Source: Desulfovibrio sp. ZJ369 (lineage in GTDB: Bacteria > Desulfobacterota > Desulfovibrionia > Desulfovibrionales > Desulfovibrionaceae). From it: a DNA stretch of 64,000 nt. Positions 1-64,000 of this stretch are shown piece after piece; within the stretch, counting starts at the first letter, position 1; each line of letters opens with the position of its first letter. The notes beneath the pieces were generated by a model, which was not told where the DNA came from, did no database searches, and was given only the letters and a program-made list of their open reading frames with translations. The position numbers were made by a program, and so were the translations under genes. The stretch spans positions 1-64,000 of the forward strand of contig NZ_JAAKEI010000002.1 of NCBI RefSeq assembly GCF_011039085.1, in the 5' to 3' direction.

Positions 1-73
1 CCAGGGAAACATTTCCCCGCTGTCGGGGGAAGCAATCAGCAATGCGTTCATATTGTTCTTTGGTTATGTTCAT
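1..73 (-). CDS. IS5-like transposase, N-terminal fragment (runs off window)
   Basis: Reading leftward from the ATG at 73-71 gives an open frame of 24 codons to the window edge, beginning MNITKEQYERIAD and continuing CFPRQRGNVSL. This resembles the N-terminus of IS5-family (IS1031/IS427 group) transposases, where a short helix precedes a PRQRGN-type motif. No catalytic DDE residue is visible because the gene is cut off. The ATG lies in one arm of a 9-bp inverted repeat and immediately after a promoter-like -10, so the mRNA may be leaderless. The family call is recognition from memory, not a search. Confidence 0.55.
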   Translation of the reverse strand, partial: MNITKEQYERIADCFPRQRGNVSL

Positions 74-107
74 GGGGCAAGTATACCCCATGAATATAAT
101 TCGTCAA
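69..107 (-). promoter_or_regulatory. Transposase promoter overlapping a start-codon-sequestering hairpin
   Basis: On the minus strand TTGACG (107-102) is followed after 16 bp by TATACT (85-80). Transcription would begin close to the ATG at 73. The same bases form a 9-bp perfect inverted repeat, TTCATGGGG at 69-77 and CCCCATGAA at 86-94, with an 8-nt loop. A transcript reading in from cooF would fold the ATG into the stem, whereas one starting at this promoter lacks the upstream arm. Protection from read-through expression is known for other insertion sequences; here it is inferred. Confidence 0.5.
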
Positions 108-123
108 ATAGCGTGAACAGGCC

Positions 124-777
124 CTAGGGCGTCGTTCTTTCCCCGGTTTCAGCCGCGGGCGGAATTTCCCCGGCGGCTCCGGCTTTTGCTGCGGGCGTGT
201 TTTCCGTGCGCTCTTTGGCTTCTGCCGCGGCTTTCTTTTCCGGCAGCGGAGCTTCCACCACAGTGCCGTCGGGCTCCACCATGGACAGGGCGCGCACCGG
301 GCAGGCCTCCATGCAGGCAGTGATTTTTTTGCCGTTCTCTTCACGCCAGGCGCGGCACATGTCGCAACGCACCGCCACTTCGCGGCGGGTGCGCTGGGCC
401 ATGGTCTCGGCGTCGTCCGCGCTCAGATCCGGCATGCCGATGCTGTCCAGGGAAATGGTGCCGTAGGGGCAGACGGCAATGCACATTTTGCAGGCAACGC
501 AGAACTGCACGCGCATGGTGATGCGGCCGTCCTCCTCCTGTTGCAGCGCGCCGGTGGGGCAGATATTGCAACAGGGCGCGGGATCGCACTGATGGCAGCG
601 CACTGTCGTCTTGAAACCCTCGGCCTTGACCACCTGCACGCGCGAGACCAGAACGTCGCGGTGCTTCATGGCCTCCTTGAACGTCATGCCGTGGTGGGCG
701 GCAATGCAGGCCACCTCGCAACGGCGGCAGGCGCGGCATTTGTCCGGGACGACCTGGATATGTTCAGTCATGCTCAT
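124..777 (-). CDS. cooF: CooF-like polyferredoxin, electron donor of the Coo hydrogenase
   Basis: This 217-aa protein has four cysteine clusters: CRACRRCEVAC near residue 14, CHQCDPAPCCNICP near 62, CVACKMCIAVCP near 93 and CDMC/CMEACP near 138-155. They can bind about four [4Fe-4S] centres. Proteins of this CooF/HycB type carry electrons between an oxidoreductase such as CO dehydrogenase and a membrane [NiFe] hydrogenase. The start overlaps the hypA stop by ATGA and has GAGG seven bases upstream. After about residue 175 the tail is Ala/Glu/Lys/Pro-rich and looks disordered. The stop TAG is formed at the junction with an insertion sequence, so the native C-terminus may have been changed. No cooS is present in the window, so its redox partner is unknown. 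Confidence 0.85.
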   Translation of the reverse strand: MSMTEHIQVVPDKCRACRRCEVACIAAHHGMTFKEAMKHRDVLVSRVQVVKAEGFKTTVRCHQCDPAPCCNICPTGALQQEEDGRITMRVQFCVACKMCIAVCPYGTISLDSIGMPDLSADDAETMAQRTRREVAVRCDMCRAWREENGKKITACMEACPVRALSMVEPDGTVVEAPLPEKKAAAEAKERTENTPAAKAGAAGEIPPAAETGERTTP

Positions 778-1151
778 AATGATTCCTCGGATTCCACGCG
801 CAGGGCCAGGAGCGTGAGTCCGTGCCCTTTGCTGAAATGGATGTTTTCGCCGCCGCAGGCCGGGCAGACAAAATGCCGTCGGGTCAAATCAAAGGCATGC
901 CCGCAGTCCGTGCAGCGGCAGGCCAGAGGCGCTGTGCGCAGGCTGAGCGTGGCGCCTTCAGCCAGGGTGCCTTCCGCAAAAAGCTCAAAGCAGCCGGTCA
1001 GGGTCCGGGGTTCCACACAGGCAATCAGTCCGAGCTCGCACTCAATTTCCTGAATCCGCGCCACGCGGTTTTCAGGATGGGCCGCGTTATGCTCCTCCAC
1101 GGCTTTCAGGGCCAGATCCAGCAGGCCCTGAACCAGACTTGCTTCGTGCAT
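774..1151 (-). CDS. hypA: Hydrogenase nickel insertion protein HypA
   Basis: HypA (125 aa, normal length) delivers nickel to the large subunit of [NiFe] hydrogenases together with HypB. It begins MHEASLVQGL, where His2 is the family's nickel ligand, and has the zinc-binding pairs CRCTDC (near 78-83) and CPAC (near 97-100). AAGGAG lies four bases before the ATG. It sits between cooH and cooF in the operon, which suggests a dedicated maturation factor for this enzyme. The other hyp genes are not in the window. Confidence 0.93.
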   Translation of the reverse strand: MHEASLVQGLLDLALKAVEEHNAAHPENRVARIQEIECELGLIACVEPRTLTGCFELFAEGTLAEGATLSLRTAPLACRCTDCGHAFDLTRRHFVCPACGGENIHFSKGHGLTLLALRVESEESL

Positions 1152-1216
1152 GCGGCTCCTTTCTTGGGGAAAGCCGTAATTCTTTACCGCTGCCTGGTCA
1201 GGCCGCGCGGCTTTCC

Positions 1217-2302
1217 TCAGCGCTCGGTGCAGGAGACGCAGGGATCAATGCTGTTGGTGATCAGGGCCACGTCCGCCACCTTGCAGTCGCGCATCATCAC
1301 GCCCAAAGCCTCCCAGTTCATATACGAGGGCACGCGCCATTTGAGGCGGGCCGGCATATCCGTGCCGTTGGTGCGGATATAGTAAAAGACTTCGCCGCGC
1401 GGGGCCTCGGTGCGGGCGCAGGCCTCGGCCGTGCGGATCTGGCGCATGGGCGCGACCACCGCGCCCTGAGGCACGCGCTCGCAGCATTGGCGGATCAGCT
1501 TGAAGGATTCAAATATCTCGTTCAGGCGTACCTTGGTGCGGGAATGTATGCAGCAGCCTTCCTCAAGGAAGGACTTGAATTCCAGTTCAGGGTAGGCTGC
1601 GTAGGGCGAATCCTTGCGCACGTCCACCGGCACGCCCGATCCGCGGGCCACCGGGCCTACCACGCCGAGGCGCACGGCGTCCTCGCGGGGCAGCAGCCCC
1701 AGGCCTTTGGTGCGGCCGAGCACCATGCTGTTGGTCTCGTAAATTTCGCGGATCTCCTCCACAGCGGGCTCAACCTTGGCGATCATCTTCACAATATACT
1801 GCAACAGCTCGTTGTCCACATCGCACTTGACCCCGCCGATGCAGTTGGAAGCCAGGTTCATGCGGTTGCCGTACACGGTTTCCTTGATGTCCTGCATCAT
1901 TTCGCGCACTTCCATGACATGCATGAACAAGGACTTGAAGCCGATGATATGCGCCTGAATGGCAGTGTTGAACAAATGCGAGGCAACCCGCTTGATTTCC
2001 TCGGCCAGCACCCGCAGATAGCGCGCCCGCTCCGGGATGTCGATGCCCAGCACGTTCTCCACGGCCATGCAGTAGGTAAAGGAATGGCTGTTGGAGCAGA
2101 GCGAGCAGACCCGTTCGGTAAGGGTGGTGTTCTTGATCAGGCTGCGCTGGGTGGCCATGGCCTCCATGCCCCGATGCACATGGCCAGAGGTCAGCTCCAC
2201 GCGGCGCACGGTTTCGCCTTCCACCGTGAGGTGGAAGTAGACCGGTTCCTCCAGGGCCACATGCACGGGCCCCAGAGGCATGGTAAAGGTGCCGCTGCTC
2301 AT
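1217..2302 (-). CDS. cooH: Coo/Ech-type [NiFe] hydrogenase large subunit
   Basis: This is the catalytic subunit, carrying the NiFe site that interconverts protons and H2. The N-terminal motif is RVCSLCSNSH (C66, C69) and the C-terminal motif DPCVSC (C355, C358), so all four nickel-ligand cysteines are present. Only three residues (TER) follow the last motif. As in CooH and EchE, there is little or no C-terminal extension for the maturation protease to remove. Length 361 aa is typical of the NuoD-like energy-converting group. AAGGAG precedes the ATG by eight bases and the start overlaps the cooU stop (ATGA). Confidence 0.93.
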   Translation of the reverse strand: MSSGTFTMPLGPVHVALEEPVYFHLTVEGETVRRVELTSGHVHRGMEAMATQRSLIKNTTLTERVCSLCSNSHSFTYCMAVENVLGIDIPERARYLRVLAEEIKRVASHLFNTAIQAHIIGFKSLFMHVMEVREMMQDIKETVYGNRMNLASNCIGGVKCDVDNELLQYIVKMIAKVEPAVEEIREIYETNSMVLGRTKGLGLLPREDAVRLGVVGPVARGSGVPVDVRKDSPYAAYPELEFKSFLEEGCCIHSRTKVRLNEIFESFKLIRQCCERVPQGAVVAPMRQIRTAEACARTEAPRGEVFYYIRTNGTDMPARLKWRVPSYMNWEALGVMMRDCKVADVALITNSIDPCVSCTER

Positions 2303-2835
2303 GAGCGCTTCTCCTTATCCTTGAGGATGCGTTCCCAAAGGTCAGTGGTACAGGCGCCGTTCATCATGATCGAGAGGGGCACGGCCTCATTGAGAATGCC
2401 CTCGTCAAGCTCTTCGTCCAGGAACAGGCGGCGCGGATTGGGGTGGCCGCTGACATTGATGCCGTAGAGCTCCATCATTTCCCGCTCGTGCCAGTCCGCA
2501 TTGGCGAAGAGCGGCGTGATCGACGGCACGGTGGGCCATTCGCCGTTGAGCGTCACCGTAAGGTTGTAAATGATGCCTTTGAGCTCGAAATGATAGCAGA
2601 CTTCCTGCATGGGCTCGCTCAACTGGCGGCGGTTGTAGGCCGTGATCATGGTCAGGCGCGCCCCCGCCTCGTGCAGCAGCGCGGCCCCCTGCGGCAAAAG
2701 GCGCGGGGTGTCCAGCCTGAACCAGTGAAAAGCGTTGCCGTAGCTGTCCGTACTGTGGTGCACGGCGTCGGGTTCGCTGCAGAGCCGGGAAATGCCCTCG
2801 ATGATCCGGGCGTCGCCGTGGATGAGGTCTTGCAT
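2299..2835 (-). CDS. cooU: CooU/NuoC-like hydrogenase subunit
   Basis: This 178-aa subunit belongs to the NuoC/30-kDa family (EchD/CooU) and forms part of the soluble arm between the small and large subunits. The segments ITAYNRRQLSEPMQEVCYHFE and the downstream WHEREMMELYGI with HPNPRRLFLDE are characteristic of the family. I chose the ATG at 2835, which has AAGGA six bases upstream. An upstream in-frame ATG at 2856 is possible but has no ribosome site. It overlaps cooH by four bases, which suggests translational coupling. Confidence 0.88.
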   Translation of the reverse strand: MQDLIHGDARIIEGISRLCSEPDAVHHSTDSYGNAFHWFRLDTPRLLPQGAALLHEAGARLTMITAYNRRQLSEPMQEVCYHFELKGIIYNLTVTLNGEWPTVPSITPLFANADWHEREMMELYGINVSGHPNPRRLFLDEELDEGILNEAVPLSIMMNGACTTDLWERILKDKEKRS

Positions 2836-2870
2836 AGGGTGTCCTTCTTTTTCCATAGTTCCGCTCCGGC

Positions 2871-3452
2871 TCAGTCTTTGGTGGGCACGGCCGAAGTGAC
2901 GGCGCGCTCCGCGGCAGCGCCGGAGGCCGCGGCGGGCAGGCGGCAGGCATTGCGCTTGGCATCCTCGATCTGGCGGCATTTGGGGCAGATCCTGCGGATC
3001 AGCTCCGGATCCAGCTCCGGATTGTGGGCATACAGCCGCTCGGCCAGATGCAGGGGGATGGGCCGCATCAGCGTGCCGCAGTGGGCGCAGGGTTCATACT
3101 TGATGGTATGCTGTTCCACACGCTTGAATTTATCTGCTTCCGGATGGGCCGAATGCCAGTCCGTGCTGATGCTCATGGCGCCGGTCGGGCAGTAATGGCG
3201 GCAGGAGGCGCAAAGGCAGCAGGAATTCTGCCAGATAGTAATAGTGTAGCCGCTGCCGTCGTCAAGAGGGGTAATGTTGATGGCCCCGGCCGCGCACACG
3301 TCGCGGCACATGCCGCAGCCCATGCACAGATCGGGATCGACCCTGGCCCGGCCGCGCAGGCGATCCGGGGTGAAGGTCTCGCCCAGGGGGAAAGGGTCGG
3401 TGCTGGGGCCTTCCAGCAGGTTGCGGAACAAAACTTTCAGAAAGCCCGCCAT
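2871..3452 (-). CDS. cooX: CooX-type two-cluster ferredoxin subunit
   Basis: This 193-aa NuoI/EchF-like subunit wires electrons from the donor ferredoxin to the small subunit. It has two classical [4Fe-4S] motifs, CMGCGMCRDVCAAG and CCLCASCRHYCPTG. A C-terminal pair of CxxC motifs (CAHC, CPKC) may bind zinc or another metal. GGAGG lies six bases before the chosen ATG (MAGFLKVL). It starts one base after the stop of a 64-aa cysteine-containing ORF. The C-terminal tail is Ala-rich and less conserved in appearance. Confidence 0.9.
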   Translation of the reverse strand: MAGFLKVLFRNLLEGPSTDPFPLGETFTPDRLRGRARVDPDLCMGCGMCRDVCAAGAINITPLDDGSGYTITIWQNSCCLCASCRHYCPTGAMSISTDWHSAHPEADKFKRVEQHTIKYEPCAHCGTLMRPIPLHLAERLYAHNPELDPELIRRICPKCRQIEDAKRNACRLPAAASGAAAERAVTSAVPTKD

Positions 3453-3453
3453 A

Positions 3454-3648
3454 TCAATCCTCCAGGCCAGTTGTGGCGCTTTGGGGCTTTTTTGCGGCCA
3501 GCAGGCCGCAGAGATGACGACAGATGCCGCAACGCGTGCAGACATCCCGATCCGCCGGGGAACGGCGCTGCAACGCCGCAAGCGCGCTCTCACGCCGGAT
3601 GCGCGGCCGCCGCAGGCTCTTCAGCCAGTGGCGCAATGTGGCCCTCAT
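3454..3648 (-). CDS. Small protein with one CxxCxxxC motif, inside coo operon
   Basis: This 64-aa basic ORF overlaps the cooL stop by ATGA and ends one base before the cooX start codon, so it fills the gap between two subunit genes exactly. Its single cysteine motif, CTRCGICRHLCG near residues 37-48, resembles half of a bacterial ferredoxin. The N-terminus is Arg/Leu-rich (LRHWLKSLRRPRIRR). The classical order cooM-K-L-X-U-H has no such gene as far as I recall. A stretch of GGGG eight bases upstream could serve as ribosome site. It could be a genuine accessory subunit, or an incidental open frame in a GC-rich linker. Function is unknown. Confidence 0.5.
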   Translation of the reverse strand: MRATLRHWLKSLRRPRIRRESALAALQRRSPADRDVCTRCGICRHLCGLLAAKKPQSATTGLED

Positions 3649-4094
3649 TCCTCCAGCCCCAGCTTTTTCAGCCAGATGGAGCGCGCCAGCACCACGCCTT
3701 CCAGAATGGCCTGGGGCCGCGGCGGACAGCCGGGCACATTCACGTCCACCGGCAGGTAGCGGGCAATGGGGCCTTCAATGGAATAGCCCTCGCGAAAGAC
3801 CCCGCCGGAAATGGGGCAGATGCCCACAGCCACCGTGACCTTGGGGTCGGGAATTTCATGCCAGACCCGCAACACGCGGTCGCGCACTCTGGTGGTCAGG
3901 GGGCCGGTGATCAGCACGATATCCGCGTGCCGGGGGCTGCCGCAGTATTTGCAGCCCAGACGTTCCACGTCGTACCGCGGGATGCAGGCCGTGGTAGCCA
4001 GCTCCACATCGCAGCCGTTGCAGGAGCCGGCATTGATCCGGAACAGCCAGGGCGAGCGCACCGAAAGTTTTTTGAGCATCATATCCAGAGCCAC
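3645..4094 (-). CDS. cooL: CooL/NuoB-like hydrogenase small subunit
   Basis: This 149-aa subunit holds the [4Fe-4S] cluster closest to the NiFe site. Cluster ligands are visible as CNGCDVE (C25, C28), GICPISGG and VPGCPPRP, the pattern of the NuoB/EchC/CooL family. The start is a GTG at 4094 with GGAG six bases upstream. Unlike the tightly packed genes downstream, it is preceded by a 208-bp gap after cooK. That gap contains an AT-rich stretch, so a secondary promoter or processing site is possible. Confidence 0.92.
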   Translation of the reverse strand: MALDMMLKKLSVRSPWLFRINAGSCNGCDVELATTACIPRYDVERLGCKYCGSPRHADIVLITGPLTTRVRDRVLRVWHEIPDPKVTVAVGICPISGGVFREGYSIEGPIARYLPVDVNVPGCPPRPQAILEGVVLARSIWLKKLGLEE

Positions 4095-4302
4095 AGCGGT
4101 CTCCTTCAGGGCAGAGGCAATGTTACTACGACGCTGTATGTCTGTCCGGCGTAAGTCGCAAGCCTTGCCCGCCGGTTTGGAAAAAATTTTGTCGTCGCCA
4201 GAAAAAAATTCTTATTTTTATTTTTATGGCCTGCGCCGGCTCCGTGCCCCGGCTTTTTTGCCCTCGCGGGAGCCGGGCGCGAGAAAGGCCGGGCCGGTAT
4301 CG
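4095..4302. other. Intergenic gap cooK-cooL with hairpin and AT-rich stretch
   Basis: This is the only sizeable gap inside the hydrogenase operon. It holds a GC-rich inverted repeat (GCCGG ... CCGGC around 4225-4245) with six T on its plus-strand side. Next to it is a run of A/T around 4178-4225. I see no convincing -35/-10 pair on the minus strand. It could tune expression of the membrane genes (cooM, cooK) against the soluble genes (cooL onward). Confidence 0.3.
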
Positions 4303-5274
4303 TTACATGACCCAGACCAGAATCAAACTGCACAGAGCCAGAGCCGTGGGCACCGTCACATAAAAACGAAAGGCCTGATCTATGCGGAAGCGGCCGGTGG
4401 CCGACTTGACCAGTGTCAGGGAAAGCAGCATCAGCGCCAGACACTTGAGCACGAACCAGATCAGATTCACCGGCCACAGATCAGATATAGTGCCGGGAAA
4501 GAAAAGCGCCACCCCCAGACCCAAAACTACAAAGGTCTTCAGCGCGGACGTGATTTGAAAAAGCGCCAGCAGCGGGCCGCCGTACTCCAGCAGCGGGCCT
4601 TCGATGATTTCGGTTTCCGCTTCCGGGATATCAAAGGGCGCCACGCCCATGGTGCCGGGCAGAAAGATCAGATAGGCCAGCAGGGCCGGGATCATGGCCG
4701 GATTAAAGCCCAAGGAGCCGGTCTGCTGCTGCCAGGCGACGATCTTGAGCAGGGAGAATTCGGCTCCCCACGCGCCGCCCGCAAGGCCCTTGCCCACGAG
4801 CATGGCCACGGACAGCAGGATCATCAGCAGCGGGGTCTCATAGGCCAGCATGAGCAGCATCTCGCGGGAAAAGCCCACAGCCCCGAAGGGCGAGCTGGAG
4901 GCCGATCCGCCCAGCATCAGGGCCATGGCCGGGATGGGCAGCAGATAGAAGATCACCAGCAGGTCGCCCATGTTGAAGAGGCCCTGGAACACGCCGGGGA
5001 TGGGAATAAAGGCCGCGCAGACCGCCATGCCCGTGAAGCCGAAGACCGGAGCCAGCAGAAAGGCCGGACGGCAGGCTGTCCTGGGGATCAGGGTTTCCTT
5101 GGTCAGCAGTTTGGCCAGATCCAGCCAGGGCTGCACCAGCGGCGGCCCCACGCGACGCTGGAGCCGGGCCTCCACGCGGCGGTCAAGACCTTTGAAGAAG
5201 AAGCTCACGGCCAGGGCGAAAAGCCCGCCGGGAAAAATGCACATATGCAGGATCGCAAGCAGGGTGTCGCTCAT
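4303..5274 (-). CDS. cooK: CooK/NuoH-like membrane subunit
   Basis: This 323-aa polytopic protein with about eight hydrophobic segments belongs to the NuoH/EchB/CooK family. That subunit couples the hydrogenase arm to the ion-translocating membrane module. The segments RRVGPPLVQPWLDLAKLL near residue 37 and GVAPFDIPEAETEIIEGPL near 205 contain the charged loop residues typical of NuoH homologues. AAGGAG lies eight bases before the ATG, and the start overlaps the cooM stop (ATGA). Confidence 0.93.
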   Translation of the reverse strand: MSDTLLAILHMCIFPGGLFALAVSFFFKGLDRRVEARLQRRVGPPLVQPWLDLAKLLTKETLIPRTACRPAFLLAPVFGFTGMAVCAAFIPIPGVFQGLFNMGDLLVIFYLLPIPAMALMLGGSASSSPFGAVGFSREMLLMLAYETPLLMILLSVAMLVGKGLAGGAWGAEFSLLKIVAWQQQTGSLGFNPAMIPALLAYLIFLPGTMGVAPFDIPEAETEIIEGPLLEYGGPLLALFQITSALKTFVVLGLGVALFFPGTISDLWPVNLIWFVLKCLALMLLSLTLVKSATGRFRIDQAFRFYVTVPTALALCSLILVWVM

Positions 5275-8200
5275 GCACGGTTCTCCTTGGGCGCGGGGCG
5301 CGCCCCGCCGGGCAGGCCTGAAAGGCCGCCGTAAATGCTGGACGGGGCCATGCGGCTGGTGGCGGTTTCAGGGGGCAGGCCGCAGGCATGCACGTCGATT
5401 TCGCGCAGGCGCGTGAAGCGGCGTACAAACCACCAACCCGCCAGGAAGGCCAGCGCCGCCATCACGAAGAGGCCGGTGGCGTTCCAGGCGCCGGGCCCGG
5501 AAAGCACGCCGGAAAGGCCTGCATCCAGGGGCATGAGCCCGTATTCGGACAAGATGCTGTTGATGGGCAGAAGCGCCAGACCCGGAAAAACACCGGTGAG
5601 CACGCAGCCCAGGCCAAGAAGAGCCATGGGAACGCGCATCACCCGCGGAGCTTCGCGCACCTCGTCCAGATCCGTGGCGGGCTGGCCCAAAAATGCCGCG
5701 TGCAGGAACTTGGCCACATAGGCCAGGGTCAGCACGCTGCCCACCAGGGAAAGAAGGGCCAGGAACGGTTGCCCGGCCTGCATCAGGGCATGATAGATCA
5801 GCCACTTGGAAGAGAAGCCGCTGGTGGGAGGCACGCCGACCAGCGAGAGGCCGGCAATGGCGAACATGGCCAGGGTGAAGGGCATCTTGCGGCCGATGCC
5901 GCCGAGATCGTCCAGGCTGTCACGGTGCGTGGCGAACATCACGGCTCCGCAGATCAAGAAGAGCAGATCCTTGAAGAAGACATGGTTGATCACATGCAGC
6001 ATGCCGCCCGCGTAGCCCAATATGCCCCCTGCGGCCACGGTCATGACCATATAGCCGAGCTGGCTGACCGTGGAGTAAATGAAGATCAGCTTGATGCCGC
6101 TGGTCCGCAGGGCCTGCACAGCGGCCATGATAATGGTGATGCCGCCGATCCACATGACCGCGAGGCGGATCAGGCCCTGCTCGAAGCCGCCCAGAATGCC
6201 CGCCACGGCATAACCGCCGCCCAGGAGCAGAAAGAGCTTGATCAGGCCGATGATCGCGCTTTTCAGGAGCACGGACGAGATGTAGCCGGAAACCGGCGTG
6301 GGCGCGAGCGCCGGGTGCATCTGCCAGTCAATGCGGAAGGGCAGTTGCGCGGCTTTCATCACAAAACCCACGGCCAGCAGAGCCATGCCCAGCCAGGCCG
6401 CGCCCGGCGACAGCGCGGACGAGAAACGGGTCAGCGCTTCAGGCGTAAAGGGCGCGAAGGGGCCCAGCACGCAGATGCCCACAAAAAGAAAGCCCGCGCC
6501 CAGAAGGTTGAAGGAAAAGTACTTGAAAGCTTCGCGCAAGGAGGCCTTGTCCCCTTCCTGGGCAATGGCCATGTACAGGGTCCAGGAGCTCATGATTTCC
6601 CAGAACAGGAAGAAACTGAGCAGATACTGGCTGGCCGCCATGCCCACAAGGCCGCCGCACATGCAGGTGAAGGCGCAGTAAAAGCGCCACTGGCTGTGGC
6701 TGTGCTCCATATAGCCCACGGCGTAGGCCATATTCAGCGCGCCGATCAGGGGCACGATCAGGGCAAAGCAGAAAGAAAGCGTGTCGAGATCCCGCCCGTA
6801 GATCGCCACCAGCAGAGCCGTGACCAGGAGCACGGCCACGCTGCTCCAGCCCGCCAGCTTGCGTTGCCCCGCGAACAGAGCGGGCAAGAGCGCGCCGAAC
6901 ACCGGCAGCAGCACATACACGGGCCAGAAGACGCTCATGCTCGTGATGATGCCCGGATCGCCGGCCGTGGGCGCATAGCAGAGCGAGGCCACAGGCAGCA
7001 CCAACTGCATGGGCAGTTGCGGCGCCAGCCCCAGGAGCAGGCTCAGAGCCGCCAGAACAAGCAGGCTCAGACGCATGCTGAAGGGAGCCTCCTGCACATC
7101 CGGGAGGTGGGCCGGGCGCTCCACAAAAACCAGGGTTTTCAGAATCCGGGTGTAGTATATCGCGCCCACCAGGGAGCCGATCAGAATCAGGGCCGCGAGC
7201 CAGATGTGCCCGGTCTGCACCGCGGCCTGGATCATCAGGAATTTGCTGTAGAAAGCCCCGAAGGGCGGCAGGCCCATGAGCGACACCAGACCGACCGCCA
7301 TGCAGGCCACAGTCCAGGGCATGCAGCGGCCCAGGCCGCGCAGATCTTCAAGCTGGCGGCTGCCCGCGCGCATGATCAGCGCGCCGGCGCCCAGAAAGAG
7401 CAGATCCTTCATGACCGCATGGTTGATCACATGCCAGAGCGCGCCGGCCGTGGCCAGCCAGGCGCCCAGGCCCAGAACCAGCGCAATCTCGCCGATCTGG
7501 CCCAGCGTGGAGTAGGCCAGCATACGCTTGATGTCGTTCTGGCGCAGGGCCATGAGTTCGCCGTAGACCAGGGTGGCCACGCCTGAAGCGGTCAGCGCCG
7601 TGCCGAACCATGACAGGCCGAACAGGCCGCGCAGCCCGGCCGTGGCTTGCCCGGCATTGATCAAAACAAGGCTGACAATGCCGAAAATGCCCATTTTGGT
7701 GATGATGCCGGACAAGGGCGCGGACACCGAGGAGGGCGCGGCCGGGTGGGCGTCGGGCAGCCAGGAATGCAGAGGCACAAGGCCCGCTTTGACGGCGAAA
7801 CCGGCCAGGCTGAGAATCAGAGCGGCTTGCAGCCAGAGCGGAAACTGCGCGGCGGCCTGGGGCGCCGCGGCAAAGAGGCTGAGCAGAAACAGGCCGGGCA
7901 GCATGAACAGGGCGCCGCCCGCGCACATCACATAGTATTTGAGGCCCGCCTCAAACGCCGTGCGCCTGCCTTCATGCACGACCAGGAAATAGGAGGCGAA
8001 GGTCATCAGCTCCCAATAGCCATACAGGGCGGCCGTGTCAGGAGTGGAAACAATGCCTGCCAGGGAGGCGAAGGTCAGAAGCAGGAAAAACCAGTACCAG
8101 CCCCGGCGCTCGTCGTGGATATAGCCCAGGGAATAGACCCCGACCACCAATGCCACCAGGACGATCAGCGAGAGGAAGAGCCGGGCCGCGGGCGGGCTGG

Positions 8201-9023
8201 GGATGATCCATACGGCGGCAAAGGCCAGGGCCGGAAACAGGGCGGCGATCAGCGGAGCCGCGCGCAGGCGCAGGAGGAAGGCCAGACCCGCGATGAACGC
8301 GCCGCCGTAAAAACACCAGTAGGCCGGATGCACGGGCGCGTGCAGGACCTCAAGGCCGAAATGCGCGCCCAGCCACGCGGTCAGCGGATCGCGCAGCAGA
8401 CCCAGGGCGGCCACGGCCAGAGCCAGGGCAAACATGATCAGGCCGCCCAGCGCCCCGGATGTGGCCGCAGAAGCGGCATCAGCGGAAGGCTGGGATTCTT
8501 CCAGGCAGACGCGCCGCACGGCGTCCACATACAGCCAGATGAACACGGTTCCGCACGCGGCCGCCAGCAGAAGACAGAGCATGCCGCCTGCGGGGACCGC
8601 TTGCAGCAGGCCCTGGACCATCAGGGCGCGCGCCTCAGGCAGCAGAAAGGGCGTACCGCCCACGGCGGCCAGCAGACCCAGCGCAAAAAGGGCTCCGGAC
8701 CAGGGGAGCCTGCGCCCCGCGCCGCGCAATTCGTCCGGGCGCAGGGCGCGCCCGGTTGGCGCGAGTCGGGCCAGAGCGGCCAGTGCCAGCAGCCGGGCCG
8801 CAATCTGGAAAAGGACGAACAGCCAGAAGCCCGTCTGTGCCGCTGGATTTTGCGCGGCCAGGGCCATGCAGGCAAGGCCCGCGTCATACAATGCGCCCCA
8901 GAGGATCAGGCGGCGGGGATTGCCGCGCTGCAACACGGCCTTGACCGTGGCGAACAGCAGAATGAGCGCACCCGCCAGAAGCGGCAGAAGCAAGCCGTCA
9001 GCCGTGAACAATGGTGTTGTCAT
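5271..9023 (-). CDS. cooM: CooM, fused two-module antiporter-like membrane subunit
   Basis: CooM is a very large membrane subunit (1250 aa) that pumps H+ or Na+ when the hydrogenase runs. Two NuoL/M (Mrp antiporter-like) modules are fused in tandem. The first contains AVKAGLVPLHSWLPDAHPA; the second contains VMKAAQLPFRIDWQMHPAL and LLGAGFLFVGICVLGPF. Each has the conserved Glu helix and the lysine/proline helix of proton-pumping complex I subunits. I chose the ATG at 9023 (MTTPLFTADG), because the sequence before it reads as non-membrane Arg-rich filler. Only GGGG seven bases upstream serves as ribosome site. It is the first gene of the operon. Confidence 0.9.
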   Translation of the reverse strand: MTTPLFTADGLLLPLLAGALILLFATVKAVLQRGNPRRLILWGALYDAGLACMALAAQNPAAQTGFWLFVLFQIAARLLALAALARLAPTGRALRPDELRGAGRRLPWSGALFALGLLAAVGGTPFLLPEARALMVQGLLQAVPAGGMLCLLLAAACGTVFIWLYVDAVRRVCLEESQPSADAASAATSGALGGLIMFALALAVAALGLLRDPLTAWLGAHFGLEVLHAPVHPAYWCFYGGAFIAGLAFLLRLRAAPLIAALFPALAFAAVWIIPSPPAARLFLSLIVLVALVVGVYSLGYIHDERRGWYWFFLLLTFASLAGIVSTPDTAALYGYWELMTFASYFLVVHEGRRTAFEAGLKYYVMCAGGALFMLPGLFLLSLFAAAPQAAAQFPLWLQAALILSLAGFAVKAGLVPLHSWLPDAHPAAPSSVSAPLSGIITKMGIFGIVSLVLINAGQATAGLRGLFGLSWFGTALTASGVATLVYGELMALRQNDIKRMLAYSTLGQIGEIALVLGLGAWLATAGALWHVINHAVMKDLLFLGAGALIMRAGSRQLEDLRGLGRCMPWTVACMAVGLVSLMGLPPFGAFYSKFLMIQAAVQTGHIWLAALILIGSLVGAIYYTRILKTLVFVERPAHLPDVQEAPFSMRLSLLVLAALSLLLGLAPQLPMQLVLPVASLCYAPTAGDPGIITSMSVFWPVYVLLPVFGALLPALFAGQRKLAGWSSVAVLLVTALLVAIYGRDLDTLSFCFALIVPLIGALNMAYAVGYMEHSHSQWRFYCAFTCMCGGLVGMAASQYLLSFFLFWEIMSSWTLYMAIAQEGDKASLREAFKYFSFNLLGAGFLFVGICVLGPFAPFTPEALTRFSSALSPGAAWLGMALLAVGFVMKAAQLPFRIDWQMHPALAPTPVSGYISSVLLKSAIIGLIKLFLLLGGGYAVAGILGGFEQGLIRLAVMWIGGITIIMAAVQALRTSGIKLIFIYSTVSQLGYMVMTVAAGGILGYAGGMLHVINHVFFKDLLFLICGAVMFATHRDSLDDLGGIGRKMPFTLAMFAIAGLSLVGVPPTSGFSSKWLIYHALMQAGQPFLALLSLVGSVLTLAYVAKFLHAAFLGQPATDLDEVREAPRVMRVPMALLGLGCVLTGVFPGLALLPINSILSEYGLMPLDAGLSGVLSGPGAWNATGLFVMAALAFLAGWWFVRRFTRLREIDVHACGLPPETATSRMAPSSIYGGLSGLPGGARPAPKENRA

Positions 9024-9573
9024 AGACGCCCCGTGTAGTGATGAACTCCTCCGGCTCTCGTCTCGGGCCGGACCCATGCGCCGCAAGGCCGGGGTCCGGC
9101 TGCCGGACAGACCGATCCGGCAGGGCAGGCGCAACGCCTGCGTGAAAAGCTGCTCGTGAAATAAAATGCCTGGGGTCAGATCTCCTGAAACGCGCTTGCT
9201 GCAAAGCTGTCATATCCCGCGCAGCGACGTTGCACAGCGAAAATGGATCTCGCGGCAGTTCACGACAGCTTCGCGCAGTTTCCGTTTTGCGCCTTGTCGT
9301 CCGAAAAAATGCAGCTTTTCACAGACGGCATGGCATAAAGGCTGACCTTGGATGGCTGCTGTTTTAGCCCACTTCAGGGAGCGGCGCAAGCGGGGAGCAT
9401 GGATTGCAAAAGGCGAAAAATGCTGGAACCGGCTTGTACAGCCGCCTGACGGGCTTATGAATTTTTTTTCACACGCGCACGGCGTCTTTGCCTCCTGTGC
9501 AGGGCTGACGCAGAAGATGCGTCAGCCCTGGCCTCCTGTGGCGGCGAGCCGGGCTTTCCCGCCGCCCGAAGGC
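9024..9573. other. 550-bp leader region of the coo operon
   Basis: No credible gene lies here. I looked for a CooA-type dyad (TGTCR-N6-YGACA) and found only poor partial matches, and no GG-N10-GC sigma-54 pair. A perfect hairpin with flanking direct repeats sits at 9490-9542, just downstream of gpsA. The coo promoter is probably within this stretch, but I cannot place it. Confidence 0.4.
9490..9542. repeat. Perfect 12-bp hairpin flanked by direct repeats
   Basis: AGGGCTGACGCA at 9501-9512 pairs perfectly with TGCGTCAGCCCT at 9518-9529 around a 5-nt loop. The direct repeat CCTCCTGTG flanks it at 9491-9499 and about 9533-9541. It lies 3' of gpsA and may end that transcript, but no T tract follows on either strand. 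Confidence 0.6.
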
Positions 9574-10584
9574 TTATTCTTCGCGCAAGGTTCGGGCCAT
9601 CAGGCTTTTGACCACCTCGCGCGCGGGCCGGCCCTGGTAAAGAATCTGATGCACCGCGGCAGTGAGCGGCGCGTCCACGTTCAGGCGGGCCGCCAGCTCG
9701 TGCACGGCGGCCGTGGTCTTGACCCCTTCGGCCACCATGCCCAGGCTGCCGGTTATCTCTTCCAGCCGCTCGCCGCGCCCCAGGCGCAAGCCCACCTGCC
9801 GGTTGCGCGAAAGATCCCCGGTGCAGGTCAGGGTGAGATCTCCCAGCCCGGAAAGGCCCATGAAGGTGCGCTCCCGAGCGCCGCAGGCCACGCCCAGGCG
9901 GCTCATTTCCGCAAGGCCGCGGGTGATCAGCGCGGCCCGGCTGTTGTGGCCGAGGTTCAGGCCGTCGCTGACCCCCGCGGCAATGGCCATGACGTTTTTA
10001 AGCGCTCCGCCCATTTCCACGCCGATCACATCCGTGCTGGAATAGCAGCGAAAGGTCGCGCCGGAGAAAATTTCCCGCAGGCTGCGCCCCAGGTTTTCGT
10101 CGCGCGCGGCCAGCACCACGGCCGTGGGCAGGCCCTGCAAAACCTCGGCCGCGAAAGAGGGCCCTGAAAGCACGGCATATCTGGGGTGGAGCCCGGCCAG
10201 AGCCTCTGCCGCAACAGTGCTGCAAGGGGCCAGGCTGCCGGTTTCCAGGCCCTTGGCCGCGTTGACCAGCACCAGGCCCGGCCGGAAATGCGCCTTGTGC
10301 GCCAGAAGCCAGGAGCGCAACTGCTGGCTCGGCACTGCCAGCACCAGCAGATCGCGCTCCAGCACGGCCGGATCCGTAGAGGCCCTGAGGCCCGGGGCCA
10401 GGGCAAAGCCGGGGAGATAGCGGGGGTTCTCATGCCGGGTGTTCACGGCATGGGCCACAGCCGGGTCGCGCAGCCAGAGAGTGACCTGATGGCCCCGCGC
10501 GGCCAGCAGATGCGCCAGCGCGGTGCCCCAACTGCCGCCTCCGGCCACGCTTATGGGCGTTGTCATGGGTAGTGGGTCAGGCAT
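9574..10584 (-). CDS. gpsA: Glycerol-3-phosphate dehydrogenase [NAD(P)+]
   Basis: GpsA reduces dihydroxyacetone phosphate to sn-glycerol-3-phosphate for phospholipid synthesis. The 336-aa protein has the nucleotide-binding loop GGGSWGTALAHLLA near the N-terminus. It also has the catalytic-lysine segment GGALKNVMAIAAGVSDGL and the motif FMGLSGLGDLTLTC, all hallmarks of the family. The ATG at 10584 lies eight bases after the stop of the upstream peptidase gene, so coupling is likely. A second ATG at 10566 (MTTPISVAGG) is possible, and neither has a strong ribosome site. Confidence 0.93.
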   Translation of the reverse strand: MPDPLPMTTPISVAGGGSWGTALAHLLAARGHQVTLWLRDPAVAHAVNTRHENPRYLPGFALAPGLRASTDPAVLERDLLVLAVPSQQLRSWLLAHKAHFRPGLVLVNAAKGLETGSLAPCSTVAAEALAGLHPRYAVLSGPSFAAEVLQGLPTAVVLAARDENLGRSLREIFSGATFRCYSSTDVIGVEMGGALKNVMAIAAGVSDGLNLGHNSRAALITRGLAEMSRLGVACGARERTFMGLSGLGDLTLTCTGDLSRNRQVGLRLGRGERLEEITGSLGMVAEGVKTTAAVHELAARLNVDAPLTAAVHQILYQGRPAREVVKSLMARTLREE

Positions 10585-10592
10585 GGCGCAAC

Positions 10593-12074
10593 TCAGAATC
10601 CCAGGCTTGATTCCGGGCCGGGCCGGTCGGGCAGCACTGCGCCGCTCGTGGCCATCCGGGCGTTTTTTTTATTGAAACGCACCAGAAACATGCCGCTGAA
10701 ACGCTGTTTTTTATAGACTTCGACGCGATACAGGGTGCCGCCGCGATCCACGGAAAAACGCGGCATGAAGTCTTTCAGACGCAGGGTCGTGCCGCTTTCG
10801 TCGCGGCGGCCGCCGTCATAGCCGATGGCATTGACCCTGAAATCCTCCCGCGGGTGGATGCGTACGCTCTCCTCCACACCGAGCACGCGGCCGAAAGGCA
10901 CATCTTCCTCGCGTCCGTCCACAGTGACGCGCACAGCGTCCAGGCTTTGATCCACCTCGCGCCAGTCCGGCTTGATCAGGGTGATGGTGCGGTTGCCGTA
11001 ATGGATGCAGAGTTCCCCGTCCCGGCCTTGCGGGCAGGGCAGCACAGCCATGATCGGCTTGCTTGTCACGGCCTTGGCCGGGCTGCCCTTGGGCAGGGGC
11101 AGGTAATTGATGGCCGGGCGCACATCCTCCAGGGGCAGAAAAATCCGATTCTCCGCAAAAGACACGCCCAGATTGTCCCGCAGCGCCGCGCGCACGCCTT
11201 CAGGCGTCAGCGCGAAGTCGCGTTTGAAGCGCACCCCGGCCTGACGCAGAAATGCTTCGATCATGTTCAGGTGGTAATAGGCGCGCAGCTCTACGGGAAA
11301 TTCCTTGCTGGCCTCCAGGCCGAAGGCCGCCTTTCCGTGGCGCACTGCGTAGTAGGAAAGGCTTTTTTCCATTTCCTTGTCCCCGGCGGCGGTGTTGGTA
11401 TTGTGCACATGCAGAACATGCCGGGGTTTGAGCAGCGCGCGGTTGACCTCTTTTGTCACCTGCGCGGCCTCGCGGGCCAGCGCCCCCATGAAGACGCCGG
11501 GTTCCAGCGTCTCCTGATCGATGATCACCGACTGCCCCCAGCGGGCCGGATTGCAGAGGTAATTCTCGTACTTGCTGCGGTAGTAGCCGCTGCCGTCGTG
11601 CAGATTGAGCACCAGGGCCACTTCCTGGCAGCGGATCAGCTCCTGGATGCGGCGCACGGTGGGAAATTCCGGGTCAGTCTCGTCCAGGCGGGCGAATTTG
11701 CGGTTCATGTCGCCGTGCAGGCCGCGCGAGCGCCTGATGATGCTCGGAAAATTGAGATTGGGCACCACCCAGACAGCGCCGCTTTCGATTTCATAGCGGG
11801 TGGCCAGGAGGGTAGCCGCGGAAAAGCCTCCGGGCTCGTCGCCCTGGATGCCGCCCACCACCAGCACGGCACGCGAAGCATTTCCCAGCCGGATGGTGGT
11901 GAAGTCCAGAGGAAAAACAGCGGAATCAAACGCCCGCGCGCTCGCGCTGCCGGTAAGCCAGAGGCAGACAAACAGAGTCAGCACGCCGCCCGCGCGGGTG
12001 ACGCGCGCAAACTGCCGGGAAAAAACCGGCACTGCCTGGGCAGGGCCGGAGGAGTTGCCTGCGTGTGCCTTCAC
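10593..12074 (-). CDS. M99-family (Csd4/Pgp1-like) D,L-carboxypeptidase, secreted
   Basis: This probable periplasmic zinc peptidase trims peptidoglycan stem peptides. A GTG start at 12074, with AGGA eight bases upstream, gives 493 aa. It puts a clear signal peptide at residues 26-47 (hydrophobic VLTLFVCLWL, cleavage near ASA). The motif GGIQGDEPGG contains Q77 and E80, and LNLHDGSGYY supplies H159. In Helicobacter pylori Csd4 the zinc is bound by Gln, Glu and His in this arrangement, with Gln in place of the usual His. Csd4 and Campylobacter Pgp1 shape curved and helical cells. A role in vibrioid shape here is inference. An upstream ATG at 12191 would extend the N-terminus by 39 basic residues but hides the signal peptide. 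Confidence 0.75.
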   Translation of the reverse strand: MKAHAGNSSGPAQAVPVFSRQFARVTRAGGVLTLFVCLWLTGSASARAFDSAVFPLDFTTIRLGNASRAVLVVGGIQGDEPGGFSAATLLATRYEIESGAVWVVPNLNFPSIIRRSRGLHGDMNRKFARLDETDPEFPTVRRIQELIRCQEVALVLNLHDGSGYYRSKYENYLCNPARWGQSVIIDQETLEPGVFMGALAREAAQVTKEVNRALLKPRHVLHVHNTNTAAGDKEMEKSLSYYAVRHGKAAFGLEASKEFPVELRAYYHLNMIEAFLRQAGVRFKRDFALTPEGVRAALRDNLGVSFAENRIFLPLEDVRPAINYLPLPKGSPAKAVTSKPIMAVLPCPQGRDGELCIHYGNRTITLIKPDWREVDQSLDAVRVTVDGREEDVPFGRVLGVEESVRIHPREDFRVNAIGYDGGRRDESGTTLRLKDFMPRFSVDRGGTLYRVEVYKKQRFSGMFLVRFNKKNARMATSGAVLPDRPGPESSLGF

Positions 12075-12226
12075 TGCCTGTTTCCTGATTTTCTTGCGGA
12101 AGATAATACGCTCTTTGCGGCGCAGGCGCAAGAACGGCTTGCCCTGCGCCGCAAAGGCGGGCGCAATTTCATACGCCGCGCAAGGCCGCAATCAGGGAGG
12201 GAAAGCAGGCCGCAACGCAACGCGTT

Positions 12227-12424
12227 TTATTCGGGATCAAAGCCGATGTCGCGGATGGCCCGCTTGAGCGCATCCTGATCAACGGGGCCGGATTCCTCAT
12301 AGCGCAGCTCCTTGGCTGCCAGATCCACCTCAGGCCTGCTCACGCCTGAAACCTTGCCCGCGGCTTCCTCCACCGCAGCCTTGCAGTGGCCGCACTGCAT
12401 GCCGTTGACTTTTAAAATTTTCAT
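12227..12424 (-). CDS. CopZ-like heavy-metal chaperone
   Basis: This 65-aa protein is a single heavy-metal-associated (HMA) domain. Its metal-binding loop is NGMQCGHCKAAVEE (C12 and C15), the fold of copper chaperones such as CopZ. GGAG lies six bases before the ATG at 12424. It is transcribed divergently from the adjacent Cu-exporting ATPase gene and shares an 84-bp intergenic region with it. It probably hands Cu(I) to that pump. Confidence 0.88.
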   Translation of the reverse strand: MKILKVNGMQCGHCKAAVEEAAGKVSGVSRPEVDLAAKELRYEESGPVDQDALKRAIRDIGFDPE

Positions 12425-12508
12425 AGTAGTCTCCAAGTAATTTGGTTTTCATTTTCATGGCATTCATTTTACGCGTATTTCTCTGAAAAAACAAGCCGGA
12501 GGCTTGTC

Positions 12509-14884
12509 ATGAGCGAACAGAGCGATAAAGGGGGCAAAATCCGCCCCTTGCGTTTCGACATTGGCGGTATGCACTGCGCGGCCTGCTCCTCGCGCATAGA
12601 GCGCGTGGTGGGGCAGATGCAGGGCGTGGAAAAAGTCGCTGTCAATCTGGCCACAGCCAAGGCGCAGGTCTGGGCCAGGCCCGGCGACGAGGAGCTTGTG
12701 CGCCGGGAAGTCATGGAGCGTGTGGCGAAACTGGGTTTTTCCGCGGTTCCCGCGGCCGATGACGACGCTTCCGCCCAATTTGCGGCCGCCAGGGCCAAGG
12801 GCCTGGAGGATCGGCGGCAGCGCCTGGGCCGTCTCTGGCCCATGCTCGGCTTTTCCGTGCCGCTGCTGGTCATTTCCATGGGGCATATGCTGGGCTTGTC
12901 CCTGCCGGTCTGGCTGGAGCCGCATGCCTCGCCCCGGGCCTTCATGCTCGCGCAACTGGTCCTGACCCTGCCGGTGGTCTGGCTGGGCCGCCATTTTTAT
13001 CTTGAGGGCGTGTCGGCCCTGCTGCACAAGGCCCCGAACATGGACAGCCTGGTGGCTGTGGGCACGGGCGCGGCCTTTCTCTACAGTCTCGGCAATACGG
13101 TCTTGGGCGTTCTGGGGCAGGAGCCGGTCATGCGGGCCATGAATCTTTATTATGAATCCTGCGCCGTGCTGCTGACCATGATCGAGTTCGGGCAGTTTCT
13201 GGAAGCCACGGCCCGCCGCAAAGCGGGCGATGCCATGGGCGCGCTGCTGAGTCTCACGCCGGATACGGCCCTGCGCCTGGACGCGGCGGATGACGCCCTG
13301 CCGCCGGCGGAAGTGCCGGTGGACGCCGTGCGCGCCGGAGATCGTCTTCTGCTCAGGCCCGGCAGCCGGGTGCCGGTGGACGGCGTGGTGCTCAGCGGCA
13401 GGAGCGCCGTGGATCTTTCCCTGCTCACCGGCGAATCCATCCCCGTGGCCGTGGGCCCGGGCGATACGCTGGTGGCGGGCAGCGTCAACGGGGAAGGCTC
13501 GCTGACCATGCGCGCCGAGCAGGTCGGCCAGGACACGCGTCTGGCCCGCATCATCCGGCTGGTGCGCGAGGCCCAGGGCAGCAAGGCCCCCATAGCCCGG
13601 CTGGCCGACCGGGTGAGTTATTATTTCGTGCCCGCAGTGATGCTCTTCGCGTTGCTGGCGGCCGCGGCCTGGCTGGTTTTCAGCGCCGAGCCGATCACCA
13701 CTCCCCTGTCCGTCTTTGTGGCCGTGCTGGTCATGGCCTGCCCCTGCGCCATGGGCCTGGCAACGCCCATGTCGATCATGGTGGGCACGGGCCGGGGGGC
13801 GCAATTGGGCGTGTTGATCAAAAACGGCGCGGCTCTGGAGCAGGCCGGGCAGATCACGGCTCTGGCCGTGGACAAGACCGGCACCCTGACCACGGGCAAG
13901 CCCGTGCTGACCGGCATTACGCTGCTGGCTGCCGACGGTTCGGCCACAACCCAAGCCGTGGACGGCCTGGACGGGAACGATCTGCTGACGCTGGCCGCGG
14001 CGCTGGAAGCGCGTTCCGAGCATCCGCTGGCTCTGGCCCTGATCAATGCCGCACGCGAGCGCGGCTGCCCGCCCTGCCCGGTGGACGACGTGCACGTCTC
14101 GCCGGGACTGGGCATTGCCGGGAAGGTGCGCTTTGAGGGGCAAGAGTATGTGGTGGCCGTGGGCAACCGGGCTTTTCTGCGCGAGCGCGGCCTGAGCGTG
14201 CCCGAAACGGCGGGGGCGCAGTTGGCGGCTCTGGCCGAAGCCGGGCAAACCCCGCTTTTGCTGGCCGTGGGCACGGGCGTAAACGTCCGTCTGGCGGGCA
14301 TTTTGGCGCTGGCCGACGCGTTGCGGCCAGAGTCGGCCGCTGTGGTGGCCAGGCTGCATGAAATGGGCGTGCGCGTGGTCATGCTCACCGGCGACAATGA
14401 GCGCACGGCCCGCGCCGTGGCCGCCCGCGCCGGCGTGGATGAGGTGGCCGCCGGGCTGCTGCCCGCGGAAAAGGCCGACTATATCCGCCGCCTGCAGGCC
14501 CAGGGCCTGGTGGTGGGCATGGTGGGCGACGGCATCAACGACGCGCCCGCTCTGGCTCTGGCCAATGTGGGCATGGCCGTGGGCACGGGCGTGGACGTCA
14601 GCGCCGAGGCCGGGGACATTGTGCTGATGCGCGGCGGCATGGAAGCCGTACTCACGGCCCTGGCGCTTTCGCGGGCCACCATGCGCAATATCCGCGAGAA
14701 TCTGGCTTGGGCCTTTGGCTACAATATGCTGGGTCTGCCCGTGGCCGCCGGGCTTTTGCACCTCTTCGGCGGGCCCATGCTTTCGCCCATGCTGGCGGGC
14801 ACGGCCATGGCCCTGTCCTCGGTTTCTGTGGTCACCAATGCCCTGCGCCTGCGCTTTTTTAAGATCAGGCCCCGGAGCGTTTAG
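12509..14884 (+). CDS. copA: Copper-exporting P1B-type ATPase
   Basis: CopA (791 aa) exports Cu(I) from the cytoplasm using ATP. Domains in order are an N-terminal HMA with GMHCAACSSR (C23, C26), transmembrane helices, the actuator TGES, the membrane metal site CPCAMGLATP, the phosphorylation motif DKTGTLT, SEHPLAL in the nucleotide-binding domain, and GDGINDAPAL. CPC with an HMA of the CAAC type indicates Cu+/Ag+ specificity (P1B-1). GGAGG lies six bases before the ATG. The TAG stop is the first three bases of a palindromic element that also supplies the stop of the convergent gene. Confidence 0.93.
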   Translation: MSEQSDKGGKIRPLRFDIGGMHCAACSSRIERVVGQMQGVEKVAVNLATAKAQVWARPGDEELVRREVMERVAKLGFSAVPAADDDASAQFAAARAKGLEDRRQRLGRLWPMLGFSVPLLVISMGHMLGLSLPVWLEPHASPRAFMLAQLVLTLPVVWLGRHFYLEGVSALLHKAPNMDSLVAVGTGAAFLYSLGNTVLGVLGQEPVMRAMNLYYESCAVLLTMIEFGQFLEATARRKAGDAMGALLSLTPDTALRLDAADDALPPAEVPVDAVRAGDRLLLRPGSRVPVDGVVLSGRSAVDLSLLTGESIPVAVGPGDTLVAGSVNGEGSLTMRAEQVGQDTRLARIIRLVREAQGSKAPIARLADRVSYYFVPAVMLFALLAAAAWLVFSAEPITTPLSVFVAVLVMACPCAMGLATPMSIMVGTGRGAQLGVLIKNGAALEQAGQITALAVDKTGTLTTGKPVLTGITLLAADGSATTQAVDGLDGNDLLTLAAALEARSEHPLALALINAARERGCPPCPVDDVHVSPGLGIAGKVRFEGQEYVVAVGNRAFLRERGLSVPETAGAQLAALAEAGQTPLLLAVGTGVNVRLAGILALADALRPESAAVVARLHEMGVRVVMLTGDNERTARAVAARAGVDEVAAGLLPAEKADYIRRLQAQGLVVGMVGDGINDAPALALANVGMAVGTGVDVSAEAGDIVLMRGGMEAVLTALALSRATMRNIRENLAWAFGYNMLGLPVAAGLLHLFGGPMLSPMLAGTAMALSSVSVVTNALRLRFFKIRPRSV

Positions 14885-14970
14885 AGCGTTTAGCCAGAGC
14901 ATTTTTTGATTGAAAATGGATATTTTTAATCAAAAAATGCTCTGGCTGATTTCATTGGCAAAACGCTCTA
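14882..14970. repeat. Nested palindromic TAGAGC element shared by two convergent stops
   Basis: The outer arms TAGAGCGTTT and AAACGCTCTA enclose an inner perfect palindrome, AGAGCATTTTTTGATT paired with AATCAAAAAATGCTCT. The first TAG is the copA stop. The last CTA is the reverse complement of the TAG stop of the convergent MBL-fold gene. The structure looks like one element inserted into another and could end transcription from both sides. Confidence 0.85.
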
Positions 14971-15750
14971 AAGGGCTACAATTTCGCCGTCATCCGGGAT
15001 AGAGAGTCTCTTCTCCAACCCATTGGCAGCAGCAAATTTTTTCAAATCATCGCGGTTGACACGGGCATGATTCACCGCATCCATATGGGTTGCAATGAGT
15101 ACGGCATCAGGAGCGGCCTGCGCCACTTCCCTTACTCCGTCAACTCCCATAAGAATTGGTGTGCCGTCGTACATTTGGGCGTTGGCCGCGTTGAGAGCAA
15201 TGATTCCCGGGCGGAATTTTTCGATAGCCCGCCGCACGCCGTCATACCAAAGCGTATCGCCCGCCGCATAAAAAACTTTTTCTCCCGGCGCGCGGAAGAC
15301 GACGCCGCAGGCTTCAGCGGGAAGGCCGAATTTCTGGTAATAATAGGCCGCTGTGACACCGTCCCCATGCAGGGCGTCTGTCCGGTAAAGAGTCACGTCG
15401 CCGAATTTGACGCCCGCGTCCGTCAGTGCCGTCACGTTGGCAAATCCCAGGCTGCGCATATCCCCGGCTTCCTTTTCGGATTGAACAAACATCGGCATGG
15501 TTTTGGGCAAAGCGTTGGCGGCATGGTCATCAAAATGGTCGAAATGGTGCATGTGGGTGACAATAACCGCGTCCACCGCAATGATCTCGCTGACAGGAAG
15601 AGGCAGCTCCACTAAAGGATTGGGAAAGTTATTATACGGGGAAGGCACGGGAGGGCAGCTTCCCTTGGGCGCCAGAAAGGGATCAAGCAAAAATTTTTTG
15701 TTGCTGAACGTGATACAGCTCGTAGCGCCACGAATCTGTTGAAACAGCAT
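14968..15750 (-). CDS. MBL-fold metal-dependent hydrolase (UlaG-like)
   Basis: This 260-aa protein of the metallo-beta-lactamase fold has the metal-binding signature THMHHFDHFDDHAA near residues 72-85 and further His/Asp positions (AAGDTLWYDG, THMDAVNH). It resembles the UlaG/COG2220 branch, whose members hydrolyse varied small substrates; the substrate cannot be told. GGAG lies six bases before the ATG at 15750. It may be co-transcribed with the histone-deacetylase-fold gene upstream, although a perfect hairpin lies between them. The stop codon is provided by a palindromic repeat. Confidence 0.8.
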   Translation of the reverse strand: MLFQQIRGATSCITFSNKKFLLDPFLAPKGSCPPVPSPYNNFPNPLVELPLPVSEIIAVDAVIVTHMHHFDHFDDHAANALPKTMPMFVQSEKEAGDMRSLGFANVTALTDAGVKFGDVTLYRTDALHGDGVTAAYYYQKFGLPAEACGVVFRAPGEKVFYAAGDTLWYDGVRRAIEKFRPGIIALNAANAQMYDGTPILMGVDGVREVAQAAPDAVLIATHMDAVNHARVNRDDLKKFAAANGLEKRLSIPDDGEIVAL

Positions 15751-15778
15751 CCTGCTCTCCTTTTTTCGCAAGAATGTT

Positions 15779-15823
15779 ATGACTCTTGGAAACATCTTTT
15801 TTTAAGATGTTTCCAAGAGTCAT
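15779..15823. repeat. Perfect 20-bp inverted repeat with a five-base T loop
   Basis: Bases 15779-15798 (ATGACTCTTGGAAACATCTT) are the exact reverse complement of 15804-15823. It lies between two minus-strand genes, 35 bp after one stop and 29 bp before the next start. There is no U tract after the stem on either strand. It may be an RNA processing or stabilising stem rather than a canonical terminator. Confidence 0.85.
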
Positions 15824-15857
15824 ATATCAGAAAACAGAATTATTTCCACTGTGCATT

Positions 15858-16976
15858 TCAAAGCTGCCAATATGGAGCAAGAATGCGCTTGACCTCTGCA
15901 ATGGCCGCATTCTGATCCGGCGTGAGGAAGTTCCGCACGATAAGCCCTTCGACCAGGTCAGGAACCTCCGTTTTTTCGCCGCTCATGGCCTCAAGCACCT
16001 TCAGGATGCAGAAGGACATGTAATTGCCCTTGCCGCCTTCCAGCACGGCCACAAGGCGGCCATCCGCATGGCGATCGGCGATGTTTCGGACGATTCCGGC
16101 AAGTTTGCCGTAGCCGGTCGCGGTCAACTGCTGGCGGCACAGGGGATCGAAGATATTGGACGCGAATCCGGCGATAAGAACGACGAGCTCAGGCCGGTAT
16201 TGATCCGCAATGGGCATGATAATCTCTTCAAAGGCCTTGGCATAGGCCGCGTCTCCGGCGCCGGAAGGCATGGGAATGACCACATTGTAGCCCCGCCCCG
16301 CGCCTTCGCCGATATGGTCGGCGTTTTTGTCCGCAGCGCTGTTTTCGGCCAGGGCCCCGCTTTGATGCGCCTCGGCGTACAAAACTTCATCCGTGCCGTA
16401 CCAGGCCTGCTCAATGCCGTTTTTATAATGATTGTCAAAGTCAATGAGCATGATCCGCTTCAGGCCGTACTTTTCCCGCGCGCGGTTGATGAGGATATTG
16501 AAGTTGTTGACCACGCAGAAACCGAAGCCCTGTTCGCGTTCCGCATGGGCTCCCGGAGGGCGCTGAAGGCAGAAAGCGTTATCCACATGGCGCGCCATGA
16601 CTTCATCCAGCGCCGCGAGATCGCCGCCCACAGCCTGGGCAATGACATCCAGCCCGCCATGCCCTATCTGGCACATTTCGCCGACAATACCGCCGTCCCC
16701 TTCACTCAGGCGCTTCAGTTTTTCAATATACGCGGCAGAATGGAAGCCCGTAAGTTCCTCAAGGGTCGCAGGGCGGGGGGCGATCTTCGCGAGTTTGCCG
16801 AGAAGCCCGGATTTTTCAAGCAGCGCGTAGGCTTCCGTCACCCGTTCCGGCGTATCATAGTAGTCAGTGGTACTGATCCAGGGAGAATACTCCGCGGGGA
16901 GGCAGAGATAGCCATCTCCGGCCTTGTAGTTCGCGAACGCTGCGGCATACATGAGGCCTGTTTTTCGTTTGGACAT
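15858..16976 (-). CDS. Histone-deacetylase-superfamily protein with altered active site
   Basis: This 372-aa protein has the arginase/deacetylase fold of bacterial acetylpolyamine amidohydrolases and AcuC proteins, recognised from RPPGAHAER, DFDNHYKNGIEQ, AGFASNIFDPL and VLEGGKGNYM. Several catalytic positions differ. The tandem His of PGHH is PGAH (A143, H144). The third zinc-ligand Asp of AGFDAH is Ala (A272). The catalytic Tyr of GGY is Lys (K316). Two zinc ligands, D181 and H183, remain. It may act on a different substrate, bind rather than hydrolyse, or use other metals. AAGGAG lies six bases before the ATG. It is the gene just downstream of the zinc-exporter gene. Confidence 0.72.
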   Translation of the reverse strand: MSKRKTGLMYAAAFANYKAGDGYLCLPAEYSPWISTTDYYDTPERVTEAYALLEKSGLLGKLAKIAPRPATLEELTGFHSAAYIEKLKRLSEGDGGIVGEMCQIGHGGLDVIAQAVGGDLAALDEVMARHVDNAFCLQRPPGAHAEREQGFGFCVVNNFNILINRAREKYGLKRIMLIDFDNHYKNGIEQAWYGTDEVLYAEAHQSGALAENSAADKNADHIGEGAGRGYNVVIPMPSGAGDAAYAKAFEEIIMPIADQYRPELVVLIAGFASNIFDPLCRQQLTATGYGKLAGIVRNIADRHADGRLVAVLEGGKGNYMSFCILKVLEAMSGEKTEVPDLVEGLIVRNFLTPDQNAAIAEVKRILAPYWQL

Positions 16977-17019
16977 GTTTTTCTCCTTGCAGGTTGATTG
17001 TTCACGATGCGGGGCAACG

Positions 17020-19668
17020 CTACCTGCGCATGGCCCGCAGCCCGTTGGCCACCACCAGAAGCGCCGTGCCCACGTCGGCAAAGACGGCCATCCACATGGT
17101 CGCGTTGCCGGTAAAGGTCAGGGCGAAGAACAGGGCCTTGACGCCAAGCGCCAGGGTGATGTTCTGCACCAGAATGGCGTACGTTGATCTGGACAGGCGG
17201 ATGAAGCGGGGAATTTTGCGCAGGTCGTCATCCATGAGCGCCACATCGGCGGTTTCAATGGCGGTATCAGCGCCGCCGCCCGCCATGGCGAAGCCGATAT
17301 GGGCTTTGGCCAGCGCGGGGGCATCGTTGATGCCGTCGCCCACCATGCCGACCTTTTCGCCATTCTGCTCAAGCTGCGCAACGACGGCGAGCTTGTCCTG
17401 CGGAAGCAGGCTGGCCTTGAAATCGTCCACGCCCACCTGCCGGGCGATGACTTCCGCCGTGTGTTCATTGTCCCCTGTCAGCATAACGGTTTTCACGCCG
17501 AGCTTTTTCAGTTCCCGCAGGGCTTCAATGCTGCTGTTTTTGACAGTATCGGCCACAGCGAGCAGGCATTGGACTCCGGCTTCGCTCATAAGGGCCACAA
17601 CCGTTTTCCCTTGCTTTTCAAGCTTGAAAATCTGTTGTTCAAGCTCGTTGGAGCACTGTTTCAGCTCTTCAACCATTCTGTGATTGCCCATGAACCATTT
17701 TTGCCCGTCGATAACACCGCTGACGCCCTGGCCGGGAATCGCCGCGAAATCCTCCACCGCCTGCAAGCGGATGCCGGATTCCGCCGCAGCCTGAGCGACA
17801 GCCCTGGAGACGGGATGATCGGAACGGGCGGCAAGGCTGGCCGCCAGGGAAATGATGCGGCTTTCATCTTCCTTGCCAATGCGGACAAAGTCTGTCTGAC
17901 GAGGTTTGCCGTGGGTAATGGTGCCGGTCTTGTCCAGTGCCAGACATGTGAGGAGTCTGCCCTGCTCAAGAAACATGCCGCCCTTGATCAGAATACCGTA
18001 GCGGGTGGCCGCGGCCATGCCGCTGACGATGCTGACCGGGGTGGAAATGACCAGAGCGCACGGGCAGCCGATGACAAGCACGACCAGCGCGGTGTAGATG
18101 GAATCCAGCCATGCGCCGCCGAGGAACAGCGGGGGAATGACGGCGGCAAGGATCGAGATGAGGAAAACAACGGGAGTATAGTATTTGGCAAAGGCATCCA
18201 CAAAGCGTTGCATGGGAGCGCGGCTCCCCTGCGCTTCTTCCACGGCATGGATGATGCGCGCAAGAGTGGAGTCCGTGGCCGCGGCGGTCACTTCAAATTC
18301 AAACGAACCGGATTCATTGATGGTTCCGGCATAAACGGGATTCCCGACCGTCTTTTCCACCGGCATACTCTCGCCGGTAATGGGCGCCTGATTGACCATC
18401 GACATCCCGCTCACCACAAGGCCGTCAAGCGCGATCTTCTCGCCCGGCTTCACGCGCACGCGACTGCCCACCGCCACTTCGCGGATATCCATCTCCCGCC
18501 AGGTTCCATCCTCCTGCGCTATCGTGGCGGTATCAGGCGCAAGCGCGAGAAGGTCTTTGATGGCGTTCCGCGCCCTGTCCAGCGCCTTGGCCTCAATGGC
18601 TTCCGACAGATTGAACAGCACCATGACCATTGCCGCTTCAGGGAACTGGCCGATAAGAACGGCTCCCGTGACAGCGACGGACATGAGCGCATTGATGTTC
18701 AGATTGAAGTTGGAGACGGCCAGCCAGCCCTTTTTGTAGGTTGTCAGCCCGCCCAGCGCGATGGCGATGACGGCAAAAAGCAGAGGCAGATATTCCAGTA
18801 CGGGGTAGCTTCCCAACGTCCATGCGGACATGTCGAGCCCGAAAGGCTTTGCTCCCCATTCATGGACGAGCTCAGCTCCTTCCGACAGGGCGGCGAATAT
18901 CCCGGCGATGGCGAGCTTTTTCCAGGGAATTTTGGGGGCTGCAATGACGTTGCTTGCCCCGGACTGCGTATCAAGCAGTCTGGCATCCATATTTAGCGAA
19001 GCCAAAGCCGCGGATATGGCCGGAAGAGCCGAAGGGTCATGCCGCACTTGCAACGTGCGCTGCATCAGGTTGAAATCAAGGGCAAACACGCCCGGCATTC
19101 CGGCAAGTTTGCTTCGTATCAGCCTTTCCTCCACAGGGCAGTCCATCCCGTTGACCGAAAAAACAGCCACCGCTCCCTTTTCTCCGGCAAGGGATTCCGG
19201 CTCCATGTCGATGGCCTTCAACGCGGCTTCGATAGTCGCGGTTGAAGGAAGCTCGTGCTCAACGATAAGCACTCTTTGCATAAGCTTGAACTGAAGTCCG
19301 GTGATGCCGGGAACAGCAGCGAGTTTTTTTCTGATCAGCGCCTCCTCCATCGGACAATCCATGTTGGCGATGCGGTACATGGCGCGTGTCGCTGACGCCT
19401 CGCCCAGCGCCGTGACATCAATATCCTGCGGGGCCGCGTGCTCATGTCCGCAGCACTCTCCATGAGCGTGTTCATGCTCATGCTGATCATGAGCGCAGCA
19501 GGCCGCGTGCTCATGCCCCGGATGGCTGGGGGCCTGCATGTCCGCGGCGTGTTTTTCATGGGGGCATTCTTCTGCATGCTTTTCTTTGCGTTGTTGCGCC
19601 TTTTCACAGATAAATCCGAGCGGGTGGTACTCCCCACAAGGACATAACACCAGCGTATCACCGCTCAT
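17020..19668 (-). CDS. zntA: Zn/Cd/Pb-exporting P1B-type ATPase
   Basis: This 882-aa metal exporter has a His/Cys-rich N-terminal tail (residues about 14-75, with repeated HEH, CC and HGECCGHEH) followed by two HMA domains with NMDCPMEE and GMDCPVEE. The catalytic core shows TGES, the membrane site CPCALVIS, DKTGTIT, SDHPVS and GDGINDAPALA. HMA domains with MDCP(M/V)EE followed by CPC indicate the Zn2+/Cd2+/Pb2+ group. GGAGG lies six bases before the ATG. The promoter is a MerR-type dyad with a 19-bp spacer, transcribed divergently from the regulator gene. Confidence 0.92.
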   Translation of the reverse strand: MSGDTLVLCPCGEYHPLGFICEKAQQRKEKHAEECPHEKHAADMQAPSHPGHEHAACCAHDQHEHEHAHGECCGHEHAAPQDIDVTALGEASATRAMYRIANMDCPMEEALIRKKLAAVPGITGLQFKLMQRVLIVEHELPSTATIEAALKAIDMEPESLAGEKGAVAVFSVNGMDCPVEERLIRSKLAGMPGVFALDFNLMQRTLQVRHDPSALPAISAALASLNMDARLLDTQSGASNVIAAPKIPWKKLAIAGIFAALSEGAELVHEWGAKPFGLDMSAWTLGSYPVLEYLPLLFAVIAIALGGLTTYKKGWLAVSNFNLNINALMSVAVTGAVLIGQFPEAAMVMVLFNLSEAIEAKALDRARNAIKDLLALAPDTATIAQEDGTWREMDIREVAVGSRVRVKPGEKIALDGLVVSGMSMVNQAPITGESMPVEKTVGNPVYAGTINESGSFEFEVTAAATDSTLARIIHAVEEAQGSRAPMQRFVDAFAKYYTPVVFLISILAAVIPPLFLGGAWLDSIYTALVVLVIGCPCALVISTPVSIVSGMAAATRYGILIKGGMFLEQGRLLTCLALDKTGTITHGKPRQTDFVRIGKEDESRIISLAASLAARSDHPVSRAVAQAAAESGIRLQAVEDFAAIPGQGVSGVIDGQKWFMGNHRMVEELKQCSNELEQQIFKLEKQGKTVVALMSEAGVQCLLAVADTVKNSSIEALRELKKLGVKTVMLTGDNEHTAEVIARQVGVDDFKASLLPQDKLAVVAQLEQNGEKVGMVGDGINDAPALAKAHIGFAMAGGGADTAIETADVALMDDDLRKIPRFIRLSRSTYAILVQNITLALGVKALFFALTFTGNATMWMAVFADVGTALLVVANGLRAMRR

Positions 19669-19728
19669 ACTGTTCCTCCGCAAGGGCGTTTTGACGAGAT
19701 GCCCTTTGTTTGTTCTTGCTACAAGCAG

Positions 19729-19759
19729 ACGATAGGATCTATAGTCCCTATAGAGTCAA
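19729..19759 (-). promoter_or_regulatory. MerR-family operator/promoter of the zinc-exporter gene
   Basis: On the minus strand TTGACT (19759-19754) and TATCGT (19734-19729) are separated by 19 bp. The spacer holds the perfect dyad TCTATAG-GGA-CTATAGA. An overlong 19-20-bp spacer with a central dyad is the defining feature of ZntR/CadR/MerR-activated promoters, whose regulator untwists the DNA when metal is bound. Confidence 0.88.
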
Positions 19760-19859
19760 GGGGGAGGAATGAAAATTTCAAAAATTTTCCGGCTGCCCTC
19801 TTCTTGCCAGGAAAGTGGAGGTCATGTTTTTTGATGCCAGGCCGCGCCGAGGAGAGCGT

Positions 19860-20306
19860 ATGAAAGTCAAGATTGGAGAGCTTGCCAGGATGACCGGATG
19901 TCAGGTCGTCACCATTCGCTATTATGAAAAAGAGGGACTGTTGAAAGCCCCGGAGCGGACGGAGGGGAATTATCGCCTCTATGGAGACGATGCTATTGCA
20001 CGCCTGCAATTTATTCTCCATTGCAGGCAACATGGGATGAATCTTTCTGAAATTCGTGACTTGCTTACCTTCAGCGATAATCCCACAGTCAGTTGTGATT
20101 GGATAAATACACTTATCAAAAAGCACATTATGGATGTTGACAGGCAGATAAACGATCTCTTGCATCTCAAAGAGCATCTCAAATCTCTTTATGATAAATG
20201 CGATGGCGGTAAAAAGAGCGAATGCGGAATATTGAAAAGCCTGAATAGTTTTGAAAATTGCACCTACTGTCAAAAGATGAAGCGTAAAAAATCATTACCG
20301 CAATAA
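19860..20306 (+). CDS. MerR-family Zn/Cd/Pb-responsive regulator
   Basis: This 148-aa regulator begins MKVKIGELARMTGCQVVTIRYYEKEGLL, a winged-helix DNA-binding domain of the MerR family, followed by a dimerisation helix. Metal-binding cysteines lie at the start of the dimer helix (VSCDWIN, near 79) and in the C-terminal loop (SECGI and CTYC). This is the ZntR/CadR/PbrR pattern rather than the CueR one. The ATG has GGAG five bases upstream; an upstream in-frame ATG at 19815 is unlikely. It is divergent from the exporter gene it almost certainly controls. Confidence 0.9.
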   Translation: MKVKIGELARMTGCQVVTIRYYEKEGLLKAPERTEGNYRLYGDDAIARLQFILHCRQHGMNLSEIRDLLTFSDNPTVSCDWINTLIKKHIMDVDRQINDLLHLKEHLKSLYDKCDGGKKSECGILKSLNSFENCTYCQKMKRKKSLPQ

Positions 20307-20309
20307 TCG

Positions 20310-20346
20310 TAGAACGTTTTGCTGATTGCATGAGCAAAAGGCTCTC
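20310..20346. repeat. Palindromic TAGAGC-family element, variant
   Basis: TAGAACGTTTTGCTGATTGC continues into ATGAGCAAAAGGCTCT, a degenerate stem-loop four bases after the merR stop. It keeps the GCTGATTNCATGAGC centre seen in other copies and may end the merR transcript. Confidence 0.7.
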
Positions 20347-20403
20347 AGGAAAAACGCTTTCGCGCACGGCGATGCTAGGAGGACGCTGCCTCAGGCCATG
20401 GCG

Positions 20404-20417
20404 GGCACGCTTTCTGC
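20404..20417 (+). promoter_or_regulatory. Sigma-54-like promoter before flgI
   Basis: GGCACGCTTTCTGC has GG at 20404-20405 and GC at 20416-20417 with 10 bases between them. This closely matches the -24/-12 consensus (TGGCACG-N4-TTGC). It lies about 40 bp upstream of the flgI ATG. Sigma-54 control of rod, ring and hook genes is common in polarly flagellated bacteria. Confidence 0.6.
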
Positions 20418-20457
20418 ATAAGCCGTTGTGCCGGGATTCCGGCAAGGAGCTTGCGCC

Positions 20458-21570
20458 ATGAAATTGACAATCACCCGCCATCATCTTTTCGGGCTTGCCG
20501 CGACGGTTGTGCTGCTCTGTTGGGCGCTGCCCGCCCAGGCCGTGCGCATCAAGGATATCGCCACCTTTTCCGGAGTGCGCGACAACCAGCTCATCGGCTA
20601 CGGATTGGTGGTGGGTCTGGCCGGAACCGGCGATAAAAAAGACTCGGTTTTCACCCTGAGTTCCATGAAGAACATGATGGATCGCATGGGCGTGGGCGTG
20701 GATTCCAGAGCGCTGAAGATCAAAAACGTGGCCTCGGTCATGGTCACGGCGCGCATGCCGGTTTCAGCCAAGCCCGGCAGCAGGCTCGACGTGACCGTCT
20801 CCTCGGTGGGCGACGCCACTTCGCTGCTGGGCGGCGTGCTTTTGCAGACCGCGCTCAAGGGCGTTGACGGCAAAACCTACAGCCTGGCCCAGGGGCCGTT
20901 GACCGTGGGCGGCTTTTCGGCCACCGGCGCGGCGGCCAGAGTTACGAAAAACATCAACACCGTGGGCCTGATCCCCGGCGGCGCCATTGTGGAGCGGGCC
21001 ATACCCTTTGAATTCAATCAACAGGACAAGCTGACCCTGAACATGCGCAACGGGGATTTTTCCACTGCCCAACAGATTGCCGAGCGCCTCAACTCGGTCA
21101 TGGGCGGCCCCTATGCCCGGGCTGTGGACAGCGGCACCGTGAGCATGGACATTCCGCCGCAGTATAAGAATAATCTTGTGCCCCTGATGGCTTCGGTGGA
21201 AAATCTGGAAGTGAACCCGGATACCCCGGCCAAGGTGGTGGTGGATGAAAAAACCGGCACCGTGGTGCTGGGGCGGGATGTGCGCATCACGCGCGCGGCC
21301 GTGGCGCACGGCAATCTGCAAATCACCGTGCAGGAAAGCGAACAGGTTTCCCAGCCCGGTCCCTTTTCCCAGGGGCAGACCGTGGTCACGCCCCAGACCG
21401 ACATCAACGTGCGCCAGGAAGATCGCCGTCTTGTCATGGTGGAGGGCGCAACCCTGCAGGAATTGGTAGACGGCCTGAACGCCGTTGGAGCCACGCCGCG
21501 TGACCTGATTTCCATATTGCGCAGCCTGCAGGCGTCGGGCTCGCTGCATGCGGCCCTGGAGGTGATTTAA
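20458..21570 (+). CDS. flgI: Flagellar P-ring protein FlgI
   Basis: FlgI (370 aa) forms the P ring around the flagellar rod in the periplasm. A signal peptide covers residues 1-26 (hydrophobic [18 protein letters not shown]), followed directly by [31 protein letters not shown], the invariant start of mature FlgI. AAGGAG lies eight bases before the ATG. It is followed after one base by flgJ and heads a flagellar block behind a sigma-54-like promoter. Confidence 0.95.
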
Positions 21571-21571
21571 G

Positions 21572-23092
21572 ATGAGCACGCCCCTCACATCCGCCCGGAT
21601 TTCGCCGGAAGCCGCGCAGAACGAAAATGCCCGCCGGGAGCTTCAAGGCCGCCTGGCCGGGCTCGGCGATCTCAACGGCAGGAAGCTCAGCCCCGAACAA
21701 AAGGCCAGGAAGCTGCGCGAGGCTTGCGAGGGCTTCGAGTCGGTTTTTATCCAGAAAATGTGGCAGGAAATGCGCAATACCCTGCCCAAGGGGGGATTGC
21801 TCCAGGGGCGCGAGGAGAAATTCTGGCAGGACATGTATGATCAGGAATTGTCCAAAAAAATGACAAGCGCCGGAGGCATTGGCCTGGCGGATATGATGTA
21901 CGCCCAGCTTTCGCGCAATCTGGTCTCGGCCAGCCGGAGCGCGGCCGGGACCGGCCATGCGCCGGCTTTCACGCCCGGCGCGGCGCCGCTTCTGCCCGCG
22001 GCGGCCGAGGATCCGGCCGGGAGAGCGCAAAAAGCCCCGGATGTTTCCACGGCTTCGGCTGATCCGGATTCGGCGGCCGCGGTATACGAAGGCGTCGCGC
22101 CGCAGATCGGAGGGCTGGAAGCGGATCGGGCCGCAGGCGCGCCGCATGCCGCCGCAACGGCGGCAAACATGGATACGGGCGACACGTCGTCTCCTCTTTC
22201 GCTCAATCCGCCGGAGGTGGAGCAGGCTTTGGCGGCTTTGCGCGCGCAACAGGCACTGGCGGCTCCGGCCCAGGCGCATATTGAGGTTGTTCCCGCCGGT
22301 CAGGGCGCGCGGCGTCGGCACGAGCCGTCAGGTCTGGAGCTCGCCCGCATGGCCCGGCTTGAGGCGGGCACAAAGCTCGGCCCCTCTGGCGTGCGGCCGC
22401 CGCTGCAAAGCGCGCCGCGGCAGGCGGGCCCTGCATTCCAGGCCACGCAGGAAACGGCAAACCTCGCACCCGGCACAGGGGAGCACGCGGCAACGGTCGG
22501 GCCGGGAGCGCAGACGGGCATCGGCACCGCGGCAGCCGTGCAGGCAGCCATGCAGCCGGGCGTCAGGTCCGCGCCGCAACCGGCTGCCGCGCTTTCCACC
22601 CAGCCCGTGGGCACAGTGAGCGCGTCCGGGCCGAGCTCAGCCCAGGTGCCGGGGCAGGCCGCCGTGCAGGCAGAAAGCGCGCAACAGGCGCAGCCCGCGT
22701 CGGTTGCGCAAGCCGCTCAAGAGGCCCCGGCCCCGCAGATCCGCAAGGTACGCTACACAACCAATATTCCTCCCAAGGGGCGGAACAGACGCAGTCAGCC
22801 CTTGATCCGCACCTTGAACACGGACGCGGCCGGCACAGGCAAGCGCGCCGGCGCGGGGCTGGCCGCCTATCATGCGGCCCAGGCGCAGGCCGCGCCGATC
22901 GCAAGCCCGGCTGCGGCCCAAAGTCCGGGCGGGACTTCACAGGCTTCAGGGCAGGCCCCGATTCCGGGCGCTCCCGTACAGGATGTCCGGGCCATGCAGC
23001 CGCTTGCCGCGCCCGCCGCGGGCAACGGAAGAAACCAGGCCGCGGGCAGTTATGTCATCCCGCCGCTGACAGCCGGGGATTTGCGCGGCTAG
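21572..23092 (+). CDS. flgJ: FlgJ-type rod-binding protein with long disordered tail
   Basis: Residues about 40-125 form the FlgJ N-terminal rod-binding domain (KLREACEGFESVFIQKMWQE, then GIGLADMMYAQLS), which helps cap and assemble the flagellar rod. The enterobacterial muramidase domain is absent. In its place are about 370 residues of Ala/Gln/Pro/Gly-rich low-complexity sequence ending SYVIPPLTAGDLRG. Total length is 506 aa, against about 100-120 for other single-domain versions. The tail has no recognisable fold and could be a periplasmic linker or a length-variable spacer. The TAG stop belongs to a palindromic repeat. Confidence 0.8.
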   Translation: MSTPLTSARISPEAAQNENARRELQGRLAGLGDLNGRKLSPEQKARKLREACEGFESVFIQKMWQEMRNTLPKGGLLQGREEKFWQDMYDQELSKKMTSAGGIGLADMMYAQLSRNLVSASRSAAGTGHAPAFTPGAAPLLPAAAEDPAGRAQKAPDVSTASADPDSAAAVYEGVAPQIGGLEADRAAGAPHAAATAANMDTGDTSSPLSLNPPEVEQALAALRAQQALAAPAQAHIEVVPAGQGARRRHEPSGLELARMARLEAGTKLGPSGVRPPLQSAPRQAGPAFQATQETANLAPGTGEHAATVGPGAQTGIGTAAAVQAAMQPGVRSAPQPAAALSTQPVGTVSASGPSSAQVPGQAAVQAESAQQAQPASVAQAAQEAPAPQIRKVRYTTNIPPKGRNRRSQPLIRTLNTDAAGTGKRAGAGLAAYHAAQAQAAPIASPAAAQSPGGTSQASGQAPIPGAPVQDVRAMQPLAAPAAGNGRNQAAGSYVIPPLTAGDLRG

Positions 23093-23125
23093 AGCGGTTT
23101 GCTGTTGCAAACGGCAACCGCTCTA
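23090..23125. repeat. TAGAGCGG-type palindromic element at flgJ stop
   Basis: TAGAGCGGTTTGCTGTTGCA continues to AACGGCAACCGCTCTA, 36 nt in all. Its first TAG is the flgJ stop and its last TA is followed by A, as if a TAA stop had been split by insertion at TA. The reverse complement of the same core ends the composite elements near rpoZ and upstream of dnaK. Confidence 0.85.
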
Positions 23126-23230
23126 ACGCCCCAGGCATTTTTTCTTTTGAAAATCTTCCTGTGCCTGCGGGAGCCGAGACCCGCCGCGCTGTATTGTATG
23201 AAACGTGAGCGCGCTCCCTTTCGGAAAAGC

Positions 23231-23244
23231 GGCATGGATTTTGC
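23231..23244 (+). promoter_or_regulatory. Sigma-54-like promoter before flgN-flgK-flgL
   Basis: GGCATGGATTTTGC has GG and GC separated by 10 bases, matching the -24/-12 pattern, about 90 bp before the flgN start. The 206-bp gap between the flgJ repeat and flgN otherwise holds no gene; I looked for flgM and did not find it. Confidence 0.5.
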
Positions 23245-23331
23245 TTTATTCTGGCAAAGTGGCAGTTTCTACCTGAGGCCCGGCCGAAAACACGGCCCAT
23301 GCCATGACCGCCAAGGACGCAGCGAGGTCAT

Positions 23332-23799
23332 ATGTACCAGATCATTCATGAAAGTTTATCACGCCAAAGCAAGGCGCTCGCGTTGCTGCATGATCTGCTG
23401 GAAGAAGAATATACGACGCTGCTCGCGCGGAATACGGACGGCGTGGTGGCTCTGGAATTTTCCGTGCAGGAGCTGATCCGCCAGCTGGCCGTGGAAAAAT
23501 GCCTGGTGATCAGGCAGCTCAACGGCAGCAGGGTGCTGGAATATGCCGCTCTTTTGCCCGAAGAGCAGGCTTCGGCCCTGCGCTCCTGTTTTGCGGCCAT
23601 TGACGAGAGCGAGCAGCGCGTTTCGCGCCAGGCCTCGCGCAATGCCCAGCTTTCCCTGGCCCTGCTGGATCAAAGCAGCCGCAACCTGCAGGCGCTTACC
23701 AGCCGCGCCATGCCTCCCAAGGCCGAGACCTACGGCCGCAAAGGCGGCATGAGCTATCAGGTTCACCCCCAGGCCGCGCTCATTTCCGGGAGGCTCTAG
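23332..23799 (+). CDS. flgN: FlgN-like export chaperone for hook-junction proteins
   Basis: This 155-aa helical protein has heptad-like segments (LARNTDGVVALEFSVQELIR, LAVEKCLVIRQL). Its position immediately before flgK and flgL fits FlgN, the cytoplasmic chaperone that keeps those two proteins export-competent. Sequence similarity in this family is low, so the assignment leans on length, helicity and context. GAGG precedes the ATG by four bases. It ends three bases before the flgK start. Confidence 0.75.
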   Translation: MYQIIHESLSRQSKALALLHDLLEEEYTTLLARNTDGVVALEFSVQELIRQLAVEKCLVIRQLNGSRVLEYAALLPEEQASALRSCFAAIDESEQRVSRQASRNAQLSLALLDQSSRNLQALTSRAMPPKAETYGRKGGMSYQVHPQAALISGRL

Positions 23800-23802
23800 G
23801 CC

Positions 23803-25950
23803 ATGCTCAACGGCTTGTTCAATATCGGCCAATCCGCGCTGACGGCCAACCAGGCCTGGATCTCGGTGACCGGCAACAACCTTGCCAATGCGGACACCGA
23901 AGGCTATTCCCGCCGCTACGTTGATCAGCGCGACGCCGGCGGGATCATCGGCAGGCCGGGCGAAGAGGGCCTGGGCGTCAATGCCCAGCAGGTTTTGCGT
24001 TTTTTTGACGCCTTTCTGGAACGCGCCTACATCCGGCAGGCCACCAATTCCTCCCGCTGGAACGAGCACGACACGGTCATGGCCTCGCTGGAAAACATTT
24101 TCAACGAGGCCAACCGCGCGGGCGTCAGCTCCTCGCTGAATAAATTCTTCACGGCCTGGCAGGATCTGGCCCAGCGTCCGGAAGATGTCGCCTCCCGCGA
24201 GAGCCTGCTTGCCTATGCCGACAATCTGGTGGACATGATCAACAACACCAGAAAGGGCGTCCAGAGCATTCAGCAGGAGATGGATGTTTCCATCCAGAGC
24301 GCGACGAACCGCGTCAATGATCTGGCCAGGAGCATTGCGGACATCAACCGGCAGATCACCACCAGCACCGTGGACGGGGTGAGCAACCCCAACAGCCTGC
24401 TGGACAAGCGGGATCAGATGGTGCGCGAGCTTTCCTCGCTGGTGGATGTGGAAACCGTGGACAGAGGCAAGGGCGACTTTCGCGTGCAGCTTGCCACCGG
24501 CCAGCCTCTGGTGGACGGCCTGAGCGCCTATGAGCTGAGGGTCATGGGGCCGCAGGCCGAAAACCGGCTTTCCATCGGATCGGGCTATACGGGCGCTGTG
24601 GAATTTCAGGGCTCGGACAGTCACGAGTACACCCTGGAGATCGTCAACGGCGGCAGTGTGGGCGACACGCCCCCGCCGCAGTACCGGGTCTCCCTTGACG
24701 GCGGCCGGACCTGGCTGCGCGACGAGAACGGCCAGGAGCTGCGCTACGACATCACCGACAATGACGGCGACGGCAATGTGGATCCGGTGCTGGTCAAGAA
24801 TCTGAAGATTTCCTTCAGTTCGGGCGCTGATTTCAGCACCGGCGACAAGTTCGACATCGTGCCCAAACAGGGCCTGTACTGGATCGAGCCCTCGCGCGGC
24901 CCGGAAAACATCACCCCGCAGATCCGCTTTGACGGCACCGACAACACGGACCGCGTCACCGGCGGCAAGCTGGCGGCCTGTTTCAACCTGCGTGACGACA
25001 ACTGCGGGCGCTACCTGGATGAGCTGGACGCCACGGCCTCCTCCCTGATCTGGGAGGTCAACCGCATCCACAGCCAGGGCGCGGGGCTCAGCAAGCTCAC
25101 ATATCTTCAGGGCCAGCAGCCGATCCAGGAGATTAGCCAGCCCCTGGGCTCGGCGCAGGCCATTCTGCCGTTTTCGGACAGGCTCCAGGCAGGCAACGTC
25201 AACTTTCATTTTTATAACAAGACGACCGGCGAGTATGTCTCCTCAGGCATGCTCGACTTTGCTCCGGGCACGCCCGGCATTCAGAATTTCGATCCTTCCC
25301 GGCACAGCCTGGAGGACGTGCGCGACGCCATCAACTCCATGGTGGACGGAGACGGCAACCCTCTCGCGCCGCCGCCGCTCAACGCGAGCATTCAGACCGG
25401 GCAGTTGATCATCGAAGTCAATCCGGCGGCCAATCCCCCGGATGGCATGACCTTCGTCATGGGCACGGACAGTACGGGCCTGATGGCGGCCCTGGGCGTC
25501 AATACCTTTTTCAGCGGCGACAATTCCGGCAATATGGCCGTCAACAGCCAATTGCACACGGACACCAATCTGATCGCCTCCGGCCAGGTCAACGGCCAGC
25601 ACCAGGTCAACGTGGGCGACCCGGTAACCGCCCAGGAAATTGGCAAGCTGGCGGACAAAAACGTAACAATTTCCACATGCTGGAAGACAAGCGGAAATCA
25701 GACCATCTCGGAGTATTACGCCAGGCTGGTCACCATCGTGGGCTCGGATCGCCGTCTGTCCAAAACCAACGCCGAGTACCACACCGCGCTTACTGATGAC
25801 CTGGAGGAGCGCACCGCCTCGGTGTCCGGCGTGAACATGGACGAGGAGATGTCCAATCTGATTAAATTCCAGCATTCCTACACGGCGGCGGCCAAGCTGA
25901 TCACCACCGCCGATCAGATGCTGCAAACCCTGCTGGGGCTCAAGCAATAA
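23803..25950 (+). CDS. flgK: Flagellar hook-filament junction protein FlgK
   Basis: FlgK (HAP1, 715 aa) forms the first junction ring between hook and filament. The N-terminus MLNGLFNIGQSALTANQAWISVTGNNLANADTEGYSRR and the C-terminal helix (MDEEMSNLIKFQHSYTAAAKL) are the conserved D0/D1 segments. The middle region is larger than in enterobacteria (about 550 aa). Near residue 296 it contains SLDGGRTW, an Asp-box motif, and near 315 the calcium-like loop DNDGDGNVD. Asp-boxes recur in FlgL. It is co-transcribed with flgL. Confidence 0.93.
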   Translation: MLNGLFNIGQSALTANQAWISVTGNNLANADTEGYSRRYVDQRDAGGIIGRPGEEGLGVNAQQVLRFFDAFLERAYIRQATNSSRWNEHDTVMASLENIFNEANRAGVSSSLNKFFTAWQDLAQRPEDVASRESLLAYADNLVDMINNTRKGVQSIQQEMDVSIQSATNRVNDLARSIADINRQITTSTVDGVSNPNSLLDKRDQMVRELSSLVDVETVDRGKGDFRVQLATGQPLVDGLSAYELRVMGPQAENRLSIGSGYTGAVEFQGSDSHEYTLEIVNGGSVGDTPPPQYRVSLDGGRTWLRDENGQELRYDITDNDGDGNVDPVLVKNLKISFSSGADFSTGDKFDIVPKQGLYWIEPSRGPENITPQIRFDGTDNTDRVTGGKLAACFNLRDDNCGRYLDELDATASSLIWEVNRIHSQGAGLSKLTYLQGQQPIQEISQPLGSAQAILPFSDRLQAGNVNFHFYNKTTGEYVSSGMLDFAPGTPGIQNFDPSRHSLEDVRDAINSMVDGDGNPLAPPPLNASIQTGQLIIEVNPAANPPDGMTFVMGTDSTGLMAALGVNTFFSGDNSGNMAVNSQLHTDTNLIASGQVNGQHQVNVGDPVTAQEIGKLADKNVTISTCWKTSGNQTISEYYARLVTIVGSDRRLSKTNAEYHTALTDDLEERTASVSGVNMDEEMSNLIKFQHSYTAAAKLITTADQMLQTLLGLKQ

Positions 25951-25962
25951 GCGAGGCGCGCC

Positions 25963-27576
25963 ATGTCTGTACGCATTACCCAACGTACCATGTACGGCAG
26001 CATGGTCGGTCAGATGCAGAAGAACCTTGCGGCCTACATGGAAAGCAATGAGCAGGGTTCCACGCAGAAAAAAATAAACCGGCCCTCGGACGATCCGGCC
26101 GGAACCTACCGCGTGCTCATGAGCCGCGACGAAATCAACGCCACCACGCAGTACCAGAGCAACGCGGACACGGCCACAGGCTGGCTGCAACTGGCCGACA
26201 GCATCCTCGGCAGCCGGGTCAGCGAATTGTTTCAGGAGCTGGAGCAACTGGCCCAGCAGGCCAGCAACACCGAGATGACCGCCGAGAACCGCAAGCAGAT
26301 CGGCTTTCGGGTCAAGGAGATCTTCGGCTCGTTGATCAACCTGGCCAATACCGAATTTGAAGGCAAGAGCATTTTTGCCGGGCATAAATATGACGTCAAC
26401 GCCTTTGAGGAAGGTCTGGCCCTGACCACCTGGGATAAGGACTGGCAGTCGGTCACGGACGCCAGCGGCGTGGAATGGAAACCGCCGCAATACGTCATTG
26501 AAGGCGCGTCGGAAAGTTCCATGATGATCCAGTTTACCAGCGACGGCGAAGTGGGCGCGGACGCCCTCACCTACCGCTGGTCCAAGGACGGCGGCAAAAC
26601 CTGGAACGACGCCGCGCTGGCTGCCGGGGACAGCACCCTGGTGGCGGATGGCGTGCGCGTGACCCTGCCGCCCAAATCCGTGAACAATGGCACGGCTCCG
26701 CCCACCGTCACCGGCTTGACGGTCAAGGCCGCGGCTACGGAACTGGGGCCGGGCGCGGAAAACGGCACGCTGCTGTATATCCGGCCCACGGCCGTCTATC
26801 AGGGCGACGACAAGGATCCGCCGCCGGAAATGACGATCATGGGCGGCCAGCCGGGCCTTGCGGCGCAGGCCAGCGGGGTCTTTAAAAAAAATGTGCTGGT
26901 GCGCATGGACACGGCCACGGATCTGAACAGCGTGGGCAGGGACTTTACCTATTCCTACAGCTCGGACGGCGGGTCCACCTGGGTCACGGCCCAGGGGCAG
27001 ACCACGGGCGGCGGCACGCTGCGCCTGCCCCTGCCCGGCGGCTACATGGATCTGGACGCCAACGGCGCTGCGGGCGGCGTCTCCACCGTGCCCGCGGGCG
27101 CGCAGATCCTGATCCATCCCTCCCGCGCGGAGTTGGATTTCGAGATCATGAAAGATACCTACATTCCCGCCAACAGCGTGGGCAAGGATATTTTCGGCGG
27201 CTATTACCAGGGCAGACCAGCCCTGAACAAGGACGGCGATTTAAGTTCCAACCTCTTTGAAGTGGTGGGCAACCTCGTGGCCTATTGCGAAAACAACAAT
27301 GCCACGGGCTGCGGTCAGGTGCTGGCGGATCTGAAAAAAGCCCATGAGGTCATTCTGACCGAGGCGGATCGCATCGGCGGCCTGGAAAACCGCGTGGAAA
27401 TGGCCAGGGACGTGCTCAGCTTTCAGAAGCTGGACCAGCAGGAGCGATTGAGTTATACAGAAGACATTGACCTGACTGAGCTTCTGACAAAGCTTACCCG
27501 ACAGCAGCTGACCTACAGCACAGTGCTCAAGTCTTCATCCATGATTATGCAGTTAAGCCTTGCCAATTACATCTAA
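25963..27576 (+). CDS. flgL: Flagellar hook-filament junction protein FlgL
   Basis: FlgL (HAP3, 537 aa, against about 317 in Salmonella) forms the second junction ring. The N-terminal segment (VRITQRTMYGSMVGQMQ, KINRPSDDPAGTYRVL) and the C-terminal helix (LTRQQLTYSTVLKSSSMIMQLSL) are conserved. The large central insertion, residues about 140-400, contains two Asp-box motifs, WSKDGGKTW near 206 and YSSDGGSTW near 332, suggesting repeated beta structure. The gene ends 12 bp before csrA. Confidence 0.92.
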   Translation: MSVRITQRTMYGSMVGQMQKNLAAYMESNEQGSTQKKINRPSDDPAGTYRVLMSRDEINATTQYQSNADTATGWLQLADSILGSRVSELFQELEQLAQQASNTEMTAENRKQIGFRVKEIFGSLINLANTEFEGKSIFAGHKYDVNAFEEGLALTTWDKDWQSVTDASGVEWKPPQYVIEGASESSMMIQFTSDGEVGADALTYRWSKDGGKTWNDAALAAGDSTLVADGVRVTLPPKSVNNGTAPPTVTGLTVKAAATELGPGAENGTLLYIRPTAVYQGDDKDPPPEMTIMGGQPGLAAQASGVFKKNVLVRMDTATDLNSVGRDFTYSYSSDGGSTWVTAQGQTTGGGTLRLPLPGGYMDLDANGAAGGVSTVPAGAQILIHPSRAELDFEIMKDTYIPANSVGKDIFGGYYQGRPALNKDGDLSSNLFEVVGNLVAYCENNNATGCGQVLADLKKAHEVILTEADRIGGLENRVEMARDVLSFQKLDQQERLSYTEDIDLTELLTKLTRQQLTYSTVLKSSSMIMQLSLANYI

Positions 27577-27588
27577 CGGTGGCAGCCT

Positions 27589-27825
27589 ATGCTGATATTG
27601 ACCAGACGCCCCGGGGAAAGCCTGTATCTGGGCGAAAACATACGCATAACCATTCTCGGTATGCAGGGCAAACAGGTCAAGATCGGCCTGGAAGTGCCCG
27701 AGGATACCACTGTGTACCGCGAAGAGGTCTACAAGCGCGTCATTGAGGAAAACCGCCGCGCTCTGGAAACCAGTAACGAAGATCTTATGGTGGCTGCTGA
27801 ACTATGGCACGAAACAAAGAAATAG
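27589..27825 (+). CDS. csrA: Carbon storage regulator CsrA
   Basis: CsrA (78 aa) binds GGA motifs in mRNA leaders and blocks translation, classically that of flagellin. [20 protein letters not shown] and [19 protein letters not shown] are diagnostic. The C-terminus is extended beyond the core by about 18 residues, as seen in species with the FliW antagonist. It overlaps fliW by 22 bases. Its position directly after flgL and before fliW is the conserved CsrA-FliW flagellin-homeostasis arrangement. Confidence 0.95.
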
Positions 27826-28349
27826 AGATCGACACCCGCCTCGGCCGACGCCGCATCGACACTGAAAAAGTCGTCCGTTTCCCGCGCGGCCTGGCCGGTT
27901 TTGAGGAGGAGCAGGACTTCATCCTGCTCCAGATCCGGCCTGAGGCTCCGTTGCTGATTCTGCAGAGCGTGAACAGGCCGCAGGTTGGTCTGCTGGTGGC
28001 CGATCCCTATAGCTTTTTGCAGAGCTATCCGGTCATGATCGGCGATGCCGAGCAAAAGTTGCTGCGCATTGAGAACATGGAAGACGCGGCGATTCTGGTG
28101 ACTGTCTCCATCCCGGCGGGCGAGCCGGAAAAAGCCGCGCTCAATCTGACCGGGCCCATCGTGATCAACCACAAGGCGCGCATCGGCCTGCAAGTGCCCC
28201 AGAGCGTGGAAGGGCCCGTGCAGATCAACATGCACTCGCTCACGCCCGTGACGCCCGCGCCAGAGCAAGCCGCAGCCCCCGTAGCGGAAGACGCGCCCGC
28301 GGAAGAGAACGCGGAAAGCCGGCGGCTCCGGGATGCCGACATCGACTGA
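27804..28349 (+). CDS. fliW: Flagellar assembly factor FliW (CsrA antagonist)
   Basis: FliW (181 aa) binds either flagellin or CsrA; free flagellin releases FliW, which then sequesters CsrA. The conserved strand [19 protein letters not shown] and the VLVTVSIP-type core ([22 protein letters not shown]) support the call. The start lies inside csrA, giving tight coupling, with no obvious ribosome site. After residue 150 there is an acidic, Ala/Glu/Pro-rich tail longer than in Bacillus FliW. It is the last gene of the flagellar block. Confidence 0.92.
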
Positions 28350-28376
28350 CGGCCGGGCGCGCTGCAAGCTGTCGCC

Positions 28377-28412
28377 AGAGCGTTTGGCTCATTGCATGAG
28401 CAAAACGCTTTA
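28377..28412. repeat. Palindromic element between fliW and dnaJ
   Basis: AGAGCGTTTGGCTCATTGCA continues to TGAGCAAAACGCTTTA. Its right end contributes the dnaJ stop, which is TAA rather than TAG because the terminus is CGCTTTA. It separates two convergent genes and could act on both as a terminator. Confidence 0.75.
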
Positions 28413-29522
28413 CTCCAGCCCCATGGCTTTGCTGATTTTCTTGGCCGCTTTTTTGACTTTTCCCAGGGGCGTCTGATTTTCAGCCTGCTCAAATTCGCGC
28501 AAGAGTTCCACTTGCCGGTCCGAAAGGCGGGTAGGCGTAAGCACTTTGATTTCCACGAGCAAATCGCCCCGCTGCTTGCGGCCGGGGTAGGGCAGGCCCT
28601 CGCCGGAAAGACGCAGCAGCGTGCCGCTCTGGATGCCCTTGGGGATTTCCAGGGGCAGCGGGCCTTCAAGGCCCGGCACCTCAATTCTGTGGCCCAGGGC
28701 GGCCTGCACGAAACTGATCTCATGGCTGTAGAGCAGATTCTGCCCCTGGCGCTGCCAGCGTTTGTCCTGCTCCACGGTCAACACCACATAGAGATCCCCG
28801 GCAGGGCCGCCGTGCGCGCCGGGCTCGCCTTCGCCGCGCACTCTGAGGCGAGTGCCGGTGTCCACTCCGGCGGGAACGCGCACCACCAGCTCGCGGGTTT
28901 CTGCCACAATGCCCTCGCCCTTGCATTTGGGGCAGGGTTTGGTGATCATCTGGCCGCTGCCCTGACAGACAGGGCAGGGCATGGCAATCTGAAAAAAGCC
29001 CTGGGAGCGGCGCACCTGGCCCGTGCCGTTGCAATGGCGGCAACTTTCGGCCTTGCTGCCCGGAGCTGCGCCGCTGCCCTTGCACTCCGAGCAGACCACA
29101 TGCTTGGGCAGGGAGAGCGTGATTTCATCTCCCTTGGCCGCCTGGGCAAAGCTGATGGTCAGATTGTAGCGCAAATCCGCGCCCGCCATGGGCCTGGGCC
29201 CGCGCGAAGCCGAGGAAAAGCCGAAGAGATCCCCGAAAATATCACTAAAATGGGCAAAGATGTCGTCCGCGCTGTTAAAGCCCCCGGCGCCAGCCCCCTG
29301 CACGCCGGCGTGCCCGTACCGATCGTAGCGGGCGCGCTTTTCAGGATCGCGCAACACGTCGTAAGCCTCGGCGGCTTCCTTGAATTTCTGTTCCGATTCG
29401 GCGTCGCCGGGATTGTGGTCAGGATGGTATTTCATGGCCATCTGCCGGTAAGCCCGTTTGATCTCGGCCTCATCGGCGTTGCGGCTGACGTTCAATACCT
29501 CGTAATAATCGCGCTGCATCAT
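28410..29522 (-). CDS. dnaJ: Chaperone protein DnaJ
   Basis: DnaJ (370 aa) is the Hsp40 partner of DnaK. The J domain spans residues 1-70 (YYEVLNVSRNADEAEIKRAY, with the HPD in YHPDHNPG). A Gly/Phe-like linker follows. Then come four zinc-binding repeats, CSECKGSG, CRHCNGTG, CPVCQGSG and CPKCKGEG, and the C-terminal substrate domain (VPAGVDTGTRLRVRGEGEPG). The start could be either of two tandem ATGs at 29522 or 29519. Its partner dnaK is 10 kb away, not adjacent. Confidence 0.93.
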   Translation of the reverse strand: MMQRDYYEVLNVSRNADEAEIKRAYRQMAMKYHPDHNPGDAESEQKFKEAAEAYDVLRDPEKRARYDRYGHAGVQGAGAGGFNSADDIFAHFSDIFGDLFGFSSASRGPRPMAGADLRYNLTISFAQAAKGDEITLSLPKHVVCSECKGSGAAPGSKAESCRHCNGTGQVRRSQGFFQIAMPCPVCQGSGQMITKPCPKCKGEGIVAETRELVVRVPAGVDTGTRLRVRGEGEPGAHGGPAGDLYVVLTVEQDKRWQRQGQNLLYSHEISFVQAALGHRIEVPGLEGPLPLEIPKGIQSGTLLRLSGEGLPYPGRKQRGDLLVEIKVLTPTRLSDRQVELLREFEQAENQTPLGKVKKAAKKISKAMGLE

Positions 29523-30110
29523 AATTTTTCCGGGTCTGTTGCGTGTGACAATCGGTCAGCCTCGGCGCGTGCGCCGCAAGCCCCCATCCGTATATGCTGT
29601 CCGCGTTGTGCAGAAAACCCGCGCCGCGCTGAAGGCCGCAGCGATCCCTGGAGCATATTGCTAATTTCATGAGCAAAACGCTCTCACGGCTCCGCTGTAA
29701 GGCCGGCGCGAGGCGAGCAGGGTTGCGCCCGTTCGGGCGCAGCAAAGTACGGGCGCGGCAGCTGTAGCCCGCAAGGGCGTACAGATAGCGACACAGGGCT
29801 AGTGACAGCAACGATGCAGCGCGCTGCCCGCGCGAACGCAGAGCGCATGTTCACGAACACAAGGCCCTTGGCATGTTTTGCCGGGCGCAGGCGGTCAGCT
29901 TCCGCAACCGTCCGGGCAGTGGCGCTTTAGGGGACTGAAGCTGTTCTAGAGCATTTTGCTTTTGAAATTATTCAATTTCAAAAGCGGCGCTGCCATCATT
30001 TCCCCGCAAGCGGGACAAGCGCCTGAAAAGCGTGGTTTTCAGGCTCATTCGGCGCGGGCGTCCGCTCCCGCGGCCGCCAGAGCGGTTGCCGTTTTCAACA
30101 GCAAACCGCT
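29523..30110. other. Gene-poor stretch between rpoZ and dnaJ with several repeats
   Basis: This 588-bp region holds two palindromic family elements (29651-29684 and the composite 29947-30113). Between them is a GC-rich segment with small hairpins, for example GCGCCCGTTCGGGCGC near 29726. I find no protein frame with a ribosome site and no tRNA fold. Confidence 0.5.
29651..29684. repeat. Palindromic TAGAGC-family element
   Basis: GAGCATATTGCTAATTTCAT continues to GAGCAAAACGCTCT, a copy of the short palindrome class. The left end lacks the TA. Confidence 0.7.
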
Positions 30111-30113
30111 CTA
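29947..30113. repeat. 167-bp composite repeat, copy 1
   Basis: It begins TAGAGCATTTTGCTTTTGAA, then has an AATTATTCAATT hairpin. A GC-rich middle contains the CCTGAAAAGCGTGGTTTTCAGG hairpin. It ends with the AGAGCGGTTGCC...AAACCGCTCTA palindrome. A near-identical 148-bp copy lies at 41515-41662 and a 49-bp end fragment at 61842-61890. Its right edge supplies the rpoZ TAG stop. Confidence 0.85.
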
Positions 30114-30350
30114 CCCTTCGGTATCGGGCGCTTCCTGCCCATCGGGCAGGGGATTGTACAGGCTCATGTCATCCGGCAAGATTTTGCCGGCTGCGATTTC
30201 GCGCAGAGCGGTGACCACTTCCTTGTTGCGGGTCTCCACCAGGGGTTCATAGCCCTCGCGGTATTGGTGGACGCGCTTGATGGCCATTTGGACCAGCAAA
30301 AAACGGTTGTCCACGCGTTCCTGACAATCTTCCACAGTAATGCGGGCCAT
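30111..30350 (-). CDS. rpoZ: RNA polymerase omega subunit
   Basis: This 79-aa protein has the core omega signature [20 protein letters not shown] and [10 protein letters not shown]. It helps assemble the beta' subunit of RNA polymerase. GAGGAGG lies four bases before the ATG. It is upstream of dnaJ on the same strand but separated by nearly 600 bp of repeats. The stop TAG is part of the composite repeat. Confidence 0.9.
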
Positions 30351-30550
30351 GCTGCCTCCTCTTTGCGCGGCCGTAAGGCCAGCACGGGAACGATTGAGAA
30401 ATAATACCGCCCGGCCGGATGTAAAGGGGCCGGGCGCGAATATGTCATGGAGTAAGGCTTTACCTGCCGAAACAAGATATGATATGGGTATGCGCCGAGT
30501 CTGTCAACAGCACGGTGCGCTTGCGTTGTCCGTCAAGGGCCGGAGGAACC

Positions 30551-30706
30551 ATGCCCGCATTCAGCTTTGTGAATCCCGTCCATGAACCGGACGGCGTGCA
30601 TGCGCCCTGCGCCGCATTGTGTATGCCGCGCGCGGCGCGGGTGGGGTATGCCTGCCAGCGCACGCGGGCCAGGCAGCGCGCTTGCCCTGCGGAGCAACAA
30701 CCGTGA
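30551..30706 (+). CDS. Possible 51-aa leader peptide coupled to the TtcA-like gene
   Basis: An ATG at 30551 follows GGAGG (four-base spacer) and opens a frame of 51 codons. Its TGA stop overlaps the GTG start of the next gene as GTGA. The peptide begins MPAFSFVNPVHEPDG and contains five cysteines, two of them spaced CAALC. It resembles no family I know. The ribosome site and the stop-start overlap argue for translation, but the Arg/Ala/Cys-rich second half reads like incidental GC-rich sequence. Confidence 0.35.
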   Translation: MPAFSFVNPVHEPDGVHAPCAALCMPRAARVGYACQRTRARQRACPAEQQP

Positions 30707-31461
30707 GCAGGGAAAAGCGTTCTTTTGCCCAGGAAGTCTGCGTCAAAAGCGCGGGCAAAGCCATGCAGAAAACCGGCATGCTCTGGCCCGGCTGCCGGGT
30801 GGGCGTGGCGGTCTCCGGCGGTGTGGACAGTTTCGTCCTGCTCAAGACGCTCAAAATACGCCAGGGCATTGTGCCGTTCCGTTTTGAGCTCATGGCCCTG
30901 CATCTGAACCCCGGCTTCGCGCCGCAAAGTCATGCCGCGCTCCTGCCCTGGCTGGCGCAGGAGGGCATTGCCGCGCATCTGGAAGTGACGGATTACGGGC
31001 CACAGGCCCATTCGGAGCAAAACCTGCGCCGTTCGGCCTGCTTTCGTTGCGCCTGGCTGCGTCGCAAGCGGCTTTTCGAGCTTTGCGCGCGTTACGGCCT
31101 GAGCCATCTGGCCTTGGGCCACAATGCCGAGGATCTGGTGGAGACGTTTTTTCTGAATCTCTGCCGCAACGGCCGGGTGGATGGCATGAGCATGAGCGAG
31201 CCCTTTTTCAACGGGGGCCTGCAAGTGATCCGGCCGCTGCTGCTGGTGGAAAAGAAGTATATCATCAAGGCCGCCCGGCAGTGGGAACTGCCAACATGGG
31301 CCAATGCCTGCCCTTCGGCCGGGCGCACCGCGCGCAGCAGCATGGCCCGCAGTCTGGAACAGCTCTACGGCGTGAGCAAAGACGCCCGGCGCAGCATCCT
31401 GAACGGTCTGACCCGCTGGCAACTGCGCAAAAACAGCCCTGGCGCGGAAAATGCGGATTGA
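30703..31461 (+). CDS. TtcA-like tRNA 2-thiolation ATPase (PP-loop)
   Basis: This 252-aa N-type ATP pyrophosphatase has the P-loop SGGVDSFVLLKTL, the cysteine pair CFRCAWLRRKRLF and the segment LALGHNAEDLVETFFLNL. These mark the TtcA/TtuA group, which adenylates and then thiolates tRNA bases such as C32. The GTG start at 30703 has GGAG eight bases upstream. The AUG-initiated alternative upstream would add 28 residues unlike the family. The exact tRNA position modified cannot be told from sequence. Confidence 0.8.
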   Translation: MSREKRSFAQEVCVKSAGKAMQKTGMLWPGCRVGVAVSGGVDSFVLLKTLKIRQGIVPFRFELMALHLNPGFAPQSHAALLPWLAQEGIAAHLEVTDYGPQAHSEQNLRRSACFRCAWLRRKRLFELCARYGLSHLALGHNAEDLVETFFLNLCRNGRVDGMSMSEPFFNGGLQVIRPLLLVEKKYIIKAARQWELPTWANACPSAGRTARSSMARSLEQLYGVSKDARRSILNGLTRWQLRKNSPGAENAD

Positions 31462-31510
31462 CGCCGGGCAGCGTTGCGCTGTTTCGGCAAACGCGCCTGG
31501 GCCGGAGCGC

Positions 31511-31534
31511 GCGTTGCAAAAGCAAGCTGCTCTA
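31511..31534. repeat. Partial palindromic element at a stop codon
   Basis: GCGTTGCAAAAGCAAGCTGC continues to TCTA and resembles the GCGTTTCAAAAGCAATATGCTCTA fragments at 44590 and 53570. The terminal CTA is the reverse complement of the TAG stop of the following minus-strand gene. Confidence 0.6.
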
Positions 31535-31996
31535 GGATTGAAGGTATTTCACCAGGGTCTTTTCAAAAAAGTCGATGATGCCGTCGGCCATTCTGGTAAT
31601 CGCGCCGTTGTGCTGCTCCAGATAATACACGGCCGGATCGCCGGCCAGCATGAGCAGGCGGTCGCCGGGGCTGTAAAGATAAAATTCGCCGATGACCAGG
31701 GCTTCGGAGCCGGGCATGACGATGGGACCGAACTCGGCGGCCTTGACGGACAGACCGGCCATGGAAAGGGCGGCGCAATGGCCGATCAATTCCCTGAGCT
31801 CCTTGGAAAAAGTGAATTCCAGCTTTTTTTCCAGGCCCGCGATTTCTTCCGGCCCAAGGCCCGGCGCGGCGTTCAGATCTTCAAAATCACCTGCGGCGGC
31901 GTAAAATGCAGGCAGCAGAGCCTGCAAAGCCTGCCGCCCGTCGGCAGCGGGAGCGGCGTGGGCTGTCTGCACAGGGCCGGGCGCGTTTTTCGGCAT
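31532..31996 (-). CDS. SUKH (SMI1/KNR4)-like protein
   Basis: This 154-aa protein contains LGPEEIAGLEKKLEFTFSKELRELI, which resembles the first helices of the SUKH/SMI1-KNR4 superfamily. The mixed beta/alpha pattern LVIGEFYLYSPGD, VYYLEQHNGAITRMADGIIDFFEKTL fits that fold. SUKH proteins are often immunity or protein-interaction modules, but no toxin gene is adjacent. AAGGAGG lies eight bases before the ATG. The N-terminal 25 residues are Ala/Pro-rich. The family call is tentative. Confidence 0.5.
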   Translation of the reverse strand: MPKNAPGPVQTAHAAPAADGRQALQALLPAFYAAAGDFEDLNAAPGLGPEEIAGLEKKLEFTFSKELRELIGHCAALSMAGLSVKAAEFGPIVMPGSEALVIGEFYLYSPGDRLLMLAGDPAVYYLEQHNGAITRMADGIIDFFEKTLVKYLQS

Positions 31997-32157
31997 GGGC
32001 TTTTCCTCCTTGTGGGCGGTTCGTTGCCAGGGCTGACCCTGGGCCGCGAACCGCGCAGACACTATACACGCCCGCGCGCTTCTTGTCAGCAGCAGGCGAG
32101 GGCCTTGCCGGGCTGCCGCATAAGACGCGTCAGCCCTGTATGCGGCGCAACGGCGCA

Positions 32158-32186
32158 TTGACAGGGGGAGCGCCTGACCCTACAAT
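32158..32186 (+). promoter_or_regulatory. Consensus-like promoter placing the start at the ATG
   Basis: TTGACA at 32158-32163 and TACAAT at 32181-32186 are separated by exactly 17 bp, a near-perfect sigma-70 promoter. Transcription starting about seven bases later falls at 32193, three bases before the ATG at 32196, with no ribosome site in between. Confidence 0.75.
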
Positions 32187-32195
32187 AGAAAATTC

Positions 32196-33095
32196 ATGCT
32201 GCTCGGCAAATACCATATCGTCATCTTCAAGGAAGGACGCAGCGGCAGCCGCAATCTGCGGATGCGCGGCTGGTTCGGCTTTGCGGCCTGCGTGCTGATC
32301 CTGGCGCTGATCGCCTGCAATGTGTGGCTGGCGCGCGCCTGGCTGCAATCGCGCCCTCTGGGCGACGAGCTCGCCAACGCGCAGCGCGTGCTTGAGGAAC
32401 AGCGCCGCCAGCTGGCCAATCTCACAGGCAGGATCTCGGCTGTGAGCCAGGACTTGCAGCGCGTGCAGCGTTTTGATTCCAAGCTGCGGGTCATGATGAA
32501 CATGGAAAAGGACCCTGCCGATGTGGGCGGCGGCATGGAGCGTTTGAGCGATTTTTCGCGCTCCTACCTGCCATTGCACCGGCAGGAGCTGGCTGCCCGC
32601 AAGATGCAGAATTTTCTGGCTTTGCTTTCCGAGTCCGTGCGTCTGGAGGAAGTCCGCCAGCAGGATCTTTTGCGCGCCCTGCGCGAAAACCGCGACGCGC
32701 TGGCCTCCATGCCGTCCATCTGGCCGGTGGTGGGTTTTGTGTCTTCCAGCTTCGGGGGGCGTTCCTCGCCGTTTGGCCGCGGCGGCCAGTTCCACAAGGG
32801 CCTGGACATCAGCAACCGCATGGGCACGCCGATCATGGCTCCTGCCCAGGGCACGGTGATTCTGGCCGGGCGTGACGGGGCCTACGGCAACAGTGTGGAA
32901 ATCAACCACGGCGGCGGCATCATTACCAAGTACGGGCACATGCAGCGTTTTTCCGTGCAGAACGGCCAATGGGTCAAACGCGGCGAAGTCATCGGCTATA
33001 TCGGCATGAGCGGCCGCACCACCGGGCCGCATCTGCACTATGAGGTGCGCCTGAACGGCGTGCCGGTCAATCCCATGCGTTATATTCTGGAATGA
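32196..33095 (+). CDS. M23-family peptidoglycan endopeptidase, membrane-anchored
   Basis: This 299-aa protein has one N-terminal transmembrane helix (residues 27-47), a coiled-coil stretch (about 55-100) and a C-terminal LytM/M23 domain. Zinc ligands are visible as FHKGLD (HxxxD) and HLHYEV (HxH); a further His lies in KYGHM. Enzymes of this type cleave peptide crosslinks in peptidoglycan or activate amidases. The N-terminal motif KYHIVIFKEGRSGSRNLRMRG precedes the helix. The mRNA appears leaderless. Conserved zinc ligands suggest an active enzyme. Confidence 0.88.
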   Translation: MLLGKYHIVIFKEGRSGSRNLRMRGWFGFAACVLILALIACNVWLARAWLQSRPLGDELANAQRVLEEQRRQLANLTGRISAVSQDLQRVQRFDSKLRVMMNMEKDPADVGGGMERLSDFSRSYLPLHRQELAARKMQNFLALLSESVRLEEVRQQDLLRALRENRDALASMPSIWPVVGFVSSSFGGRSSPFGRGGQFHKGLDISNRMGTPIMAPAQGTVILAGRDGAYGNSVEINHGGGIITKYGHMQRFSVQNGQWVKRGEVIGYIGMSGRTTGPHLHYEVRLNGVPVNPMRYILE

Positions 33096-33203
33096 CAAAG
33101 CAGGCCTTTTCCTCCGGCGGCTCTCCCGCGGCCGTGCTGAAAAGCGTTGCGCGCCGCATTTTCTTTTTCTTCCTCCCGACATTTCCGCATCCGGCATTAG
33201 CTG

Positions 33204-33233
33204 TTGCACTACGGGGATAGCCTGGTCTATACT
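33204..33233 (+). promoter_or_regulatory. Probable promoter of transporter-desulfidase operon
   Basis: TTGCAC at 33204-33209 and TATACT at 33228-33233 are separated by 18 bp, about 85 bp upstream of the transporter ATG. The -10 is strong and the -35 is partial. Confidence 0.5.
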
Positions 33234-33317
33234 GCCTCTGCAGTGTCTCTGGGCTGGATCCATGCGCCTGCGGAGCTGGGGCGGCGCGTTCATCATTCAA
33301 CAACGGGGAGTGCCCAA

Positions 33318-34523
33318 ATGGCCAAGACAGGTAACGCATCCCTTATTCTCAAATTGCTGGCCGGGCTGATCATCGGCGCGCTGCTGGGTTTTGTGGCCAA
33401 CGAGTCGGTCATGGACGTGGTGGTTTCCGCCCGGCATATTTTCGGTCAGATCATCTTCTTTCTGGTGCCTCTCGTGATTGTGGGCTTCATTACTCCGGCC
33501 ATCGTGCGCCTGGGCCGCAACGCCAGCAAAATTCTGGTGACGGCCGTGTGCCTGGCCTACGTTTCCTCTGTGGGCGCCGCGCTTTTTTCCATGTTCTCTG
33601 GCTATCTGATCATACCGCATCTTTCCATCGCCACCCAGACGGAAAATTTGCGCAGCCTGCCGGAAATGGTCTTTCGTCTGGATATTCCGCCGCTGTTCAG
33701 CGTCATGAGCGCGTTGATCACCGCGCTTTTCTTCGGCCTGGGCATCGCCTGGACCAAGTCCGAAACCCTGAGCAGGATTTTCATGGAATTGGAGCGCGTG
33801 GTGACCTGGCTGGTGACCAGGGTGCTGATCCCCATTCTGCCCTTTTTCGTGGGCCTTTCCTTCATGGGTCTGGCCTATGAGGGCTCGCTGACCAGGCATC
33901 TGCCCGTTTTCGTGAGCATGGTGCTTCTGGTGATCGTGGGTCACTTCATCTGGCTCGCGCTGCTCTACGGCATCGGCGGCGCGGTTTCCGGGCGCAATCC
34001 TTCCAGGATTTTCCGCTACTATGCGCCGGCCTATCTGACGGCAGTGGGCACCATGTCCAGCGCGGCCACCCTGCCCGTGGCCCTGGAGTGCGCGCGCCGC
34101 TCGCCCGTGCTCAGCAAGACGATGGTGGAATTCATGGTGCCGTTGGGAGCCACTGTGCATTTGTGCGGTTCCGTGCTCACGGAGACCTTTTTCTGCATGA
34201 CCATCAGCCTGATGCTTTACGGCACGCTGCCTTCGCTGGGCACCATGCTGCTGTTCTGCGTCTTGCTCGGCATTTTTGCGGTGGGCGCGCCCGGCGTGCC
34301 CGGCGGCACAGTGGTGGCCTCGCTGGGCATTGTGACCGGCGTGCTGGGTTTCGATCAGACCGGCGTGGCTCTTTTAATCGCTATTTTCGCCCTTCAGGAC
34401 AGCTTCGGCACGGCCTGCAACGTCACCGGCGACGGGGCCCTGACCCTGATGCTGGAGGGGCTTTTCAACCGCCACGGCGAGCTCGGGCCCCTGCAGAGCC
34501 CGCAGGACATGGAGAATGCATGA
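33318..34523 (+). CDS. DAACS-family dicarboxylate/amino acid:cation symporter
   Basis: This 401-aa polytopic protein of the GltP/SstT/DctA family couples uptake of an acidic or small neutral amino acid to Na+ or H+. Family hallmarks are the serine-rich TMSSAATLPVALE hairpin, PLGATVHLCGSVLTETFF and GAPGVPGGTVVASLGI. GGGGAG precedes the ATG by seven bases. It overlaps the next gene by ATGA. Pairing with a cysteine desulfidase-family enzyme suggests that the substrate is cysteine or serine, but this is inference. Confidence 0.85.
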   Translation: MAKTGNASLILKLLAGLIIGALLGFVANESVMDVVVSARHIFGQIIFFLVPLVIVGFITPAIVRLGRNASKILVTAVCLAYVSSVGAALFSMFSGYLIIPHLSIATQTENLRSLPEMVFRLDIPPLFSVMSALITALFFGLGIAWTKSETLSRIFMELERVVTWLVTRVLIPILPFFVGLSFMGLAYEGSLTRHLPVFVSMVLLVIVGHFIWLALLYGIGGAVSGRNPSRIFRYYAPAYLTAVGTMSSAATLPVALECARRSPVLSKTMVEFMVPLGATVHLCGSVLTETFFCMTISLMLYGTLPSLGTMLLFCVLLGIFAVGAPGVPGGTVVASLGIVTGVLGFDQTGVALLIAIFALQDSFGTACNVTGDGALTLMLEGLFNRHGELGPLQSPQDMENA

Positions 34524-35806
34524 GTTGTTCACGACAAGCCTTTCTTGATTTGCTGCATCAGGAAGTGGTGCCCGCCCTGGGCTGCACCGAGCCCATTGCC
34601 GTGGCCCTCGCGGCGGCCAGGGCGGCTGAAACCCTGGGGCGGCCGCCCGATCGCCTGACTGTGGAGGTCAGCGCCAATCTGCTCAAGAACGGCATGGGCG
34701 TCATGGTGCCCGGCGCCGGCGAGACGGGCCTGGCTATCGCGGCCGCTGTGGGAGCATTGGGCGGCAAAAGCGGGCTCGGCCTGGAATGTCTGCGGGATCT
34801 GACCCCGGAGCAGGTGGCGCGGGCCAAAGACATGGTCAGGACCGGCAAGGTGGAACTCAAACTGCCGGACAATGATCTGCTGCTTTTCTGCACCGTGACG
34901 GCCGTCAGTGGCGCGGACACGGCCACGGCCGAGCTGCGGGACAGTCATGCCAACATCACCCGGGTCTGGCGCGGGCAGGAGCTGATCTTTGAAAAAAAAC
35001 GGAGCGCCGGGGCCGACGGCCAGGCCGCGGACGGGGCAGCCTGGCCCCTGACGCTGGCGGGCATCCATGCCTTTGCCACCACGGCGCCCCTGGAGGAAAT
35101 ATCCTTTATTCTGGAAGCCGCGCGCATGAACCGCCAGGTGGCCGAGGAAGGTCTCAAAACCCAGTACGGTCTGGCCGTGGGCAAGAGCATGGACGCCCGG
35201 ATCCGGCAGCAAATGCTCTCCGACGACATGCCCAGCTTTGCGATCAAGCTCACGGCCGCGGCCGCGGACGCGCGCATGGCCGGGGTGATGATGCCGGTGA
35301 TGAGCAATTCCGGCAGCGGCAATCAGGGCATCACCTGCACCATGCCGGTGGTGGCCTGCGCCATCCGTCTGGAAAAGAGCGACGAGGAGCTGGCCAGGGC
35401 CCTGATCGTGAGCCATTTGGTCTCCATTCACATCAAGCACCACCTGGGGCGGCTCTCGGCTCACTGCGGCGCAATGGTGGCGGCCACGGCCGCGGCCTGC
35501 GGCATTGCCCTGCTCCTGGGCGGCGGGCTCAGGGAAATGGAAATGACCGTGCGCAATATGGTGGGCAATATGGCGGGCATGATCTGCGACGGGGCCAAAA
35601 GTTCCTGCGCGCTCAAGGTGGCTTCAGCCGTGGGCGCGGGCATTCAGGCCGCCATGCTGGCCATGAGCGGCTCGGCCGTGCCCGGCAATGAAGGTATTGT
35701 GGATGAGGACATTGAAACCTGCATCGCCAATCTGGGGCGTTTGGGCTCCACGGGCATGCGCGAGACGGATAAGGTGATTTTGGATATCATGCTGCATAAA
35801 ACCTAG
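34520..35806 (+). CDS. CyuA/CdsB-family L-cysteine desulfidase (UPF0597)
   Basis: This 428-aa protein belongs to the family of archaeal L-cysteine desulfidase and E. coli CyuA (YhaM). These use an oxygen-sensitive [4Fe-4S] centre to release sulfide, ammonia and pyruvate from cysteine; related enzymes deaminate serine. Conserved cysteines are visible as ALGCTEP (C22), GITCTMPV and ICDGAKSSCALK. The stop-start overlap with the transporter gene suggests uptake and breakdown of one substrate. The TAG stop is supplied by a double palindromic element shared with gatA. Confidence 0.82.
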   Translation: MSCSRQAFLDLLHQEVVPALGCTEPIAVALAAARAAETLGRPPDRLTVEVSANLLKNGMGVMVPGAGETGLAIAAAVGALGGKSGLGLECLRDLTPEQVARAKDMVRTGKVELKLPDNDLLLFCTVTAVSGADTATAELRDSHANITRVWRGQELIFEKKRSAGADGQAADGAAWPLTLAGIHAFATTAPLEEISFILEAARMNRQVAEEGLKTQYGLAVGKSMDARIRQQMLSDDMPSFAIKLTAAAADARMAGVMMPVMSNSGSGNQGITCTMPVVACAIRLEKSDEELARALIVSHLVSIHIKHHLGRLSAHCGAMVAATAAACGIALLLGGGLREMEMTVRNMVGNMAGMICDGAKSSCALKVASAVGAGIQAAMLAMSGSAVPGNEGIVDEDIETCIANLGRLGSTGMRETDKVILDIMLHKT

Positions 35807-35866
35807 AGCGGTTTGCTGATTTCATGAGCAAACCGCTCTGGCTGATTTCATGGGCAAAATGCTCTA
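35804..35866. repeat. Double palindromic element shared by two convergent stops
   Basis: It starts TAGAGCGGTTTGCTGATTTC, runs to ATGAGCAAACCGCTCT, and is followed by a half copy, GGCTGATTTCATGGGCAAAA then TGCTCTA. The left TAG ends the desulfidase gene and the right CTA is the reverse complement of the gatA stop. Confidence 0.88.
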
Positions 35867-37324
35867 GATCTGCGGCCGGCCTATGTGGGGCAGGGCGCGC
35901 TCCAGGGCGTGCCCGATGCTGAGCAGATCCGCTTCTTCGAAGGCTTTGCCGATCAATTGCAGGCCAACGGGCATCCCGCTTTCCCTGCCCAGGCCCGCGG
36001 GCAGGGCCAGACCCGGCAGGCCCGAGAGGTTGAGCGAAAGGGTATAGGCGTCCATGAGATACATTTGCAGGGGATCGGCCGTGTGACTGCCCAGATCCCA
36101 GGCCGTCACCGGCGAGACAGGGGCGCAGAGCGCGTCGCAGAGCTCCAGAGCGGCCAGATACTCGTCGCGGATCAGGCGGCGCACCTGCGCGGCCTTGCGG
36201 TAGTAAGCGTCATAGTAGCCTGAGGAAAGCACATACGCCCCGAGCATGATACGGCGCTTGACCTCCTGGCCGAAGCCTTCGGAGCGGGACTTGACGTAGA
36301 GCTCCTCCAGGTTTTTGACGTTGGCGGCGCGGCGGCCGTAGCGCACGCCGTCAAAGCGGGCCAGGTTGGAGCTGGCTTCGGCCATGGCGATAATGTAATA
36401 GGTCGCAATGGCCGCATCCGTATGCGGCAGGCTCACTTCCACCAGTTCCGCGCCCTGGTCGCGCGCCTTTTGCAGGGCGGCGTCGCAGGCCGCGCGCACC
36501 TCCGGCGTCAGACCGTCCTTGAAAAATTCCCTGGGCAGGCCCAGGCGCACGCCCTTGAGATCACAACGGGTCAGGGCCGCGGCATAGTCCTGCACAGGCC
36601 GCGGGTCGCTGGTGGCGTCACGCGGATCGTGCCCGGCGATCACCGTCAGCACCCGGGCGCAATCTTCCACGCTGCGGGCCAGAGGCCCGATTTGATCCAG
36701 TGAGGAACCGTAGGCAATCAGCCCGTAGCGCGACACCCGGCCATAGGTGGGCTTGATGCCCACGCAGCCGCAGAGCGAGGCGGGCTGGCGGATGGAGCCG
36801 CCCGTATCGCTTCCCAGAGAGGCAAAGCATTGCCCGGCGGCCACTGAAGCGGCGGAGCCGCCCGATGAGCCGCCCGGCGTTTTGGCCGTATTCCAGGGAT
36901 TGCGGGTTTTTTTGTAGGCGGAATTTTCCGTGCCCGATCCCATGGCGAATTCATCCAGATTGGCTTTGCCCAGAATCACGGCCCCGGCCGCGCGCAGCTT
37001 CTCCACCACAAAGGCGTCATAGATGGGCGTGAATCCTTCCAGAATGCGCGAACCCGCGGTGGTGGCGAGGCCTTTGGTGGAGAGCGCATCCTTGAGCGTC
37101 ACGGGCACGCCCCAGAGCGGCAGCGCCGGATCTGGCCCCTGCCGGTCAAGCTCTGCCGCGCGGCTGCGCGCGCCGTCAGCGTCCACCGTGAGCATGGCTG
37201 CGATTTCGGGCTCTGTGGCAGCCATGCGTTCCAGGCAGGCAGCGGTTGTTTCCGCGGCGCTGAGTTCCTTTTTTTGCAGGGCCGTGGCCACTGCCGTGAG
37301 CGAGAGTGAACAGATGTCGGTCAT
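35864..37324 (-). CDS. gatA: Asp/Glu-tRNA amidotransferase subunit A
   Basis: GatA (486 aa) is the amidase of the complex that converts mischarged Glu-tRNAGln and/or Asp-tRNAAsn. The amidase-signature residues are in [11 protein letters not shown] (catalytic Lys), [12 protein letters not shown] (cis-Ser) and [13 protein letters not shown] (nucleophile). AGGA lies five bases before the ATG. It follows gatC by 64 bp on the same strand. gatB is not in the window. Confidence 0.95.
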
Positions 37325-37388
37325 GCGTATCCTGCCTGGAGCTGAAAATATGTCGGGCCATCAGGGCTCTTGCCGCAACGATTCGAGC

Positions 37389-37685
37389 CTACACGATTCT
37401 CGGAACAATGAAGTATTCCCCGTCCTGCTCCGGCGCGTTGGCCAGCACTTCCTGTCGTGTGCGGCGGTTGACGGCCTGATCCTCCCGCCCCGGGGCCGCG
37501 TGCTGCGCCGGGCTGTACAAGGGCTCCACATTTTCGGTGTCCACCTGAGCGAGCACGTCCATATAGCCCAGGATATCCCCGAACTGGCGGGCAAACAGGG
37601 CCTGTTCTTCCGCACTGACGCTCAGGCGGGAAAGCGCAGCCATGTGGGCCACTTCTTCGGGGCTGATGGTTTTGTTTTCTGCCAT
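37389..37685 (-). CDS. gatC: Asp/Glu-tRNA amidotransferase subunit C
   Basis: GatC (98 aa) stabilises the GatA subunit of the transamidosome. ISPEEVAHMAALSRLSVSAEE and the C-terminal YFIVPRIV are characteristic. I chose the ATG at 37685, which has AAGGA eight bases upstream; an ATG nine bases earlier is too close to that site. It heads a gatC-gatA operon. Confidence 0.92.
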   Translation of the reverse strand: MAENKTISPEEVAHMAALSRLSVSAEEQALFARQFGDILGYMDVLAQVDTENVEPLYSPAQHAAPGREDQAVNRRTRQEVLANAPEQDGEYFIVPRIV

Positions 37686-37753
37686 TGCTTTCATCCTTTG
37701 TCTGTACGGCGCGCCGGCGGCTGACGCCATATAACTCTAAGCGTTACACGGTG

Positions 37754-39157
37754 CTAGCGGGCCGGGGCCGGCGGCCTTGCGGGCAGGCGCAGCTTGTAGG
37801 AAGGCTGCGGCGTGGCGCTCAGGGGCAGGACGCCGCTTGCCGGGGTCTGGGTCTGAGGCGCGGCGGGCGTTATGCCCGGAGCCTGGGGGTTGCCTTCGGC
37901 GTCCACGGCCGGAAGGCCCTGCATACGCAGCGCGGCCCGTTGCAACACGTCGGATCGGGCCTGGCTGAATTGCTCCAGGTTGAGCGGGGTCATGCCCGCG
38001 GCCGAAGCCTGAAACAGAAAGAGCTTCTGATGCGCCACGCCCGTGCTGTCCCAGGTGATGGGAGCCATGCCCCAGATCATCCGGGCCGCGCGCCCGGCGC
38101 GCGCGGTTATTTCCGGCGAAGTCAGGCGGGAAGTAATCCCCAGCGAGGCGGCAAAGCGCGTGAAATCATAGCCCAGGGCCACCCAGAGGTCAGTGCCCGG
38201 AGCTTGCAGGGCGCGCGGAGCCTGTGCGGCATTCCATGCGCCGGGGAACACGGCCAGGGCATATTTTTCCGCATTGGGCGCCAGCTTGCCGGAGAGGCTC
38301 TGCTCCCAGAGGGTCGTGCCCAGCAGCACCAGACGATCCTCGCCGTTGTACAGCAGGCTGGTGGTCAGCATATCCATGTTTTTCCAGGAGTCGGGCAAAA
38401 AGAGGGCCTCAAAGGCCGTCTGGGGAATGGGCGCGCCGCTGCCCTCGGCCTGGGCGGCGTTGATCAGCGGCGCCACAGCGTCGCTCCAGGAGCTGGGGTT
38501 TGCCGGATCATACGAGGCTTTTTGCAAAACCATGTTCCGGGCGGCCAGGCTTTGCTCCAGCAGGCCGGTCATGCGCGCGCCGTAGGCGTCGCTCGGATAA
38601 AAGGCTCCATAGGCGCGGATGTTCAGGCCGTTGGTGGCAAAAGCGATCAGGGTGTCGATCTGATCCTGCGGGCTGGGGAAAAACCGCCAGGCCCTGGCCC
38701 CCTCGTCGCCCTGTTCCAGGGAAGGCAAAAAAGTGAAAAAAGCGCGTTGTTCCGTGGCCCTGGCCGCGCGGGCCTGGGCATAGCCGCGGGCCTGCAGCGG
38801 GCCGCCCACCACGGCGCATTCCGAAGGCAGGGCGGTCAGCCGGGCCAGCCAGTCCGGAGCTTCGGTATTGACCATCTCAAGACGCGGCTTGCTGGCCCCG
38901 CCAGTCAGCTCGCGCATGGCCAACTGCGCGCCGCGCCTGATTTTGTTGGCAATGGGCGCGTACGGGCCGGAAGCGGGCAGAGCCAGCACAATGCAAGGCC
39001 CGGCCTTCGGCATGGGCGTCGCGGGCGTGAGCGGCCCGGCTGCGCGCTTGCCGAAGGGCATCTGGCAGGCGGCAAGCATGAACAGCGCGGCCAGACTGAC
39101 GAAGGCCGCGAAAAGGGCAGGGGGGCTGAAAGGCACAGGACGAGGCAGGGTAGGCAT
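37754..39157 (-). CDS. LppC/LpoA-like periplasmic lipoprotein
   Basis: This 467-aa lipoprotein has a signal sequence ending in the lipobox LAAC, followed by a type-1 periplasmic-binding fold (IVLALPASGPYAPIANKIRRGAQLAM, then YGAFYPSDAYGARM). It resembles the penicillin-binding protein activator (LppC/LpoA) family, and also amino-acid ABC transporter binding proteins. No ABC transporter genes are adjacent, which favours the first view. GAGGAG lies five bases before the ATG. The C-terminus is Pro/Gln-rich. Confidence 0.7.
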   Translation of the reverse strand: MPTLPRPVPFSPPALFAAFVSLAALFMLAACQMPFGKRAAGPLTPATPMPKAGPCIVLALPASGPYAPIANKIRRGAQLAMRELTGGASKPRLEMVNTEAPDWLARLTALPSECAVVGGPLQARGYAQARAARATEQRAFFTFLPSLEQGDEGARAWRFFPSPQDQIDTLIAFATNGLNIRAYGAFYPSDAYGARMTGLLEQSLAARNMVLQKASYDPANPSSWSDAVAPLINAAQAEGSGAPIPQTAFEALFLPDSWKNMDMLTTSLLYNGEDRLVLLGTTLWEQSLSGKLAPNAEKYALAVFPGAWNAAQAPRALQAPGTDLWVALGYDFTRFAASLGITSRLTSPEITARAGRAARMIWGMAPITWDSTGVAHQKLFLFQASAAGMTPLNLEQFSQARSDVLQRAALRMQGLPAVDAEGNPQAPGITPAAPQTQTPASGVLPLSATPQPSYKLRLPARPPAPAR

Positions 39158-39336
39158 GGCGGCTCCTCGTAGCGTATTTTCTGCTTGAGAGTCTCTCATT
39201 TCAATCGGAATGCCGCGGGAACAAAGCGCCGGGCAACAGACAGCCGGACGGATCCTCTGTGCCGCCGGCAAGGCTCAGGGCGCGCCCGCGGCCGCCGAAA
39301 CGGCATGGTCAGGGACGCGGCAGGCGCTTTGATCAT

Positions 39337-39372
39337 AAAAAAAGGCCCGACCGTATCGGTCAGACCTTTTTT
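39337..39372 (-). terminator. Rho-independent terminator of dnaK
   Basis: On the minus strand AAAGGTCTGACCG pairs with CGGTCGGGCCTTT around a 3-nt loop, followed by a run of T, 40 bp after the dnaK stop. A-rich and T-rich flanks on both sides make it bidirectional in appearance. Confidence 0.85.
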
Positions 39373-39411
39373 AGTACAGCATACGCGTGCTGGCAAGCCG
39401 GTCACGTCGTC

Positions 39412-41355
39412 TTATTTCTTCACTTCCGTGTAATCGGCGTCCACCACGTCGTCGTTGCCGGAATTGCCGGCATTGGCGGAACCGCCCGCGGCCCCCGCGC
39501 CTGCGCCGAAGTCGGCGCCTTGCTGGCCGCCCGCGGCTCCGGCGTTCTGCTGGGCCTGCTGCTGGTAGAGCTGTTCAGCCAACTTGTGCGAAGCCTTGGC
39601 CAGTTCCTCGGTGGCGTTTTTAATGGCCGCGGCGTCCTCGCCTTCCATCAGCTTGCGCAGTGAGGCGATTTTACCTTCAATGTCGCTCTTCACGGACGCG
39701 TCCGCCTTGTCGCCGAGATCGGTCAGGGATTTTTCCGTGCCGTAAATCAGGCTGTCGGCATGGTTGCGGGCTTCGATCAGCTCCTGTTTCTTTTTGTCGT
39801 CGCTGGCGTGGGCCTCGGCCTCGCGCACCAGGCGCTGAATGTCCTGCTCGGAGAGGCCGGAGGAAGCCGTGATCTTGATGGACTGTTCCTTGCCCGTGCC
39901 CATGTCCTTGGCCGAGACATTGACGATGCCGTTGGCGTCGATATCGAACGAGACCTCGATCTGCGGCACGCCGCGCGGCGCCGGGGGGATGCCGGTCAGG
40001 TCAAAGCGGGCCAGGGTCATATTGTCGTTGGCCATGGGGCGTTCGCCCTGCAGCACATGGATGGAAACCGAGGGCTGATTGTCCGCGGCAGTGGTGAAAA
40101 TCTGACTTTTGCGCGTGGGGATGGTGGTGTTGCGCTCAATAAGCCTGGTGAACACGCCGCCCATGGTTTCAATGCCCAGGGAAAGCGGGGTCACGTCGAG
40201 CAGCAGCACGTCCTTCACGTCGCCGCTGAGGATGCCGCCCTGAATGGCCGCGCCCATGGCCACCACTTCGTCGGGATTCACGGAGCGGTTGGGCTCCTTG
40301 CCGAAAAAGTCGCTGACCACTTTCTGAATCAGGGGCATGCGGGTCATGCCGCCCACCAGGATGACTTCGTCAATCTGCCCGGGCTCAAGCCCGGCGTCGG
40401 TCAGCGCCTTGTTGCAGGGCTCAATGGTGCGATCCGCGAGATCGCGCACCAGAGATTCCAGCCTGGCCCTGCTGAGTTTGATCAGCAGATGCTTGGGGCC
40501 GTTCTGATCCGCAGTGATGAAGGGCAGATTGATTTCTGTCTCCATAGCTGTGGACAAATCTTTCTTGGCCTTTTCCGCGGCTTCTTTCAAGCGCTGCAGG
40601 GCCATGCTGTCCTTGGAAAGATCGATGCCGTTTTCTTTTTTGAATTCTTCAACCAGCCAGTTGATGATCCGCTGGTCGAAATCTTCACCGCCCAGGAAGG
40701 TGTCGCCGTTGGTGGCGCGCACTTCCACGACGTTGTCGCCCACTTCCAGAATGGAAATATCAAACGTGCCGCCGCCCAGGTCGAAGACCGCGATTTTTTC
40801 ATTGGCCTTTTTGTCCGAACCGTAGGCCAGGGAAGCGGCTGTGGGCTCGTTGATGATCCGCTTGACCTCAAGACCGGCGATGCGCCCCGCATCCTTGGTG
40901 GCCTGACGCTGGGCGTCGTTAAAGTAGGCGGGCACGGTGATCACGGCTTCAGTCACCGGCTCGCCCAGGTAGGCCTCGGCGTCGGCCTTGAGCTTGGCCA
41001 GGATCATGGCGGAAATCTCAGGCGCGCTGTAGACGCGGCCATCGACTTCCACGCCGGCGTCGTCATTGGGGGCCTTGGTAATGGCATAGGGCGAATGTTC
41101 TTTCCAGCGATCCACTTCGGGGCTGTCATATTTGCGGCCCATAAGGCGCTTGATGGCGAAAATGGTACGCTTGGGATTGGTCACGGCCTGGCGCTTGGCG
41201 ATTTCGCCCACCAGCCGCTCCTTATCAGTGAAAGCCACCACGGAAGGCGTGGTGCGGCCGCCCTCGGGATTGGTGACGCATTTGGGGTCTTTGCCCTCCA
41301 TGACGTACACGCAGGAGTTGGTGGTGCCAAGGTCAATGCCGATAATTTTTGACAT
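39412..41355 (-). CDS. dnaK: Chaperone protein DnaK (Hsp70)
   Basis: DnaK (647 aa, normal length) folds and protects proteins using ATP. It starts [18 protein letters not shown], has the ATPase phosphate loop [14 protein letters not shown] and the hinge region [17 protein letters not shown], and ends with the acidic lid tail [20 protein letters not shown] lies eight bases before the ATG. I saw no CIRCE inverted repeat upstream. grpE is not adjacent. Confidence 0.97.
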
Positions 41356-41514
41356 ATGTGTGTCCTCCTCAGGGAATATGGTCAGGCCTGGCGGAGCGTT
41401 ACCCCGCTGCGCGCAGCAAAAGCGCTCATTCTGCTGCGGATGAATCCGCGCGGATCTGCCCGTTGCGGGCCGTTTGGACGTCCGCGGGCCAAAGCGGACG
41501 CCGCACTGCGCCTC

Positions 41515-41662
41515 TAGAGCATTTTGCTTTTGAAATTATTCAATTTCAAAAGCGGCGCTGCCATCATTTCGCCTGAAAAGCGTGGTTTTCAGGCTCATTC
41601 GGCGCGGGCGTCCGCTCCGCGGCCGCCAGAGCGGTTGCCGTTTTCAACAGCAAACCGCTCTA
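41515..41662. repeat. 148-bp composite repeat, copy 2
   Basis: It matches the copy at 29947-30113 almost base for base, apart from an 18-bp deletion (a CCCGCAAGCGGG mini-hairpin in copy 1) and a single-base indel. Both ends are TAGAGC/GCTCTA. It is followed by A, so the sequence reads TAA after the terminal TA. Confidence 0.88.
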
Positions 41663-41832
41663 ATGCTGGCAACGTGCGCCGCGCGAGCAATAAAATAAGG
41701 CTTCCTGTGGGCGCGTCCAGTGCCGGAGAAAGATTTTTACAAAAAAACCTCTTTTTTTGCAGGGAGCCGATGCATGTTTTCTGAGCAAGAAGAGGAGGGA
41801 AATTTTCAACAAGTGCCGACGCCCCGCGCAGT

Positions 41833-41867
41833 GAGAGCGTGTTGCTCATTTCATTGGCAACACGCTC
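41833..41867. repeat. Palindromic TAGAGC-family element
   Basis: AGAGCGTGTTGCTCATTTCA continues to TTGGCAACACGCTCT, a 35-nt copy with a compensating G-C change in both arms (GTG/CAC). This suggests that base pairing is conserved. Confidence 0.75.
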
Positions 41868-41943
41868 TCACGTCGGGGGATTTCTGGCTGTAGCGGCTCT
41901 CACGAGCCGCGCCACAGGCGGGTTTCTGCTTCATCAAGACTGC

Positions 41944-41957
41944 AGCAAAACGCTCTA
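41944..41957. repeat. Half palindromic element at chemoreceptor stop
   Basis: AGCAAAACGCTCTA is the right half of the short palindrome. The terminal CTA is the reverse complement of the TAG stop of the chemoreceptor gene. Confidence 0.65.
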
Positions 41958-43604
41958 GCCTGTGTGAGCGGTGGCCGCGCCTGTCGCGTCCGCGCCCTGA
42001 TTGCGGATATTGTCCAGAATGGCCGCAATCACCTGCGCCTGCCGGTTCATGGCATCCACCTCAGCGGCGGCGTTGTTCATGGCCTCGGCCATATTGCTGC
42101 TCAGGTCGTTCACCTCCGCGATGTTCCGGTTGATCTCCTCGGAAGCCGCGGACTGCTCGGTGGCGGCCGTGGCGATGGCCGCCACCCGGCTGCTGGAATC
42201 ATTGGCCAGGCTGAAGATTTGCTCCAGGGAACCGCCGGAATCCTGAGCCATGCCGGTCACCTCGTCAATGGCCCGCACCGCGCTTTCCACGGTAAGCGCG
42301 CTTCTGCCGGTCCCCTGCTGGATGGTCTCAATGGCGGATTCCACGTCGCGCGTGGCGCTCATGGTTTTTTCAGCCAGCTTGCGCACTTCGTCGGCCACCA
42401 CCGCAAAGCCGCGCCCCGCGTCACCGGCGCGGGCGGCCTCAATGGCCGCGTTGAGCGCCAGCAGATTGGTCTGATCCGCAATGTCGCGGATCAGCGTGAG
42501 CACCGCGCCGATATCCCGCGCCTGCCTGTCCAGACTTTCCATCTCGCTTTTCAGGCCGGTGGACTGCTCCTGCACGGATTGGATGCTCCGAATGGTGCGC
42601 AGCATCAGCTCCGTGCCGTCCCGGGCCTGCCCCTGCACCGAGGAGGAGGCGTGCGCCGCATTTTCGGCATTGCCCGCCACTTCCAGCACGGTGGAATTCA
42701 TTTCTTCCATGGCCGTGGCTGTTTCGGCCATGCGCGCGGCCACCCGCCGGGTATGCTCGCGCACGTCGTCGATCTTGCCCGTAAGCTGATCCGCCGTGGC
42801 GTTGAGCCCGGCCACCACGCCTTCCAGAGAGTTCACCGTGTCCATACGGGCCTTGACGCTGGCCTCCTCGGCTTCTTTTTGCAGGCGCAGGCGTTCGGTG
42901 ACGTCCCTGGCCACTTCGAGGTGCCCGATCCTCTGGCCCTCCTGATCATGCAGATAGTCCAGCGAGATTTCCATGCTCCTGCCGTTGGGCATGTGATTGA
43001 GGACGTTGTGGTTGCCCTGGCGCAATTGTTCGATGCCGCACTGGGGGGTATTGCAGATATTTCCCTTTTTTTCCGAACAATGGAGGCCGCGCACCTCGGC
43101 CATATCGGTTTTGCCCATGCTGTTGAGGGCAACCGTGTTGCAGAAGGTCCAGCGCATATCCATGTCCGTGACGGAGATGCCGTAAGGCAGCGCATTGAGG
43201 ATGCTCTCGTACCAGTGCGTCTGTGCGCGCAGTTTGCCGACCATGCCCCGCAGGGCTTCGGCCAGATGGCCCAGACAATCGCCGCGGTATACGTCCAGAT
43301 CGATGTTGTCCCCTTGGGCCACGGCTTCGGCAAAGCTCACGCATTTCTTGATCGGCCTGAGTGTGCGGCGAATGTACACGCTGCCGAGCAGCATAATCAG
43401 CGCGGCGGCCGCGAGACTGCAGAACAGAGCGGCAAAAAGGCCGTCTGACGCGGGAACATTGGCCGCCAGGCCGGGCTCAAGCTGTGTCGCCTGCTGGAAT
43501 GAACGATCCAGATAGATATAACCGGGGGCCATCATGGCAGCGCAGGTCAAAAGCACTGCACCGATAAGAACAAGCACAAGTTTTGTGTCGAGAGTTGAGC
43601 GCAT
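41955..43604 (-). CDS. Methyl-accepting chemotaxis protein with cysteine-bearing PAS domain
   Basis: This 549-aa chemoreceptor has two N-terminal transmembrane helices (about 8-30 and 55-77), a HAMP-like segment, a PAS domain (about 125-245) and a C-terminal signalling domain with the hairpin tip [27 protein letters not shown]. The PAS domain carries [14 protein letters not shown] near residues 173-186, three cysteines that might bind haem, a metal or an FeS cluster. GGAGG precedes the ATG by nine bases. The stop TAG is part of a repeat. Confidence 0.9.
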
Positions 43605-44611
<1,007 letters not shown>

Positions 44612-45424
44612 CTACTTAACCAGAGAGGAAAGCGCGAGCACCAGACAGATGCCGAAAATACAGGAGACAGTCGCCAGATTCCCGTTGCCTGAGACATTGG
44701 CTTCAGGGATGACTTCTTCCACAACCACATAGATCATGGCTCCGGCGGCAAAAGACAGGGCCACCGGCAGAAGTCCGGCCGCGATTCCGGCTGCCAGCGC
44801 GCCGGGCACCGCGCCCAAAGGGGCCGTGACGCCGGAAAGCACGCCGTAAAAACAGGATTTGCGGGCTGAGTAGCCTTCGGCGCGCATGGCCGTGGAAACG
44901 ACCAGCCCTTCCGGCACATTTTGCAGCATGATGGAAAAGGTCAGCACCAGAGCCGTTGTCAGGCCGAGGCTTTCGGAGCCCACGTTCAGGCTTTCGGCCG
45001 CGGCCGCGCCGTATCCCACGCCGATGGCCAGGCCTTCGGGAATATGATGCAGAGCCATGGCCGTGACCAGAAGGATGCTGCGCCGCCAGCTGGTCGAAAG
45101 GCCCTCCGTGGTGTCCTGGAGCATGTGGATGTGCGGCAGCACGCGGTCCAGGCCCCAGAGAAAAGCCGCGCCCAGCAGCAGGCCCGGAATAATGGGCGCA
45201 AAGGACCAGCGCCCCAGATGCGCGGAAAGTTCAAGCGCGGGTTGCAGCAGGCCGAAAAAAGCCGCAGCCAGCATCATGCCCCCGGCCGCGCCCAGCAGAC
45301 AGTCCATGGCCCGGCGAGAAAACTGACGCCGGGTAAAAATAATCGCCGCGCCCAGGCTTACGGAAAGCCAGGAAAGCAGGCCGGCCACCAGGGCCTGGAA
45401 TACGGGCTGTGAAAAAAGTTCCAT
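44612..45424 (-). CDS. ZIP-family divalent metal transporter
   Basis: This 270-aa polytopic protein of the ZupT/GufA branch imports Zn2+ or related ions. The paired metal-site helices are HHIPEGLAIGVGYG near residue 125 and QNVPEGLVVSTAM near 165. The ATG at 45424 has no clear ribosome site; upstream sequence lacks membrane character, so this start is preferred. It lies downstream of recR on the same strand after a 270-bp gap. Confidence 0.85.
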   Translation of the reverse strand: MELFSQPVFQALVAGLLSWLSVSLGAAIIFTRRQFSRRAMDCLLGAAGGMMLAAAFFGLLQPALELSAHLGRWSFAPIIPGLLLGAAFLWGLDRVLPHIHMLQDTTEGLSTSWRRSILLVTAMALHHIPEGLAIGVGYGAAAAESLNVGSESLGLTTALVLTFSIMLQNVPEGLVVSTAMRAEGYSARKSCFYGVLSGVTAPLGAVPGALAAGIAAGLLPVALSFAAGAMIYVVVEEVIPEANVSGNGNLATVSCIFGICLVLALSSLVK

Positions 45425-45694
45425 ACACGACGGATGCTCTTGCTGTCGCGCAGGTTTTGGCCGCGCCGCAGGTTCTGTGCTTCTGCCGCGCCGGTGCGCG
45501 CAAGTCGGCCCGACGCGTGCTTGTGGACAAGACATGCACGGAAGCCCGCAGTGCATGCCCTGCTTTCGGCGTGCCTTGCAAACTCCGGTTGCAGTGATAC
45601 TATAGTCTTTTTGCAGCGGTCTGTCAGCTCATTGATCGTCAGTCACAGGGCTGCCGCATACAGAGCGAAACAGATCAGGTTTCCAGGCACGTTT

Positions 45695-46303
45695 TTACAA
45701 GTCCTGTCGATATTGCAGGGACTGGCGCAGGGTCTCCCTGTCCATGTATTTGATCTCCGCGCCCAAAGGAATGCCCTGGGCCAGGCGGGACAGCCGGATC
45801 TGCGGGAAGCGCTTGCGCACCAGCCGCCGGATGAAGGAGGCGGTGTTTTCCGCTTCCAGGGTGGCGCCGAGCGCCAGGATCAGTTCCCGCACCTCGCCTT
45901 CGGCCAGACGGTTCACGAGCCTGTCCAGATCCAGGCTTTGGGAATCCGTCCGCTCCAGGGGCGCCAGCAGGCCGCCCAGAATCATATATTGGCCGCGGTA
46001 AAAGCCGCCTTCATCCAGGGTCAGCATACTGTCCCACTCCGTGACCAGGCAAAGCACGTCGCGGCTCCGCCCGGCGTCGGCGCAGATCGCGCAAGGGTCA
46101 GTGGACGAAAGGCCGCCACAGCGCGAGCAGAGATGCAGATTGTCGCGCAAATCATGAATGCCCCGGCCCAGGCGTCGGGTTTCGGCCTCCGGCCACTTCA
46201 GCAGGGTCATGGCCACGCGCATGGCCGACTTGGGCCCCAGGCCCGGCAGCCGGGCGAGCTGCTCCACCAGGGCCTTGAGAGGTTCGGGAATCCGGCTGTG
46301 CAT
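45695..46303 (-). CDS. recR: Recombination mediator RecR
   Basis: RecR (202 aa) works with RecO/RecF to load RecA at gaps. It has the helix-hairpin-helix LARLPGLGPKSAMRVAM, the zinc finger CSRCGGLSSTDPCAICADAGRS and a Toprim domain (ILALGATLEAENTA). It is the last gene of the conserved dnaX-ybaB-recR cluster, starting 11 bp after ybaB. Confidence 0.95.
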   Translation of the reverse strand: MHSRIPEPLKALVEQLARLPGLGPKSAMRVAMTLLKWPEAETRRLGRGIHDLRDNLHLCSRCGGLSSTDPCAICADAGRSRDVLCLVTEWDSMLTLDEGGFYRGQYMILGGLLAPLERTDSQSLDLDRLVNRLAEGEVRELILALGATLEAENTASFIRRLVRKRFPQIRLSRLAQGIPLGAEIKYMDRETLRQSLQYRQDL

Positions 46304-46314
46304 GATCGGGTCTC

Positions 46315-46626
46315 TTAGAATACGCCGGGCAGTTTGATGCCCCCGGAAATAGCGTTCATCTCGCGCTCCAGGGTCTCGCGGGCAATGCGCCCGGCCTCGT
46401 TGACAGCGGCCAGGATAAGATCCTGAAGCATTTCCACGTCGCCGCCTTCCAGCGCTTTGGGATCGATAATCAGCTTGCGCAGCTCCTGCCTGCCGGAAAC
46501 CTCGGCCTTGACCATGCCGCCGCCGCTGGCCGCCTCGTAAGAGCGCTCGGCCATCTCCTGTTGCAGTTTGGACAGTTTGCCTTGCATGACCTGTGCCTGG
46601 CGCAGGATGTCGTTCATATTACGCAT
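46315..46626 (-). CDS. YbaB/EbfC nucleoid-associated protein
   Basis: This 103-aa DNA-binding protein has the family pattern MNDILRQAQVMQGKLSKLQQEM and the beta segment GGGMVKAEVSGRQELRKLIIDP. It sits between dnaX and recR as in most bacteria. The start could be the first Met (MRNMN) or Met4. Confidence 0.92.
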   Translation of the reverse strand: MRNMNDILRQAQVMQGKLSKLQQEMAERSYEAASGGGMVKAEVSGRQELRKLIIDPKALEGGDVEMLQDLILAAVNEAGRIARETLEREMNAISGGIKLPGVF

Positions 46627-46644
46627 GGTTTGCTCCTTGAAAGC

Positions 46645-48531
46645 TTAAGATTTGATTTCAGTGCAATGCTCAATGGAAGCCTTGAGCACTTCCAGGCAGG
46701 GTTGCAGCTCGGGTTTTTTGCTGAACTCCGCAATGAGCTCTGGCTCGCTGCGCGTCGGACGCGGGGCGAGCAGCTCCAGTTGCGGCTCCCGCAGGCCGTA
46801 GGCCCGGAGCGCCGCTTCCAGCGCGCCGCGTTGTTTCTCCAGTTGGTGCAGCAGGGTTTCCGCCCTGGGCGTCAGGCGCAGACGCTCCCCCTGCCAGTCC
46901 GCGCGCGCGGCGCGCAGCAGATGCTGTGCAGGCGCGGGCCGCCCGGCCGCCTGCTCGGCCGCGCAAAATTCGCAAAAGGCCTGCCAGTCCGGCTGAAAAC
47001 CGGGAGCCGCGACGCCAGGCGGCGTGGGGAAATGTTCTTCCGCATGTCCGGCTGCCGGAGCCGGGCGCTGCTCCGGCGGCGCATCAGCCGCAGTTGCGCG
47101 CGGCATGGCCTGCGTTTCTTCCCCGGCTTTTTCCGGCCGGAGGGGAGAGGGCGCAGCTTGTTTCAGTCCGGAATCCGGGCCGGATTCAGAAGGAGGCTCC
47201 GGCCGGGATCGCGGAGCGGCCTCAGCTCCGGGCTTTGGCCCTGCGGGAGCTTCTTCCGGCGGCATGGGCGGCACAGCGGAAGCGGCAGGCCCACGGCTTT
47301 GCGGCGGAGGCGCGGCCGCGGGGGCGTTTTCCGACCCCGGTGGGGGCGAAGCTCCGGGAACGGCACTGGAGCCGGACGCCTCAGCCCTTGCCGGGCCGCG
47401 GTCCGCCTGGCGGTCCGGCAGGCAATCCAGGGGCAGCAGTTGCGGCAGGAGGGCCAGATTGAGCAGCAGCAGCTCAAGCGCGGCCGCCGGTTCCGGGCTT
47501 TGCACAATGCCGCGCTGGGCATCCAGCGTCATCTGCCAGGCCGCGTGCAGATGCCCGGCGGAAAAGCGCGGGGCCAGCTCCTGCCAGAGCGCGGCCTCAT
47601 CCGCGGGCAGTTGCAGACTTTGCAGCATGGCTTTGCCGCCCTGGCGCAGCAGAAAAAGGTTGCGCAGATTCCCGGCCAGCTCGCGCGTGAAAAAACCGAT
47701 GTCAATGCCCTGCCGGAGAATCTCGCGGCACAGCCCGGCCACAGCCCCGCAATCCCGCTCAAGCAGGGCGTCAAACAGGCGGCTGAACACTTCCCGGCCT
47801 GCCAGGCCGAGAACTTCGCGGGTCATGGCCGCGGTCAGGCTTTCGCCGCCCAGAGCCAGCGCCTGATCCAGCAGGGACATGCCGTCGCGCACGCTGCCCG
47901 CCGCGCGGCGGGCGATGAGGCGCAGCGCGCTCTCCTCAAAAGGTATGCCTTCTTTCTGCAGCACCGCGGTCAAATGGGCCAGGAGCGCCTCTTCGCTCAG
48001 ATGCCGGAAAACAAAGTGCTGGCAGCGGCTGACGATGGTCACCGGGAATTTGTGGGCCTCGGTGGTGGCGAAGATGAAAACCACGCGCTCCGGCGGCTCT
48101 TCCAACGTCTTGAGCAGGGCGTTGAAGGCGTTGCGGGTGAGCATGTGGGCTTCGTCGATAATGAAGATTTTGTAACGGCCTTCCATGGGCGCGTAACCGA
48201 TGGTCTCGCGCAGGGAACGGGCGTCTTCAACGCTGTTGTTGGACGCGCCGTCGATTTCGGTCACGTCCACATGGCCGCCCTGGGTGATCTTGCGGCATTG
48301 GGCGCACTCGTTGCAGGGTTCGGGGCCGGGCGCGTGCTCGCAGTTGAGAGCCTTGGCGAAAATGCGGGCAATGGTGGTCTTGCCCACGCCGCGCGTGCCG
48401 CTTAAAAGATAGGCGGCCGCCGGGCGATCTTCGGCCGCGGCGCGGGAGAGCACGGCCTTGACCATGTCCTGCCCGGCCACCTGGGCGAAGGTCTGGGGGC
48501 GGTAACGCGTTGCGAGAGACAGATGCTTCAT
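46645..48531 (-). CDS. dnaX: DNA polymerase III subunits gamma/tau
   Basis: DnaX (628 aa) is the clamp-loader ATPase. It has Walker A GTRGVGKTT, zinc-binding cysteines in CEHAPGPEPCNECAQC, the Walker B DEAH and the sensor region (TTEAHKFPVTIVSRCQHF). Residues about 375-500 are a Pro/Ala/Glu-rich linker, followed by a C-terminal domain of tau type. I cannot identify a frameshift site for a gamma form. It heads the dnaX-ybaB-recR cluster. Confidence 0.95.
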   Translation of the reverse strand: MKHLSLATRYRPQTFAQVAGQDMVKAVLSRAAAEDRPAAAYLLSGTRGVGKTTIARIFAKALNCEHAPGPEPCNECAQCRKITQGGHVDVTEIDGASNNSVEDARSLRETIGYAPMEGRYKIFIIDEAHMLTRNAFNALLKTLEEPPERVVFIFATTEAHKFPVTIVSRCQHFVFRHLSEEALLAHLTAVLQKEGIPFEESALRLIARRAAGSVRDGMSLLDQALALGGESLTAAMTREVLGLAGREVFSRLFDALLERDCGAVAGLCREILRQGIDIGFFTRELAGNLRNLFLLRQGGKAMLQSLQLPADEAALWQELAPRFSAGHLHAAWQMTLDAQRGIVQSPEPAAALELLLLNLALLPQLLPLDCLPDRQADRGPARAEASGSSAVPGASPPPGSENAPAAAPPPQSRGPAASAVPPMPPEEAPAGPKPGAEAAPRSRPEPPSESGPDSGLKQAAPSPLRPEKAGEETQAMPRATAADAPPEQRPAPAAGHAEEHFPTPPGVAAPGFQPDWQAFCEFCAAEQAAGRPAPAQHLLRAARADWQGERLRLTPRAETLLHQLEKQRGALEAALRAYGLREPQLELLAPRPTRSEPELIAEFSKKPELQPCLEVLKASIEHCTEIKS

Positions 48532-48716
48532 GAGGAGCTGCCGCCGCTCAGGCGCGGCCGGGCGCTGTGCTTTCGCGATCCGTCAGGGGAAACGTGCCTT
48601 GCGGTGCGGCCGTGGGCCATGCGCTGGCCTGATCCGCAAGGGTTCGTTCTTCCCGTGGACGTTGAAACGTTGCAGCGCCCCGTCGCGCCTGAAGGCCGGG
48701 AAAGGTTTGTTGCGCG

Positions 48717-49637
48717 CTATACAGTGTAATGATGCAGCCAGCCGGCATACTTGGGATTCTCGCCTTTCACGGCTTTAAAAAATTCCGCCTGTAAATGTTT
48801 GGTCACCGGGCCCGCGTGCCCTTGACCTATCTGGCGGTGATCCAGCTCGCGGATGGGCGTAAGCTCGGCCGCCGTGCCGGTAAAGAAGGCCTCATCCGCA
48901 ATGTAGAACTCGTCGCGGGTAAACTGCTGCTCTTCCACCGCATAGCCCAGGTCGCGGGCCACGGTCATCACCGACTGGCGCGTAATGCCGCCGAGAATGG
49001 AAGTCCAGGGGGTTGTCTTGATCAGCCCGTCGCGCACGATGAAAATATTTTCGCCCGTGGCTTCGGAAACAAAGCCGTTGGTATCCAGCATCACGGCCTC
49101 GTCGTAGCCATCTTCCCTGGCTTCGATCTTGGCCAGAATGGAGTTGATGTAATTGCCGGAAGCCTTGGCTTTGGACATGCTGGTGTTCACATGGCTGCGC
49201 GCAAAGGAGCTTGTTTTGACCCGGATGCCTTTTTCCAGGGCCTCGGCGCCCAGATAGGCTCCCCACGGCCAGACCGCGATGATCGTCTGCACGGCGTTGC
49301 TGCCGGGGTAGACGCCCATTTCGCCCCGCCCCACAAAGGAGAGCGGGCGGATATAGCCTTCGGGCAGCTTGTTGGCTTCCAGGGTTTCAATGCAGGCCCT
49401 GGCGAGTTCTTCGGCGTTGTAAGGGAGGTCCATGCGCAGAATTTTGGCGGAATTGAGCATGCGCTTGCAATGATCCTCCAGGCGGAAGACCGCGGAGGTC
49501 CCGTCGGCGCAGGCATAGGCCCGGATGCCTTCAAAAATGGCGCTGCCGTAGTGCAAGGCATGCGTGAGAACATGAACCTGGGCTTCTTCCCAGGGAACCA
49601 TTTTCCCGTCGAACCAGATGAACTTCGTTGTCTGCAT
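48717..49637 (-). CDS. ilvE: Branched-chain amino acid aminotransferase
   Basis: IlvE (306 aa) is a fold-IV PLP enzyme that makes Leu, Ile and Val from their keto acids. It has FDGKMVPWEEAQVHVLTHALHYG, the PLP-lysine segment SKAKASGNYINSILAKIEA and DTNGFVSEATGENIFIV. GAGG lies seven bases before the ATG. It appears monocistronic; the 185-bp gap to dnaX contains no convincing gene. Confidence 0.93.
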   Translation of the reverse strand: MQTTKFIWFDGKMVPWEEAQVHVLTHALHYGSAIFEGIRAYACADGTSAVFRLEDHCKRMLNSAKILRMDLPYNAEELARACIETLEANKLPEGYIRPLSFVGRGEMGVYPGSNAVQTIIAVWPWGAYLGAEALEKGIRVKTSSFARSHVNTSMSKAKASGNYINSILAKIEAREDGYDEAVMLDTNGFVSEATGENIFIVRDGLIKTTPWTSILGGITRQSVMTVARDLGYAVEEQQFTRDEFYIADEAFFTGTAAELTPIRELDHRQIGQGHAGPVTKHLQAEFFKAVKGENPKYAGWLHHYTV

Positions 49638-49869
49638 GGCTTAACCTCGCAAAAACCGCTGTGTGGGACGCCGTGCCTCGCCGGGCCGCTGCCGGGCGCG
49701 GGGGCGCAATTCCCGAAAACTACTGAAAAGCGGCGGAGATGGCAAGCCTTGTCAGCCGACCGCCGAGAGGGTAGAACGGCCCTGGCCGGGAAGGGCCGGG
49801 CGGTCTGCGTCCAGACCCCGGCACGACCCAAAACTGCGCAACGACAAGCAGCGCTGAGAGGCGGAAATC

Positions 49870-51627
49870 ATGAATGAAAGCACGGTCCTGGGCATTGACG
49901 CGGGCGGCACGCATACCGACGCGGTGCTGATTACGACGCGGGGGACACAACTGCGGCTTGCGGCCGCGGCCAAGGTCCCCACCCGGCATGAGGATTTGCC
50001 CGCTTCGGTGCGGGACGTGCTGGCGGAGCTGGCCCGGACCCTCGGCAGCGACGGCAGGGCCTTGTTGGGCGGCGTGCGGCGCGTGACCCTGGGCACGACG
50101 CTGGCCGTCAATGCCCTGGTGCAGGGCCGCGCCGACAGCGTGGGTCTGGCGCTTTCCGCCGGGCCGGGCCTGGATCCGGGCCGCTTCGGCCTGGGCGGGC
50201 ATGTCTGCGTGGCGCCCGGCGGTCTGGATCATCGGGGCGTGGAAGTGAGCCCCCTGCAAGCGGCCGGGCTGGCCGGCCAGGCGGCGCGCTGGCAAGAGCA
50301 GGGCGTGACCGCCGCGGCCTGCGTGGGTAAGTTTTCCCCCCGCAATCCGGCCCATGAGCAGGCCATGAGCGCCGCGCTCCTGAAGGGCGCGAAACTGCGG
50401 ATCACGCTGGGGCACAGGCTTTCGGGCCGCCTGAACTTTCCGCGCCGCATCGCCACGGCCTATTACAATGCCGCTGTGGAGCGCCTGCACAACAATTTTC
50501 TGGATGCCGTGGAAGCGGCGCTGGCCGGGGCGGGCGTGCGCGCGTCGGTCAGCCTGCTCAAAGCCGACGGCGGGGCCGTGCCCGTCTCCCTTTCGCGGCG
50601 CGAGCCCGTGCAGTCGATTCTCTCCGGCCCGGCGGCCAGCGTGATGGGCGTCATGGCCCTCTGTCCGGGCCTTGCGCAAGGCTGCGCTCTTTTGCTGGAT
50701 ATGGGCGGCACCACCACGGACATGGCTGTTTTTGCCCACGGCTCGCCGGTCGTCGATCGTGACGGGATGCGGCTTGAAGGCCGTCGCACTCTGGTGCGGG
50801 CGCTGGCTTCCGTCTCCATCGGCGTCGGCGGGGATTCGCTGCTCAGCGTTGCGGGCGCGGGACAGGACGCGCGCGTGCGCACAGGCCCGCTGCGCGAGGG
50901 GCCCGCGCTGGCCTTCGGCGGCAACCGGCCCACCTTGCTGGACGCGCTCAATGTCGTGAACGATGCGCAAAGCGGCTCCACTGCCGGGGAGGATGAAGGT
51001 CTGCGCGGCACAATGGCGGGCAATGCCGCGGCGTCCCGCGCGGGCGTGGCGGCACTGGCCGCCACCTGCGGTCTTGCGCCCGAAGTTCTGGCCCGACGCG
51101 CCGTGGACGACGCGCTGGATCAGATCCGGCTGGCCGCGCGGGATTTGATCGAAACGGTCAATGCGGGGCCGGTGTATACCCTGGCCGCGCTCAAGGCCGC
51201 GCGGGAAGTCCGGCCCGATCGCCTCGTGCTGGTGGGCGGCCCGGCGGACTGCATCCGCGGGAGGCTGGCCGCGGCCTTTGGTCTGCCGGTGGAAAGTCCG
51301 GCCAATGCGGCGGTTGCCAATGCCGTGGGCGCGGCCCTGACCCTGCCCACCGCGGCCCTTGAGATCTACGCGGACACCGGCAGGGGCGTCTTGCGCGCGC
51401 CTGCGCTGGATCTGGAAGAGCGCATCGGCAAGGGCTATACCCTGAATGCGGCCGAGCGGCGCGCCGCGGATCTGCTTACGGCCCGCCTGGCGGGCGAGGG
51501 CGTGCCTGAGGCGGCCGTGGAAATCACGGAGGCCGACCTGTTCGCCACCCTGGACGACGGCGGTTATGGCAGCAAGGATATCCGGGTCGCCTGCCAGGTG
51601 GTGCCGGGCATTGCCGGCAGGCTCTGA
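49870..51627 (+). CDS. Hydantoinase/oxoprolinase-family ATP-dependent enzyme
   Basis: This 585-aa protein of the HyuA family has the ASKHA ATPase fold: N-terminal GIDAGGTHTDAVLI, SGPAASVMGVM near residue 252 and DMGGTTTDMAVF near 278. Members hydrolyse hydantoins, oxoproline or acetone-type substrates with ATP, usually with a HyuB subunit. No hyuB is adjacent, so it may work alone or with an unlinked partner. GAGG lies eight bases before the ATG. The gene ends 30 bp before trmL. Confidence 0.8.
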   Translation: MNESTVLGIDAGGTHTDAVLITTRGTQLRLAAAAKVPTRHEDLPASVRDVLAELARTLGSDGRALLGGVRRVTLGTTLAVNALVQGRADSVGLALSAGPGLDPGRFGLGGHVCVAPGGLDHRGVEVSPLQAAGLAGQAARWQEQGVTAAACVGKFSPRNPAHEQAMSAALLKGAKLRITLGHRLSGRLNFPRRIATAYYNAAVERLHNNFLDAVEAALAGAGVRASVSLLKADGGAVPVSLSRREPVQSILSGPAASVMGVMALCPGLAQGCALLLDMGGTTTDMAVFAHGSPVVDRDGMRLEGRRTLVRALASVSIGVGGDSLLSVAGAGQDARVRTGPLREGPALAFGGNRPTLLDALNVVNDAQSGSTAGEDEGLRGTMAGNAAASRAGVAALAATCGLAPEVLARRAVDDALDQIRLAARDLIETVNAGPVYTLAALKAAREVRPDRLVLVGGPADCIRGRLAAAFGLPVESPANAAVANAVGAALTLPTAALEIYADTGRGVLRAPALDLEERIGKGYTLNAAERRAADLLTARLAGEGVPEAAVEITEADLFATLDDGGYGSKDIRVACQVVPGIAGRL

Positions 51628-51657
51628 AGGCGGGGCTGCCCGACGGAAACGAATGTC

Positions 51658-52131
51658 ATGCAGATTGTTCTTTTTGAGCCGGAAATACCTCCCAATACCG
51701 GCAATATCGCCCGGCTCTGCGCGGCCACGGGCACATGCCTGAACCTCATTGAGCCTTTGGGCTTCAAGCTGGAAAACCGTTACCTCAGGCGCGCGGGCCT
51801 GGACTACTGGCCCAATGTGGAGCTGCGCGTCTGGCCGGACTGGGACGCCTTTGCGGCGCAAGGGCAGCAGGGCGGCCGCCTGGTGCTGACGTCAGCCAAA
51901 GAGGCCGCAACGTGCGCGCCGCTGCAGCATTTCGCCTTTGAGCGCGCCGACTGCCTGGTTTTCGGCCCTGAGACGCGCGGCCTGCCGCCGGACATTCTGG
52001 CCCGTTCGCCGCATCGGGTGCGTATTCCCATGCTGGAAGGGGGCGTGCGCAGCCTGAATCTTTCCACAGCCGCGGGTATCGTGCTCTACATGGCCCTGGC
52101 CCGTTGCGGCCTGCTGGAGGCCTGGGCGTGA
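51658..52131 (+). CDS. trmL: tRNA (cytidine/uridine-34-2'-O)-methyltransferase
   Basis: TrmL (157 aa) methylates the wobble base of leucine tRNAs. It is a minimal SPOUT enzyme with the trefoil-knot motifs NTGNIARLCAATG, LVFGPETRGLP and RIPMLEGGVRSLNLSTAAGI. Its stop overlaps the GTG start of cbiB (GTGA), suggesting coupling. Confidence 0.92.
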   Translation: MQIVLFEPEIPPNTGNIARLCAATGTCLNLIEPLGFKLENRYLRRAGLDYWPNVELRVWPDWDAFAAQGQQGGRLVLTSAKEAATCAPLQHFAFERADCLVFGPETRGLPPDILARSPHRVRIPMLEGGVRSLNLSTAAGIVLYMALARCGLLEAWA

Positions 52132-53351
52132 CTTACGGTTTGTACAGCGTCTGGGAATGCTGGTGGCTCGCGCCGCTGGCGCTGCTGCTGGATCTGTGCC
52201 TGGGCGATCCCAAACTGCCCTGGCCGCATCCAGTCTGCCTTGCGGGTCGCCTTCTGGCCCGCCTGGAAGGCCCGGCGCGGCATTGGATGGAGCGGGGCGG
52301 GGCAGAAAGACGCCCCTGGCGCGGGCGGCTGGCCGGGCTGTGCGCGCTGCTTGTTCTGGTCTGTTGCACCGGCCTTGCGGTCTGGCTGTTGATCGGCCTG
52401 CCGCTGATCGGGCCGTTGCTGGCCGTCTACCTGGCCTGGGCCGGTCTGGCTCTGGGCAGCCTGCTGGGTACGGGCCGGGAAGTGCTGCGCCGGGTGGAAA
52501 GCCGTCCCGTGCCCGATGCGCGCGAGGCCGTGTCCTGGCTGGTCAGCCGCGACACCAGCCGCATGGATCGCCCGCTGTTGCGCAAGACGCTGGCTGACAC
52601 GCTTTCGGAAAATCTCACCGACGCGCTGCTGGCCCCGTTTTTCTGGCTTTTGCTGGCCGGGCCCGTGGGTTTGTGGTGCTACAAGGCCGTAAGCACCACG
52701 GATTCCATGTGGGGGTATATGACGGAGAAGTGGCGCTGGCTGGGCTGGGCCGGGGCGCGCGGGGACGATCTGCTGGCTTTTGTCCCGGCGCGGTTCTCTG
52801 TCGTTGCGCTCTGGTTCACGGATCGCTGTTTTCGGAGCGGGCTTTTTTTCGTGCGCGCGGCGGCAAGGTTCAGGCCGGGCGCGGACAAAAAGCGGTATCA
52901 GGCGATGAATAGTGCTCAAAGCGCGTTCGGGCAGCCGCCGCGCGACGAAGTACAATCTCCGGCGGGGCGGGCTGGGGGCTTTCACCCTTTGCGGCAATGC
53001 CGCTCGCAGGTGCAGAAGGTTCTGACAGGCAATGGCGCGGCCTTGCCCTGGGATGGCCTGTGGCCGGGTTTCGGGGTCATTGCGCGGCAGGCCGCGGGCA
53101 TGCCCAGCCCCAATTCCGGCTGGCCCATGACAGCCTGCGCCTGGCTTTGCCGGGCGCGCATGGCCGGGCCTTCCGTCTACTTCGGCGCGCTCACGCCCAA
53201 GCCCTGGCTGGGGCCGCCCGAAAGCGAGGCGGCCCCCTGGGATGCGGCGCGGCTGCTGGCGCTCTGCGCGCTCTTGCGCTATAGCGCCCTGTGTGGGGCC
53301 CTGCTTCTCTGGCTGGGATGCCTCGCGCTTTGTTTTTTTTCTCTTTCGTAG
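52128..53351 (+). CDS. cbiB: Adenosylcobinamide-phosphate synthase with extra insertion
   Basis: CbiB attaches the aminopropanol arm in cobalamin synthesis. This membrane protein (407 aa, against about 320 in Salmonella) shows SRDTSRMD, TLSENLTDALLAPFFW, YKAVSTTDSMWGY and SPNSGWPMTA. Between about residues 246 and 315 there is a hydrophilic insertion absent from the usual family length. Part of its DNA (around 52926-52955) resembles the GC-rich middle of the 141-bp repeat. The GTG start at 52128 has GGAGG seven bases upstream. Confidence 0.85.
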   Translation: MTYGLYSVWECWWLAPLALLLDLCLGDPKLPWPHPVCLAGRLLARLEGPARHWMERGGAERRPWRGRLAGLCALLVLVCCTGLAVWLLIGLPLIGPLLAVYLAWAGLALGSLLGTGREVLRRVESRPVPDAREAVSWLVSRDTSRMDRPLLRKTLADTLSENLTDALLAPFFWLLLAGPVGLWCYKAVSTTDSMWGYMTEKWRWLGWAGARGDDLLAFVPARFSVVALWFTDRCFRSGLFFVRAAARFRPGADKKRYQAMNSAQSAFGQPPRDEVQSPAGRAGGFHPLRQCRSQVQKVLTGNGAALPWDGLWPGFGVIARQAAGMPSPNSGWPMTACAWLCRARMAGPSVYFGALTPKPWLGPPESEAAPWDAARLLALCALLRYSALCGALLLWLGCLALCFFSLS

Positions 53352-53569
53352 CCTGTCACGCATACCGTTACAGGCTGCCGGCGTCAGCCCTCATTGCAAT
53401 GCCGTCTGCGCAACGCCGTCTGCGCAACGCCGTCCGCCAAAAAGCTGTCTTTTTCCGTGCGGCGGCGTTATACTGAGGACTGACATTAGCCGCCGCCCGG
53501 AAATCCGGCGCGCCGCCAAAGACGGCGCAGATGCAGCCGGAGCGACCGAAGGAGCCTTTGAAAAAGCGT

Positions 53570-53594
53570 AGCGTTTCAAAAGCAATATACTCTG
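53570..53594. repeat. Partial palindromic element before TauE/SafE gene
   Basis: AGCGTTTCAAAAGCAATATA continues to CTCTG, a degenerate relative of the fragment at 44590-44614. It lies 14 bp before the next start codon. Confidence 0.5.
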
Positions 53595-53607
53595 GAAGGA
53601 CGTTCAC

Positions 53608-54357
53608 ATGCTTCTGGCCGCATTGTACGCCGCGTGTCTGGTGGTGGGTTTTCTGTGCGGAGCCACGGGCGTGGGCGGCGTGCTGATCCCGCCCCTGCTG
53701 GTCCTGCTCAGCGGTCTTGAGACTCATACGGCCATGGGCACGTCTCTGGCCAACATGTTTTTTCTCACCGTTGTGGGCACCTGGATGTTTCAGCGTCTGG
53801 GTCTGATCAACTGGCGGGAGGCCATTCCCCTGGTGCTGGGCGGCGGCCTGGCGGGCTGGCCCGGCGCCTGGTGCAACGCCCGCCTGGATTCCGGGCCGCT
53901 GATCTCCATTTTGGGCGTGGTGATTGTGCTGGCCGGGGTCTGCGCGCTCCGGCCCCCTTCCGCTGCCGCGGCCGAGAACGCGTATCCTTTCTGGCACGGC
54001 CGCACGGGGCTGTTTTGCGTGGGCGCGGCCATCGGCTTTATTGCCGGGCTGACCGGCGTGGGCGGCGGCGTGCTTTCCGTGCCCTGGATGATCATTGTGG
54101 GCTATGCGCCGCTCGTGGCCGTGGCCCTGTCCATGCCCTTTCAGGTTCTGGCCACCTTTTCCGGCTCTCTGGCCAATGTGGCGGGCGGATATCTGGATTA
54201 TGAGCTTTTGCCCGGCCTGACGCTGGTTGTGCTTTTCGGCTTCTGGTGGGGCGTGGCCGCGGCCCGGCGCATTCCGCCGCTGCTCCTGCGCCGGATCATC
54301 GGCCTGGTCTGCTGCGGGCTGGGCGTTTTTTTGCTTGTGCGCCAGCTTGCGAGCTAG
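53608..54357 (+). CDS. TauE/SafE-family membrane permease
   Basis: This 249-aa polytopic protein has the duplicated motif of the family: GFLCGATGVGGVLIPPLLVL near the N-terminus and GFIAGLTGVGGGVLSVPWMI in the second half. Members export sulfite, sulfoacetate or other small anions. The substrate is unknown; a sulfur compound would suit a sulfate reducer. AAGGA lies seven bases before the ATG. Confidence 0.85.
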   Translation: MLLAALYAACLVVGFLCGATGVGGVLIPPLLVLLSGLETHTAMGTSLANMFFLTVVGTWMFQRLGLINWREAIPLVLGGGLAGWPGAWCNARLDSGPLISILGVVIVLAGVCALRPPSAAAAENAYPFWHGRTGLFCVGAAIGFIAGLTGVGGGVLSVPWMIIVGYAPLVAVALSMPFQVLATFSGSLANVAGGYLDYELLPGLTLVVLFGFWWGVAAARRIPPLLLRRIIGLVCCGLGVFLLVRQLAS

Positions 54358-54388
54358 CATACTGGACGCGAAATGATGGCAGCGAAGT

Positions 54389-54425
54389 GATTGAAAATGG
54401 ATATTTTCAATCAAAAAATGCTCTA
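54389..54425. repeat. Partial GATTGAAAAT-type palindromic element
   Basis: GATTGAAAATGGATATTTTC continues to AATCAAAAAATGCTCTA. It is the same core as the inner palindrome at 14896-14943 but lacks the left arm. It lies between the permease and RND genes. Confidence 0.75.
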
Positions 54426-54448
54426 GCCTCAAACCAGTCCCGCGCCCT

Positions 54449-57400
54449 ATGAATATCGCCGCTGTTTTCATCCGCCGTCCGGTCGCCACGGCCCTGATCA
54501 TGCTGGGCATGCTTTTCTTCGGCGTTACGGGTTATGTGAACCTGCCGGTCAACCAATTGCCCAATGTGGATTTTCCCACCATCCAGGTCAGGGCCGATCT
54601 GCCCGGCGCGGATCCGGAAACCATGGCCGCCTCCGTGGCCACGCCTCTGGAAAAGGAATTTTTCACCATTGCGGGCATTGATTCCATTTCTTCGGTCAAT
54701 GCCGTCGGGCGCACGCGGATCACCATCCAGTTCGCCCTGGATCGCGATATCGACGCCGCGGCCCTGGATGTGCAATCGGCCATCGGCCTGGCCCAGCGCC
54801 GCCTGCCCGCGAGCATGACCACGCCGCCGAGCTTCCGCAAGGTCAATCCCGCGGACATGCCCATTCTCTATCTGCGCGTTTCCTCGCCCACCTTGCCCCT
54901 CTATTCCCTCAACGAATACGCGGATACGCTCATCGGCCAGCGATTGTCCATGGTCGAGGGCGTGGCCCAGGTGGTGATCTACGGTCAGAAAAAATATGCC
55001 GTGCGCGTGCAACTGGACCCTGACGAGCTGGCCTCGCGCGGCCTGGGCATTGATGAGGTGGCCGACGCTGTGATGGCCGCCAACAGCAAACTGCCCACAG
55101 GAACCCTGGAAGGCGCGAGCCGGGCCAGTTCGATCAAGGCATCGGGCCAGCTTGAAAACGCGCGGGCCTTCCGCGACGTGGTGGTGGCCTACCGCAACGG
55201 CGCGCCCGTGCGCCTGCGCGATCTGGGCACGGTTGTGGACAGCGTGGAGCAGGACAAGCAGATCTCCTGGAGCAACGGCGGCGCGCCCAGCATCACCCTG
55301 GCCGTGGAGCGCCAGCCCGGCACCAACACCGTGCGGGTGGTGGACGCCATCCGTCGATTGCTGCCCGCCCTGGAGCGCCAGTTGCCGCCCTCGGTCAAGG
55401 TGGATATTTTTTACGACAGCTCGGAATCCATCCGCGAGTCCGTGGCCGACGTGAAGTTCACGCTGCTGCTCACGGTCTTTCTGGTGGTGCTGGTGATCTT
55501 TCTCTTTCTGCGCAACCTGCCCGCCACGATCATTCCGAGCCTGGCCCTGCCCATGTCGGTGATCTCCACCTTCGCGATCATGGCCGTGCTGGGCTACAGC
55601 CTGGACAATCTTTCGCTCATGGCCCTGACCCTGGCCGTGGGCTTTGTGGTGGACGACGCCATCGTCATGCTTGAAAACATCGTCCGCCATCAGGAAATGG
55701 GCAAGGATCCCCTCACGGCCGCCCATGACGGCTCCGCGGAAATCGGCTTCACCATCGTGTCCATGACGATTTCTCTGGCCGCGGTGTTCATTCCGGTGCT
55801 GTTCATGGGCGGCATCGTGGGGCGGCTCTTCCGCGAGTTCGCGGTGGTGATCATCACGGCCATCCTTTGCTCCGGCGTGGTTTCGCTCACGCTCACGCCC
55901 ATGCTCTGCGCCTATTTTCTCAAAGCCGGGCAAAAGCACAAGGCCGGCTACGAAGGAATGTACGGCAAACTGGAGCGAATGTTCGACCGTCTGGCCCAAC
56001 TCTATGCCAAATCCCTGGACTGTGTGCTGCGACGCCGCGCGGCGGCCTTGTGGGCCTCGCTGGGCCTTCTGGCGCTGACCGTCTGGCTGGGCATGGCCAT
56101 GCCCAAGGGTTTTCTGCCCTCCGAGGACATGGGCTTTCTGGTGGCCAGCACCGAAGCCGATCAGGGCGTTTCCTTTCAGGGCATGGTGCAGGCCCAGCAC
56201 AGTCTGGACGCCTTGCTGGAAAAAGAGCCGCATGTAGCCATGTACAATTCCGTGGTGGGCATTGTGGGCGCCAGCCAGAGCATGAACAACGGCATACTCC
56301 TCATGCACCTCAAGCCCCACGACGAGCGGCCGGGCATTGAAAGCGTGGCCCAGCGCCTGCGCCGGGAGCTGAACGCCTCCCCGGCCCTGCGGGTCTTTGT
56401 GCGCGTGCCCCCGGCCATCAACATCGGCGGGCGCTCTTCCAAGGCGCTGTACCAGTACACGCTGTCCGGGCCGGACATGGAGGCCCTGTACGACAGCGCC
56501 CAGAAGGTGGAGGACGCCCTGCGCGCGCTGCCGCAGATCCAGGACGTGAACAGCGATCTGCAACTCAAGAATCCCGAACTGCGCGTGAGCATCGACCGCA
56601 ACCGCGCCGCGGCCCTGGGCGTGAGCCCGCAGCAGATCGAGCTGGCCCTGCAATCGGCGTACGGCTCGCGCGAGATTTCCACCATTTACGCGCCCACCAA
56701 TGATTATACGGTGTTCGTGGAACTGCAGAAACGCTTCCAGCAGGACAGTTCGGCTCTTTCCCGCCTGTATGTGCGTTCCCGCGACGGCGCTCTGGTGCCC
56801 CTGGATGCCCTGGCCACGCTTTCGCCGGGCGTGGGGCCCATTGCCGTGAACCACAATGGCCAGTTCCCGGCCGTGACCATTTCCTACAATCTGCGGCCCG
56901 GCGTGGCCCTGAGCCAGGGCGTCGCGGCCGTGGAAGCCACGGCCCGGCCGCTGCTGCCCGATTCCGTAAGCGCCCAGTCCCAGGGCACTGCCCAGGCTTT
57001 TCAAAACTCCCTGCAGGGCATGGGCTGGCTTTTGATCCTGGCTATTGTGGTCATTTATCTGGTGCTGGGCATTTTGTACGAGAGCTTCATCCATCCCCTG
57101 ACCATCCTTTCGGGCCTGCCCTCGGCAGGCTTTGGCGCTCTGGTCACGCTCTGGCTGTTCGGCCTGGAGCTGGATCTCTACGGTTTTGTGGGCGTGATCA
57201 TGCTGCTGGGCATTGTCAAGAAAAACGCGATCATGATGCTGGATTTCGCCCTGGAGGCCCAGCGCCGCGATCCCTCGGTCACGCCCCTGGCCGCCATCAC
57301 CGAGGGCTGCCGGGTGCGTTTTCGGCCGATTATGATGACGACCATGGCCGCGCTGATGGGCGCGCTGCCCATTGCCATCGGCATCGGAGCCGGAGCCGAG

Positions 57401-57595
57401 GCGCGGCGGCCCCTGGGCCTGGCCGTGGTGGGCGGCTTGTGCTTTTCGCAGATCGTGACCCTGTATATCACGCCGGTCTATTATTTTTATATGGAAAAGC
57501 TTTCCCGCCGCCTGAATCGCAACTATGGCTCCCGTTTCCAGGCAGGCGGCGCCGCGCCTGAGGGCCGCCCGGATGCGGAGCCTGGCCGGTGTTGA
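54449..57595 (+). CDS. RND-family multidrug efflux inner-membrane pump
   Basis: This 1048-aa pump of the HAE1 (AcrB/MdtB/MdtC) group has the N-terminal RRPVATALIMLGMLFFG, large periplasmic loops and the proton-relay helix motif GFVVDDAIVMLENIVRH near residue 400. The C-terminal half ends with GIVKKNAIMMLDFALEAQRR and IMMTTMAALMGALPIAIG. It expels hydrophobic toxicants with a periplasmic adaptor and a TolC channel. Neither partner gene is adjacent, which is unusual. No strong ribosome site precedes the ATG. Confidence 0.92.
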   Translation: MNIAAVFIRRPVATALIMLGMLFFGVTGYVNLPVNQLPNVDFPTIQVRADLPGADPETMAASVATPLEKEFFTIAGIDSISSVNAVGRTRITIQFALDRDIDAAALDVQSAIGLAQRRLPASMTTPPSFRKVNPADMPILYLRVSSPTLPLYSLNEYADTLIGQRLSMVEGVAQVVIYGQKKYAVRVQLDPDELASRGLGIDEVADAVMAANSKLPTGTLEGASRASSIKASGQLENARAFRDVVVAYRNGAPVRLRDLGTVVDSVEQDKQISWSNGGAPSITLAVERQPGTNTVRVVDAIRRLLPALERQLPPSVKVDIFYDSSESIRESVADVKFTLLLTVFLVVLVIFLFLRNLPATIIPSLALPMSVISTFAIMAVLGYSLDNLSLMALTLAVGFVVDDAIVMLENIVRHQEMGKDPLTAAHDGSAEIGFTIVSMTISLAAVFIPVLFMGGIVGRLFREFAVVIITAILCSGVVSLTLTPMLCAYFLKAGQKHKAGYEGMYGKLERMFDRLAQLYAKSLDCVLRRRAAALWASLGLLALTVWLGMAMPKGFLPSEDMGFLVASTEADQGVSFQGMVQAQHSLDALLEKEPHVAMYNSVVGIVGASQSMNNGILLMHLKPHDERPGIESVAQRLRRELNASPALRVFVRVPPAINIGGRSSKALYQYTLSGPDMEALYDSAQKVEDALRALPQIQDVNSDLQLKNPELRVSIDRNRAAALGVSPQQIELALQSAYGSREISTIYAPTNDYTVFVELQKRFQQDSSALSRLYVRSRDGALVPLDALATLSPGVGPIAVNHNGQFPAVTISYNLRPGVALSQGVAAVEATARPLLPDSVSAQSQGTAQAFQNSLQGMGWLLILAIVVIYLVLGILYESFIHPLTILSGLPSAGFGALVTLWLFGLELDLYGFVGVIMLLGIVKKNAIMMLDFALEAQRRDPSVTPLAAITEGCRVRFRPIMMTTMAALMGALPIAIGIGAGAEARRPLGLAVVGGLCFSQIVTLYITPVYYFYMEKLSRRLNRNYGSRFQAGGAAPEGRPDAEPGRC

Positions 57596-57677
57596 CAGAA
57601 AACCGCCCCGGCCCTACCTTTAGCGATATGCCCTGACAGGCCCTGGACCGCCGACAGGCTAACTAAAGGACGTAGTC

Positions 57678-58892
<1,215 letters not shown>

Positions 58893-58949
58893 TTGTGGAG
58901 CAATCACGGCACAGGCGGGCGTTGGGAAGTCAAAAAGGATTTTTTGGTC

Positions 58950-59105
58950 ATGCGCTGGCATCGTGTAACGGCACACGATGCCAGCCCCTTTTTACGCGTC
59001 CTGCACGCCCTGTTCGTGCTTTTTGTGCTTCTGCCAGTGGTTCTTTTGCTGACAGGGTATTGGACAGGGCATGGCGGCCTGTTCCTTAGAGCATTTTGCT
59101 TTTGA
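58950..59105 (+). CDS. Possible small membrane peptide truncated by a repeat
   Basis: A 51-codon frame begins MRWHRVTAHDASPFLRVLHA and continues with one strongly hydrophobic helix (LFVLFVLLPVVLLLTG). It then reads into the perfect palindrome at 59087-59136, where it stops (RAFCF, TGA). AAGGA lies 10 bases upstream, farther than usual. It could be the remnant of a longer membrane-protein gene cut by the element, or a chance frame. Confidence 0.3.
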   Translation: MRWHRVTAHDASPFLRVLHALFVLFVLLPVVLLLTGYWTGHGGLFLRAFCF

Positions 59106-59136
59106 AATTATTCAATTTCAAAAGCAAAATGCTCTA
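59087..59136. repeat. Perfect 50-bp palindromic element (23-bp stem, 4-nt loop)
   Basis: TAGAGCATTTTGCTTTTGAA continues to ATT, then loop ATTC, then the exact reverse complement AATTTCAAAAGCAAAATGCT ending CTA. It is the most intact copy of the class that begins the 167/148-bp composites. Confidence 0.95.
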
Positions 59137-59321
59137 AGGCGGATTTCGTCATGTCTCTACTTTTTCTAAATATTTCAATGACATTTCCGATTGCCTGCGC
59201 CAAGTAAGGATATTCTTTCATCCTTGAAGGCTACATAAAAACTTGACTAAAAATGGGAGCTATAATAGCCAAATGGGAGCCATAGGGCACAAATCTTTAT
59301 TATTAGCGAGAAGCATTGAAA

Positions 59322-60923
59322 ATGAATAGGTTCAAAATACTTGTTTCTATATTACTTATATTTTGTATAATGTCATTCTTTTGCTATTTAACTCCATTAG
59401 TTTTTGATGACTTTGGCTACGGAGCAGATGGTTCAAGCCTAAAAGAAATGTTCATAGCACAAGTACATGAACATCTTACATGGAGCGGTAAATTCATAGG
59501 TCATTTCATGGCCAGAGTTTTATTGCATGGCCCCTCATGGCTTCATCCCATTCTTTCCCCGCTCATATTCATCGGTTGTATCTTTTCTGGCGTGATTTTA
59601 ACTCTTGGCATAAACTGGCGCGATAAAATACAGTCATGGCAGATAATCCTTTTGTCAGGACTTACTTGGTTCGCTTTACCAGCTTTCGGAACAGTGTTCT
59701 TCTGGCGAACAGCAACTCCTGACTATGGGTACAGTTTGTTCTTTGCAACCACATTTCTCATTCCATATCGTTTCTGGATTGACAAGAAAGACTACAGATT
59801 TTCTGGCGGTCTTTTATATTTCTTCGCTGGCATATTAGCTGGCTGGAGCAATGAGAATGTAGGGATGCTGTCTATCCTCCTCGCTTCAGGTGTAACTATT
59901 TATCGCTTTCGCACACAGAAAAGGATTTCTCTTTGGGCTGTGGCAGGTATAGCAGGCGCTCTATCCGGTTGGCTGCTTATGATGACAGCCCCAGCCAACG
60001 CAATACGGCTGACACGACTTGGAGGCATTGAAAAGATTCCAGTCTTTTCTGCCGAATCGTTCCAAAGATTCCTAACATTCTGGGGTTCGCAGCAGATAGA
60101 AATAGTACCTTATGTCCTTGTCAGCATCGCTTGTATCTGGATACTTCACAGACAACACAGACTGACAATAGCAAGTATTCTGCCAGGTCTAACATTTTTC
60201 CTCATGTCGCAAGCGAGCCTTGCCGCTTTTGTTTTCAGCCCATCAACACCATACAGGGCAATGACAGCGACATTCTTCTACCAGGCATGTAGTTGTTTCG
60301 CATTTATCGTAGCAACAAACGCAAAGAGTACTTTCTCAAAACTAATTTATGCTGCTTTTTGCGGCATTTTCATGTTTAGCATAATAATAGAAGCCAACAC
60401 ATTCATTAAAGCGCAGCCATCAATAGCCCAACGAAATGAGGCAATGGAAAATGGCACACTAACAGCGGAATCATTCAATTATCCAAGGACAGATAAATAC
60501 TTCTTTCCAACATACGATATTATCGAAATCAACGCATATCCTGAATTAAGGAGGTATCAGATGATACCTTGGGACAAAGCTACACCTTTGAATGTAGAGG
60601 GAAGCTCATCAGTTAAAGCCCTTGTCATTAGCAACATGGTTTACTTGGAGAACCTTCCTCAAGGAGAGGTGTACATAGCAGCAATAGCACAGAGACAAAC
60701 CTTGGCAAGTGCTATCCAATATCTTTTGCGCTTCATATCCCCTCTTGGAAAGACAGCTTCTTCATCCGAAGTCGCTTCAAGATATGCACTCGCTTCAACC
60801 AAAGTAACCAGTGAAGGAAAAGCTATCCTCCATATTCCAGGGGTTGCTAAATTGGAGGATTTAGCCTATGTTTGCAACAAGAATAAATGGAAGGCTTTCG
60901 TATGGCAGTCCCGTGAAGATTAG
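59322..60923 (+). CDS. Polytopic membrane protein, DUF6056/glucosyltransferase-like
   Basis: This 533-aa protein has about ten hydrophobic segments across residues 5-375 followed by a soluble C-terminal third. The early motif PLVFDDFGYG between helices 1 and 2 (DD after the first helix) resembles DUF6056 and Gtr-type or GT-C glycosyltransferases that modify O-antigen or other surface glycans. The family match is tentative. The gene is much more AT-rich than its neighbours and is flanked by long gene-free sequence, consistent with acquisition. The ATG at 59322 has only a weak GAGAAG site. Confidence 0.55.
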   Translation: MNRFKILVSILLIFCIMSFFCYLTPLVFDDFGYGADGSSLKEMFIAQVHEHLTWSGKFIGHFMARVLLHGPSWLHPILSPLIFIGCIFSGVILTLGINWRDKIQSWQIILLSGLTWFALPAFGTVFFWRTATPDYGYSLFFATTFLIPYRFWIDKKDYRFSGGLLYFFAGILAGWSNENVGMLSILLASGVTIYRFRTQKRISLWAVAGIAGALSGWLLMMTAPANAIRLTRLGGIEKIPVFSAESFQRFLTFWGSQQIEIVPYVLVSIACIWILHRQHRLTIASILPGLTFFLMSQASLAAFVFSPSTPYRAMTATFFYQACSCFAFIVATNAKSTFSKLIYAAFCGIFMFSIIIEANTFIKAQPSIAQRNEAMENGTLTAESFNYPRTDKYFFPTYDIIEINAYPELRRYQMIPWDKATPLNVEGSSSVKALVISNMVYLENLPQGEVYIAAIAQRQTLASAIQYLLRFISPLGKTASSSEVASRYALASTKVTSEGKAILHIPGVAKLEDLAYVCNKNKWKAFVWQSRED

Positions 60924-61107
60924 CCTATTACTTAACTGGCCTGTTCAATTTATAACATATAACCAACGAAGATAACAATTGCTGACGCAAATTACAATGA
61001 AATAATGTTATAGCTGTCCAGTTAGCAACAGCCGCAACGCAATTAGTATCTCAAAAAATTATGCAACCTAAGGACGCAGTTAATGCTGTATGGGATATAT
61101 TCATCAG
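60924..61107. other. AT-rich spacer, nothing identified
   Basis: 184 bp between two convergent genes. I see no terminator hairpin or frame with a ribosome site. Confidence 0.4.
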
Positions 61108-61308
61108 CTACAAAAACGCACTTAGATGGAGACGTTCATCCGTCAAAGGAGAATCAGTAAAAATTTCGTTTGCTTCTTTTGAAGAAAGCGACCAATTGTG
61201 CCGCAAGATCATTTTCTTTGCCTTTTCTTGCGGCACACCCCAGTTAATCAGAAATTGCAAAGTTTCTTCCATTTCCTTGAGTTGTTCCTTGTTATCAAAT
61301 ATTGACAT
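61108..61308 (-). CDS. Small hypothetical protein (66 aa)
   Basis: The frame starts MSIFDNKEQLKEMEETLQFL after AAGGAG at seven bases, an excellent ribosome site. It is charged and largely helical in pattern, with INWGVPQEKAKKMILRHNWSL in the middle; no signal peptide or membrane helix is present. I do not recognise a family. The N-terminal half resembles a short helix-turn-helix or dimerisation segment only in general pattern. It lies in the AT-rich region, convergent to the membrane-protein gene. Function unknown. Confidence 0.6.
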   Translation of the reverse strand: MSIFDNKEQLKEMEETLQFLINWGVPQEKAKKMILRHNWSLSSKEANEIFTDSPLTDERLHLSAFL

Positions 61309-61400
61309 TCTTTTTCTCCTTTCCCTACCTAAACCAGCATCCATCCCTCCTTAACAAGGCAGCTTATACTTCTTCAGCCATCATGCTTGCTTGACGGCAT

Positions 61401-61541
61401 TAGAGCAATTTCACTTTGAAATTGCTCTGCTGACGCGAAAGCGGCAGCCGCCGCAACGCGGCGTACATTCAGGCGAAAACCGCGTTTTTCGCCTGAATGC
61501 CACCTTTGACTTTCAGAAAAAGTCAAAGGTGATCTGCTCTA
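61401..61541. repeat. 141-bp four-hairpin element, copy A
   Basis: Bounded by TAGAGCA and TGCTCTA. It has four inverted repeats in order: AGAGCAATTTCA/TGAAATTGCTCT; a GC-rich imperfect hairpin (GCGGCAGCCGCCGCAACGCG); CATTCAGGCGAAAA/TTTTCGCCTGAATG; and CACCTTTGACTTT/AAAGTCAAAGGTG. Confidence 0.92.
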
Positions 61542-61555
61542 GGGCCTGTTCACGC
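61542..61555 (+). mobile_element. Solo insertion-sequence terminus
   Basis: GGGCCTGTTCACGC matches the terminus of the insertion sequence next to cooF (111-124, opposite strand) and begins directly after the terminal TA of repeat copy A. No transposase frame follows. The 128 bp up to the second repeat are AT-leaning relic sequence. Confidence 0.6.
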
Positions 61556-61683
61556 TTATCAGAAAAAACCTTGTTTTTTCGGGGCACTGCCTCGTAATTT
61601 TGCCGGGGAAGGGATTTTCGTTGAACTCTTTAAAATAGTTGAGAATGCGCAGGATAGTGCTAACACGCCCCAGGGCGTTTTGC

Positions 61684-61824
61684 TAGAGCATTTTTACTTT
61701 GAAAATGCTCTGCTGACGCGAAAGCGGCAGCCGCCGCAACGCGGCGTACATTCAGGCGAAAACCGCGTTTTTCGCCTGAATGCCACCTTTGACTTTCATA
61801 AAAAGTCAAAGGTAATCTGCTCTA
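61684..61824. repeat. 141-bp four-hairpin element, copy B
   Basis: Same length and same order of four hairpins as copy A, with a few substitutions. Hairpin 1 reads AGAGCATTTTTACTTTGAAA then ATGCTCT, so both arms changed together relative to copy A. Such compensating change suggests that pairing is maintained. Confidence 0.92.
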
Positions 61825-61841
61825 ATAAAATTAGCTAAACG

Positions 61842-61890
61842 CTCCCGCGGCCGCCAGAGCGGTTGCCGTTTTCAGCAGCAAACCGCTCTA
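61842..61890. repeat. Composite-repeat end fragment
   Basis: CTCCCGCGGCCGCCAGAGCG continues to GTTGCCGTTTTCAGCAGCAA and ACCGCTCTA. It matches the right third of the 167/148-bp composites with one substitution in the loop. Confidence 0.85.
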
Positions 61891-62002
61891 CGGCAGGAAT
61901 CTTCTGCATTTTCTCCTCGTAACGTCTTGACGAAAGCCAACTTCAGACCCACTTACCAGGTAACTGCGAGTGTATGTCGCAGCAACTCAGGAGGGAGGGC
62001 AC

Positions 62003-62536
62003 ATGCAATATTGGCTTTTTAAAACCGAACCCGGCTGCTTTTCCTGGCAGGATCTGGAAAACTCCCCGGACCGGACCACTTCCTGGGATGGCGTGCGCAA
62101 TTATCAGGCGCGCAATTTCATGCGGGCCATGCGTGTCGGAGAGCGCGCCTTCTTTTACCACAGCGGCAAACACCCGGCCATTGTGGGCATTGTGGAAGTG
62201 GCGCGGCCTGCCTATGCCGATCACACCGCCCAAGACCCGGAAAACCGGCATTTCGATCCCAAGGCTTCGCCTGAAAAGCCGATCTGGGAGATGGTGGACG
62301 TGCGCGCCCTGTGCGCTCTGCCAAAGCCCTTGAGCCGCAGGGAACTGGCGGCATGTCCGCAACTGGCGGGCATGGAGCTGATGAAAAAGGGCAGCCGCCT
62401 TTCCGTGCAGCCTGTTACGGCCGCGGCCTTTACGTTTATTTGCGCCCTGGCGGGCCTGCCGGACGCGGCAACATCGGCCGGCGAGGCAGAAGCCCAGAGC
62501 GTTTCAAAAGCACTGTGCTCCAGGGCTCAACTGTAG
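62003..62536 (+). CDS. EVE-domain protein
   Basis: This 177-aa protein begins MQYWLFKTEPGCFSWQDLEN and contains SWDGVRNYQARNFMRAMRVG and FFYHSGKHPAIVGIVEVARPAY, the EVE fold related to PUA and YTH domains. EVE proteins bind modified bases in DNA or RNA; solitary ones are common housekeeping genes. GGGAGG precedes the ATG. From residue about 165 the reading frame runs through a palindromic-element fragment (AGAGCGTTTCAAAAGCACTG), so the last 13 residues are probably not native. Confidence 0.85.
   Translation: MQYWLFKTEPGCFSWQDLENSPDRTTSWDGVRNYQARNFMRAMRVGERAFFYHSGKHPAIVGIVEVARPAYADHTAQDPENRHFDPKASPEKPIWEMVDVRALCALPKPLSRRELAACPQLAGMELMKKGSRLSVQPVTAAAFTFICALAGLPDAATSAGEAEAQSVSKALCSRAQL
62496..62521. 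repeat. Partial palindromic element inside the EVE gene end
   Basis: AGAGCGTTTCAAAAGCACTG continues to TGCTCC. It encodes the C-terminal tail of the EVE protein. It resembles fragments at 44590 and 53570. Confidence 0.6.
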
Positions 62537-62872
62537 CCGCGGCGCAGGAGAAAGCATGTCACCTTTCAAAAGAACTCCGGTCCGGGACAAATCAGCTATG
62601 CTGATGGTGATACCACTCTTTTAAGCGACTTCCGCTTTGCAAAACAGGCAAAACAGGCTATAGAATTTCTTCCCACTACGATCGTTGCTCGGTCATGCGG
62701 CAACAGCTTTTTCTGGTGGCCGCCAGCCGGATTGCGCGGCGCGCCGCTCGGTTTGCCGCAAAGCCCCCGGCCCCAGCACCCCGCAGATGCGGGCAAATGG
62801 GGGATGCTCCGGATCGGCGCGAGAATGCGCCATCCGCTTTCATAATCTCTACGCGCGTGCAAGGAGACCCCT
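62537..62872. other. 336-bp leader of the lactate/glycolate oxidase gene
   Basis: Apart from one promoter candidate I see no gene. A GC-rich stem-loop (CCCGCAGATGCGGG near 62780) lies in the presumed untranslated leader, which would be about 200 nt long and could be regulatory. Confidence 0.4.
62637..62664 (+). promoter_or_regulatory. Candidate sigma-70 promoter upstream of the oxidase gene
   Basis: TTGCAA at 62637-62642 and TATAGA at 62659-62664 are 16 bp apart. Between them the sequence AAACAGGC is directly repeated, which might be an activator or repressor site. Confidence 0.45.
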
Positions 62873-64000
62873 ATGGCAAGCCAGGCCCTGATTAAGGATT
62901 TTGAAGCTCTGATCGGCAAGGAAAACGTCTTCAGCTCGGAAGCGGATCTGCAAAGCTACTCCTATGATTCGGCAGTGCTCACGTCTGTTGTCCCGGCTCT
63001 GGTTGTGCGCCCGACCAGTACCGAGCAGCTGGGGCAGTGCGTCAAGAAGCTCTACGACAACGGCATTCCCATGACCGTGCGCGGCGCGGGCACCAATCTG
63101 TCGGGAGGGACCATCCCGGATCAGAGCGACACGGTGGTGGTGCTGACCAACGGCCTGAACCGCATCCTGGAAATTAATCCCAATGACCTCTATGCCGTGG
63201 TGGAGCCGGGCGTGGTCACTGCGGACTTTGCCGCTGCCGTGGCCAAAAAGAATCTTTTTTACCCGCCGGATCCCGGTTCTCAGGCCGTGTCCACCATTGG
63301 CGGCAATATTGCGGAAAACGCCGGGGGCCTGCGCGGGCTCAAATACGGCGTGACCAAGGATTACGTCATGGGCATTGAGTTTTTCGACGCCACCGGCGCA
63401 ATAGTCAAATCCGGCTCGCGCACCGTGAAGTGCGTCACCGGCTATAATCTGGCGGGCATGATGATCCAGTCCGAAGGCACGCTGGGCGTTATTTCCCAGG
63501 CCGTGCTGAAGCTGGTTCCCTCGCCCAGAGCCTCCAAGGCGCTGATGGCGGTCTTTGACGACATGCAGAAGGCGGCCGAGGCCGTGGCCGGGATCATTGC
63601 GGCCCATGTGCTGCCCTGTACCCTGGAATTTCTGGACAACAACACCATTGTGCGCGTGGACGACTTCACCAGGGCCGGTCTGCCGCGCGAGGCCGCGGCC
63701 ATCCTGCTCATCGAAGTGGACGGGCATCCCGCCCAGGTGGCGGACGACGCGGCGGCCGTGGAAAAGGTGCTCAAGGAAAACGGCGCTACCGCCGTGCATG
63801 TGCCGAAAGACGCCGATGAAAAATTCAAGCTCTGGGAGGCCCGGCGCATGGCTTTGCCCGTGCTGGCCCGCTGCCGTCCCACCACCGTGCTGGAAGACGC
63901 CACTGTGCCCCGCTCGCAGATCCCGGCCATGATGAAGGCCGTCAATGCCATTGCCGCCAAATACAAGGTGGAGGTGGGCACCTTCGGCCATGCCGGGGAC
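62873..64000 (+). CDS. GlcD-like FAD-dependent D-lactate/glycolate oxidase, 5' part
   Basis: The first 376 codons of an FAD-linked oxidase of the GlcD/D-lactate dehydrogenase family are present; the gene runs off the window. The FAD-binding segments are VRGAGTNLSGGTIPD near residue 70, STIGGNIAENAGGLRGLKYG near 145 and VTGYNLAGMMIQSEGTLGVI near 190. AAGGAG lies six bases before the ATG. In Desulfovibrio such genes oxidise lactate to pyruvate for sulfate reduction. The rest of the operon is outside the window. Confidence 0.9.
   Translation, partial: MASQALIKDFEALIGKENVFSSEADLQSYSYDSAVLTSVVPALVVRPTSTEQLGQCVKKLYDNGIPMTVRGAGTNLSGGTIPDQSDTVVVLTNGLNRILEINPNDLYAVVEPGVVTADFAAAVAKKNLFYPPDPGSQAVSTIGGNIAENAGGLRGLKYGVTKDYVMGIEFFDATGAIVKSGSRTVKCVTGYNLAGMMIQSEGTLGVISQAVLKLVPSPRASKALMAVFDDMQKAAEAVAGIIAAHVLPCTLEFLDNNTIVRVDDFTRAGLPREAAAILLIEVDGHPAQVADDAAAVEKVLKENGATAVHVPKDADEKFKLWEARRMALPVLARCRPTTVLEDATVPRSQIPAMMKAVNAIAAKYKVEVGTFGHAGD

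Follow-up and report, generated by a model that had tools for sequence, protein, structure and literature searches.

Twin 141-bp hairpin repeats in Desulfovibrio sp. ZJ369 are very probably copies of a MITE with IS630-like ends

The usual way to define a bacterial MITE is by its ends. In the passages of PMC2229807 and PMC3049150 that deal with it, RUP of the pneumococcus is described as a 107-bp MITE attributed to IS630-Spn1, with about 108 intergenic copies, ends like those of the resident IS630, a TA target, and insertions in IS genes. Correia/NEMIS, ERIC, and other bacterial MITEs are given in the corresponding part of PMC2229807 as 100 to 200 bp long, several of them TA ended, with highly base-paired transcripts; most, though not CIR, are said there to form a stem-loop in which the 5′ end pairs with the 3′ end. 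Nezha is named among bacterial MITEs in the relevant section of PMC3733652. The pneumococcal BOX elements are presented, where PMC3049150 treats them, as modular, structured, small mobile repeats attributed to ISSpn2. Members of the IS630 family (IS630, ISY100) insert at TA and duplicate it, according to the portion of PMC2170065 concerned with target sites.

The window analyzed here is a stretch of 64,000 nucleotides from Desulfovibrio sp. ZJ369. An earlier note had reported in it two 141-bp elements, 142 bp apart, each with four consecutive hairpins, and had proposed that they were mobile non-autonomous elements or structured RNAs. On recheck, the coordinates were correct, as were the shared length (141 bp) and the distance between the copies (142 bp); the copies, at 61401-61541 and 61684-61824, are 96% identical. 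The change said to affect both arms of hairpin 1 is also present (AGAGCAATTTCA/TGAAATTGCTCT versus AGAGCATTTT/AAAATGCTCT). Consecutive hairpins are found in each copy, but the energy model gives five rather than four, since the second of the reported hairpins is two adjacent ones (H2a and H2b). Their order in each twin is H1, H2a, H2b, H3, H4, and H1 consists of the left terminal repeat with its own inverse copy directly after it. Copy 1 folds at -73.2 kcal/mol (z -9.95) and copy 2 at -67.7 kcal/mol (z -8.25), and for neither was any of 200 shuffles equally stable. The opposite strand of copy 2 also folds strongly as a single strand (z -9.04). The features are as follows.

61401..61541, + strand: copy 1 of the element (141 bp, counting the TA on either side), with a rare AATTTC/GAAATT version of hairpin 1
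61684..61824, + strand: copy 2 of the element (141 bp, again counting the TA on either side), near the genome-wide consensus
61685..61711, + strand: H1 of copy 2, the left terminal repeat AGAGCATTTT.. and then its inverse copy (copy 1: 61402-61428)
61712..61731, + strand: H2a of copy 2, with a GAAA loop (copy 1: 61429-61448)
61732..61746, + strand: H2b of copy 2 (copy 1: 61449-61463)
61749..61782, + strand: H3 of copy 2, CATTCAGGCGAAAACCGCGTTTTTCGCCTGAATG (copy 1: 61466-61499)
61785..61813, + strand: H4 of copy 2 (copy 1: 61501-61531)
61816..61824, + strand: right terminal repeat of copy 2, TCTGCTCTA, in which the left-end TAGAGCA is inverted (copy 1: 61533-61541)
61670..61683, + strand: left piece of the split palindromic repeat that is the target of copy 2
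61825..61844, + strand: right piece of the same split repeat

A single reading frame of at least 60 amino acids (68 amino acids long) crosses copy 1, and none crosses copy 2. No tRNA or tmRNA was found in the window, and the element had no match in the phage and plasmid collections. The 142-bp gap between the twins seems to have no meaning, since it is largely another repeat and the twins sit in different targets. That other repeat, which makes up most of the spacer (61542-61683), is itself dispersed and has the ends GGGCCTGTTCAC.../...GCTAACACGCCC; a copy at L092, 92.6% identical over 135 bp, again abuts a 141-bp element. For a gene neighboring the element, the best related locus among 80 loci, a set from which records near the source genome are possibly absent, is from an uncultured Mailhella (62%).

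We searched the whole genome (G000; 2,883,226 bp in 108 contigs) with a 34-bp core pattern, allowing up to three mismatches, and used the reversed pattern as a control. The core had 95 matches, 45 forward and 50 reverse, against none for the reversed control; hence, the likeness of the twins is not due to chance. The palindromic H3 pattern gave 90 forward and 92 reverse matches, with no control matches. The 95 sites were retrieved as 91 stretches, and 90 copies were complete, the other 5 being without one end. Among the complete copies, 84 are 141 bp long, 4 are 140 bp, and 2 are 142 bp; they comprise 62 distinct sequences, and most copies are near-identical. We concluded that the twins are 2 of 95 dispersed copies and not a pair.

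The element begins TAGAGC and ends GCTCTA. Its perfect terminal inverted repeat, TAGAGCA...TGCTCTA, is only 7 bp long, below the 15 to 30 bp often quoted, as in the part of PMC3733652 that treats such repeats. Flanking bases were counted in the 89 of 90 complete copies with 10-bp flanks. Base -1 is C or T in 74 of these copies, and base +1 is A or G in 87. For 68 older relatives from seven other genomes, the corresponding numbers are 66 and 67; the left end of 52 of them carries TA, as does the right end of 55. The insertion target is YTAR.

Empty sites for copy 2, L043, and L048 show that TA is duplicated on insertion. The flanks of copy 2, joined through one TA, correspond to the unbroken repeats L021, L061, L080, and L099 (94 to 97% over 31 to 36 bases), and these are not the sole unbroken copies of that repeat. 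L043 splits another copy of the short palindromic repeat, and its flanks, likewise joined through one TA, match unbroken repeats. L048 (L203, G000:C36) is inserted in a decayed IS630-type transposase gene; the joined site reads, in frame, KMWSKVKQLVRGLKA, compared with KMWSKVKQLLRGMKA in the related L200 transposase. No spanning DNA match passed the filter for the joined flanks of window copy 1, L095, or L048; by eye, L095 also lies within a copy of the short palindromic repeat. One copy, L066 (G000:C52), is bordered on each side by TT rather than TA and may have duplicated a target other than TA.

The window also contains palindromes of 36 to 50 bp with [TC]AGAGC...GCTCT[AG] ends at 14895-14944, 23090-23125, 30078-30113, and 35804-35840, and further short palindromes of this kind at 41627-41662, 59087-59136, and 61855-61890. 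Several of the seven are near-identical. They resemble terminal-repeat hairpins standing alone, from the element's own mobility system.

PF13358 (IS630-type transposase) has nine matches in the genome. A complete IS630 element of 998 bp lies at L200:1031-2028, and its second reading frame scores 136.8 bits on the NCBIfam model transpos_IS630 (NF033545; cut-off, 100). The transposase, at L200:1080-1980, is divided between two reading frames that overlap close to a stretch of eight A, and programmed frameshifting is possible there. Many contigs of the draft break off toward the 3′ end of the IS transposase gene, as one would expect of an element present in multiple copies. The L200 element has TAGAGCATTTTCACTTT... 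at its left end and TAGAGTATTTTGCTTTTAACTTTTTACATA read inward from the right, and other IS copies have TAGAGCATTTT at the right end. The left end of the 141-bp element matches that of the L200 element at 18 of 22 positions, the first 17 bp being identical, and the right ends match in register at 20 of 28 positions, or 21 of 28 with other IS copies (71 to 75%). Over window positions 1-61300, read on both strands (about 122,500 positions), these three scores were equaled or exceeded at 5, 1, and 0 positions. For relatives of the element in G016, the right end matched the IS right end at 18 of 24 positions, a match that 10 window positions equaled. Related IS copies with similar ends occur in G024 (L289:142-1138, 997 bp; L302:1399-2393, 995 bp). 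In G115, which belongs to another genus of the family, a 998-bp PF13358 element (L398:1-998) has the ends of the older elements: it matches L248 of G058 at all 22 positions of the left end and at 20 of 22 positions of the right end, and none of 122,556 window positions does as well.

PF13358 had no matches in seven of nine genomes rich in older relatives of the element (G016, G055, G058, G054, G028, G022, and G020), and none in G127 and G132. Having at least 10 covariance-model matches to the element was not associated, among 61 genus genomes, with matching the L200 transposase (7/20 versus 13/41; p 1.0). An IS630 was not found wherever the elements abound, and such co-occurrence does not define a MITE. 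Given the element-rich genomes without PF13358 and the lack of association, the mobilizer either was lost there or is a different one. We read this as loss of the IS while the MITEs persisted; a second mobilizer in the element-rich genomes without IS630 is possible. In the genome with 95 copies, the likeness of the ends suggests that the element probably borrows the resident IS630-type transposase.

The element is small (under about 300 bp) and without coding capacity, has many copies, terminal inverted repeats, and a target duplication, and has ends that match those of an autonomous IS630 in the same genome, the L200 element. Of the two proposals in the earlier note, that of mobile non-autonomous elements is well supported by the 95 dispersed copies, the TA duplication, the empty sites, and the IS630 with similar ends. 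We put at about 0.9 the probability that the twins are two insertions of a MITE mobilized in trans by IS630-family (Tc1/mariner-like, DDE) transposases, as judged from sequence. The transposase would bind the TAGAGC...GCTCTA ends, excise the element, and paste it into TA; such cut-and-paste in trans would follow the biochemistry of ISY100 as set out in the part of PMC2170065 that covers it.

We then asked where the copies lie relative to genes, calling genes with a home-made rule for open reading frames and codon usage rather than from annotation and leaving out 7 of the 91 stretches that were too near a contig end. In 29 of the remaining 84 copies, the element supplies the exact TAG stop of a neighboring predicted gene (19 by the left end, 9 by the right, and 1 by both). 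Of the rest, 3 run into a predicted gene and 52 lie elsewhere in intergenic DNA. For 24 of the 29 stop-supplying copies, TA followed by A or G (C or T for opposite-strand genes) stands at the far end, so that the empty site is itself an in-frame TAA or TAG, which means that these copies went into pre-existing stop codons. The remaining five have a changed end or do not fit the rule. In the window, 14 YTAR sites lie at stop codons, 68 are intergenic, and 22 are coding. Compared with the noncoding sites among these (14/82, or 14/68 as stop/intergenic), the element shows an excess at stop codons (29/81, or 29/52; Fisher p 0.008). When the null is instead built from sites flanking the elements (8 stop, 218 intergenic), p falls to 1.6e-12; that null is biased, the nearest stop having already gone to the element, and we prefer the window null. 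Among the older copies, 18 of 68 are at stop codons. Both TAA and TAG contain a TA target, and TAG is also how the element begins, so an interrupted stop would stay TAG and insertions there would be tolerated. This would be a simple route for inserting beside genes harmlessly. About a third of the copies sit in stop codons, where the hairpins would lie in the 3′ untranslated region.

Neighbor orientation was scored for 61 copies; the count leaves out 22 without at least one called neighbor, 1 inside a predicted gene (L066, the sole such copy), and 11 near a contig end. No orientation bias was seen relative to codirectional neighbors (25 sense to both, 20 antisense). Convergent neighbors outnumber divergent ones, 13 to 3 (p 0.02). 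Selection against harmful insertions may explain the placement without any targeting.

Relatives of the element were matched by DNA search in 15 of 61 genomes of the genus. The covariance-model search that the earlier note had suggested gave matches in 28 of these 61 and in 33 of 119 genomes and 20 of 44 genera of the family, among which weak matches may be unrelated hairpin repeats, the model E-values being rough. From 60 divergent loci, 12 were left out (insertions, truncations, and misfits), and the resulting alignment, A1, contains 48 full-length divergent elements from six genomes plus both window copies. RNAalifold alone found 26 pairs, 15 of them with a change on both sides. Since it missed part of the hairpins, we set 38 pairs by hand from single-sequence folds, omitting H2a because of a one-column shift between subfamilies. 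With this structure, 94.2% of cells in A1 are paired, compared with 86.8% (standard deviation, 0.4) after shuffling, a control that ignores relatedness; sliding the partners, a control that accounts for relatedness but favors a sequence-derived structure, left at most 47.4% paired. The earlier note had named covariation in a larger alignment as the check on structure, and it is present: 20 of the 38 pairs changed on both sides across seven genomes, compared with 10.4 in shuffles, and none of 500 shuffles reached any of five covariation measures. The H3 core GAAAACC.CG.TTTTC, or a near version, is found again in many relatives. We concluded that the same row of hairpins is kept in related species despite letter changes. 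Some older elements appear to have other GC-rich hairpin repeats inserted in or near their hairpin loops (L231, L235, L238, L240, and L241 in G055), and the same kind of loop insert is seen in L214, L216, and L221 of G016; similar inserts occupy the same place in several copies. Hairpin-targeting insertion by these GC-rich repeats is possible.

Some relatives have other ends. The five G063 elements in our set start with TAGTACACAG, and three of the five end in GTACTA. Many elements of G122, G137, and G165 start with TTAC[AT]GAT and end in ATCAGTAA, readable as Y-TA-...-TA-R, and other G122 elements have TAGAGC ends. The variant-ended elements of these four genomes are L378, L379, L383 to L386, L388 to L390, and L392 to L396. 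Their bodies were compared with elements of G055, G058, G054, G016, and G028 and with window copy 2. L384 (G137) matched at 77% over 88 bases (E 2e-12) and L394 (G063) at 81% over 57 bases (E 1e-7); shuffles in blocks of two reached an E-value of 0.3 at best. The best matches were to G028 and G055 elements and start at base 49 or 54, past the left terminal hairpin, so the interiors are homologous and the ends are different. By these alignments, a homologous hairpin body is present in several genera of one bacterial family under three different terminal repeats.

First end system of the body: TAGAGC...GCTCTA
Second end system: TAGTAC...GTACTA
Third end system: TTAC[AT]GAT...ATCAGTAA

The TAGTAC and TTAC[AT]GAT ends imply other autonomous partners. 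Among the PF13358 loci of G063, G122, G137, G165, G009, and G115, matches to TAGTAC or TTACTGAT ends were loose and single, and the six of these loci scanned for paired ends had no inward pair. The hairpin body (H2 to H4) would be a module older than any single pair of ends. It is conceivable, if rather doubtful, that the body, with its core GCCGAAAACC.CG.TTTTCGGC, forms a structure-conserved module in its own right, one that has used at least three end systems and is kept through selection on transcripts in 3′ untranslated regions. If so, a MITE would pass as a gene end once insertion into a stop codon had put its body in the 3′ untranslated region.

What keeps the body folded can be explained in two further ways. 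The stronger is that upkeep is purely mutational, with template switching repairing one arm from the other and flipping loops without any selection; we regard this as a serious contender, at somewhat less than even odds. The hairpins are near-perfect DNA palindromes with loops in both directions, so template switching could give paired changes without selection. Among young copies, the loops of H1 (CACTTTG/CAAAGTG; L029 and L063) and H3 (CCGCG/CGCGG; L021) occur in both orientations, and flipped loops recur in older elements (H1 in L234, L244, L246, and L247; H3 in L230). Changes in both arms are seen in young copies too, in H1 of window copy 1 and L065 and in H4 of L068. Loop flips and two-arm changes are what template switching or cruciform processing would produce. 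On its own, however, this process leaves unexplained the likeness of hairpin order and H3 core across genera and the excess of G.T over A.C mispairs in older copies described below. Arm-to-arm template switching may account for part of the upkeep, possibly helped by selection for an RNA structure that does no harm or gives protection.

Less probable is that the element is a structured noncoding RNA, the body being selected as a transcript (for protection of the 3′ untranslated region, as an RNase site, or as a regulator) and mobility serving only to spread it. The covariation across seven genomes, the body common to several genera under different ends, the placement at stop codons, and the 13-to-3 excess of convergent neighbors would all suit such an RNA, but the lack of orientation bias and the loop inversions, which suggest that arm copying can itself yield covariation, count against it. 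We counted mispairs by a strand-blind rule. In 119 older elements (the 48 full-length ones and 71 more, some of them weak model matches), unique mispairs were G.T in 97 cases and A.C in 58 (p 0.002 if taken as independent). This excess hints at tolerance of G.U on one strand and hence at RNA; counted by genome, it is 16 to 7 (p 0.09), and relatedness or mutation bias may possibly lie behind it. The excess is absent from the young copies of this genome, where unique mispairs were G.T 9 and A.C 12, with no strand bias. Distinct changes in young copies include 17 C>T and 11 G>A. Rfam had no match at gathering score in the whole window; the sub-threshold matches to microRNA, sRNA, and snoRNA families are at the level of chance (E 0.3 to 9.4). 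Thus, of the structured RNA proposed in the earlier note, the G.T excess in older families is a hint, but no Rfam family supports it, and of the proposed selection on structure, the covariation is borne out in the larger alignment, but covariation alone is not proof of RNA function. Covariation in palindromic repeats is insufficient for inferring a functional RNA, and this family offers a data set for separating covariation produced by RNA selection from covariation produced by arm-to-arm copying.

Two other sources of mobility are very improbable. Some IS4/IS5-type (PF01609) groups also use YTAR targets, and PF01609 genes are present in this genome (nine matches) and in G028, G054, G055, and G058. 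However, TAGAGC-type ends paired 0.85 to 1.8 kb apart were found at none of the 9 loci in this genome and, by the same rule, at none of 17 loci in the other four, whereas 5 of 14 PF13358 loci were positive, L200 and L398 being whole elements with such ends. Contig ends cut through some of the loci. PF01609 as the mobilizer is largely refuted. A REP-type repeat moved by a RAYT (Y1/HUH) transposase would likewise be palindromic, intergenic, and present in many copies, but the TA duplication, the match of the ends to a DDE element, and the length of 141 bp, against the 20 to 40 bp given for REPs in the pertinent part of PMC3733652, make it equally improbable.

The element has the tested properties of a MITE, and we do not assign it to RUP, REP, or an Rfam family. 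As far as our open-access searches show, this family of elements is new, as is the body that its differently ended members share; judged from listings, the open-access literature yielded no MITE of Desulfovibrio. Because the ends change here while the folded interior stays, one can test directly whether structure is what preserves a small mobile element. IS630 is said, in the title of a 1991 report by Tenzen and Ohtsubo, to prefer TA in CTAG, which is compatible with the YTAR of the element; unlike the IS630 family, the element has no transposase gene. It resembles BOX, by description only, in being a modular, structured, small mobile repeat, in a different host. It is like RUP, as far as the quoted accounts describe RUP, in size class, copy number, IS630-like ends, TA target, and insertion in an IS gene (here L048); this likeness rests on published properties, and we claim no relation in sequence. 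Unlike RUP, it has four to five separate hairpins, a body found under varied ends, and frequent insertion in stop codons. Unlike the MITEs whose two ends pair, all of its hairpins are local, the left end folding back on an internal repeat of its own sequence.
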